Assembly: GCA_009869945.1 (NCBI GenBank)
Contig: WIXG01000026.1
Location: 310,001 to 374,000 of the forward strand
DNA length: 64,000 nucleotides
DNA from: Mesaphorura yosii
Taxonomy: Eukaryota; Arthropoda; Collembola; Poduromorpha; Tullbergiidae
Reading direction: 5' to 3'
Position 1 is the stretch's first letter, and each line of letters starts with the position of its first letter. Position numbers and translations under genes: made by a program. Shown piece after piece: positions 1 through 64,000 of this stretch. The notes under the pieces were generated by a model, which ran no database searches, had not been told where the DNA came from, and saw only the letters and a program-made list of their open reading frames with translations.

Positions 1-998
1 TACGACGTCAAGTGGATGAAATGAATGCAGCAGTGTCACAGAGGCGGTCAAACCTGACGTTGAAACAATTGACCAATTTGCATGCGCTAAATGCCTCGCA
101 CGTACAGATTCTGAAAAGGCCAAACGTTAAAATTTAAGTGGATAGGGCCGAATGATGAAGTCAGAGATCCTTTGCTGACTTCACGTTGGCGAGAATACGG
201 CAGTGACAGAAAGAGCTGAATGCGCAATGGAATTGCAAAAGCAGGTATCCGAGGAGCAGATGGCCTGTTAGACAGAACAACTTTTTCGCGCCCACTTGTT
301 GGATTGTAGCACAAATACGCCTCTGTCAATTCTCGACTTTCCACTATCTAGCGCTCCATACAAGTTGCGTTTGGGGCGGTGCGAATTCTTCTGCGTTATA
401 GCGTGCCCCGAGAAACGTAGAATTTGCAAAGTCTATAAAGACAGAGTTCCCTCCGCGGAGTGCTCATCGCTCTTCAATCACTCCGTCTTTAACTTTCGAG
501 TTGCTGACTTCAACTCTGTTTTGTCAGGGAAGCGGCCTCAAAGGAATCAGCACTGGAAGCCAGTTCGACCAGAAAGAGGATTCGGAAGGGTTGAACTCAT
601 TTCGTGGTTGTCGCTCTTTCTTTCTTGTTTTTGCAATTAGTGCTCTTGTCTTCAGAAATTACTAGCCGCAACCGTACAACTTGTCGGTAAGGAAAACTTG
701 TCTGACGACATTCTATTCACGCCTGCATGAGTCAGTGCAAAGAGTCGAGAAAAATATCAACTAATTCGCCTCATCTCTCATTAATTTTAGCAATCGCTTC
801 CCATTTTAGCTTTCTCTTCTGAGATTCTTCTCCGAGTTGCCAACACTTTCTCGACGAAGTAGGGCCACGTCGTGCAGGACACGAAACGTCTCAACTTGCC
901 CACTTGCAGCAAAAGCACAGAGCAGCATCTAGTTTCCCATCCTAATTATAGCTTGCTCGTCACATATAACCCCAGCTTGGCCGAATTCTCACTTAACA
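1..998. other. Upstream region of the neuropeptide-like gene
   Basis: No coding region is supported here. Short open frames on both strands lack recognisable protein features. The stretch presumably contains the promoter and 5' untranslated region of the gene whose ATG is at 999. I could not place a transcription start; a CTATAAAG string near 433 is the only TATA-like element I noted, and it is too far from the ATG to be assigned without transcript data. Confidence 0.4.
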
Positions 999-3900
999 AT
1001 GGTTAACATCCAAATCCTGGTAAGTCCTGTTACTATTTCAGTCCATACTTTCGTTCGATTTTGTATTGCTCCGTTTCTCATTCTCACGTCATCAACTTAC
1101 GATTAAAGTGGCCTGTGATAGATTCACCATATGTTCACATCTGCGGGCATATTATCACGCAATCAATTTGGGGACACGTCAATCATAATTAGAAATATAA
1201 AGTTTGCTGAAAATTGAAGCCTAATTGTGTTCTGAACTCTCCTTTGGCATACAAGCGAAGGTCATAAATTAAGGCGTTGATCAAATATTTACTCTTAATT
1301 TTATGGATCAAAGTTTATCGCACAAATGAGAAACTCGGCTTACACGCGAGGAAAAAGGTGAACTGATGGCAGAAATACTAGTAGACTGAAAGTTTATCGC
1401 GCGCGAGGACGATCATAATATGGACATTAACTTAGTTGGCATGATTTGTGTGTATTTTACGCTTAATTTGTGTAAACAAATTTGGTTCCAAGAATTAGGA
1501 AATTCTGTTGCGCGGATGGGTAAAGTTGGCATTTCCTACGGATTGTCTCTATTTGCCTCAATTAATCCTTCTGAAAGCTAAACCACTACGTTACCCGATT
1601 ACTCAATAGTTTATACCCACGTCAGAATTTGAAATGGAGTCACTATGTTCCCTGGCATAGTAAAAGCTTAGTTCTGGTTCCATAAAATTAATATTTACCA
1701 GTTGCGTCAATTATTAATGAACTGTTATGATAGAAATAATGCAATTTCACTATATTGTGGGTTTGGGTTTAGCCTGGCTATAAAATAACATTTGGCGTGT
1801 TATTTGGGCCGGAAACACTCCAAAGTGCTGCGCGTCTGTCAATGCTCGCAAGAGAAATGCGATGAAAGTCGACTTCACTTGAATTTCTGTTCGGCGTGTC
1901 AATTCATGTATGCATGTGCACTCGCACAAAGGAAACGAATATTGAGTGAATGAGAATGATCACAAAACCTGTCACCTTCGTTTTATTTCCAATCAAACGA
2001 CTCTCGTCCCACGAATTTATCAAGAATGTTTTTCCAAGTATCTTAATGCAACAGAGAATGACGCGTGTTCATGTTATAGAGTATACATTATTAAACTAGA
2101 CACACATGCGTAAGAAAAGGCGATCAGACCTCTTGAGACAATTTTTCTTTGCACGCGAGTATGAGCCGAGAGTAAAAGGCGCATGCTGAATCTAAAACTC
2201 TGCTTTCTAAAGAGAAGTATTTCATAATGCCGCAATTGCACAGCTACTTCCCTTGCAAATTACGTTCATTCAGAATTAAAATTCGGGACACCATTCCAAT
2301 TAATTCCGTGTCGGATTATGCTTCTGCTCTTTTTTGTACTGTGGGTCACAATTATTGTATTGATGGCAGACAAGCGATGGCTTCATTATTTTCGTTGTAC
2401 CTGTTGCACTTAAGAAACGCTTTTTACATTTGGTAGGGAATTTCAATTTAATACAGTGTAGCAATTATATGAATTGACAGTGTTAAGCAGATGTACATTT
2501 TTGGAAATTCAATTTGTCAAGCGATTCATTCGTTCCGGGTAATTTGCTTCTGTGTTTATTTTGCACCTGTACTCGAATAAGCGGCTTTTAGTCTGATGAA
2601 GCAATAAAAGTAAGAGTGTTCAAGTGGGCGAACCGATTCGGTCTTTTCTCCCATTTAGTCCGTATTTGAAATTTTCATTTTCAAGTGAGTCGATCTCCAA
2701 ATTGAAGCGAATTGGTAGAACGAGACGGAGAAGCTATTCAAAATTCATGAATGAATTCAGAACTCAGACAGCTATGTGAATAGAATGAAGTTTGTGAGAT
2801 GCTCAACCGAAAAGATTATCTTCGACTGAGAGAAAGAGAATGCAAAAATTCAGCCACTGACGACTGATCAATTCAGCGGGAATTAAACCGACCGTGGGTA
2901 TTCTAGTTCGCGAAGGGTGAATTCGTGCTACTTTTAGAGTCTTTTATATCATACAAGGAAAAATTTGCTGTGACAAATTTGAACTTAACCGACGAACCGC
3001 CCAGATCACGTAAATAGAAGGCGAAGGACGGACGTCATCGTCAGATTATCATGTCAGTCATGAACTCCATAACCACTGCCTCGTGTCGACTGAACTACTT
3101 AGAAATTCTGGCTTTTATGGAATGAAAACTTTTGCACATTTAAATAACTAACACTGTAATATGAAGCAGAGTGGAGTCGGAAAGAATTGCTTTCGCAGAA
3201 TTGTGCCCGGAATAAAACACGGGTATCTTGAAAATGAAAACACGCTGATGAAAAACGGCCATATGCGCTGCATGGTAAGTTGAATTGCTGTTGCGGTTTA
3301 TAATGTCGGACGAACAATGCTAAAATTGGCATTTATCCAATTATTGGCAATGTGAAAGAAATGTGAAATTGAAAATGGTACATGCTGTTTTTAAGTTCGA
3401 TTACAATAAAACGTTGTGACATGCATGATTTAATAAAGGGCGACACTTTAATAATTTTTATTGAATAACTAAACTAGACACTATTGTCGGAAGCTAAGGA
3501 CATACGAAAATGCAGGCTTATTGCGAATTTTGACAAGGGATTAGTAGTGCGCCCTCTTATGACCTTGCCGAAGTGCGAAAATTGCCGACACATGTGGATG
3601 AAATGCGGATAGAAGAGGCAGAAATATAGTTTCACATTGCCCCAGATATCTAAAGTAACGTGTAAGCGTAGCGGGGTATCATGTCACAAAGCTAACTCCA
3701 ATTTGAAAGCCGACAATACAATGAAGACTCTGCTAGAGCTGAAGTTGCACACGGTAACTTCTTCCTGCAGGAGTGTGTACGCGTGACATAGGAAATTTGC
3801 AACGAAGTTTGCGTGAACTCATATCGAATATTTGACGAAAACAACTATACAAATAGTCAAGGTTTAAATAATGAAACAGTAAATTGCGACTTTATATAAT

Positions 3901-6900
3901 GGCTATTCGTCGATCCAATTTCGTGCACCAGAAACTAAATTTCGGTTGCTTGAAGGTACATATCATTTTTATAGTATAAAATATTCATTCGGTGCCGTCC
4001 AGGAGTCGCCCGGTCCACCCGAGCCTAAGTTTAAATTGGAATAGTGACTGCTTAACCTTTGCCGCCCAAATACGTCCGACTGACGCCTACACCCTTTCCT
4101 CTTTGATTAATGCTTCTTGCATCCTTCAGTGACAAGTGACAGGTTGATGTCGACCTTTACTGAATTCGAAAATAATTGCATAAAAAGGCAGAAAATGTGT
4201 CATAATTCCGTCATTTCGTTGTCCAGGAAGAAGTATTTGCAACATTTATTCTAAGAAGTACACAAAATTGTCCAATATAGTTTTCATTTATAGATTGTAA
4301 GGGTGAGGCTTTTGTCATTAGGAAGAACTAAGCAGAAATATTTGCCCGTAGCGCATACAGAAAAGTTGTCTTTGATGTAAAAAGTAAACAATTGTCAGTT
4401 TTTTTCTTGGTGGATGATCAATTCAATTAAGTAGTGCTCATTGAAGCCAGTGTCAGTGAGATTCACAACCCTACTGCGACTTTTATGACACATTATAATC
4501 CCGCGACGGTGCCATTGTGCGGTGATAGTAAAAAACCATACTTTCAGTTCCACAGAAAATTCGAGCGACATATGACTTCAAGTTCGATTCGGTTAGACAA
4601 AGTTGACATTTTAAAAGCCTTTGAGAAGATGTTTGCATTTGTGACAAGAATACAATAGCGCTTTTTGCCGGGAGAAAAACACAAATCACGAATCGCGAGA
4701 GGTTATACATTGTCGATTATTATTCAGTGAATACCGTTCTTTCATTCGAGCGATTGTAAATATTTCTTCGAACCTAAGATGGGTATGTTTTCGTTCAAAG
4801 TATCCTGGACTTATCAATATGAATGTCCGAACGAAATAAGTCCATTCATTTTTGAAACAGAGGTTCTAATCATTCCGCGATCAATAATCGAAATTGTCCC
4901 ACTTCCTCCCGTTTCTTTGAACGCTAATAGTGCGGTCTATTTTTCTAGCTATCACGGAAGTTAGGCGAACTTATGAGTCACGAGCTTGTTCTAACACTGC
5001 TTGACAATCACAATATTCAATGCTGAAAATGTCATTAATTTGGGAGATTGCTTCCGCACTTCGCTTCCCACTCTCATAAAAGTTGTAAATTCGTGGCAAA
5101 CTCAAAGCAGGCGAAGGTGTCACAACTTTTCTATCGACAAGAGCATCGATCATATTCAGTCATATATTTAATTGGCAATTTGTCAAATTTTATGTGGTAA
5201 AGTCGGCCCACTTTCAACATTCTATGCTTCTAGGCGGGCAACAACATTTGGGGTAAAGTGAGATGCGACGTACTGCACCGCGCCGAAAGAAACCTGGAAG
5301 TTGAAGTTTTAATAGTTTTACCCATGGAGAATGAATGACGCTTACCTACTTAGAAGTCGTTTATGACGTGTGACTAAGACCGAAAGATTAATAATGAAAT
5401 TTACAGTAAATTTGGGAAACCACAAGCCATTAACATGTATTATCATCTCTCTTATTTCACCAAATGTCCAATTTAGCGTTTGGATAGACTAACAAATGAA
5501 CGTTTTGCGCGTCTTCGAATTTCTCTCCATAAGTGCATAAATGTGTCTTCACATGCATTTATGCTAGGAAGACGTGGCACCACAGCCGCAAGGGAAAGCA
5601 AACAGCAGGAGGCTGGGCCAGATGCATAAATACATAATAACAACGTAAAAGCTGTAACCACGAAAAATACAAACTTTGCCAAGTAAGCCTGCGCTTTTCT
5701 TTCGGAGTCCTTTCTCTGCATAATCCTAATGGTGGATAAGGAGGATTATAATTGATGGATGGCTGGCCAAGAAGCAAAACACTATTCAGCACAGTTTATT
5801 AACTCATTCATTACAATTTATTAACCCTGCCTTATCGCTCTGACGATGGTCTTCCTTTGATCGCCACAGACAATGACGCGCAGCAAATTAGCTTTCTTGC
5901 TGAAAGCTAGGGATTAATTACGGATCATTCTAAATATGCGGGAGATGAACTTTGTAACTTGAATGGAGTTTACAGTTTTTGTTCATGGTTTCATGACTAA
6001 ATGCAAATCAATTACACATAGTCCTGAAGGGGCGAAAACCTCAGCCCGGTAATGTCGGGTTACAAAGTTTTATTCAACTCATAATTAAACCTAGCAGTTG
6101 GGCGCGGTGGAACCGCGGCACTGCACGTTAAAATGCTGAGGTAACTAATTTGACGTTAGAAATGTGAAGGGAATTACGCTAAGTCATAATTGTAACCGGA
6201 AATTACAAAGAACTTATCAACCAGATTTTATGCATGCTCCGTGGGTGTCTGGAATGCATCAGAATTTCTCGTGCACACTCTAACTATGCAAACTAACATT
6301 TTTAAATGAAGTCGGCGTCGGGCCCCGAAATTTGTAACACAATTAGTGGTACCACATTTCAATAGCTTGGTTATATTGCATGACATTTGAAGCACGTCAT
6401 TCTAGAACGTGATCTTGAACGACGTCACAACCCATGCGAATCCATGAATGAGAATATTGCCAATTGTTCTCTGATGACTAGGCATTAGCCAGGAGGACAA
6501 TCTCTGGTCAGAATATTAATGAACGAAACATTTTGGTGAGGCAAAGTGAAATGAGTATTCACACCTTTATTTTGTTTTCGGGAAAAAGTTTAGTTAGACT
6601 TATTTACGAATGCAATAGTTTAGTTTGAATTGCGACAAACTTTCTTTCCCTGTCACATTACAGGCGTCACAGAGGTTGTCTGCTTTTCTTATGTTCGTAG
6701 AGGCTAATGTAATTAAAACACTACAACTGAAGAAAGAAACAGAATCTCTTGAATGCAAATTTCGCAAACATTCTTCATTGCACATTCGAAGCACTTATTC
6801 TGCATCTTAATTGACGATCAACGCCACGCGTGCTCATTTCGAGAATGCTAAAGACTATCGTCAAATCCCAAGTGCGTTTGTTCCGTTTCATGTTATTCAT

Positions 6901-8675
6901 TTGCATTCACTATGGCATTTCCGTTTTCCACTATAAAGAAAGCCGTTCAGTGATGGAGAAACAAGAACTTTCTAGATTTCAGCACAAAGCATTGGTCATT
7001 GTTACACGTGTCACATTATAAATACATTCATATCGAAGGTCGTAGAATGAAGAATAACATTTGTGATTTGAATATTCATTTTGTTATTGATACAGACATG
7101 TTTGCTCTGCCTTTGTATCTGGGAAAGTGCTCAGCATGTTGCGGGCGAGCCCTTGCCAGCAACCCAAATGCACGACCAGTCATCGCCAGCATCCAAGAGC
7201 TCCGGCGCTGGACGCTCAGGCGAAAGAGATCTCAGTCACTTGACAAAACAACAACCCTCTTCACTGTCTGACGGAAGCGACGAAGAGTACACATCGGCGG
7301 TCGGGTTTGGTGAAGCGTTTTCAAACTATTTGCCTAACCTTCGCTCTGCATATATGAACATGTACCCGAAAGGTAATGTCCACACACGTTTACTTTAGTG
7401 TTGTTATTCAGCGCGTCATAAAGCCGACGGACGTCAGCGTCAGTCCAGAGTCTGAAATGAGAGGACTCTGAACAGATCGTGTTTTATGGAAATTTAATTA
7501 GAATCTGAACAAGTTTAAGAATAATATTATTGCATTGATTCCTTCTACTGCTTGTCTCTCCCAAGCCATAAAGTCAAATCATGAGAAAAATCGAAGGTTC
7601 GGCATCGGCTATCAACAAATGAGACCCACACCAGTTCAGTTTGTTTTGAACTTACTTGGTGCAATTGGAGAGGAAGTTTGAAGTTAAAGAAAGCCTCTGA
7701 AAAATTACACGAAGTCGAATGAATGAATTCCTACCAGCTTGAATTATTCAAGATTCTTCTGCTTGGAAGAAATGATTAAGTTTTTCGCTTGATGTAATTT
7801 AATTGTTCTTTATGTTTTTATTTCTTCTAAAACAAACTGCTGAAAAGGGCTCACTCATGCGTTAATTCCTTTCCTTTGCGTCTTCATCCCGTCTCGCCAT
7901 GTATGTTATGTGCTACACAGCAGATCGGTTTGAGGATTTGATTTAGTACGGAATAAAAAATACGCGTTTCACAAGAAGTTGTCTAGGCCTCAGGAATATC
8001 TATTTATTTAGCCACCAGGAACTTGGTCTAGAAAAGCCTCCACGTTGTACGCTTGTACCCACACACGAAATTACACAGAAGTTGATAGAAGACAAGCAAA
8101 CGTTTCGGATAAAGACTGTAGTTTAACACTTGTTAACAGGCTCGGCGTTTGAGGAGTCACCGCCCCCAAAACAGATGGCTGCTATCCGAACAACGAGAAT
8201 TAAGAGGACCCCAACTGGCTTCACGGCCAGGGGATTCCACGAGGGAGCCTTCGACAGAGATTTTGGTCACTTCTCTCCGGTAAAGAGGACGCATAAAAGG
8301 AAACCCGAAGCTGATTCATCAGGATTTTACGGAGATACATTTAGCAATGGATTCGGTGAATTTGAAACGATGAAGAGACTTGCCCCACAAATGGTATGGG
8401 TATAAAAATTGGCGCATAAATGGGCTTTCTCTAACGCTTGCGCTTTTGGACAGTCTGAGCTGGAACTGGCAGAGGTTTTGAAGCGAAAGCCGATGGGAGC
8501 ATCTGGATTTCACAGTGACACTTTCAGCAATGGCTTTGGAGATTTCGACACGATGAAGAGACACTATCCGTACAACAACTGGCTTGAAAAAGTCAAGAAG
8601 AATCAAGAAATGACAAAATCGGGATTTTATGGTGATGTCTTTAACGGTGGTTTCGGCGAGTTCAATCCAATGTAA
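999..8675 (+). CDS. Secreted multi-peptide neuropeptide-like precursor
   Basis: Exons 999-1019, 7096-7372, 8140-8393 and 8454-8675 join in frame to 257 aa. The product starts MVNIQILTCLLCLCIWESAQ, a classic signal peptide split by the first intron after residue 7. The mature part is cut up by dibasic sites (several KR or KRK, plus KK). Between them lie related peptides containing GFYGDTFSNGFGEF, GFHSDTFSNGFGDF and, at the very C terminus, GFYGDVFNGGFGEF. More divergent relatives are GFHEGAFDRDFGHF and, nearer the N terminus, GFGEAFSNYLPNL. Repeat copies separated by KR after a signal peptide are the hallmark of a neuropeptide prohormone. No copy has a Gly before its KR, so the peptides are probably not amidated. 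The repeats end in GFGxF, loosely like pedal peptide/orcokinin repeats, but the FDxI core of those families is absent, so I do not assign a family. The 6 kb first intron is large for this window. Confidence 0.8.
1020..7095 (+). other. Large first intron of the neuropeptide-like gene
   Basis: The GT at 1020 and the AG at 7094-7095 bound a 6.1 kb AT-rich intron between the first seven codons and the rest of the signal peptide. I see no recognisable gene, transposon or tandem array inside. Small open frames, for example around 2227-2436, 4434-4658 and 6600-7020, have no supporting features. Its size suggests regulatory content, but that is inference. Confidence 0.55.
7373..8139 (+). other. Second intron of the neuropeptide-like gene
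   Basis: A 767 bp intron lying between the N-terminal spacer exon and the first KR-flanked peptide exon. It is AT-rich and I see nothing else in it. Confidence 0.6.
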
Positions 8676-9162
8676 TTTTTTTGATTTTGTGGGAACCTAT
8701 TTAATTATAAAACTACTTGAGATAATTAGCAATCAACGCGTCTCAAATTTCAGTAGTGTGCAAATTGTAGAGTGTAAATTAAATTGATATTTTCTTCTTG
8801 GTGAATTATCGTTTATTACGTGATCAATTTGTCTGCTTAAAATCGCCATGAAGTAGCAAGGTAGCTCTCAATGATAGTAACCCCTTGATCTACAACTAAA
8901 CGTGTGCTACGTTAATTTTATTTTGTAACTTAATACAATATAGACCATAAAATCTGAAGAGGAAAAATTTACTAGAAATGAATGTAGAAGTTAGACAATT
9001 AGTACACGTATATGAACATTGTAGGATAGCATGTTTGAGTACCTCTTAAAAGATAAAAACGCATGCGTGCTATTTTCATGGAATTAATCCATATCTAATT
9101 ACTAAACAGTCAAAGTGTAGAAAGTAAAACGTAGTGAGTCGTGCTAATTCTAGAAGTAGAAG
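8676..9162. other. Convergent intergenic region
   Basis: Spacer between the stop of the neuropeptide-like gene (+) and the stop of Ctr9 (-), expected to hold both 3' untranslated regions. It is AT-rich, with no coding signal. Confidence 0.5.
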
Positions 9163-12100
9163 TTAGTCATTAGTTCTCTTGGACTCGTCGGATGATGAGT
9201 GAGCTCTGTCGTTCTCTTCACCGTCGCTCCCGTCACCTTGTCTAGAATATTTAGATAATACTTTAAATCCACTTTAAATTCCAACGTATTGCCCATAATT
9301 ATTTCTTTTAGTCAAAATAAATACCTGTCAATGATTTTACTTTTCTGTTCGTCAGAATGCTCATTCTCACTGTCTGAACTTGAAAGAACCTTCTTGCGCT
9401 TCTTGTTTCCAGAGGATGATCCAGAATCTGACCGTGCTCTGCCGACTCTGGTCGCAGTAACACTACCGCCTTCTCCTTCGCTCCCACTCCTGTGTCTAAC
9501 GTAAATGGAATATTGAAATTAATACACACACTAACACAATGAAAGAATAAAGCTACAAACCTTTGGCTTCCTTCGTTATCAGAGTAGTCACTTCCAGAGC
9601 TTGAAACGGTCCCTTTCTTCCTTTTAGTGTCCCGAGCTTTTTCAGTGTCTGATTGATCAGATGACGAAATTCTTCCACCACCCCCGCCACCACCCTCTTC
9701 TTCACTCCCACTTCCCGTTCTAGGTGACATACGAATTAATTTTTCGAATACAATTATATGATTTGGCACTAGAAACATACTTATCGGTGGGCTTGTCTCC
9801 TTCTTCGTCCGAGGAGCTGTCTGACGACGAAATAGTCTCTTTAGAAACAATCTTGCGCCGCTGTTTTGCCGTGAGGCCATCATCTCCTTCATCTCTGGAC
9901 TTCCTACCCCGACCACGACCACCTTCTCTTCTCTGACGAGTGCCTCTTCTTCTTCGGCTTCCTTCCTCGCCCTCTCTTCGCACGCGTTTCTTCCTCGGTC
10001 TAGGCTCAACGTTTTCATCACCGCTGGGTATGGAGCCATCTGAAATGTACTCGTCGCCTTTCCTGCCACGTTTTTTTGTTGGCTTTTCTGGTGGTGTTTC
10101 CAAGAACAGTAGCGCATTCTTCTTTTGCTCTTTGAATTCTTCACGTTTGCGAAGCATTTCTTCAATTTGCTTCTTTTTGATTTCTTCCAATTTTTTCTAC
10201 ATTCAAATATAACGGTATTAGATCTGAATGGATTTAAAAGGAGTAACTGTAGTTTAGTTTTTTACCAGTTCTTGAATCTGTTGAGCTCTCAGGGCTTCTC
10301 GTTCTTCCTCTTGTCTTCTGCGGAAGTTGCGTTCTTCTTCATCTACCTTTCGGGCTCTTGCCACGTGGTATTGAGCCTGAGAGAGCAGATCTTGACACTG
10401 TCTTGCCTCAGCAGATGCCAGGTGAGGGTCATACTTGGCTTTGTCAGCTGTGGTGGCAAGAAATTGGAAGTACGTGTGAGCCAATGTCAAATCGTGCACA
10501 GCTGATAATACCATCTGAAGGTTTGACTTGTCGTCTCTGAGAATTTGAATTGCTAATTTTTGTAGAATGAGTGCCAGATTGTACAGAATGACGGTTTCAG
10601 TCGGCGCAACTCTTCTTGCCTTCAAACAATAAGAAGTTATAAGAGCTGTGACGCAACTCAACTGCAACCCAAACTATGGGATATACCTTCAGCAATGCGA
10701 GTTTCGCTTCCCTCAATTTTCCATTTTTATAGTGGGCTCGAGCCAAATACTGAAGAATGTCGATTGAGTGATGTTTGTAGAACTTCTTCATACAGTTCTC
10801 GTACTGTAGAAAGCAAAATTAAACAAAAAGAAATGAAAAATCCGCACCAAATTCCTGGAAACGTTTCACGAACCATTTGAACGGCGCTAACATATTGCCT
10901 CTGCTCAACGTAGATGTGGGCGATGTTGAGCCAAACATCCGAAAAATCTGCAGTTGCCTCTCGAACTTGAGCAAACACATCTCGGGCTTCGTTGATGTAG
11001 CCCTTGTGGGCCAAAATGGCGCCAACACCATTTGCCGCCCAAATATTTCTTGGGTCATTTCTTAACACCTGAAAGTATAAATGGGTGATAATTTCAATAC
11101 GTTTGATTACTAAAAGAAGACTCTAATTAAGTCTCACCTGCTTGTAAATTGTGAGTGCCCTCTCCTGATGTCGTTTTTCCTTTTCTTTATCCTTTTCCGA
11201 CAAATGAAGAGTGTGCAGCCAGACGTTGGCTAATGCGATCATTGAGTAAGCGTCATTAGCTGTTGCCGGATTCTGGGAATGTAAAATTAAGTTGAAACAT
11301 TGAAAGAATCAGAATTGAAAAGACACTGAGGAACTTTTGACCTACATTTATAATTCGCTCGAACTTTTTCTGGCCGGGTTGCCATTCATTCTTCGAGAAA
11401 TGGAGGTTACCAATTAAAGTCCATGCATCTGGGTGTTCATTGTTTAATTGCAAGGCATCTTTGAACCAATCAGACGCTTCATAAATCTGTCCTCTGTCAC
11501 GGGCCATACAACCAAGGCGCAAGTAACCTTCAGGTACCATCGAGAATGTCAAACACAAATAAAAATATATATGCTGCATGTCCATACTTACAATCCACGT
11601 AGTTTGGATGCTGTTTAAGAATATTTTTGTAAATAGTTTCAGCCTCATCATAGTTGCAAAACGCTTCTTGAAGTCTTGCCAAATTATAGCAAGCGCTGAC
11701 GTGCATTGATCCGAAAAATACAGTATCATCCGTTGATGCTGAAGTACGGAATTCCGATCGAGCTCGGCGCAGGGTTTCTTCAAAGTAGTGTTTCGAATCG
11801 TCATAGTTGCCCAATCTATACAATGAAAATTATTAGTAATTTTCCCTTATTCTAAAGGTCAATACCTTGAAATAAGCAAAGGATTACTTGTAGTAAAGAG
11901 ATGCAACATTGTTAAAAATTTCGGCAGGGACTGGAATTTTCACGTTCTCGTTAAAGAGCTTGATCGTCGTCATGTAGCATTTCAAAGCTTCGGCGGGCTC
12001 GTTTTGTTCCAAAATTTGGGCCAAGTCAACCCACGCTTCTACATCCTCTGATTGGCGAGCGGTAACTTTTCTTAAGTACTCCTTGGCTGCATCCCTCTTG

Positions 12101-13623
12101 TATTGACTATACGAGCTAGCATACAGTGACCCAAGAATCTTCATGGACTCGTAATTTTCAGGCTCAACCTTGAGTACTTTCTCGAAACATTGTGCGGCCT
12201 GTAAACGAAAAGAGAACCAATTAACAAGGCATTGGATCATTTCCTCTCACCTGAACATTTACTTAATCTTACATTTTCGAAATCGTTTCTGTAAATGTAC
12301 ATTTGTCCCAATCCAAAATTAGGCAGAACAAATCCAGGCGTTGCAAATTGCGTTGCTTGATAATAATATTGAAATGCTTGGTCGTGGTCTCCCTGAAATT
12401 AAATAGTCCAATTAGATTGTGATTAACTTCCTCATTTCTTCAAACTTACTTGAATGTGGAAGGATCTTGCCAATTGGAAACAACTCTCGGCCCGCATTCC
12501 TTCATTTTCAGTGTTGTGGAAGGCATGAAGAGCCAAGTGACGCACCTTCTGGAAATCCTTCTTGAAGAAGAAATGGTTGGCTAAGTGATTTAGTGTCATT
12601 GGGTTGGTTGCGTCAATGGTGTACGCCCTTGAAAGCAATTGGACACCTCTTTTCGTTGCCTCCTTGGACTTCATGTTCATGTAATGAACCGCCATTCCGA
12701 CCAGAGCCGTGACGCATTTGGGATTCATTTCCAGGGCACGCAGAAACGCAAGCTCAGCCTTTTCCTTCTGTCCCAACTTCAATAGACAGAGGCCTAGGCC
12801 AACTCTCACGTCTGCTGTTGATATAGGATTAGTTCGAAGTGCTTTTCTATAGAACGCCAAGGCGCCTCGGTAATCCTAATAAACATAAGAAGCCAAATAA
12901 TTCACTGATACTAATAATTAAGGTCAAATGATCACTTACTTTCTTATTGAAGGCAATGCAGGCTTTGCCAAGCAAGGCTGGAATACATGCAGGAGTACCT
13001 CCTAGGACGAAGTTGAACTGAGAGTCCGCCTGTTCCATCTTGTCACCTTCGAGTAGAATAAAGTACGCTCTTCCAAGCAAATGGTTCTGCTCGTACATGA
13101 TGATCTTGTCCGCCGCGGCGTAGAGAATCGTTGCTTTCAGAAACAATTCCTTCTTCTTCATCTTGGATCGTTCCTTATTCGCTAATTTTGCATAGTACGC
13201 AGCTAAGCTGTCAAGGACCTTCATTTGGTCTTTTTCATTGTCTTTGTAGTCAGTGTTTGCATCCGTTTTAGCACTTTCCAGGAGGAGAAAATAATCATCA
13301 TGTCGCCCCTGACGGTAGTACTCAATCTAATAAATCATAGAAATTGGTCACGTCAATAAGCATTGTCTCGCTTGGCTTAGATATTTCAGTAAAGTCTTAC
13401 GGCAACGTTGAACCATACTCCAAGTTCGGCATTTTCTTGCCTAAGAATGCTGAGGATTTCCTCAGCATCGGGTAGTTGTGTCACATCTAGTTCAATAACC
13501 TATCCAGCAAATACATCTTAGCTTAGTGGACTTTAGGATAATGAAGTGACATTGGCAACAGGATTTTACCTCATCAGTATCCTTCAGGGGAATATCCACA
13601 GTTCCGGTGATTGGAGGATTCAT
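9163..13623 (-). CDS. Ctr9: Ctr9, TPR scaffold subunit of the Paf1 complex
   Basis: Sixteen exons on the minus strand, in transcript order: 13623-13570, 13499-13401, 13326-12940, 12875-12450, 12392-12273, 12198-11888, 11815-11592, 11527-11346, 11272-11138, 11068-10874, 10803-10687, 10619-10266, 10196-9781, 9719-9561, 9489-9325 and 9241-9163. They join to 1140 aa, close to the usual length of the family. Residues from about 45 to 800 are tandem TPR helices (for example [20 protein letters not shown] and [20 protein letters not shown]). The last ~270 residues are a charged Lys/Arg/Glu/Ser tail with acidic serine clusters ([12 protein letters not shown]), as in metazoan Ctr9. The family acts in the nucleus, holding Paf1C together during RNA polymerase II elongation and histone modification. 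The start is [20 protein letters not shown], which matches the conserved N terminus of Ctr9 (a short leader followed by IPL...VIEL). The final donor-acceptor pairs all keep phase, so the gene looks intact. Confidence 0.97.
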
Positions 13624-14930
13624 GTTGCTGGAGCTGGTGCAGGAGCACCACACTTGATCAATTAATTCTGCAAAAAAAAACGTTTGGAACCCAAATATGA
13701 ATTCAATGCGCCATGCAACCGTGCTCTTCTATAACTGCCAGCTCACCAGTTCAATTACCAATTGAGCGTCCAAATGTTGAAAAGGGTTTTCTTCAGTTGT
13801 TGAATCAGTGAGCCCCAAATTGAGCATGTCACATGCGAGAATCTGCAGGTTGGATGCCGACAACTGTCGAGTTTGGTGCCTTTGGCGTGCCAATTGAGGT
13901 TAATTCAAAATTTAAAACTGTAAATTATCCTATAATGCAACTGCACACGTTAACTTTCAACTGAACACACTTAAAGATCAGGTAAAGACCAGCATCAACA
14001 GCAAGACGACAAAGCTTCAATTCATTCCACTCCAACTTCAAAGGCAGTTCGAGCTTGTTTATTACTGCAAACTGTACCATCGTCGTGCGCATTTGAAATT
14101 ATGTACATCTTACGAGACAGTAAGAACTTTGTTTTTGCGGAGAAGTTCCGATTTGTTAACTTCTGAATTGGAATAATTTCTTGCATTTACTAGGTAGATA
14201 AATAATCGCATGGGTACATTATGTGGAACATCGTAAGGCGGCATTAGGAATAAGAGCTGTTTCATCATTCTAGAAAAATTAGTACTAAAATATTAGTTAA
14301 TTCCAGGACAATACGATGAAGCCAAATGAAGCCAATACGATCACTGATCATGAATGCAAGGTGGCTGCCTAGTATGACAAAATTAGAAGCGAATGCAAGA
14401 TTCTGAGATTAGTTCTTTTATTTCATGATGGAATGACCATCTGAATTATTCCCCTGCATCCAGAGGAAACCTGTGGCATGTCATAAGGCGCGACGAAAAA
14501 AGTTTTTTAGACCAAGCCCGTTTGTAGTGAATGTTCTATGGAATCAATCACAATTTGGGGCATGAATAATTGCTTCCACACAAGTCAGCCGTAAATAATA
14601 TTTTCAGTATTTTGTAAATGTTCTTATGGCATATGTCGATCTTCAGAAAGAGACCTGAATTTCTGGAGACAAACCCTCAGAATCGAAGGGCAGTCTGTCA
14701 GAATGTGGAGAGAATTGTGCCGAAACAAATTGTAGTCACAAAACATAAACGAAAAATTTCCAACGCAGTGAACGACTGACCATAGTAAGTGATTAAATTA
14801 CCATAATCTCGTCAGTTTTTTCTTAAATTTTATTACATATGCCTCCATTAAAGTAACAGTATTCAAAATGGGATGACGCAGATATTCTTAATGTAAATCC
14901 CGAAGTGTGAAAGTTCTTCATTACACAACT
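13624..14930. other. Spacer between Ctr9 5' end and RpS13 3' end
   Basis: A 1.3 kb region between two minus-strand genes. It should contain the Ctr9 promoter and 5' UTR and the short RpS13 3' UTR. The sequence TTTATT at 14828-14833 reads AATAAA on the minus strand, about 100 bp past the RpS13 stop, and is a plausible polyadenylation signal. I see no other gene. Confidence 0.5.
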
Positions 14931-15749
<819 letters not shown>

Positions 15750-16754
15750 GATGAAGAGTTTGTCCAACAATTAGCAGAACACTGATTAGTTAAAAAACTG
15801 AACAATTGTATGATCTCGAATTCTCTGGACTCGGCACACCGTGCTGCTGAACCTATACGAATGAGCGACCGTGTGCTCTGTCTAGTGATGGCTGCCTGCC
15901 GGTAAAACAAAAAGCTGTGCATGCGCTCCGCTCTAAACTACACACGTACTTCGCTATGCCTGCAATGCTCAAGTTGAGGTCTTGGTTTTTCATAAGTTTT
16001 GCACAAGCGCACGCAACTCGACAGCTTCTTATGAGAGGGCGCAAACGACGTGGTTCCAGTTCTCTTCTTTGCCAACTCGAGATCGCGTTCCTTGCCTTAC
16101 ACTTTGCGCAAAAAAAGACACAGCATCCAACTGCCCGGACATGGACACGGGCAATCACGCAGCTTGCGAATTTTGTGAATGGTCCAACAAGTAATATCAG
16201 CTGCCTCTTTGTGCGTGGTGCCTCTGCGCACTGATTTGGGCTGAGTTCTTTTTATTCGAGGTCATGTCATGATAACGAACCGGTAATGCCTTTCGTAGCC
16301 GACCAATGGCTATGGGAGATGGGAGAACGTGGTTTGAGTTGTTCTTGGTCATGGTCAATATAATTCTGAAGTGCACTTTCTTTTGAAGAGTTCTTTCTGG
16401 GTGGAGTGGCTTACTGTGGTACGGCGGCCGATTTTGCACCTGCTACTTTTTTGCAGGGCATCTAAGCAGAAATTAGGTCGTAAACGCAGGGCCCATTCAG
16501 TTCACGATACTCGTCCCCTTTTGAGGCATATCGGGAGGCCCTGTCGAAAAAGAGGTTTCGGCTTCGAGTTACGCAGTTTGTAAACACCAAGCTGAAAGCT
16601 TAGGAATAAAAATGAGTTCCTTCTATTTTTACTCCGTTTATTATTCAAGACTTCATCACGTAATTAATTCGAATTCGAATTAATTTTTGTCAGGTCATAT
16701 AAAAGTATCTCATCTTATCAGTTAAGTAAAACAATTAATTCATCCACGAATAAG
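15750..16754. other. Upstream region of RpS13
   Basis: About 1 kb between the RpS13 start codon and the stop of the next minus-strand gene. It has higher GC than the rest of the spacers and several short overlapping frames on both strands (about 15850-16580), none with a recognisable domain. It presumably holds the RpS13 promoter; I could not identify a clear polypyrimidine (TOP) start. Confidence 0.4.
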
Positions 16755-17758
16755 TCACTTTTTGTACAGTATAACGATTAAGGTTCTAAAGCATAGAGTG
16801 TGAAGATAACGGGCCGGGAGGTTGAAGTCACGTTCAGAAACTTCGACCACCTGGCGACACTCAGCACTTGTGATACTCGGGTAGGCCAAGATTTGGGAAG
16901 TGGCTTCAGGATGTTGATGCAGATACTCCATGCAGCACTTAAAGGCGTCTCGCAGGCCGGGACGAAGCTGTAAGCAACACGAATGACTCGGTTAATAGAA
17001 CTTTACACTGAGCAATCAATTGACTACCCACTACTGCTTACATCGTTCAATGACGGTTGTTTTCCGGTGGGAAGCTCCAGAGATGACTGCTTTGAAGTTT
17101 GAGCAAGACTATTATGTGGTGGTTGTACCCCTGTTGGTCCCGATGGTTCTGGTTTTGGTGGTGCAACCGACTTGACGCAAACCGATGTCTTTGGCTGGGA
17201 AGGGCGCCGTTCGTCGATGTAAGTTAGCTGAGTCAGAACAGTGGCATAATCCTCATCTCCCTTGGAACTGGGTGAGCACTCCTGAAGTAATTTTGGTCGT
17301 TGTTCCGGCTCTTCAGGCGTAGGATGAACAGCGTTAGATAACGGAATCATTTTTCGTTCTTCTAGGACGGGTTTTCCAAGTTCTTGTTCCAGGTTTCCTT
17401 CCTCCAGTAGCTCGAGCATTGAAGTATGGTTCACTTCCGTCGGCTGATGCAATTGTAGAAGTTGGAGCCGCATCGCAGGGTCAACGTCAATAGGCTGTGA
17501 ATAAACTAGCCATTAGCCTCAATGCAACTAAAACCCAATTTTTGTTGTAACTCCATATAGGTCTGAATCCGCTGGCTAACCCGATCGGTGTGTTCTCTAT
17601 CTCCAAGGCGTAACCTCCCTCTTCCACAGCCATTTTCAGGCGTAAAGCCACGACCAGCAACGTCAGTTACCGCGGGCATAGATTGTTTGTCCTTTTCGTT
17701 AGCACTCATGCCCAATCTTCCGAACTCAATTTCAGTTTTCTTCTTTCTTCCCCGACGG
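16755..17758 (-). CDS. Unrecognised protein, 5' end unresolved
   Basis: Two 3' exons are clear. 17494-17042 is a phase 0 exon after a good TTCACAG acceptor, encoding 151 residues rich in Pro, Glu, Gln and Ser. 16967-16755 starts LRPGLRDAFKCCMEYLHQHP and ends with a stop after LYKK. A further exon probably starts at 17758 after a CTTTCAG acceptor and encodes NRRGRKKKTEIEFGRLG followed by a Met and a Gly/Arg-rich stretch. Its donor near 17510-17540 could not be fixed in phase with the next exon, so the join is uncertain. The basic RRGRKKK cluster suggests a nuclear protein. I do not recognise the family. A possible more 5' coding piece lies near 17830-17880, and another at 18665-18723. Confidence 0.5.
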
Positions 17759-19614
17759 TTTCTGAAAGCTTATTTTGATCTCAAATTCTTAAAACTTCGT
17801 AAAACTAAAAAGTGGCAGTTAAAATCTCTGCTGACCTGTGATCTTTTGGTGTAGAGATCCGACAGGTTAGCCAAAATCTTACACAACACAACGCTCACAA
17901 TTCATACCTTCAGGCTCCCGCAGTTTTTTTTAGGTCGGTGTGGTAGGTCTCGCAAGTGTATCTTTCTCGCAATAAATTAAATATGTAAAAAAGCCAACGG
18001 TGAGAATGTATCAAAATAATGTCTAGACGTTACTGGAAGCAAGGGACTTTGTGTTATGTATATCTTGCAATCATTTTATTTGAATTATCATTGTTGATAT
18101 TCGCTTCAAGTGCCTGATCCTTTCCATCCTTTGTGTGACCGCTCGTGGGGAGTTAATATTCAACTCCATTTAACCAAATTTTGATCTTTCATTTTCCAAT
18201 CCACGCTGAATATTATTTATATGGACACAATACAACAACCGTCAGTTTTACTGTCTCACGCATCACCAGCAAAGTAATTGCAAAAGACGCTAACCGAAGA
18301 CACAGGACAAAGGCATAAATAGTGACAATTGTCAAGTATATTCGGTAGCCCATCTAAGAAGTAAGAATCTCGCAATTACTATTCCATATTTTTCATGATT
18401 TGGTCCGCTTCATTTAAAGGAAATTGATTTTAACCTCTATAGTTGGTTTAGTTAGGTCATGGGTCATCATCGTCCTTGGTCATGTTGAGGATGCACTGGC
18501 GAGTCGAACTTGAATGCAGGCTAGAATTTGGGGCCCGCGTCAGGGTCAAGATGATACACTCGCCAGTCTGCACATTCAAAAAGAAGCTGTTAACTGCTTT
18601 CTCCAGGAAGATTTTGAAGGGAGGTAAGTTGATAGTTAGCAGTACGCCATAAGTACTAATGAATTTCTGGTCTTGCATTTCATTCTCATACCTTTTTCGT
18701 TCTCTAGCTAGACTGGCGAACATCTACTCAGGCAAAAGTGGAGAAATTACGGATCCTGTGTTACGCTGACGTAGGAGCATACTTCAGTAAATCGGAGAGG
18801 AAGTGAAGAATGCATCAAGTTGTTTGCGTATGGTTTTGTACACCCAAGACTCAAAGGACTCGGAAACGGCCATGGGTTTTAAGGTAGGAAGCAGAAGCTC
18901 ATTCAATGAATGGTTCAATATAAAATGCCTCAGACAACGAATCCGAGCACAGTTTGTTGTACTCTGTATTTTGTACTTTCTTTTGAACCCTTCCTTCCGA
19001 TCATATTTTAATTTGCATGAAAAGTGCACCAAGTTGTCTAAATAGGCAAAGAGGATTTAAACCGGATTAAATTTTCATCTTTCAATTTAAAGTAATTGTC
19101 ATAATGTTCAATTAGGAACACAAAAGGCCACTGGCAGTTGAAGTTGGGTTTGACAAGATCTTCATAATTTATTTTATTCACTGTTTTGAGTGAATGTGAT
19201 AGTTGACAAGTGTTTTCAAAAAAGAACTTTGTTAGCAGTTAAATTTTTGTCTGCTCACGAAATCATAAAATAAATTTTTCAAATTTTACTCAGGCGTATT
19301 GTTTGTATTTTCAGTATTATGAATGTCATTTGATAAAAATTTTAAATACCGCTTTCTGTGCCAATGGATATAAAAACGACTCATTGATAGAAGCAGCAAA
19401 TCGTTAATCGTTGAAGATATTTAGTGCGAAGGACTCTCAGTGACTTTGTGACTCATGGCATACGTGATTTACTGATTCTCAAGGAAGAAAATGTAATCGA
19501 TTTAAAGCCAGTTAAGAGACATTGGATCTCTGGTCCTGGCTTTTATAGCAAGAAGCATGCAAACTTCTTTTGTTGTTTGATTCATAAAAAGAATTCGACG
19601 ACGATTAACAAGTT
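17759..19614. other. Region between unresolved gene and PHRF1
   Basis: About 1.9 kb. It may include the 5' exons of the minus-strand gene ending at 16755: an open minus-strand stretch at 18665-18723 beginning MFASLARERKRYENEMQDQK is the best candidate, unproven. The rest is AT-rich and should contain the PHRF1 promoter and leader. I see no repeat or RNA gene. Confidence 0.35.
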
Positions 19615-22600
19615 ATGGACGACGCGAACGACCCCGAACCTGCAGAAGACATATCGGAAGAGGAGGAGGAAATCGATTCACAAGGTGTTTCTTCGTTTCT
19701 TTATTTTAATTAAGTTACTTAGTCGTAGAAATTACTTTTTGGTTCATCTACATTCTCTCCTTTGCTTTAGACGGAACTGACGAAGAAGATGAAGACGATG
19801 ATCAAGCAAATGAGTCAGAAGATGGTGAAGAAGATGGTGATGATGGACAGAATGCTGAAGACGACGACGGCAGTGAATCTGGCTCCGAGGTGGAAGAGGA
19901 AGAAAATCCTCCTTCCAATGACTCTGATAGTGACAACTGTGAACGCGATAAGTGTTGCATATGCTTGCACAAATTGAAAGATCAGGAAATCGGTGTCCCA
20001 ACTGTCTGTGAGCATCGTTTTTGTTGTGAATGCATTACGGAGTGGCACAAAGTTAGTAATCCTAAGTGACAATCAAAACAACGCTTTGGATCTTAACTTT
20101 GTTTTACTGATTTTCAGAACTCTCAGACGTGCCCCATTGACAGACAGACATTCAATTCTATTTCTGTTTTGCGCGACGATGGCACTTTTCTCCGTATGAA
20201 AGAACTCAGAGATCCGGAGGACACGTACTTAGAACTTCCGCTTCTTCCGGACGACATTACACAGTGCGAAGTTTGTGGGCTTGGTGACCGCGAGGATCGT
20301 CTGCTACTTTGTGATGAGTGCAATCTTGGGTATCATTTAGAATGTCTGAATCCGCCATTACAAGCAGTCCCATTAGATGATTGGTTCTGTCCCAGTTGCA
20401 CAGAGGATCACCTTGTGCATCCAAGACGACGAAGAGTACGTCCACAAATTAGTCTTCGTAAATTGGAGCAAATCTGCTTAAACAGCCATATTGTTTTTTA
20501 GGTTTCAGCTCCACCTGAAATAATTCTTCCTCCCGCTGAACCCGACAGTATTCAACGTAGTCTTCTAACAAGGCGGATTAGGCAACGGCGAAAGGTTTTT
20601 TTTCAAAATTGCTAACTTGAAATTCAAGATCAGTGTATAATATACCCATTTGGAAATTTAGAAATCTAGAAGGACTGTAAGGAGAAAAATCACCAGGCGG
20701 AAAAGAAAAACCACCACTAAAGGCAAAGCAAAGAAATCACGACCCAAAGCTAGAACTACCAAAGGCAAAGCGGGTACTAGAAGAAGGAAAGGCCGGAAGA
20801 TTAGAAGAAAAGGAAAGCGGAAAGTCCGAGTTCCTGTTCAAGAAAAGCCTACAACACCCAGGGACCGGTTGGCGAGTCAATTAGGCATAATGCCTCCCAA
20901 GCCAGGTCAAATCTATTTGGGCTTGCCGACCTGCAAATCAGCATCCCAGGCTTCAACGTCAGCGGCAGCGTTGCATTCATTGAACCATCATAAACTTAAG
21001 GCAGGAATTTCTGCACTAAGACTTTTCTCACACTATGAAGATTTAGCCGATTGCCTGGAAAATGAGTAAGAAAAACGTTGGAATACTTGCAAAAAGAGCG
21101 GCGGTTTGATATACATATCTCGTGCATTTCATAACACAGGTCTGATGACGAACAGTTATTGGGTGAGGGATCCCTTGGTATCATTCGTCCTGCGAGGCAC
21201 CGATTCGCACGCTTGCCAAGCAAAATAGGAATGACTGATTCGGGTATCGGTATCATGAACCAAACTTCCAGTCCAGATATCCTATCACAAATTATGAGCA
21301 GCCAGCAAACTCTGCTGATGGATCGCAACATACGCATAGGGAGGGATGGAGTCTTGATCCCGTCGGTAGACACGGCGGTTCAGAGAGACACTTTTTCGCC
21401 AAGCAAACTACCTTCCGTTACTAAGACTGGTGGCGGGGATGGTCAAGAATCGACAAATAGACGAATTCGACAAGCGCCCCTCAACAACTCTGAACAATCC
21501 TCAAACTCATCGCAAAATAGTCGCTATAATAATGATAGTTCCGCACACTTAATTCGAAGCGCAGACCCAAATTCCACAACTGAAAGCGAAACCTTAATTG
21601 GTTCGGTTTCGAATTCACACGGAAGGGAAAATAATGACGAAGTCAATGAATCCATGAGATACGAATCCACCAATCAATGCGATCTGTCTCCTCAAAAGTC
21701 AAAATTAAATAAGGCAAGAAGCGAAGAAAAGAATAAATTGAGCAATGAAGATGACGAAGATTTCAACATTTATAGTGATATTCAAGGTAATGAATGCCGT
21801 TGTACAAGATTGATGCTCCTAATTCATAACCTGAATATTTCATTCTTTATTTACCAACAGAGAACAATGTAACTGATGCGATTGATCCCGTCGCAAACTT
21901 TTCTAATCAAATTGAGCTATATTCGGGGGAAATTCAGAATGAAAGTGATAATGAAATGATCATTGACGAAGCAGTGAGCCGTAGAAGAAGTTCAGATGAT
22001 AAAGCAACAAACAACCAGGGAAATGAAAACATGAACGCTGATGATTTCGTGAGATTTCCGCCTACGTCTGACAGTGACAATAGTCCTAGTCCGGGAATGC
22101 CCGAAGCAGATTCACCAGAGAGTATTCCCCTTCCCGATTCCACGCCACCGCCGTCGGTCCCGATGCCGGATGAGCCGGACGCCGATGAAGTGAACGAAAT
22201 TCAAGGTGGCAGTGTGCTGTACTCACCCTCAGATGATGAAGAAAGCGGAAGGCAAGTGTACGATCCATCGCAGCCACTTACTTCGAGCGATGAAGAAGAG
22301 CACAACGACAGACGGAAGCAATCCGTAAAACAACCACCGGCACCAAAGGAACCAGCCAATAAAAATTCTCAAGCTCGTGACAGCAATGTGAACATCCCTA
22401 AAGTGGATGTTGACTCTATTCCAGTGCCGGCTCCATCAGATGAACAAAAACGCCCCACCATTCAGTTTTCGATACCAACCAGGCACAAACTAATTCCGAT
22501 CAGTTCATTAATTAAGCGACAAAGAGGAGTCACTAGAAAGGAGTCATCTGGGCTTCCAAGCAACCAGACTGACACATCAAAACTGTTTGGAGAAACTTCG

Positions 22601-25600
22601 CAAAATGATACGACGGATGGAGACACCGCAAGTCAGTCGGGTACGGACAAACCCTCTCTGGTAGCCGAGATTTTTGGATCTGACGATGAAGAAGAGGGTA
22701 AAGACACTCCTGTTGAAGAAAGTGTGGCGCAAGAAAGTATGCCTATTGAAGCGGTCGAAACAAGTACCGCCGATCGAGTGACGTCACTTGCCGAGAGTTT
22801 GCAGAGCAACAAATGGAAACGGGTGGATGAAACTCCAGCCCCAACATTCCTTGTTCAAGGCTCTGCGATGGGCACCATTATCCCAGTGGCTAATGCTGGT
22901 CTGATTGAACCTGACCGGGAAGCCGCAACTAATGAAATGAGTAGCGCAAACATTAAACACGATGAAGCAAACGCCAAACGACCAGCAGCTCTCGAAACTG
23001 TTTCTGATGGGAGCGACGATGACATCAAAATAATCTCGACGACAAGAAAGGAGCCGGACATCATATTTCTGAGCTCAGAAAAATCCTCCTCGAACAGTAA
23101 AGATTCGTCCGGCAAAGAAGGAACCCGTGAAAAGAAGAAAGATTCGGATAGACGAAGTAGGAAAGAGAAATACGAAAGGCACAGATCTCAGAAGAGGAAG
23201 CGATCATCTTCACTTAGTAATTACGAGGAAGGTGAAATTCCTGCTCTTGATAAAAAGAAAAAGAAAGTGAAAAAGAATAAGAAGCTTAAAAAGAGAAAAC
23301 GAAGCAAGGATTCAAACTCTCCTTCTCGACCTACTTCAAATGATAAACAGCCCGACGTAGATCAAAACTTTAATTCCTCGTCGGATGCCGATGAGGGTAG
23401 AAATGTGTCATGGAGGAAGCCATCAAAATCAGCCAAAGAAAGAAATTACAGGTAAGATATGGACTCTTAATTACTAACTAAATTGACGTTAGCCAAGCAA
23501 AACATTGCCAAGACTCAATTCTAAAACTAAGTTCATACTTTTAGGGATGGAAAGCCAAAGACCGATGAGAAGTACTTCCGAGAAAAAGATGTAATGGAAG
23601 GTTCCTCACATGATCGAAAAGATGCTCAGGAGAAATCTCCGCATTACAGAAGCAAAGACAGAAGAGGAAGCAAGAGCGATGGTAAAAAGTCACATCGGCG
23701 ATCGACTTCGAGAGAAAAGGTATCCCCTATTCGCTGGTCGAGATCTCCGAGTCCGACTAGGAATAGGGCCAGGGGCAGACGGGAAAGAAACAGGAGTCGA
23801 AGTATAAGTTCTAGAGAGTCTTTCAGTCCACGTCGTTCTGCTCATTCACGGTGAGACCAGTCTTTCCCGCCTTGAAGAGTTGGTTCATGTAACTAATGCC
23901 CACAATGTTGATTCTAGTCGGCACCCTGGATATCCATTACCAATTAGAAATGAGAGGTCCGGGAGTAAGAGCCCTCGCCTTCGGTCTAGAAGTCCTACCA
24001 GCGACAAGTATAGGCGTAGCAGAAGGAGTCATTCAAAGCACCGCAGTCGCTCAAATCACCGAAGAGATGGACGGGTCGGGTCCAGCTCCGGCTCGCGCTC
24101 TCGATCCAGGAGCAGGACAAAGAGGCGACACGATAAATTAGAGGGTGGCGAAAAGTTCAAAAAAGCAAGCTCAAAGAAGGACAAGGAAAAGATCCTAAAG
24201 GAAACGTCGGATGATTTGCCGCCTGATGAAGAAACGAAGGACAAAGAGAAAAAGAAGAGAAGAAAGCGAAAAGAGAAATCAATTTCCCCTGCGAAGGCGG
24301 TGTTTGCTGACGGAGATAGCATTGTTATTAGTCTGAACTTCCAAAAGCCAAAAGAAGCACCGAAAGAATCAACTGAAAGTAACGAAACTACAGCGAATGA
24401 GGAGTCAACAGAAAAGAAGAAGAAAAAAAGTTCTGGTCGTGATGGATCATCGACTGGTAAATCGAAACCGCTGAAGAAAACGGTATTGATTGATCTCGAG
24501 ACATCGCCGATTCAGGAACAGAAAATCGGCGAGTCGCCTACGCTTGTGGTCTTAAGTGATGACGAAGAGGAACACAGTAAGTCGAAACACTCCAGAAGGG
24601 GGAAGGAGTCGCACCATAATGACAAGGAGCAGGAAGGAGTTACCACTAGTGGCGGAGGTGAAGATTCGTCCTCCCCAAATTTCCCGAACGGTAAAGGGGT
24701 ACAAGCTGACAGTACACAAGCTAACCAGACTGAAACGCCGAAACCGAAAGACTTCATGTTTGCCCATGATGACGACGCTTCCTCGCCAGCCAGAGGAGAC
24801 TCTATTGTTACTTCAACAAGAGATTCTATAGAAGGCACCGGGCAAATTGAAGAGGACAGCGGAAGCAGGTCGAATTCTCCAACCCCTCTAGAGGCACAGC
24901 CCATGAAGCATGATTCACCAAGGGTGAAAACTCCTCCTGTTGCAGAAAGCCCCGTTGGTAAGCAAATTGAGGTGTCAAGAAATGAAAGCTTCAGAAGTAC
25001 ACCAACGTCCGCTGCGTCTATGGCACCTACCATCAATGCAAGTTCTGTTCCAGCTTCCAATGTATCGAATAGCACACCTGGCCTTGCGCGGCCTCTGGGA
25101 ATCGGAAATATTCCTGGTTTATTCCCCTCGTCGGCAATAGTAAGTGGGATACCAGTTCCCCCAACACCAGTCGTGATTCCGACACCTCCGCAACCGCAGC
25201 TTCGCTTCGCAACCAATGCCATGAATCCGTCAATCAATATTTTAGCAAGTGTAGCAAATGCGTTGTACGGCCCGTTGATGGCTGCTCGCCAGGTGCAGCC
25301 CGTCCATTCAAAGCCCATGCCAACCGCAAATAATGTCGGTCAAAGGGTCCCAAATCAGCCTAATATCATTCTGCCGAAAAATCAAAACTCACACTCCCAT
25401 GGTCGTCGCTCAGGCGATGGTGGCGACTCGCCATTCTCCCCCAATAGCAGTGACGGAGATGACCTGTTTGAACCGCCGCTAGAGAAAAGAATGCCTCACA
25501 ACCTTAAGGACAGTCAGTCCGGGCCTTCCTGTAACTCAATTGGACACAAACCTGAGAAGAATGACCGGCCGACGGCGCTAAATCCTCCGACAATTGGAAG

Positions 25601-26298
25601 TGCAGCTTCTGCTCTAAATGCAAAGTCAAAATCTGCGCTGTTCGACTCTTTATTCGGTTCTCCCTCGAAGAAGACTCCAACTCAGTCCAGTTGTGTTCAA
25701 AAGACTCACGTAAAAGTCAAAGCCAAACCTCATGAAGCGTCAAAATCCAAAGGTGAGAGCGCAGTGGTAAATATACGTTTTAGTAGCTACAGTTTAGTAT
25801 CTGAAGAGTGTTTTATTCTTAATTTATGGTCCAGTGCACAAACCGGAAATACACAAACAGCTGACAGAGGGCGAGCTTAGAGAAACTGGAGAAGTTCCTT
25901 CGTCAGCTGTTGAGTTACGAGTTAAAGAGAAGGTAGGTGCTGTGAATTGCATTACTCGAGAAGAACCGGCATACAACAGTAACAAAATACGTATGCTTTG
26001 TGTTCCTCAGTACTTGAAGAAACTAAATCGCCAAGAGAGAGTTGTGGAAGAAGTCAAGCTTGCACTGAAGCCTCATTACGGAAAGAAAATTATAAATAAG
26101 GACGATTATAAGGAAATTCTTCGACGAGCTGTTCCAAAGGTATTATTACAAAACCGAGATCCTTCAACGACTATTCGAAACTAATATTTCATTTGTTTCT
26201 AGATTTGCCACACAAAGTCTGGGGAAATCAACCCGTTCAAAATCAAGGAGTTAGTTGAGGCTTACGTGAAGAAGTTTCGGCATTCTAAAGGCAAATGA
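19615..26298 (+). CDS. Phrf1: PHRF1-type RING and PHD finger protein with SRI-like C terminus
   Basis: Twelve exons (19615-19684, 19771-20051, 20118-20435, 20502-20594, 20662-21065, 21140-21786, 21861-23451, 23545-23850, 23918-25752, 25835-25932, 26011-26139, 26203-26298) join to 1955 aa. A strongly acidic N terminus precedes a C3HC4 RING (about 85-127; CCIC...CEHRFCCEC...CPID). A PHD finger follows (about 167-213; CEVC...[15 protein letters not shown]...WFCPSC). A Lys/Arg-rich basic stretch follows (about 255-310). The middle is long and disordered, with acidic SDDEEE clusters and RS/SR-type repeats. The last ~100 residues ([20 protein letters not shown] through [13 protein letters not shown]) look like the SRI domain that binds the phosphorylated RNA polymerase II C-terminal repeat. 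This order is diagnostic for PHRF1, an E3 ubiquitin ligase linked to transcription and splicing. All exon phases agree. Confidence 0.95.
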
Positions 26299-26990
26299 AA
26301 CAAGTCAATTAGATTAAGTCACACTTTATTACAAGTTAACGTACCATAAAAGTTTCTTGTGTGTATGACGCCTACTAACATTGATGGAAACTTATTAATG
26401 TAAATCGGTTTGTGAATGTAACATAGAGGTTATAATACAAATGATAAATGATGTTTATGTTATGTGTGATACATTGAAGTATTAACAAGGTAATAGTTGC
26501 AGAAAAATTTCCGAACTTATCGTGAAATATTAAACTAACATGTTTTAGCTTTAAAATAGTTGTTCCTTGGCATCGTTAATTTCTTCCTGGTCATTTTATC
26601 AGCAGCATCAGTTAGTTGGGTCCCTCGCGAGTAACTGCTCCCGAGTAAGACATATTGCATATCGGCGCTCTATTAATTGTTGGGTCCGTCTCGTCAACCT
26701 CGCCTGAAACCCCGTTCACCTGAAACTCTGAAAATCAATTTGTGTTGAAAGTGAAAAAAAAACAATTATGCTTGCTGAAATTTTTCACCTACCCTCCCAA
26801 ACATCATTTTTCACAGTTATCAAGTCAAAATCAAGATCTGGAAGCCAATACATGCATTTTTCATCTAGGAACAAATCGGAACCTTGTTATGACGATTTAG
26901 ATGTAAAGCAGATTACAGCCAATCTATACCGTCGTCGTTTATGATAGCATCAGTATCCGACCCGGCTTTGTCTTTGGACGCTTCGGAAAC
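26299..26990. other. Convergent intergenic region
   Basis: About 690 bp between the PHRF1 stop (+) and the stop of the small minus-strand gene. It is AT-rich with no coding signal and should hold the two 3' UTRs. Confidence 0.5.
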
Positions 26991-27915
26991 TTAAGCGAAG
27001 GTCGGACTTGGTGTTTTTCCATTTCCCCAACCAAATAGTATATCCTCATACAGTTTATACCCACCAATCGCATCATCATCAACATCAGCAGAAATGCCGA
27101 TCTCCATGCCTGGAGCAGAACCATTCACGGGTTTGTCCAGCAATGACGCAGTATGGAGGATGCCCTCAATCCACTTCTCACACTCGTCGAAGCTGACATT
27201 TGCATTCCCCGCTTGATTATCTCGGTTTGCAGGAGACCAAGACCACGGACTAATTTGTCCTGTATCATAAAAAATTAATATGCATAGTATCATGCTAAGA
27301 TATTTCCGTCACCGACTGGTGATTTCAACAGATCGTACGGGCTGAGTTGTACGTATCTGGCAGACTTTCAAATGGGGTTCGATGTTCGGGTTCGGGATTC
27401 GGGTTTGGGTTAGCTTAGCTTAGCTTAGGTACCTAACCTAACCTAACCGAACCCGAACCCCATTTGAAAGTCTGCCAGATAAGTACGACTCAGCCGATCG
27501 TACCGTCGAAATCTTGGTTCAGAAACGGATCATCCGGTCCTTTCATTTGCGGCGGCAAGCCAAAAGGATTGACATTCGCCATGCAGCATCCATACTGAGG
27601 TGGCCGAATCACGTTTCCAAATGGGTAATATGGTTCATGATGCTGCAACGCAGGCCGAGACTGATAGTACAATCTAATATTCGGATTGTAATATTGCTGT
27701 GAATGGTTCATTTGTATTACTTGCAGTTCCATATTTTGGAGTTTAGAGACCTGAACGTTCTACTTCCTAGAAACATTTCTTACCTGATGGAATGGAATGA
27801 AGGGAACCATTGGAATTTGTGGAATCATACAAGGATTGTGCATGATGTGCGTCATCACAAATTGCTGTTGCATATACGGCGGACGAATCAGTTGCCCTGG
27901 ATTACTCATTTCCAT
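26991..27915 (-). CDS. Unrecognised 215-aa Pro/Tyr/Asn/Met-rich protein
   Basis: Three exons, 27915-27784, 27750-27504 and 27259-26991, have matching phases and give 215 aa. The N-terminal two thirds is low-complexity and rich in Pro, Tyr, Asn, Gln and Met (for example PPYMQQQFVMTHIMHNPCMI and NHSQQYYNPNIRLYYQSRP). The last exon begins QISPWSWSPANRDN and then has an acidic stretch with a FDECEKWIEGIL helix and ADVDDDAIGG. I recognise no domain and no signal peptide. The start at 27915 is the first ATG after a possible acceptor at about 27930, so an upstream exon is possible. The second intron consists largely of a foldback repeat. It could be a fast-evolving lineage-specific protein. Confidence 0.55.
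27331..27503. repeat. Foldback (long inverted repeat) element supplying a splice donor
   Basis: The arms 27354-27381 and 27454-27481 are perfect 28-bp inverted repeats (TATCTGGCAGACTTTCAAAT and onward). Imperfect inverted similarity extends outward to GATCGTAC-like ends at 27331 and 27503. The loop is made of TTCGGG, TTAGC and TTAGG-like units meeting at the palindrome TTAGGTACCTAA. It has no coding capacity, so it looks like a MITE or foldback element. It lies inside the second intron (27260-27503) of the small minus-strand gene. On that strand the intron's GT donor is the terminal GTACGATCGG of the element. Confidence 0.75.
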
Positions 27916-28601
27916 CCCAGTTGATGTTCAGCCTGGGTAAAAATATAAAGACATGGCATGTGTAGGAGTGCCTATTACATGAATTTGGCATAAAGCTGCC
28001 AATTGACTTTGTCCATCCGCCAATTTAATCATTACTTCAATACATCCTGATTCTAGCAAGGGAGCAAAAATGAAATGGTAACACCACTGCAAGAATCGGT
28101 GCAATTCCCAACTGACAACCCAAAGCTGCACGATGCTACGAAAGGGTTGAAACTCAGAAGCAATTTGGAGCGACCTTTATATTTAAGCAGTGTATGATTC
28201 CAGACACCGGATTGGCTCCTTCTCCGTCCTATTTATTACTTACATACCAGCTCATTGAAGCAAAAGCAATCACATTTGGATTCAGTGATGCGCCATTGGA
28301 TTATTGGGTTGTACCTGATTTTAGGTCCATGAGATTGTATATAGGCAAGGTGTACTCCCGTAGCTCTGTTCTGTTCTTTGATTGTCGAAACCGAGTATGA
28401 AAGCTCGAGAACTTTTCAAAGTCGATTCCATTCCAGTTTGAGAAGGCTCCGTACACCTTGCTTTCACCATACTTTCACCATACTTTCACCGCATAACCTA
28501 ACGCTCTAGACGTAACGTTTTAGTCTTATCTACAATACTACTAAGCTGAGCAGGAAATCTAGATTCTGTTCAGCGGTATTAGAAGAGAATCAGTGGGAGA
28601 T
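27916..28601. other. Divergent spacer between small gene and IR25a
   Basis: About 690 bp between the start of the minus-strand gene and the IR25a ATG, probably containing both promoters. It holds three tandem 11-bp units, CTTTCACCATA twice and one variant, at 28461-28493. I see no other feature. Confidence 0.45.
28461..28493. repeat. Short 11-bp tandem repeat, three units
   Basis: CTTTCACCATA occurs twice and then CTTTCACCGCA once, head to tail, about 110 bp upstream of the IR25a start codon. It may be a chance micro-duplication or a clustered binding site. Confidence 0.6.
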
Positions 28602-31600
28602 ATGGCTGGAGCGCTCTTCGGCGGCAACATCATGAATTTCTGCTCAAAACTGACGTTTTGGTGGACCATTTTAATCTTACTGGCGTCCCGAGTGAAGTCT
28701 CAAGAATCGCCAACAGTGAACATTGGTAAGTCACTGATTCTTAGGCTATGTGTGTCTGTGCTTTCGTGTTCCTATCAATAAATTTTTACGGCATGAGCAC
28801 ATTTTTGATGATCTTGTTTTCGGCTTTCCTCAAAGTATCATTTTGCGTGGTTTCCATGAGAGCAGCATGAGTATCTAAACGTTTTTGCTGTCCCGTTTTC
28901 ATCGTAGCACAAGGCGTTGACGACATGGAAACTTATGTTGAATTTAAAGTTTATGGTCTGTAGTAAAATTTTGCAAGGACCGGCAATGGAATCGTTAACT
29001 TTGAGAATGGTTATATGAGTTGCTTGTTATACGATAAATCGCTAAAGTCTAGACTGTGAGTGTATTCACTACTACGTAATTGTATAAATGAATGATTTTT
29101 ATGATTCTAGAACCTTCTAACTGCGCAAGAAGTTAGTGGGCATGAGTAATAAAAAATGGGTCTCGAAAGCACGTTTCCGTCTGACCATGTCGGAAATCAT
29201 TCTCGACTTTCAATTCGCATGTTGAAAGTCGTCTTTAAAGGTTTCTCACAAGTATGAAACGGACCTCAAGTAAAACTCAATTAGGAAATGTAGCTGAAAA
29301 TTAGGAGAGGAGCGAAGCCGGAGCTTCACGGCGTGGTTCTTGTCGAACATATTTACACATCCGAATTTATTCGAAAACCAAAATGGTTCAAGAACACAAA
29401 CGCACATACTTGCCTTTTTCCAAAATCGAAGGAAGACAAACGGCTGGCACGAAATTAGGCAAGACTTCTTTGCGTGAAAGACGAGGACAGTATTCGGACC
29501 AGATACCAGGCACGTTGCAGCTGCAAAGTTAGTAGTGTAGCATTAAAGTCAGTTTTAGCTGTGTATAGCCCACATTTATGTGTACCACTTCCGTATAAAC
29601 GAATGTTGTATGTTGCGAAATGGCAAGACGGTCCAGATTTTGCCATTTCATTCTGCTCCGATTTGCTTTGTTAGCATTAGCATAGGGTGGAAGCCGCAAT
29701 TGAGTTCGACACTGAGACACTGTGTAAAATTTAATAGGAAAAAAGTTAGCTTGCTTTCATGGAATAGTACCATGCAAAGCAGTCGGCATTGTTAAGAACC
29801 GAGTAGATCGGCATACTCAGCGTTTTTAGAAATTACAATACGTCATTCACAGTCATGACAGCCATTAGTTCTCAAATTCGCTAGCTTGCAATGATTTCAA
29901 ATACACATTAAAATTCTTTGATAAAGATGACTGAATGTTGACACGGACAGCTTCTAATTTTTGTTCTGTGCACAAATCGGGTCTTATCATAATTCCTTGA
30001 TTTCATGCTCATTATTTTTGTTTCTTGACTTCAATCTTATTGCACGTTCTTATGGGAATACCACTTACAATTATTCGAGCCAAATGTCCTCAATGCTTTA
30101 ATGGATAACGAACGGGGAAAAGTAGTAATTTTCTAGGTACATTTCGGACACCTGCGTCCCTTTTCGTTGAAAAAATGACAGTCAAAAGGCACATGAGCTG
30201 TTTTTCTCAAAAAGACGCCGGAAAAGTATCTAGAACATATTCTCAAGCATTCATGCGCTGTCATCTCTGCTGTTGGTGAAATATGTATTAAGTTTATTAA
30301 TTATTAACAAGAAGGCTCATGTCTATTTAATGCCTTGTATACATACTCCCGGTTCGGACAATAAATTAAACCTTGTGGCGCGTTTACAAGTTATGTCTTG
30401 TAAATACTACATGCACATGGGGAAATTAAAGTTTATGGCGTAAACTCTTAGGGGATTAGAATGCTGACTGAGCATTAAGCATGAACGAGAGGCGGGTTGC
30501 ATGCGTCCGAGCTCTAAACTTATTGATACGTAATTTCATCGCAATCATGTAATCGGAATACAATCGGCGTCTCCAGAGATAAGTAACTAAGGAACGGAAA
30601 CCAAAACTTTATAAAAGTTTCACACTAGTGAACTTGCGTTCCGTGACTGTGACACGGATGGACGGGCGAACGGACATGAGTTCTTCAAATGCAAGGTCCG
30701 CCTTCTCCCTGTGTTGAGAAATCTTGGGAGAAGGAGAAATTGACAATAATATATTGGCATAAGCAAACACGAACGTGTCACTTGTCCATCCACTCATGCA
30801 TGCATAAGCCCGGTGCGGTACGATACATCGGACAAGCATTTTTGCATATTTTATGGCCTAATGAGAATAATGCTAATGCAAACTGGTCGAACTTGCGCAC
30901 AATTGTTCCATTGCCATTATCATTACGTGTCACTGAACAAACTATTGCACGAAGCAGCGGGATGTCTGCTTAAATATAAATCATGCCGCACATACTATGA
31001 TCCGGTGAATACACAACTCAGAGCAGCTAAATGTGGCGAGCAAAGCGAAGAGCGTGTGCGGGCATCTCCGCTCGCGAGTCCGGTACTCTGAATCTCAAGC
31101 ATGTTTGATTATTTATGAAATCGATGAGAGGCAAAGTTTGTCGCTTGGATTCAGGACAATTTGATTGAAGTGCCTGGCTGGCGAAACAAAAGCATAAGAA
31201 GGTTTTTGTTTGATTGATTTCAGGCCATGCTCTAAGTAGGTGTTTCAGTTTCGGGTTTCCTGATACTTTGCACTTTGCCGTATCCGAATCCATTGGACAA
31301 TGACAATAATACACGAGGTCGCGCTTGCCCGTCTATTTGTTGAAGTTGATTTAAACAAATATTGTGAATATATTATCTCAATCAATAAGGTCCGAAACGG
31401 GACACGGAGACAGAATGTGAGGAAGGAATTCATCTATGAAAGCTTCTTTGACTTGCGCGGAGTTAGGTGGGCTTGAAGAAACGAAGACAAGACGTCGATG
31501 CAATGCAGACTGACTGAATGAATCATAAATTGAGAAATGGAGATATATTTATTTTCAACTATCGTTTGACTATCGTTCCATTTTCCTAAATACCAAGTCA

Positions 31601-34600
31601 TAAAATTGTCGCTTTGCCTTAGAAGAGTGGGTAATTAAGCCATTTTCCTGGTTGAAGTCATTGAAGCGAAGTCAGTCGAAGGATTGACGTTAATCGAGCA
31701 TGTTAATTTCACAGAGCTTGAGTGACCAGAATTCGATGCATTGTATGAATTTATCGGCCTTTGAAAATTTACACTGCTTGATTACTACAGTGCTGGTAAC
31801 TGAAATAGCCGGACTAAACAAGCAACGATTTCTCACAGTACTTTAGCTTTATAGAACTGGGCTACTAGCAATAATACCTGCACGAGGCACAGGCGAAATA
31901 ATGTAGACAATTCCGTGAAGTAGTATCAAATGTTCTGAGATTTATTGAAGAAAAACGCAAAAATGCGGTAATTTACACTAGTAATTGAAATAGCTGGTTT
32001 CTCAATTTTTGAAAAAATCTCAAGATTTTGATTACATGAAATGCTGATTACTACGTTAATAGTTAATAGACCCTCCTTTGTGCACTAGAACGTCAGCTTC
32101 ACGGCTTTTCATACTTGTAATAAATGCCAGCAAATCTTTAGTGAGCTTTAGTCTTCAATTGCTGTGGTAACCGCACGGATGGAGTCGAATTGTCTTTCGT
32201 TTGCGTAGACACGTCTGGACAGGAATCCCCACACATTCTCGATCGGATTGAAGTCTGGTGAATATGGTTGCCAATCCACCACGTTGATTTCCAGGGCTTG
32301 CAGCCAAGCTTGGAAAGACTTCGCGCGATATATCGGCGCATTGTCTTGCATGAAAATCGCATTTTGGAGAGAGTAAAGGGGCAATTCTTCCAGGAATGGC
32401 AGCAAGTGATCCTCCAAAATTGTTTGATAGCCGCGGGCGTTCAATCTCGTGGAGACAATGCGAAGTGTGGCCTTGCCATAAAAGGAGAACGCCGCCCAAA
32501 TCATGACGGAGCCTCCGCCGGTGTGCCGCTTCGAAAAAATCTGCTCATCCTTCCGAAATTGTCCCAATAATTCGCGAAACTATCTAAATTAATCTTCTTT
32601 TCATCGCTGAAAATGACGTCCTTCCACTTTTCGTTCCAGCCGAGTTTATCATGAGCCCAAGCCAGTCTTTTCTGCTTGCTAGCTGCATTTAATGGAGGCT
32701 TCTTTTTCTTTTCCTTGTACTTTAGGTTTTTGTTCTTGTTCAGTGTGTTGTACACGGTTTTCACCGAAACATTTAGCTTGAGGTTGTCCTTCAACTTAAC
32801 GCAGGAGATAGTTTTGTTGCTCGCTTGGTTCAACAGTCTGCGCTTCGTTCGATGATCCAGCTTACCCTTCGATCCAGGGTGGTTTTGGCCGTAATTTTGT
32901 CGGAGTCTGAAGTAATTTGCACATTTCATCTCCGATCTGTTCAGCAATCTTGCCTTTTTTGCCGGCTGCCTTCAAAATTTCAAGTTGAGAAATTTGAATT
33001 ACACAGTGCACATTTTCTGCATTTCTAATTTTAGCTTCTTTATCATGTAAGCATAAGAGTCATGTGTTGCTTTTATAAACAGTGAACATGTCCAGTTACA
33101 ACGCCCTACCATTGTCACCCCATGTTCTGAACGCACAGCCGAGTTATTCGAATATTTTACGTCCGGCTATTTCAATTACCAGCACTGTATAAAGCGCTAG
33201 GTGTTCGGGGGAAAGTGAGACATGAGACTCGAGGACATTGTTATGGACGATCCTATATTGTTGCATTTAATTTGGATTTTACTATGTGTAGTTGAATTAA
33301 TGTGATTATTTTACAGTTCTTATCCATCAAGAAAATGATACGATTCGAATGTTCGATGCGGCAAAGGAATTCGTTGAGAGAAACCCGAGCTTGGGTGTCA
33401 AAGTGGGTACCGTTCATCGTTTCTTCGCCAATGGAACCGAGCCCTTGAAACTGACAAAAACATGTAAGTGATCGGAGTCATTATTAATCCATTATAATCT
33501 TGTTGAATTTAAGTTTTGAACAAATGACAGTTTGCGAGTATATGGATCAAATCATGAGTGGGGACGACAGACCGGACATCGCGATTGACTTCACAAGAAT
33601 TGGCATTCCTTCGGAATCGGTAAAAGTCGTTCTGAGAACGATGCAAATGCCCACTATCGCTGCTACCTTCGGACAAGAGGGCGACGTCAGGTATCAATTT
33701 CGGACGAATTCGTCGAATTGTAGCATTTAATACATGTGTGGGTGATCTACTCAGGGAGTGGCGCGAGATGAGCGATAACCAGCAAAAATATCTGATCCAG
33801 ATCTCTCCACCGGCAGATATTTTGGTACAGTCAGTTCGATCTATCGTTGACAAGCAGAACATGACGAGCGCAGTGGTTTTGTTCGATGAGCAATACGGTA
33901 ATAACGTCGATTTGGTCATCTTGACACTGCCGTTGTACAAACGACAAATTGTGCGTGATTCACAGAAATGTATCACAAGTATAAGTCTCTGCTGCAAAAT
34001 CTGCCGACTCGACATCTTCTGACCCGAGTTGAGAAGTCAGCAAGTCTCCACGCTCAAATCGACAAGCTTGTGCACGTGGACATCGTCAACTTCTTCATTG
34101 CTGCAACACCAGCACAAATCTCAGAAGTTCTGGTCAAAGCCTCCGACCCGAAAGCAAAAGATGGACCATGGTTTAGTGATGAGTACGCCTGGTACTCCAT
34201 GTCGTTGGTAATGCCTTCTGTTAATAAGCTACTAGTGGCCAGTGTCACCGAACACTCGGTGACGTAAAATCTAAAAATGAACAGCCGTTCACAACACTAC
34301 TCACTATTCTGCGACCAGCTAACCGGCTCCCCACTTAGTTCACTGTCCGACCAAATTGCCTACAAACCCGCTCACTTCACCATACCACTGCACACTCGAC
34401 ACGGCCAAACTCATCCCAAACTACTATCCTCCTTCAGTCATCTCCTCCATCGTCATACACTGCCAGCCCGACCCCGCCAACCGCCTCCCAACTTGCTATA
34501 CTCTACCCACCCGACTCAGCATTCCTTCTCACCACCAACTTGCTCACCTGGACCCTAGAACAAGCCTACTTGCTCTACACCTCCCGCCCGATCCCGTCTT

Positions 34601-37600
34601 CCCTGTACCCATAAACATTGCCTCCGTCCTCGTGGACCTCGTCAGCCGTCTCTCCACACGCTTTAAAATGCGCGTCTGATTTCACCACTGACTCTCCCCC
34701 AATAAAACATGTGCATACAAACCGTGCAACCGCTTCCTCTTCTAACTCAATCTTCTGCTCGTTCCATCCTTTGCACCCACTAATCCCCCGTCAATGCGAC
34801 CCCTGAAACTACCTCCTCTCTCATCATTCCGTTGTTTAGCCGGCCCATTCAATCGAATTTTCCTATCTACCAGACCCCACCAAACCGCCTTCCCTCCCAG
34901 TATTCTCCCCCCAAACATGGACCTTAGCCAAAATGGCAAAAATCTTGAATTTCTTAAATTTGGAAAATTTCCTGGAAAGTTTCCAGAGATTTTGGAAACG
35001 ACTTTTTGGTCATTGGCCCAGTCGATTATTGGGGCAAAAATATAAGTTTCCAAAATTTTTATTGAAAAAAGTCTGCCCAAGAGTGTCCCAAAAAGAATAT
35101 GAATTTGTTTTGGGGTATCTGTCACCGTTTTTGAGGCTATAGAGCACAAACATCCATCCCACGATAAAGAAGTAGATTTTAGCCACGGGAAACAAGTGAA
35201 TGTGTTGTTTCAGGGAGAAGGAACACCCAGTTGTGCTCATTGCGATATGCCTGTGTCGCTGGTGCATTTGACTCCGGAAATTCCAAAGGCTGGAGAAATG
35301 AAGAGGAACTTTTTGACTGGACAATTGAGCACAACATCCGCCACACTCACGGAAATGTTCTACTTTGACATTACGTTGGACGCAATATTGGCCGTTGGGT
35401 AGATGCAGGATTTCAGTTGATTTGTTATGCAGCTAGTTGTAGGAATGTAACGTTCTGACTTGATTAATTAGGGACATGAAGAGTAAGCAGAAATGGACTC
35501 ATGATATTTCCAACAACACCTGCGTAAACTATAAGAGTGATAAGACATACCCGGAACTCGATTTGGACCTGATAAACTTCTTTGAGACCGCCTCAATGGA
35601 GAACGCACTGGGCGACAAATTCGTCATGGGTGGGAATGGAAAGAATTATCCACAATTTGAAATGAAAATTCGGTATTTAAAGTTCGAGAAAAACGAAGCG
35701 GTCCCAAATTTTGATGATCTGATCGGTAAGTGGAAGTCTGGATACGGAGACGCATCGCAACTCCAGTATCAGGAAAATAAAAACTTGACAAATCACATGG
35801 CTCAGATTGTGTTCAGAGTCGTTACGGTCGTGGTAAGTGTCTTGAATTTTTTGACGCGATTCGCAAAATGTCGGCATTGAATATTGTTAATCTCTATTCA
35901 GCAACCGCCATTCGTATACAAAACGACCGAGTGCGAGAATCCTGGATCAAAATACGAGAATTGTTTCAAAGGCTATTGCATTGACCTGCTGAAGAAAATC
36001 CAGGAAGAGTTGCAGTTCAAGTTCATCATAAAAAATGTCAGCGGGTACGGATACATGGCGGAAGAATCACCACATGAGTGGGATGGAATGGTCAAAGAAT
36101 TAAAGGACAGGGTAATTCGCATGTTGAGTTCGCTTGACGGGACATGTGTGATTTCACTCAATTTCTCATGTCTTTGCAGCAAGCCGATATAGCCCTGGGA
36201 GCGATGTCGGTCATGGCAGAACGTGAAAGTGTGGTTGACTTCACGGTCCCATATTATGACTTGGTTGGAATCTCGATTCTCATGAAGAAGCCAAAGGCCA
36301 CGACCTCCCTCTTCAAATTCTTGACCGTGCTGGAGAACGACGTGTGGATGTGCATTCTGGGAGCTTACTTCTTTACGAGTTTCCTGATGTGGATCTTTGA
36401 TCGCTGGAGCCCGTACAGCTACCAAAACAATCGAGAGAAATATGAAGAAGATGAGGAAAAGCGAGAATTCAATCTGAAGGAATGTTTATGGTTCTGCATG
36501 ACTTCACTGACTCCTCAGGTATTTCTTCGACTTTCAACACCGAATAAACTCGGGCTCCAGAGTTTCACGTTTATCTGTCCAGGGTGGTGGTGAGGCGCCA
36601 AAGAATTTGTCAGGACGGCTGGTTGCTGCAACATGGTGGCTGTTTGGATTCATCATCATCGCGTCGTACACCGCGAATTTGGCTGCTTTCTTGACGGTGT
36701 CTCGATTGGATGCTCCGATTGAATCGTTGGATGATTTGAGCAAGCAATACAAGGTCCAATATGCTCCTCTAAAGAACAGCTCGGCTTGGGTTTACTTCGA
36801 TCGAATGGCACACATTGAACACCGATTTTATGAGTAATTTGACAAAATTAGAAGCGTGGGGTAGACAGTGAGAATGCAGGAATGGTTTGGTTTTAGAATA
36901 TGGAAGGATATGAGTCTGAATGACAGTATGTCCGACTACGAGAGATCACAGCTGGCCGTGTGGGACTACCCCGTTAGTGACAAATTTACAAAAATGTGGC
37001 AGGCCATGCTCGAGAACACTCCACCAGAAACTTTCGAGGAAGCTGTTGAACGAGTTCGGGGAAAGATTGAGGCCAATGGCAAAGAAGCGGATGGATTCGC
37101 GTTTCTCGGTACTTTTCTCAATTTAAGCATTCAAACCAAATGGTTTCGGTTACATATTAATCATATGATATGATGCAATGCTAACACAAAATATGGAATC
37201 TTAAATCACATGAACTCTGAACTCAAGACGAGGCAACCAATATAAAGTATCAAACAACGATTAGCTGTGACTTTGACATGAAGGGCGAGGAATTCTCACG
37301 TAAACCATATGCGATCGCTGTTCAGAAAGGGTCTCCACTCAAAGAGTCGTTCTCTCACATGTAAGGCATGGGGTCATCGATTTTCGTTACGGTCGTTTCG
37401 GTCTTTGAAAGTCGTTGCAAGACAAAAGGCTGCATACCATTGTTCAGATTCCAGCAATGGTTTATCTAAAACATTTCAATTCGTCGCACATTCTTTCTTA
37501 ATCACAGTCTACAAATGCTAATCGCTCCAAACTCGCAACTTGAGACAGTTGTAAGTTTAAATTGAGTGAACTCTTGCTTCAATGCACATGCCATTCAAGT

Positions 37601-38363
37601 ACGCGTACTTTACTTGGAAAATGTCCAGTCAAGTTTCATGTCTGCTCTGTGTTTTGAACGTTTGGCGTTTCTGTATTCTCTGCACTGTTCCTTCAGGAGA
37701 CGCAACCGACATTCGCTACCAGGTGATAACCAACTGTGACCTGCAAATGGTCGGCGAAGAGTTTTCTCGTAAGCCGTACGCTTTAGCAGTGCAGCAAGGC
37801 TCGCCGCTCAAAGATCAATTGAACGATGCGTAAGCGTGGCTCCTAAAAACCTAACCACTGACAGCTTAGGCATATTTATTCTGCACTCTTAACTTATACA
37901 CTGCCTTTAGAGTAGTTAATCACGGGGCCTTCTCACGTAATCTTAGAAAGACTGCATTAGATTAAATAATCTCCAGGATTCTGAAGCTGCTAAATCAGCG
38001 ATTCTTGGAGCAACTGAAGGAAAAATGGTGGAACGATAATCCAGACGCGAAGAAGTGCCCGAGAGAAGATAACCAGTCAGACGGAATCAGCATCCATAAC
38101 ATTGGTGCGTAGTTTGAGATAGGAAACATGGACTGAATCCTTACCATTGTGCTAATTTGATTCCAATTTCCCCAGGCGGTGTATTCATTGTCATCTTCGT
38201 GGGGATCATCATGGCTTGCTTCACTCTCATATTTGAGTACTGGTGGTACCGCAAACGCAACGTGGCCGAAGAATTGGCTGAAATGGCTCTGCCACCTCCG
38301 AAAGAATTTGCACCTTCTTATAACAACGAGAAGACAAATTTCAACACACAATACAACAAGTAA
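28602..38363 (+). CDS. Ir25a: IR25a, ionotropic receptor co-receptor (iGluR family)
   Basis: Exons 28602-28725, 33317-33463, 33531-33690, 33755-33897, 33966-34207, 35214-35398, 35472-35832, 35902-36111, 36180-36518, 36583-36833, 36897-37108, then either 37228-37360 or 37697-37829, then 37977-38104 and 38176-38363. With either alternative exon the protein is 940 aa. A signal peptide (hydrophobic [10 protein letters not shown]) is followed by the amino-terminal domain retained only in IR25a/IR8a-type IRs. Next come ligand-binding half S1 (about 450-575), TM1 (about 579-598, [18 protein letters not shown]), the pore loop [18 protein letters not shown]3 with [12 protein letters not shown]2, and TM4 (about 880-902, [20 protein letters not shown]). 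[10 protein letters not shown] and [19 protein letters not shown] are hallmark IR25a sequences. IR25a is a membrane co-receptor that partners tuning IRs in olfactory, taste, hygro- and thermosensory neurons. The ATG at 28602 is preferred because the frame upstream has none. A possible AATAAA signal lies at 38960. Confidence 0.97.
28726..31787 (+). other. IR25a first intron, 5' part
   Basis: The first intron runs from 28726 to 33316 (4.6 kb). This 3 kb part, up to the inserted transposon, is AT-rich. I see no gene, and small open frames around 29455-29800 and 30600-31430 have no support. Confidence 0.5.
31788..33187 (-). mobile_element. Tc1/mariner-family transposon, decayed, in IR25a intron 1
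   Basis: The element is 1400 bp with terminal inverted repeats of 27 bp, beginning CAGTGCTGGTAACTGAAATA on the left; the right copy differs at one base. It is flanked by TA (31786-31787 and 33188-33189), the target duplication of this superfamily. A partial internal copy of the TIR sequence (GTAATTGAAATAGCTGG) lies near 31981. It carries one minus-strand transposase gene with frameshifts. The near-identical TIRs suggest modest age. Confidence 0.92.
32148..33000 (-). pseudogene. Tc1-like transposase, frameshifted
   Basis: Reading on the minus strand, an N-terminal helix-turn-helix remnant ([10 protein letters not shown]) is followed by a second HTH region ([10 protein letters not shown]). The catalytic part then has [15 protein letters not shown] and FNPIENVW. 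There are 34 residues between the second Asp and the Glu, the DD34E pattern of Tc1. At least two frame changes break it, one near 32900 between the HTH1 remnant and the following frame, and one near 32550 just before [11 protein letters not shown]. No full-length protein is possible, so the copy is not autonomous. Confidence 0.9.
34208..35213 (+). other. IR25a intron 5 with a C-rich, G-poor island
   Basis: A 1 kb intron in a gene where most introns are 60-120 bp. From about 34285 to 34920 the plus strand is strikingly C-rich and G-poor, unlike everything around it. A more ordinary AT-rich part with repeated TTTCC/GGAAA strings follows at 34930-35060. No coding frame spans the island; three frames are partly open but each stops. 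It may be an unidentified element inserted in the intron. Confidence 0.6.
37228..37360 (+). CDS. Ir25a: IR25a alternative exon 12a (tandem duplicate)
   Basis: A 133-bp open exon between exon 11 and the canonical exon 12. It enters in phase 1 (codon G+AC gives Asp) and leaves in phase 2 (AT+G gives Met), exactly as the canonical exon does. The encoded 45 residues include [27 protein letters not shown] and [12 protein letters not shown]. About 26 of 45 residues equal those of the downstream copy. Many codons for identical residues differ at the third base, which is what purifying selection on protein leaves. The donor (CAT/GTAAGG) is good; the acceptor (GAACTCAAG) has a weak pyrimidine tract. 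It is either a regulated mutually exclusive exon or one that is decaying. Confidence 0.82.
37697..37829 (+). CDS. Ir25a: IR25a canonical exon 12b
   Basis: A 133-bp exon encoding [20 protein letters not shown], then [20 protein letters not shown] and QLNDA. It is closer than exon 12a to the sequence known from insect IR25a (GDATDIRY...TNCDLQ...). The acceptor is strong (CTGTTCCTTCAG) and the donor is GC/GTAAGC. It encodes the part of S2 that carries the acidic agonist-contact position and the hinge strand. Confidence 0.95.
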
Positions 38364-40280
38364 ACTAATGGAATTGCGAGCTCCCAAAGTTGTATGTCAA
38401 TATATTCATTGTTGTATTTACTTTCATAGGCAAATCGGGTCTGGGCGTGGTGACCTGCCGTCCATTGAGAATTCCTGGTAAAGGAGCAATCCACATTCAA
38501 GGAAACGTATAGGATAAAATTCCACTCGTGCAATTCAACGAATAAGAAATTTGAGCTTAGATATTGTACCTGGATAGATTATTCACCTGTGATTTGAGAC
38601 GAGAAAGTTAGAATTAGAATATGCCAAGTAAGCATATTTATTTTCACGTTGATCTCTCTGTAGTTTAGCTTTCATGTGACGGCATTTATTGTTAGTGCAG
38701 TTAGCTTATTAGTCGAATACAGTGATAAGGATCAAAAAAGAAAGGTGTTATGAAGTAGAGTTCGTTGGAGCGGCGCTAGCGACTCGATAAGTCCAAAAGA
38801 GCAACATTACATGGTGCAAGCTTGGTCGTGGTTGGACAATGGAATGGAACACAAATTCGAAAATGATGGTTTTTGTGGTTAGAAACCTTAATATGATTGG
38901 AAATGCTTAGCCTTAATATAATCATAATCATATGTAGATCATAACACTTATTCATATTCAATAAAATCAATTGTTATTCACGCATGCCAAGTACTTAGTA
39001 AAATTTTGACAGCATAGTCAAGACTTATGATACGCCCTTCCCGCGGTCTGTGCCATCAAAGCGAGTAGCCAACGACCTCAACGATGGGGCATTGAAGGGT
39101 ACGCTGAAGCAGGCTTGAGTTCTCGCTCTGTAGAAACTGAAAACTGGTCACAGGGACCGTGCTTGAGCTCGTCGTTTACGTCCTTTTAAATGCTAAAGGA
39201 AGAATTCTCCCAGTCTGGAATGCTGGAACAGTTTCGTCTGCTTGGCTTACGGTACTGCGTTTTGCTAGGCATGGCATTCCGGCTCTGCCTCTAATGTGCT
39301 CTATGGAGTTTCAGGTTTCATTACGAGGAGTGCAAGGTTCTTAGATTCGGCAAGAATCGGACTCAGATTGCAGGTACATTTCCAGGAGTGCACGGCGGAA
39401 GTGATGAGTCTGTGCTGTGTTCAATTCCAAGCAGCACTTACTGTAGAGGCAATTCAAGAAATCTCAGAAATAATGCAGTGACATAGAAAAACATGGTTAA
39501 CTCCACAATCGTTAGATTAAGTTTGTGCTGGTTTAACGGAACTCTCACTTCGCTTATGGTGCCTCATCCAGTTTAAAAGCTGAATCAATATCCTTGACTT
39601 CAATCTTGCTAACGTTGTTACATTGTGCTGTGCTCATTTCATATCCAAGCTCATTTTCATCTGTTAGTACTTCCTGTAAAATCTTGCGGATAAATTGAAC
39701 AAGTTTTCAAGAAAGAAAAACCAGTGCTCGCTCTTGAACTTTTAAAAAGGGAAAAGCTTGCATGAAAAGTGATCTCAAGATAATCAGCTGATTAATTTTG
39801 TGACAATTGTGAGTATCGCAGAAGAGAGTATTTCACGCACTCATCGCCAATCCGTAGTAAAATTCGTGTGTATCCTTCAATCTATGCAAATCAGTGAAGT
39901 TAATTATTCTCAGCATCATCGTCATTAGTCATCCTGTAACAGTACCAACGGTAATTTGACTTCAATGGAACCAGTGGCACACTACGACACTTACTAGCTT
40001 GGAAAACCTTGTTGATTAGTTTCTAGCTTTGAGCTTGCAAGGTTGGAAGTATTGCAATATTACTTCTATTTTAATAGGTCGCATCGGGACTTTTTGCGTC
40101 CTTCCTCCAAGTGTCTCTTCAGTAAGACTGATTCGACTGTTTGTCTGGATCTTGTCTGTCAAAGAAGAATGTTTTTACCTACATGAATTATGCAGCGGTC
40201 AACCAATAATTAATAATCGAGGAGGCATTTCAAAGTAAATTCAATCAGCTGCCTATCGAAATCTTGTGTGGATAGTGGAG
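38364..40280. other. Spacer between IR25a and Hip14
   Basis: About 1.9 kb between two plus-strand genes. AATAAA at 38960-38965 could be the IR25a poly(A) signal. A somewhat GC-richer stretch at about 39020-39480 has short open frames without recognisable features. The Hip14 promoter should lie toward the 3' side. Confidence 0.45.
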
Positions 40281-42737
40281 ATGGAGCCGGACTCAATAAG
40301 CAGCGCTGATGAGGTCTCACATTCACGAGCCAGTACTAGCGGTGAAATTGGCAGCACTAAGCCTGAGCCGGAAGAATTTGACATCGTTAAAGCCACGCAG
40401 GTAAGTTGCATGTTAAGAATTAAGATTTCTTCAATTAGTATGGACGTTGCATGATAAGTGCTCTGCATTAATAACACTTTGGATTTTGTTTGTGTAGTAC
40501 GGCATATACGCACGTTGTCGTGAGCTACTGAAAAATGGATTTGATGTCAATCAACGTGATTCGGAGAATATTACCTTACTCCACTGGGCTTCGATAAACT
40601 GCAGAAAGGATATTGCGAAGCTGTATGTGGAAGCTGGTGCCATTGTAGATGCGATTGGCGGAGAACTACAGTCCACCCCCCTACACTGGGCTACGAGACA
40701 GGGTCACCTAGCCATGGTTGTGTTCTTGATGAAAGAAGGGGCAGATCCATCATTACGCGATGGGGAAGGCTGTTCAGCTATACATTTGGCTGCACAATTC
40801 GGATTTACAAACATCGTGGCTTACTTCTTGGCGAAAGGGGCTAGTCCTGACATACAAGATAAGAATGGAATGACACCATTAATGTGGTCAGCGGCTCGAG
40901 TGCACAGGTAGAAAGCATAACGACCAATTTCGCGAAAAAAGCTTACTCCTACGACATCATATTTTTGTTCATTTAACAGCCCCGATCCCTCCAGACTTCT
41001 GCTGACATTTGGGGCAAGCACATCCGTGCAAGACAGATTACATATGAACACAGCATTGCACTGGGCAATCCATTCAAAGAATTCAACAGTATTATCAATT
41101 CTAACGAAGCACAATGCATCTTTAGATATTCCAAATGCAGAAGGCGAGACAGCGTTAACCTTACTTAAGAAAATGAATTCAATGAAATCTTTTGATTGGA
41201 TTGGGAGGAAAATTATTGGCAGTATTATACGAAAGGCAGAAGAGAAGCGAGGTGGCCGGTTTCAGGAATTGGTGAGGGACAAGGTGAAAAATATACAACA
41301 ATAATAAAGCAGCGCCCATGTAAATATTGTCAATCCTTATGTCCTTGGTTTATTTCTAGAAGGTGAAGTATTGGAGCCAGGTATTGATTCCTTTCATAGG
41401 AATTTACCTGATCGGGGAGATACTAGCTGCCGAAATCAGTGTGCTGATCAGATTCGCTCTGTTGGGTGTGGTTGTGATTGGTTTCCGTGGTCTTGGAAGG
41501 CTTGTTTGTGATGAAAGATTCATGTCAATCTTCCCTATCAGCGTTTACCTGGCAACAAAAGTATGCATGTTTCTTTTGCATGGCTCCGGCCAGAATGAAT
41601 TGATGATTTCACGCTTTTTATAGTTCTGGATGTACGTTACATGGTTCATGTACATCGCGCCAGTCATACCATTGTCACAGACAATCCTAATGGTTTCATC
41701 GTCCCTATTTCTGTGGTACAATTTTCTTCGTGCGTGGCGAGGGGATCCAGGAGTCATATCAGTCTCCAAGGAGGAGCGATATCAGGTATGTTAATATTAA
41801 TATTCTTGACTATAATGACTAGGTAGTAGTCAGTATTCCCTAGTAAGTATTGCATTCCTTGGAACAAGCGAACCAGTGCCTTTGATTTCCGCAGATAATC
41901 ATTGATCTGGCTGAAGAGGACGGATTTGACCCGAAACATTTTTGTACAACATGTCTAATTCGAAAGCCAATGAGGTCAAAACACTGCTCAATATGTGATA
42001 GATGCGTCGCGAGGTATGGTTTGTAGTTTATGCAGCCACTTAAGATAGAATCTGCCAACAGTGGCATCAATTGAGTTTATTTTATTTGGCAGATTTGATC
42101 ACCATTGTCCGTGGCTTTCCAATTGTGTTGGATGGAAGAATCACAAATACTTCATAGGCTATTTGTTTGCCCTTGTGGTGACTTGTGGCATTTACTTTAT
42201 GGGGGCGATGTCCTTCTGGAACTTACACTGCACTAAGCCTGGGAATAGTCTGAACAATTTCATTCGGGTTTTCACTTGCAATACGTGGGTTACCTTTATG
42301 ACTGGACAGGCCATTGTTCATGCATTCTGGGTTGCTGCCCTCCTGGCTTGTCAGTTGTATCAGGTGAGAAAAGTGGAAATCACTTTCCTCGGCGTCTGTC
42401 ATGGAACTGTATTGCATGAAATGATTCTTGAACGCAGATTTTGTGGCTTGGAATGACTACAAATGAAAGGCTCAACTTCTCGAGATATGCATATTTTGGT
42501 CATCGTGGAAAAGACTGTGGAAGTCACAAATCAAAAAAACACATATTTAATCGTTCCGTGCTTCACAACTGTATCGACTTCTTTGAACTGAAATGCTTTC
42601 GAAGCTATCGAAAGGTGGACTGGCTTCGGGCGTATGCACCTGTATCTAGTCATGCAGATGACCATGATTATCACGATCACAATGACGTCCAGAATCATCA
42701 TTTGATTAAAGACAAGGATAACTTTCAGTATGTGTGA
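40281..42737 (+). CDS. Hip14: Hip14/ZDHHC17-type ankyrin-repeat palmitoyltransferase
   Basis: Exons 40281-40400, 40498-40907, 40980-41271 (or 41283), 41360-41560, 41624-41785, 41895-42013, 42093-42363 and 42438-42737 give 624 aa (628 with the alternative donor; both stay in frame). Ankyrin repeats occupy about residues 40-245 ([60 protein letters not shown]). Hydrophobic segments and a Cys-rich DHHC domain follow: [18 protein letters not shown], then DHHC at 437-440 and [15 protein letters not shown]. After two more membrane spans there is a TTNER motif (the family's TTxE), and the C terminus is His/Asp-rich. It is a multi-span Golgi/presynaptic S-acyltransferase that loads palmitate onto Cys residues of synaptic proteins such as SNAP25 and CSP in flies. 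The catalytic Cys is present and the gene looks intact. Its 17/13 subtype follows from the ankyrin-DHHC architecture. Confidence 0.95.
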
Positions 42738-44645
42738 AGAGGTGTTGCTGGAGCTTCTTCGGGCAACGTTACCATATAGTCAGGCGCCTGCGAGATGAGT
42801 ACAATCGTGATGTTAGATTCGATCTTGAATGAGACGAACATTTCCTTTTTTCTTCAGATAAATACCTTAAAATAGCAACTAATTATGCTATATTTTCATG
42901 TGAAGACTGCTGGAGATTTTCTTAAGTTATAGTTCCTTCTTGCGCACCAACGCAACCAAACTACTTATATTATGATTGCATTTTATGCTGAAAACGGTTC
43001 CTTATGAGTATCTACCTCTTAATTTAAAGTGCATTGTAATAGCAACGATTACTTACTGAAATGATAATAATGCTACCTGATGTTGCTTGCGACATGAGTT
43101 GCGACTTGTACTATAATCGATGTGTAAGTCGAAGTTTAAGTAGGCCGTGGATATCCTGTCCTGATTGCGACATGCGTGAGCTACGCAAATATATGCTTCT
43201 CGTTGTTCTCATACGTGGCATCGCTAGGAAGTTAAAATATTTCACAAATGCGGTGAGAATCGACTTACTCACAGAAATAGAACTAAATTATATCCGGGCT
43301 TGCGTGCTTGATACTTGTTATATATGCCTTGCACGATTCCTGCACGCTTCGACTAGGATAAATGTCAAATCAGAGAAGCTGTTGATTTTGCTCGAATATG
43401 TCTTCATTTATCTTGCAAATGTTAACCGAATGACCGAAATTTTACAGCATTTATTACGAAAGTATTTGTCATGTACTACAATAAAAGTGAAAACACAAAT
43501 GCTTGGGAAGAAGTCCCGAAGAAATTATTACCATTTTTTTACCTCCTGACAGAAAGGAATTTAATGAGCATGCGCTCTCACAACTGTGCGATGTTACAAA
43601 CAATGCTGATTTGAAACTGAAGGACCTAAATGCTACTTGGTCAACTATTTCAGAACCTCCCCATCGTTCTACCTTCCGTAGTTTTGCACGATCTGTGAAC
43701 CGTGCCTAATGCATGTCAGACGTCTTTCCACAGTATCGACTATCGTAACAGGAACAAATAACATCAACTCTGTAACAGTATAGTACGGAAATACAGAATA
43801 ACCACTAAGATACGCAATTTTAATTATCGATATCGTTACTAGATGATGTAGTAGTTTTTCTCCATAAATTACAAACATCTGTCAGGTTAAACTTTGGTCT
43901 TATAAAATAGAGATTACATAACTCTCAAATGCTAAATATTGAATTCTAAAGATATTCAAAATGGATTTAATTGATGTTGATGTGGATATCACCTGTTTTC
44001 CTGCTACTTCTCAATCCTGAGTAGTGGATTGATTTACATTCCCTTTTCTAATTCTTCTTCTCACGAAATTCTAACTCCAACCCTGAGTCAAGTATCGGGT
44101 ATTCTAAGCTAAGCTAAAACTAAACTAAAACTATACTAACAACTTCTGGACAAAAAAATTTAAACAATAGTATACTCCTTACAAAACAAGTCGAAAACTA
44201 TCAAAATTATTCTACGAAGTAATCATAATGACACAAGTTAGCAAAAAATGCATCCCACACTTTTTTTTAATTCTAAGCAAACGCCTAAGCAGGGTCGGAG
44301 TGTGAAATTGCAGTAGAGCTTTAGTTGGTAACTCCAAGAGATGCTCTGGACATTGACCATCGATCAGGACTGATGTTGCACAAAACTGACATATAATGAG
44401 ATTAGCTTTCACAACATACTAACTAGGTAATGATAAGTTTGATAAGTATTATTTCCGCATTCCTAACATATGCTTTCATCATACGTCAGAAAAATTGACC
44501 TCTTCAAAACCTTCTAAACCAGGTTTTCTGAGGCTCTTGTACCGGTGACATAGAATCTTCTTAATGGAACACGTCACGTTTCCATTTCTTATCTTGTCAG
44601 TTTCCATTTACCCATTCTGGAATACTTCTGCTTCGGGAATGGAGA
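42738..44645. other. Convergent region between Hip14 and Sfmbt
   Basis: About 1.9 kb of AT-rich DNA that should contain the 3' UTRs of Hip14 (+) and Sfmbt (-). A 162-codon open frame at 43061-43549 has no recognisable feature and unusual residue composition, so it is not called. No repeats stand out. Confidence 0.45.
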
Positions 44646-47946
<3,301 letters not shown>

Positions 47947-50900
47947 TTCTGTTGCTGCCAGTGAATGACTATTTCAAGTGCAAGTCTTTGACAATCTAAC
48001 CGTCCATTATATTACTGAAACCATGAATCTAGAATCTCTAGCGTGGAATTAAAAAAGAACAGCTCAATCACAATTCACTCATTCCTTTGCTTTTCGAGTC
48101 CACTGAAAAGGCTTACTTGCAACAATATTCGGATAATTTTCTCTTCCGCTCACGCGCACTCCGGTTAATTTAGCAGTAAAAACGTGTGACACTCAAGTCA
48201 CTGGAAACAATCGTCAGCAGCCAGCTCGTAAAATCTGTCGTTCTGAAATTGTACCTTTGCAAATAGGACTTCGATTGCTGCTGCTTAAAGTGCCGCTGAG
48301 GTTCACAGATAAAGTGTAAATACAAACAGTAAAACCGCCAGAAGTTGCACCTTATGAATTGTATAATTCACGCAGTTCAATTATAAGCAAAATTCTGAAT
48401 AAATTGCCCACAGGGACGCAGTTCCAGTCCCCTCAATTGCCCTGCGCTGTAACCTACAGTTTCTTAATTAACTAGCGGTAATACAACAATGCTAATGACT
48501 TTACACTTTAATGGTCTCAATCAATCAGAAAACATAAAATAACAGAAACGAAAATGTTGGACAAACAATACACATTGCACAACACAGCTCGAGCCAGCAG
48601 CACCACAAACCTCCTCAAAAACCATTCAGCAGACGCAAAAAGTTTGTGCAATGCATGGCTGTAGGAATTGCTTTGTGTACGCCAGGAATTCTGGTTGAGG
48701 ATCCGTGGCGAGACGCGAGTCTTTCTCCTTCCTCTCTCGCGTAGACTCGCGATGAACGCAGAGCAGAGGGTAATAAAGCCAATTCTGTTTCAAAGCAGTT
48801 CGTCAGAGAGAGCCGTACCTCACGAAAATGCCACTAAACTTACTAATCATTTCTCCACTCACGCTCGTATTTAAAGAGTTAATACCAATTCTCAGAGTCA
48901 CAAACCACAACGTTACGTAGCACCCATGGAGTCCATGAACTGGAGCTTCAGTTACGACCGAATATCCAGAGCCCACCAGAAGAGGAATAAATGATGCTGT
49001 TTTCGTCAATCGTCACAGTCATTCAGGCTGGGATTTCGAGAGAGGTGTGTGAAACAGAATAATAACGGGTGTACTCGTTTGATACAATAAAATGTAGATA
49101 TTTAGAGATGAGCGTCATGTCGTTGACATAAAGATGAGGCATTTTCAGTCAATGTATGGCAAATTAGAGTTGCAGATCTCTGTCCTGCTCTCAAAGTTTA
49201 CACTTGAAGTCATTCGTAAACAGGTAGAATTCATGTAATTTGATGGCACTTCAAAGTCAGAACTTTCTCCTAGCACAAATTATGTTCATTCCCCTTGTTT
49301 TCATGTGTCCTACTCACTCGGCTCCATAACACCAGTTTCCTTTCCTTCTCCAACGACGTGTCGGCATCGTGTGCCATTGACAATTACGGCATCGGCATCA
49401 CCTTGACGAAACAACGCGAGAGGGATTCTGTACGCGTCTTGAAGAATGAACATGAACGTTACAGTAAGCTGAAGGAATTTTTTTGCAGAAATTACTGACG
49501 AATGGAAGTCCGGGTGTTATCAGGTGTCTGGAATTTTTTTTACGCAATTCTTGATGGCAAATAAACTTCATGGACAAACATCGCAGTTAAATTCACGCAA
49601 CATGTGGCAGAGATTCGGTACAGTAATGAAGATACGGTATTTTATTCATATCTGTTTCATTTGTGTCTTACACAGAACAGATAGCCAACAGTTGTACAGA
49701 GTTCATTGAGATTGTACCCAGAAATTTCTACATACAAATATTTCTTCAACGGAGCTAAATAGCAGTTGTAACCAGAAAGGAAAGATATTTGTCGTATTTG
49801 TTAACTTGAATTAAACAACCATCGTGCGACCAATCTTTTCCCGTTTGTTCAGTAGTAATACTTTGCAAAAGAGCCGTGTCTAATATTGTTTCAGTGTCTT
49901 AGCATCAGATTGAGAAGCCCGAGAAGGAAAGAAAGTGCTTGCCAAGTCAATTCAAAGCAATGTCATTTTTCTCATTCTAAATTTCTGATCGGGTCGTTAT
50001 TATTCCCAATTGAATGTGATGCTAAAAGTGTAATCTATGTACATCAACTAGAAGTGTCTACTTTCACTCTTGTCGTTATTACACTATATGTAATCATTGC
50101 AATATGTTCCGCTACAACAAAATTTTCTACACGAACTACGCAGTGACACGTACACATTCAAAATGATGTATGCACATAATTTGTTTCCTACAAGATCATC
50201 GAGTACAATTAAGTTGATGAAATGTACATGTACTAAAGTACAAGAGTGATAAAAGTAGAAATGATCTTATGTTCAACAGATTCTTATCTTAATTAGCTAC
50301 AAATAGGCTACGGTTACGCTTAAACAGTACGTGCATACAAACATACAAATTTATTAAATACGTATCCAAAATCCAAAAGACGCAAGAAATCGTAATCGTT
50401 ATTTTGCTTTCAAGCTGACGGTTCCTTCGATCTCGAGGTGAAGGATCGCGTCAACAACGTAACGTTAAACCTTTAACAACAGAGGGCAAGCCAATCGCTT
50501 ATCAACATTCAATAGTTTAATGCTTCCTTCAATTTAGTCATTCTGCCAAGCGAATTGACGCCTTACTTTCTCCAACGTAACTAACTTCCTAATTCGTGTC
50601 TATCAAAAACTCACTGTAATAATACAGCCATGTATTATTTGAGCAAATAATTCCACACTCCCACCCACGCTCCCACAACACTATGAATTAGCAACAATAG
50701 TGCCAATTCATTCATCCTAGCCCGTTGAACTCCTACCAAGGGAAAGTAGCTACGTCAGTAATTCATTATTATTTAAATTGGTTGCAAGTTAGAAAGCCAA
50801 ATTTTGAGAACACTTTACGAGAAAGAAAGTTGATAAAAAGCAAACTGACACGTTCTCACTTTCGAAGTAGTAAAAATCTTAAGTAAGTTCTCCCATTCCC

Positions 50901-53278
50901 AAATATTCGTCTAGACCTACTGAACTACGTACCGACTCCAACTAGAATAAACCCTACGACCTACAACGTACTTCACAACAAATTTCTACGCCTGCACTAA
51001 CTTAGAGTGATACACGATTCATGTAAAAATATCTAATCCCTTTATAATATTTAGTCTTCATACTCCACTCCTTTTCACTTCACTGTTGTAATGAAGACGT
51101 AATAAATTAGTTCTCTTAGAAGTACATAAAGCTCACATGAAACGAAAGTAAATGCTGGTTGAACAAAAATATATGAACGTGTATCGTGTCTTAGTCGTTG
51201 CTGTACAAATTCTTTAACTGCTGAAATGAGACTGGATGTTGGTTTGATTTGAACTGAGGGAAATTTTGTCATTTGTCATCAATTCGATTGAACTAATGAA
51301 AGTGGTTATAATTAGTAACAACATTTGAAACTGAGATCAAGTCGGGGTTGTTTCAGTGTCTCGTTTCGTTCAATTTAAATACGCTAACGTTAGCTTAACC
51401 TTATCAATCCCTAACAAGTGAACCACGTAGCTTTTCTTCCTATCTCCTACACTTAAAAATTGTAATTAATTACGCTCTAAGTTACACTAGTTACGTTTAT
51501 ACTAACATTGTAAATGCAATTCGGCAAATCTATAGGATTTATTAATGAGTTGTGATATTTTATGTCTGAACGGATTAATTGGTGTAAGTATACAACAATA
51601 CGAATTTCAAGGTCGTGATATTGTATGGAATTGTAAGTAAAGTTGAACATTGTGAGTTTTTGTTGAACCAGAAGACGTACAAAATAGTGGGCCTAATATT
51701 TAAGTAACGGGAGACTACACCTACGAAGGATGTAGTACAAACAGCAGAAGTAAGAAAGTAGTGGACATCGCAAAGTGAAAGTAAAAAATATAAATAATTT
51801 AAGCTACGGCTTCACGATCTCAACTAATTCCCTTCTACTGAAAACTCAGTAACTTCGAAACTATTTTCTCACCAGTCATCTATGCTTAGAATACGAAAAC
51901 AAGTCTCATCAAATAGGAAATTCATTACTTGTTTTAGCAATTGGACTCAGTCTTTGTCTGACTTTCGCGTAATAATTGTTCGTGGTGTGTTACAAGTAAC
52001 AGTTAATTGTCAGACTCTCTAAATAAAACCATCCAAAGTGCAAATTACTGCTACATACGTTCGATTTTGATCTCATTCAAATTGCTATGTACAAGAAGCC
52101 TAGCACGAAATACGAAACAGTCTCTTATTCGTCATCCTACCGAATCATTCTGATGCCTTCGTAAATTAGAAGGATTAAAATAATAAATTGCAAAGCTATG
52201 CGTAAGATATTTACAAATATTTCAACCATATCAAATAGCCAATCTTCCATGAATAAGAAACCTATGTTGCTCTATGTAGAAATGGGTACTGAAAAAGAAT
52301 AAGGTACCGCCAACGTTTTACATCAATTCCAGTCCATACGTATTTCTGAATCATTTCATCGTTCCAAAGTCAGAAGCAAGTCCCCCGATTCTCAAGTCTA
52401 TGCATTCCAATGGTATTTTTCTCGAAAGCTTGAACATTGAACTAAAGTAGGAGCCAATTCGCTACAAATTACAACTACAGTGAACAGTGAGCTCCATTCC
52501 AAAATTGAAGTACACAAATGTCAAGTCACCAATGTTATGTCATGGACCATAGAGTTTCAGAAAATATATTCGTATTGATTCTCGCACTTGCGAAACTGCG
52601 GTGTTTAAACGGTAACATAAATACAAAATTATTTTGCATTGAATGCAGCAACTCTGAAGTACTGGGATTGCACAGACTTTAAAATGTCGAGTTAGAAATT
52701 TTATACAAAAAGGAATCTTCAGTGATTTTGAAAACTACTTAGCGGCACAGAAGCTTGAATTACTTTGATGCCTCACTCAATCAGCATTCACACTACGCTA
52801 GTAAGCTATTAAAAAATGATTGCCATGATTTCTACTCAGTACTCATTCATTCACCGGAATTCCTTTGAGACCATTGTCAATCTTTTGCTACTCGCACGCA
52901 AACTGGATCTTTATCCTGTTTTATGTAACAAAGAGATTGAATTATGCGTTAACTTCGAACCCAACTTGTTCTGTTCGTCAAATTCGGTTACTTTCGATCA
53001 ATCGGAGTTGTTGAAGAAATGTACAAAAACAATTTAGGGTGGAGCGGTCACCAAAGGTGATTACCGTTTTGCTTGGTAAAACTGACAGTTTGATAGTCGG
53101 GAGGAATCGCACAATCATCATTCAAGACTCACATTTTACAAGAACTAATCTTAGTAAATGCAATAAGATAGAGATAGGAAAATTAACAATACGTAACTCT
53201 TAGCATTAAGCTCAAATTCTTCGCATGTGTGCTGAAGGTTACATAGTCAGCTCAATAGCGCAGTAAGCAGTAAAGAAC
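47947..53278. other. Gene-poor region between Sfmbt and AP-4
   Basis: 5.3 kb between the 5' end of Sfmbt and the 3' end of AP-4, both on the minus strand. It should contain the Sfmbt promoter and leader and the AP-4 3' UTR. It is AT-rich, with many short frames and no domain. At 48714-48751 a perfect 9-bp inverted repeat (CGCGAGTCT ... AGACTCGCG) with a 20-bp loop stands in a local GC-rich patch. I see no RNA gene or transposon. Confidence 0.45.
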
Positions 53279-56200
53279 TTAGAACGAGTTTGATTTCACA
53301 ACAATGACGCCTGGTCGAACGTGTTGTTGCATTTGATTTTTCGCGAATGGTGATGGGCTTCTCGAAGCCGGGCGAAATTCCAGATTCATAGGTTGGTCTT
53401 CGGCTTCTGAAGTGCGAGCAATTCGATTGAGAACATGATGCTTCAGGGATGTCACTGTGGTCGACACCGGGGTGCTACTGCTGGGCTGCGGGGTGTGAGA
53501 TGAGGGAGTGTTGACAAAGTTGATCTGCACTTCGTTCATCGATTGAGATTGCATGCTGGTAGGAGAGCCCTCTGGAGATTGGCAAATTTCCATCGATCCT
53601 GTGGCAGAGTCCGAGCTCGAGGACTCTCCAGGACTTGACTTGACGCGCTCGTCAGAAAACAAGTGATCTCCCTCTAGATGTCTGATTGCCTCCACAATTG
53701 TCTCCAAGTTATTCCGAAGAGTGTAGCATCTGCTCAAATAAAACCAGAATGTAGTGATTCAGTCGAGGTCATTCAAATCTGAGTCAAAACTGACGCCCTG
53801 AATCTTACCTCGGAGTTTCATCCAAAATAAGTCTAACCGGCGTTGTGGCTACAGCTTGGCAGTTCTCTTCAACGATTTGTAAGCTATAGAAAATAACAAA
53901 ACGAAACCAATTAGTTACGAAGTTGGATGCTTTGTATCGGCGAAAATGGGCCCCGACTTACGTCTCTGCTGGTTCGTATTTCAGCCCATAAATTTCTTGT
54001 TGTTGTTGCTGTTGCAAGTAATGTTCCTCTAACTGAAGTCGATGTCTTCGTTCAATTTCTAATTGCAGTCTAAGATCGCTAGTTTCACGCCTGAGCTCCA
54101 TAACTTCGCTCCTAGACTCCTCGCCACTGCCGCTGTGTTCGGGCGACATGTTTCCGATCCCTTCATCAGCAGATTCCACGGCGCCTGCAAACATCGCAAA
54201 TATTGTTTTTTTGAGGTGATGATATTGGCAATATTTATTAATGAGACGCTGATCATGACTAATAAACAATTTTGAGTGGAAAAGTATAATAATTTGCCCA
54301 AAAGTGTGGTCAAAATCCACGAATCCAGAAGGAAATGTGCATAATCGTTACAGGAATTTCGCAATATCTTTTATAAGCATTCCACAAATGTGCAAGCGAA
54401 AAAAATCAATGTACAAAATATTATCTCGTGTAACGGGATTTCTCCGTTATTTTCGGGAAAATATGCAACATCCGATCTGGTAAGTTTTATTATTGGTATA
54501 TTGTGTTTTTCATTAATAGTGCAATGCGAGTTTGCTGTGAGAATATTCCGAGAATGTTGACTTTCGTTTCCCTTGCATTTGATTGCTCTCCGTCAGACCA
54601 GCCAGACGGACTTATTTACGAGCAGAGGAAAAATATGATCCTATCGATCCGAATCCTAATTTTACGACAAAACGTAAGTTGTAAAGTAATGGTGGGTTGG
54701 AAGTTTCTTCAAGTGAAAGTTGTGAAAAGCCTGGCAGTTTGAGCAGACAGGAGGGCAGGACAGACAACGGGAGTAGTAGTACACCAATGCGGAACTAAAG
54801 TCAGTCGCCCGTAGTACAGGAGCAGCGTGTAGCAAGTAGCAAGTCTTGAGTCATGAGTCTGGTCTTGTCTGGGACTTTCCCCGTTCCGTCGACCCGACGT
54901 ACACTTGCATAGCGGAGAGGTTAGATTTTTCGATTCAAATATTTCTGGAATAATGCAGGACCTTTCTCCCCTCGCAAGTTGCGACCGTACAGCATTGTTA
55001 TTTCGGTGCACAGGCGAGGAAGCGGAGAAAAGAACGGAACCACAAAAGAAACCTTGCACAGAGCCCGCATTTGCTGAGGTGAATCATCGGGTCGATAGTA
55101 TGAGACGCGACGTCTACCATCGATTTTTCGTTATTTCCAGGTTTCTCGCTTTCCAGTCTGCCTTCCTCATTTCCCATTTCCATAATACTGCAATGCACTA
55201 TCTCCCGGCGCCACGACTCGCCTTCGCTTCATGAAATCCTACCACAACGCCAGACAACATCACGATTCGCTTTCTTCATACATTCTGCATCCTTATTAAT
55301 ATGCTCTCAACGATGGGCTCCGTCTCTCGTTTGGTACTAACTATAGAAACCCTAACATCTAGAACAATGCAATCATTGAACTGCTTCTAACTTCGGCATG
55401 CTAATTGCGTGTTGCTCTCATTAACACGCCTGCACCTAAGTACGCATCAATGAGATTTCGTGAAGTCCACAGAGTGAGAAATTGCGGGCAGAATGACAAT
55501 GAATGAAAGTTTGCCGCTAATTCCGCTTATTCTAGTAATAGATTATTAGGACTTATTTGATTTGCTCGGAGCGTATGAGTCAATAAATCCAAAGTCACTT
55601 GAGAAGCGGGGAGGCAAAAGTCTCTCTTTTACAAATATGAGGATATCACAGTTCATATTTTATTTACAGTCAGTCCAAAGCTGAGGCTTCAATTTTTCTC
55701 TCGTTCGTTGGTTACCGAAGCTTCAGTCTGTTTGGATAGCAGATAAGTCACTTAATCCAACCGAGGACTCATTTGCATGCGAGGTGAACGAAAAATGTAA
55801 TTCAGCACGAATCTCTGGACGCCATATTCAGAATTCACAGCGGCGCGGGGCCGTGCCTTGCGAGCACATCAGCGAAGAGATCGAGACAAGTGCGACAAAC
55901 TACACCTCCGTGAGTCAGGTAGTCAGGTATGGAAATACGGCTTTCTAAACAGAAGAAGGAATGTTGGAACCTGGGATACTGCGAAAGAGTAAAAACTTCG
56001 CTTCTCTTATCGTGCAGGTGAGCTCCTTGAGCGTTCATGTGCGAATGCGCGGCATGGGAAAAATGGAATTTGAATTGTTAACAAATCATCTCATGTAGTG
56101 TTTGCTCATCACAGTTTTATAGCAGTTTAGGGGTTTACTGAATCCATTACATTCGAACGTACGCAGATCATCCTGATGCCCATTCTCATTTTACACACAT

Positions 56201-57599
56201 ACTATAAATAGGCATGCTAATGTGACATTCCGCATATCTTCTCTCCACGTCCAGTAAGCTACTGCTTAGCATTCGGATCAGAATTGTTATTAACACCAAA
56301 ATATTATGAGCAAGTACATTCCGCCATGAATAATAATACTTTCGAGCCTTTATTGGACAAAATGAACCACAAAGTACCAGGCTGGGCCACGCGTCAAGTC
56401 CTGTTTCATGCACATTTTTAGTCCCACAGTAAGTCAAGAAACTCCAAACCAAGCCTCGCAGAGTCAGAGCTATTATAATTTTAATAATGCAGGGACCATT
56501 TTAAGACCCAGAAACTATTTGCTGAATTTATGCAAAATGCTTCCTGTGCTTGTGATGTTTGCGAGCCCAAGTCAATAACGATTCAGCAATAAGCTCGTCA
56601 ATGGCTGGTAACGAGGGCAGGAAACCTAGTAAATCATGCCTAACTGGCAGCTTTACTAGCGAGTTTAATTTCCACGTATAAAAATTGAGGTTGCTCCAAA
56701 CAACTTCCCGTTTTCCAAAACGTTCGTTTCGTATCATAATTACACACTTCAGTCATCAGGAGAGTCTCTGCAGAAGTTTTCAGGTGAGCTTAATTGTGGT
56801 TCAACAATACTCAGCGCAGACACAGGAAGGAGTGCATGTTGAGTTAGTAAATATTTAGCCACGCATGCAATGATCCGTCCATCCAGGCACCAGACACCAG
56901 GAGGCATGAGACGGTATTCCGTGTCTGAGCGTCTATTTACCAAATTACGTAAAAATCTATGCATATTAACCTGATTACTAACTCAATTCGAAATCAGAAT
57001 GCAATATTTGCCACGAACGAAACAGTAACCAACCAAACAGTAACGAGAAACCATTTCAGTGAGCGTTAGGCTGAGAGGAAAATTGATCGTGATCGTTCAA
57101 TGACATCGCCCTGTCTCGTGTCATCTGAACTATATGTGAACTAGCCTTGAAATGTACAGCAAGCCGTGCACGCGGATAGTTCTGTTTTGAGCACATGAAA
57201 TGAAATGAACCGGTAAGCTTTGATGTGCATCAATTGCATAACAAAACAAATCGTAATTCCTAACCCCCTTCCAACGTTACTTGCAATATACTCGCACGCA
57301 AGCTAGCATTGACATGACATGAAGATGTTCAGAGATCAGATAGCAAATTTGTATTTACTCTTACCGTCTAGTGTCTTTCGTCTCTTGACAATTGGCTTGA
57401 CATCACCGGCTGGAGAATGTGGCGACGACGAAGGGTACGCTCCTCCGATGGCCGCTGACAGTCCGTTGTTATTTTCGCCATTCGCTGCACCGCCCTGTGA
57501 CGACACCAGCCGCTTGAGTTGCGAGTTTTGATTCATTAGTTTAGTTTTATCTTGCTCCAATTGATAAATGTACTCGGCAGTTTGTTGGAGAATGGCCGC
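53279..57599 (-). CDS. crp: AP-4 (TFAP4/cropped) bHLH-zip transcription factor, 3' part
   Basis: Exons 57599-57365, 54184-53962, 53883-53809 and 53729-53279 are in phase and encode the C-terminal ~327 residues. The first visible exon starts AAILQQTAEYIYQLEQDKTK, which is helix 2 and the leucine zipper of AP-4. Next come KRRKTLD and DEGIGNMSPE, then a second coiled coil (VMELRRETSDLRLQLEIERR) and a Gln run. NLETIVEAIRHLEG and a conserved VIVVKSNSF end follow. These motifs and their order match animal AP-4. The basic region and helix 1 should lie in upstream exon(s) at higher coordinates; I found none up to 64000, so the gene is partial here. AP-4 binds CAGCTG E-boxes as a homodimer in the nucleus. 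The phase 0 boundary at 57599 splits the bHLH just before helix 2. Confidence 0.92.
54185..57364 (-). other. 3.2 kb AP-4 intron
   Basis: The intron between the zipper exon and the second coiled-coil exon. It is AT-rich, with some GC-richer patches around 54750-55250. I see no recognisable gene or transposon. Confidence 0.55.
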
Positions 57600-60500
57600 C
57601 TGAAATATCGACAAAATGAGAATTACGGTTAAGGTGTTTAATCATGGCAAAGCGACAATAGTATAGTAATATCGCGGTAGTATCGTCACATACTCGATCC
57701 ATTTTGTTAGTGCTTGATATAATACAATGCAGTAAACCTGTTTTCATTGAAACGCACCGCTAAATATCGTAGTAAATCGCATTTCGATGTTTCGTTCATC
57801 TCGTTCATACGAGCATCATGATTGTTTACCCATGGACCGACTCGATTGAGACTCAAGTGTATTTAATCAATGAATGAAAACTTGTCAACCTTTCCTCTGT
57901 CCCACCTTAATGACATCACCTAATTTCGCAAATACCCACCTATTTACTTGTCCACGTGCTTTGCCTGCAGTAAAACACGAGTGCAGCACAGGACGCGATT
58001 CCCGCATTGCATGCTAGCGTAAGTGTAAATAATTGATTGTTTAATGAATTGCCGAGCCATTGCCATTTCTTACGTCGGCCGAAGCCTGAATGCATAACAC
58101 GAACACGAGGAGCATTTCAATGCCACATCATAGTACGATGGCACTTGTAGGCTTCTCGACATTGTGAATGAATTCTGTCAGATGGAAGAAGTGTTTGCAA
58201 TTTTATTACGAGTCTGGTCGTCGCTTGGCGCTTCAGCGGTATCCCTCAGGCCTGTGGCTCATGAATCAAGTTCGGTGCAAGAGCTTAGCTACTTCTTTGA
58301 GTTATGGGGAGATAATAATAGACCTGTGATTAACCGTCCATGAAAATGAGCATAAAAAGAACATAACATTTAGTTTTATTGCATTATTTGACAAACTCCA
58401 CTCTCGACGTCTTCATTCATGAATGAATGGTGCGGTACATGTGCGTACATATTTTATGCATTACCTGTTGAACGAATCACTAATTTAATTCAGACTTGGT
58501 ATAATTGCGTTGGATTCAGGTTGTTGGCGTGGAAGACGGCAACCATAAACCTAATGAAGTGTGATAATTCTAAACTTACTATCAAATGTGCAAACGTCTT
58601 GCGATAATTCTATTCTGTCTAGAGGTTCGAGTTAAGATCGCGATCGCGATTGCTCCGCTTTGGGCGGTCAGCAGCCTGGGTGGGACGCAGTGCGCAAAGC
58701 AACTGCTCACGTACGGAGATTAAGTCAAATAACTTTTGAATGGTGGCGGAGTCAGAGACGAAACATTTCTGTGAAGAGTATGCATCACATCTTTTCAAAG
58801 CCGAAGATGTTGTTGGCTTAAAAATTACAACTAACGAAGGAGGCAGCCAGCGTTTTTAAAGTTTTTCTTGTGGGGAGAAAGAAAGTGAGTCTGAAACATG
58901 GGTGACTGGTGTAATGATCGTTTCGAACGAGATACTTGCTGTTTATACAAAACACAAACTTTTGCTGCGGAACGCATCCCGGATAGTCATGAAGTAAAAC
59001 TTTGTCTGTCTCGTCTAAATTTAAATTGTCTAGCCAGCAGCAGAAAAATCTTCCGCTCGACATGTAATAAATAGCCAATAATGTATTGAAAGTATGCAGA
59101 GTCTCAACGGAGTCTGTCCGTTCCGTTTCGTCTGCCTCCGTCGATCTCTTTTTGTGTGCAACAGATTCTACAGCAACTTATCGTCCTGTTTCTTGTAAGC
59201 TGGCTTCCTTTTCCGTTGTGCGATTCGTTCAAAGCCGTATCTCGCAACTCTTTACCGACAGGAAATCCGATGTCTGAGCATTGCGAAAAGTGAAGACATT
59301 CGGAGATTCGGCCACACTAAAGCGTTATAAGTTGGACAATCAAATCACTATTTGCATGCGAGAACTTGGTGACTACCACAATTCGGAGGTCCATGGAATT
59401 ATTGAACGGGCAACTTTCCCATGATTTCATGTTCTCTTGCACAAGCAAGTTTTGACATGCACATGAATTTCGTAATTGGAGAACCCTTTGAACTGTTTCA
59501 TTTAGGACGCTGCGAGGGAAAGGATTACGTTACGATATACAGAGCAATAGTAAGTCGAAGCCGTAATTGAAGGAAACTCTCGACAACAAAAGGACAGCCA
59601 CAAGGTGTTGGAGTACACGTAGTAGTAAATAGTAAACAATCGTACGCGTACGTTGTCGAGTACCATGAATGAATTAATTACAGGAAAAGGAAATGAAAGG
59701 TGTAAGTTGTGTTCGTGTTCTTAATACACGGAACGAGCAATGCTTGAGCGTAAGGAGGACGGACCCTACCAAAATAGGAGAGTAAGTCAAACGTCGAAGG
59801 AGCACATTGCGTATTGTGTTTTCCAGACCGTTCTCGATGTCGTAATGGGAGTATTTATCAGAAAATCGCTCACTCGCTTTGTTGTCGCTTGATAGGTCCG
59901 CTGTCGTGCTTTTGGTACCTGCCGTCCCCATTGTGCAATATCTCCTAATCATATGTGCACCGATGGTCGTGTGAGAAAACAGGATGTTTGCATAAGGAAG
60001 ACGAAAGCAGCCGCGGCGGTTGGTAGTAAAAAATAGCACGGACCAGGGGCAACAAGCTTCAGAAACGAAAACACCTGGATCAAAGAGTCTACAGCTGTTC
60101 CTTCTTATAATCATTTTCCTATTACGTAGTAGCCGAACACGAGCCCTTCGTCCTTTCTTTTCATCGAAAGAACCATTTCGAGATGAAGCCAAATAATAAA
60201 AGGAGCCGGGCTCCCTCCTTGGCTTAGCGTTAGCCTGGCTTCGTAAGGTCAGTTTTGTCGTCATTTTTATTCCCTTCAGAAGGGAAACGTTTCCTCTCGC
60301 ATAACATCTCTCTTCCCTCTGTCCCATCTTTCCAGGCAGCACGCACACACCGGCAAAGTTGCGAGCGTAAGACAAGATCTGAAAACAGGGAGCAGCTGAT
60401 GCTTCATCAAAAGACTCACTTCTTATAAAATGCGTTCAAAGAAATGCGATGATGAAAGGGATCGAGAAGAGGAACCTTCACATTTTAAATCAGAGTAAAA

Positions 60501-63500
60501 GGCACAAGCAAAATCACAACACCGCGACCCAAGCCGCTTTTGAATCCATGCAATGGGGAAACTGTTAACCGAGCTTTTCACTTTTGTTCTACGATGAAGA
60601 AAAAATCTTTTCCGTTTCCTTTCCTGTGGATTTTCTTTTGTTAATAAAATACTGGGAGCACAGAGCCAATGCCTACCAGCTGTTGGTCTCGTCTTTCTTC
60701 TTTTAAAAACCTTTAAACGTTCAATTTTGCCTTCGCAGAGAGTTCCAGACTCATACATCCAGACAAAACTGACTAAGGAATTAGAGTTACGCCACGAAGC
60801 TGTGGATCCTCAATGCCTAAAAGCCTATGTGGAGAATTTTCATGTCATTTCTTGTGCAATAATAAAATCCTTCTGTAATGGATATATAATTGGACGTCTT
60901 GCCTTCCTTGTAACCTTTTCCTCATTTTATGTGTTTTCAGAGGAACTCTCTTCAACCTCCTGGCTGGCTGACTGCTGTGCGTGTCGCGTGCCAAAGATTT
61001 GAGAAAAGTGATAAATTACATTGCTAACCAGCACGGATGAAGAGACGGTTGTTCATGAGACGCAACACTTCATAGAATCTATTTACAGGACAATAAGATG
61101 CGTGGAAGAGCATCTTAACAAGCCGACCAAATTTTATTACTTTTGTTGAATGTGGACGTGCGAGGTAACGACTCGCAGCACAGTGCAGTCATCTTGTTGC
61201 CTTCTCGCTTCTCATCTCCGCCCATGAGCTATAAATAAACCCATAAATTCTTCGCAAAATATAAAAATAAGTTGAGTGCTCATTTCAGCGGTAAAGAGAA
61301 CGCATGCTGCGAATGTGTCCCATTCGTCCATGGAAGGCGAAGAAGAATTTAAGTACTGAAGTACTAATTACACGTTTGCGCTCGGGTCCGTGAGTAAACA
61401 TGGTCAGCAGGCAAAAGTCAAGATCGCGGTATAGAAACATGTGCATAAACACATCATAATCTTGACAGACGTTAGCACGGCTGCTGAAATGTGAACTCAA
61501 GCTGAGATCGGCGTATGTGCGAGAACGCTCAATTATATAACTTAGTATTTTCATCTGCCTGTCATAATTTGCGTTTTGCAGTAACCAAAACAAATCTCCA
61601 GTCAGCAGTTATGCCGAGATACAAAGTTAACGTATCAAGCATAGCATCGCCTTCGCGTTGCAAGATCCTTTTTTGTCAAGAGTCAGACCAGACGAGATAT
61701 TTTTTGCTTGAAATAATGAGAATGATGATAGCCGCAGTGAGCAGTGGCAGCAGCATCAAGCAATTGCAGGGTAAGCTTGACATTCGTATAGATTTTAGCG
61801 CGTTGGTGCTATGCTGTGTTGCAGTGAACCATGAAGATGAGTCCATCCTAGAACATATGTTTTCGAGCAAGGGCAGTTCAAGGGCAAACGAGAAGCCAAG
61901 CCACGCTTACGCTTCTACGCTAGAGCTCCATAGATTTTGGGAGTCAGTAAGAGAGAGCAAGTCTCCAGAAGAGGGGTTGAGGGGTTTTGCTCTTGACTTG
62001 ACTCACGCTGCAGCTGAAGCCAGAACCGACTCCTCGATCTGGTTTGGCAACAATGTACGCTGCTGCATTCATATCGTTTGCAGAGAAAGGCGCTCAAAGT
62101 TGCGAATATTTTCATCTTGAGTGAGAGTGCAAAATGGGAAAGGGCATGAACGTACTTTGCAGCCTGAGAAACCGTCTGAGCATCGAGTCACAAGGTGTGG
62201 GAGGTAAAACAGAGTAGGAGGCTCGCTTTTTATTGCCGAAAGGATTGGATTACTCTATAGCACTCCACACCACCAACTCGCACTCCACCGGGCCCGAGGA
62301 ATCCGACTTCCTTTTGCTTATTTTGCATAATTTTGTGTAAAAGTTACACAATGTGTTAAAAATACAAGCCAGCGTCTTACACAGCTCAGCGCGTCTTTCT
62401 GTACACATAGTGTTTGTACGCAGAGGCACTGGCGTTGGTCATTGGCCATGTCTCGCTCAATGTCACTTTGAATCCAAGCAATATAATAATAATAATAATA
62501 ATAAAACCGTCTCGCCTGTATGCACCAATGAACTTGTAACACCATCGTACATTGTCCAAAGTGCTCCTGTACATTTTTCCCTCTCAGTTCTAAAAACAGC
62601 ACGCGTCCTATCCAAGAATTTTAATTTGGGCAAATGAACTCTCGCACCAGCACGCGAATACGAGTGTGACAAAAATAGACGCAAAGAAAAGAGTCCGGTA
62701 AATGCCGAAATGAAGCACTAATGACCATGAAATTCGGTTTCGATGAACTCTCAATATTTGTAATGATATGAATTACATTGTATACGAGTGCTCCTTGACG
62801 TTTACAATCCCCGGCAAAGCAAAAAGCTATTAAAGTGTCCGACCCAAAAGCCGAACTTGTATTAAACCCATTTTAACCGTCTTAAAATATTTTAATTTTC
62901 TCGTTAAAGCACGAACGTTTTATTTTTACAAGAACATAAAGTTGCCGACCTTAAGAAATACAACATTTCTGAGAAAAACTAGTTCAGTGGAGATAGTCAG
63001 CAGACGGACGGGTCGAGACTCCGTCGAACTCAGCACGAACCAAATGATCATTAAAAGGGTTCATGATTCCTTTCTTTCTTGGAACACGAGCTACTTGGCG
63101 TATGAAAGGGTTTATCTGTTCCTATAATTACAATTACGCACTGCCCAAAGCACAGGTCATTTCCACCGTGCGTGCTGCTGCACGAACCTTAGGGAGCAGA
63201 TGTTACCCCTTGAAACGTTTCTTCGTTCCCTCAGACACGCGCTGGCCACCTGTCTGTCTCGCATTTGGCTTCCATCAAATTGACCCTTTATATCGACGCT
63301 GATATGTATCATGCTGCTCTCGTCTCAGCTTCAAGACGGGACGCGTGAACAGAATTCGGACGAGCAGTCTTTGTTTGCCTCATATTTCTCAATTCTGAGC
63401 ATGTAACATTTTGACAATCTTGTAGCACATGTCCGACCAGAAGAACAATGCAGCAGGTGAACAGCGCACACTTGTTCCTTCAGCAGAATCGAATTGTCAA

Positions 63501-64000
63501 ATATGAGAAAGGATGATTCATCAGTCTGACTAGTCCTAACCTCGGCGTCGAAAACATGCCCTCGTAATTTGATGCGTAGTTTAATCGTCAAAACAGCGGC
63601 GGATGAACCAAAACAGAAATCCGTGTGTTTACTTCTGTTCAATGACAACTTTATTCCTAAAATAATTGCTCAAAATATGCGTGGCTCAGGAGAGTGAACG
63701 TGTACGTCGTGCTAGCAAAGGAGTCTCGTTCCCTAATTATGGCTTTGGATTCAGACTGTGGGAATATTTTTGACTCCGGTGACTTTGGTTTCCATCATCA
63801 GAGAATGCAATACCTTGCCTATTTATTACGTAACTAAACACCACACAAAATGGCCTCAAACATACTAGAAAACAGTTTAACCAAATTATCCCCACATTTT
63901 CCGAACCTTCACAAACTCGTAATCGTAACAAATTCTCCAATTTACCCCAGATTTGATAATTTACGCAAATGCATAAGGAAGAGGAATGTCGTTCTCAATT
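57600..64000. other. Probable AP-4 upstream intron
   Basis: 6.4 kb with no recognised exon. Because the visible AP-4 starts in the middle of its bHLH domain, this stretch is most likely intron. Three longer frames occur: minus 59674-60375 (233 codons), minus 60423-60758 (111) and plus 61515-62120 (201). None shows a recognisable domain or codon regularity, and they may be chance. A (TAA)n microsatellite lies at 62482-62504, and a 12-bp palindrome (CGTACGCGTACG) at 59641-59652. Confidence 0.4.
62482..62504. repeat. (TAA)n microsatellite
   Basis: About seven to eight perfect TAA units in the presumed AP-4 intron. Confidence 0.9.

Follow-up and report, generated by a model that had tools for sequence, protein, structure and literature searches.

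IR25a Gene Model

The window, that is, the whole stretch of 64,000 nucleotides considered in the present work (contig WIXG01000026.1 of the collembolan Mesaphorura yosii, positions 310,001 to 374,000 of the forward strand), harbors on its plus strand a gene of the iGluR family. Its nine modelled exons extend from 35214 to 38363, if the two tandem exons described below, 12a and 12b, are counted as one. The exons outside the tandem pair are the following:

33317..34206, plus strand: four exons of the amino-terminal region (boundaries approximate, junctions provisional)
35214..35398, plus strand: exon of the amino-terminal region (gene model)
35472..35832, plus strand: exon encoding the end of the amino-terminal region and the start of S1 (gene model)
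35902..36111, plus strand: exon encoding S1 (gene model)
36180..36518, plus strand: exon encoding the end of S1, M1, and the start of the pore (gene model)
36583..36833, plus strand: exon encoding the pore, M3, and the start of S2 (gene model)
36897..37108, plus strand: exon upstream of the pair, with an NDS sequon and most of an S2 insertion that corresponds to the extra loop of the co-receptors
37977..38104, plus strand: exon downstream of the pair, encoding the end of S2 up to M4 (gene model)
38176..38363, plus strand: last coding exon as modelled, with M4, the C-terminus, and the stop (gene model)

Besides the four amino-terminal exons (about 33317-34206), the first exon of the gene was not found, and an alternative last intron (38358/38431) was dropped since it gave stops. 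Just upstream of the first modelled exon lies a transposon-like stretch (window:31786-33189), in which 29-nt inverted repeats, 97% complementary, flank open frames on the minus strand; these presumably resemble a Tc1-like transposase.

The encoded protein matches the ligand-gated channel profile PF00060 and the S1 ligand-binding profile PF10613 above their cut-offs (148.6 and 109.4 bits, respectively), and its best PDB matches are kainate receptors. The S2 insertion places 58 residues between two aligned parts, versus 20 in the GluK1 chain 7lvt_A. Moreover, the same genome harbors, at a distinct locus (L014), a separate gene that we take to be IR8a-like. The assignment of the gene to IR25a was thus based on the S2 insertion with its NDS sequon, on the separate gene at L014, and on a close resemblance to insect IR25a, which we assume. 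According to PMC6472016, IR8a and IR25a have an extra loop of about 30-35 residues, typical of the co-receptors and located near the start of S2, with an N-glycosylation sequon. A hand-joined stretch used as the query for the amino-terminal domain (PF01094) reached 13.6 bits (E 0.034; cut-off 25.4); according to PMC2924276, this domain can be made out in IR8a and IR25a, although it is more divergent there.

Structure and Reading Frame of the Exon Pair

The region between the upstream and downstream exons is organized as follows:

37109..37227, plus strand: intron before 12a, 119 bp, with a branch-point-like motif (TGCTAAC, 37179-37185) 44 nt from the exon
37228..37360, plus strand: exon 12a, 133 nt, putatively the faster-changing copy, whose acidic residue at the iGluR ligand-contact position is Glu
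37361..37696, plus strand: intron between 12a and 12b, 336 bp, whose pairings with the neighboring introns are no stronger than those of shuffles
37697..37829, plus strand: exon 12b, 133 nt, putatively the conservative copy, with Asp at the same position

A first-pass annotation had placed here, in the part of IR25a encoding the S2 lobe, two tandem duplicated exons of 133 bp, both open, entered in phase 1 and left in phase 2, with a 336-bp intron between them. Coordinates and frames are exactly as it described, the intron length follows from the coordinates, and a tandem duplication in the S2 lobe fits the sequence evidence. Both exons possess GT donors and AG acceptors; both start from a common upstream exon end, which provides one codon base, and leave two codon bases to the next exon. 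They are identical at 79 of 133 nucleotides, and 26 of the 44 codons lying wholly within the exon encode the same residue; the final codon, which the next exon completes, encodes M in 12a and A in 12b, so that 26 of 45 residues are identical, in agreement with the approximate count previously given. The many third-base differences reported for the pair are likewise found, with 12, 10, and 32 differences at codon positions 1, 2, and 3, respectively.

The likeness of the two open frames is far above chance (blastp E 8.8e-18). Probing the 93-Mb assembly with the DNA of positions 37100-38100 retrieved a single match, the query region itself, and in a protein search with 12b all the matches with E <= 1.3e-24, among the best candidates that were scored, fell at the IR25a locus. 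No Rfam match was obtained over the whole window at gathering thresholds, and pattern scans for relatives returned two stretches in viral_contigs and one in genome_contigs, none of which was confirmed. The assembly also gave no match to the COX1 family, which was detected in 8 of 14 control genomes, and none to the insect odorant-receptor family, for which the controls were equally negative. In the IR8a-like gene (L014:3836-4126), the matching part of S2 lies in a single uninterrupted open frame, unlike in IR25a; hence, the boundaries of the duplicated exons are not common to the two genes.

Transcripts with either 12a or 12b translate cleanly to one common stop. The joint inclusion of the two exons leads to a stop 13 codons past the 12a/12b junction codon, and the skipping of both to an immediate stop; the frame is kept only with exactly one of the two exons in the transcript, as had been claimed.

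Splicing Signals

The donors of both exons start with GTAAG. The pyrimidine fraction of the acceptor is 0.50 for 12a and 0.81 for 12b, in a range of 0.44-0.81 among the ten modelled acceptors; two of these ten are below 12a (0.44) and one equals it (0.50). The weakness of the 12a acceptor rests, therefore, on the A at position -3 (AAG). Furthermore, the nearest AG lies 100 nt upstream of the 12a acceptor AG, a gap reached by 9 of the 3870 AG gaps of the window (itself included); the corresponding gap of 12b is 63 nt, which is reached by 109 of 3870. Some regulated exons are preceded by extended AG-free zones and remote branch points, and the 100-nt gap hints at a distant branch point for 12a.

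The introns flanking and within the pair are 119, 336, and 147 nt long, and according to the model coordinates the six other IR25a introns between 35398 and 38176 measure 63-73 nt, far less than the 336-bp gap. The docking sequences that the annotation suggested searching for in this gap did not emerge: for the six pairings among the three introns around the pair, 45-98% of 60 shuffles were as low, and none of the intron folds stood out (best z -1.5). Overall, the tests on intron pairing, intron folding, and splice signals revealed no feature preventing double inclusion. The description of the exons as "obligately mutually exclusive" thus holds for the reading frame, whereas exclusion by the splicing machinery finds no support in the 336-bp gap or in the six intron pairings.

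Coding Constraint on the Two Exons

The pairwise comparison of 12a and 12b by Nei-Gojobori (NG86) counting gave a pS of 0.848 (25.2 of 29.7 sites), which is saturated and beyond correction, and a pN of 0.274 (28.8 of 105.3 sites). A neutrally changing 12a beside a 12b changing only synonymously was then simulated in 21 settings (20-80 neutral changes, 0-40 synonymous changes) of 1500 runs each, the target state being an open frame with at least 54 differences and at least 26 identical residues. Two of the settings each reached this state once in 1500 runs; the other 19 never reached it in theirs. Since the simulation did not include insertions or deletions, real neutral survival should be rarer still. 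As pS and pN are pairwise values, we infer the constraint on 12a alone from the simulation. The saturated pS, the pN of 0.27, and a state that neutral decay almost never reproduces would make 12a an old coding exon maintained by selection.

In the PDB search the best chain was GluK5 for both forms, with 72.0 bits for the 12a form and 77.4 bits for the 12b form. In the comparison with the genome's IR8a-like gene, 12b alone agrees at eight positions and 12a alone at two; for GluK1 the corresponding values are four and two, and the same counts were obtained with GluK5. These numbers, although small, favor 12b as the conservative copy and 12a as the faster-changing one.

Position in the Ligand-Binding Domain

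The block encoded by 12a or 12b starts at the iGluR ligand-contact acidic residue, which is Asp in 12b and Glu in 12a, and which we take to contact the ligand in GluA2 and GluK2. At this position, aligned with the Glu of kainate receptors, 12a has Glu, while 12b, the IR8a-like gene, and GluD1 have Asp. Moreover, 12a retains the S2 coding signature, including a whole stretch of ten residues and the Cys.

The exchange of one block for the other would preserve the fold of the ligand-binding domain and its cysteine; it would replace Asp with Glu at the ligand-contact position and alter the final residues of the block, which would adjoin the region swapped as flip/flop in vertebrate AMPA receptors. 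A preserved fold, the Asp/Glu change, and the changes at the end of the block together point to a possible tuning of the co-receptor in its gating, its export, the closure of its cleft, or the packing of its subunits. Isoform choice might thus serve different tuning partners, rather than a new odor specificity. PMC6472016 states that IR8a and IR25a keep most of the glutamate-contacting residues and that several of these are dispensable for IR8a function. On that basis the Asp/Glu change probably matters less, and its effect may be on conformation and not on ligand choice.

Comparison with Known Systems

In the vertebrate AMPA receptors GluA1-4, flip and flop are mutually exclusive exons of 115 nt. 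Like these, the IR25a pair consists of two tandem exons of the same length, one of which is predicted to be used at a time, in the part of an iGluR-family gene encoding the S2 lobe just before M4. Unlike flip/flop, the pair belongs to another gene and lineage (IR25a is not an AMPA subunit), its exons are 133 nt long and not 115, and its block includes the acidic residue of the ligand contact, a residue that lies outside flip/flop. According to the alignments and to GluA2 numbering, the block sits directly on the N-terminal side of flip/flop, with an overlap confined to the first flip/flop residues. The IR25a pair would work like flip/flop, yet it is not flip/flop.

Exon 3 of the insect glutamate-gated chloride channel is an example of mutually exclusive exons. 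As in such pairs generally, 12a and 12b are tandem homologues in matching phases, and a single one is predicted to be used; unlike some of them, they show no sign of an intron that is too short or of pairing between docking and selector sequences. Docking/selector RNA pairing is one known mechanism enforcing exclusion and is not required.

With the IR25a genes of other animals, the gene shares the iGluR-like domain layout and the co-receptor extra loop with its sequon, as these are given in the main texts of PMC2924276 and PMC6472016. In the first of these texts, introns are described as varying extremely in position from one IR25a orthologue to another. The terms "splice variant" and "duplicated exon" are absent from the main text of PMC2924276, and "splic" and "isoform" from that of PMC6472016; this holds for those two texts alone.

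Interpretation and Alternative Explanations

The exon pair is real and probably functional. The reading that we prefer, to which we assign a probability of roughly 0.8 on the sequence evidence, is that a single IR25a gene has 12a and 12b as alternative coding exons, derived from an old tandem duplication and used one per transcript, so as to give two co-receptor isoforms differing in a 45-residue block of S2. The form with 12b, given its pyrimidine-rich acceptor and conservative sequence, would be the default one; that with 12a, having an AAG acceptor, a long AG-free zone, and possibly a distant branch point, would be the regulated one. Transcripts with both exons or with neither would be eliminated chiefly on account of their broken frame.

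It might be argued that 12a is a decaying or dead pseudo-exon and that 12b alone is used, since 12a changes faster and its acceptor is less typical. After synonymous saturation, however, 12a still has an open frame of exact length and its splice sites, and it agrees with 12b at 26 of 45 residues; the neutral simulation attained this in no more than one run out of 1500 per setting; this explanation, which we consider improbable, was rejected on pS/pN and on the simulation. If anything slightly less probable is a regulatory role, in which 12a would mainly act through double inclusion, truncating the protein before M4 and leading to decay, so that the IR25a dose would be lowered instead of a second receptor being produced. 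The early stop after double inclusion and the failure to find any feature blocking such inclusion are in line with this possibility; a poison exon, on the other hand, needs no amino-acid conservation, yet the S2 coding signature is kept in 12a. Finally, two IR25a alleles or paralogues might have been stitched together in the assembly, which comprises 1127 contigs. The nucleotide identity of the copies (79/133) is too low for alleles and no second IR25a locus was found in the 93 Mb, which makes such an artefact very unlikely indeed.

IR25a is treated as one invariant subunit common to many receptor complexes. If there are two coded forms, as in the preferred reading of alternative coding exons, the co-receptor itself could tune the complexes that serve smell, taste, or the sensing of temperature or humidity. 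In that case, the functions assigned to "IR25a" in such species would need to be split by isoform. The Asp/Glu swap would represent a natural test of what the ligand-binding domain of the co-receptor does. In turn, an exon switch would have arisen here independently, adjoining the very portion of the domain in which vertebrates use flip/flop.

Duplicated Exons in Other Glutamate-Receptor Genes

A preceding comparison had covered ten loci and IR25a. In the survey, open frames were compared within 56 loci, many of them overlapping and all deriving from receptor searches, and same-strand repeats 60-3000 bases apart were considered; of the 64 listed PF00060 matches, 30 were covered by such loci. 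Sense-strand exon pairs were found in three of the surveyed genes, namely, IR25a and those at L018 and L019, the further matches being the same pairs on the other strand. The blocks of the last two genes are:

L019:2192-2508 and 2643-3068 (G000:C341:52191-53067): tandem pore-exon blocks of an AMPA-like gene, with one downstream exon in common
L018:921-1052 and 1451-1665 (G000:C69:206920-207664): tandem pore-exon blocks of a kainate-like gene, the second copy split by a small intron

The splice boundaries of both genes are predicted and were set by eye. In the AMPA-like gene, a 317-nt exon is the counterpart of an exon pair of 85 and 262 nt; both blocks are entered in phase 0 and left in phase 2 into the common exon, and using both together destroys the frame. 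One block has Arg and the other Gln at the residue that aligns with the GluA2 Q/R site. In the kainate-like gene, a 132-nt exon corresponds to a pair of 119 and 19 nt, with Gly versus Gln at the Q/R-site position; both or neither of the blocks can be included in frame, and the second copy can be spliced only with a GC donor. The pS and pN values of the pore blocks are 0.74 and 0.42 for the AMPA-like gene and 0.67 and 0.40 for the kainate-like gene.

These data tentatively suggest, at somewhat less than even odds, an arthropod lineage with splicing switches in several genes of the glutamate-receptor family, i.e., IR25a (Asp/Glu), the AMPA-like gene (Arg/Gln), and the kainate-like gene (Gly/Gln), which would fill the roles that flip/flop splicing and RNA editing at the Q/R site have in vertebrates.

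Many of the 64 listed PF00060 matches lie in open frames some 500-800 codons long, which is expected of intron-poor divergent IRs.
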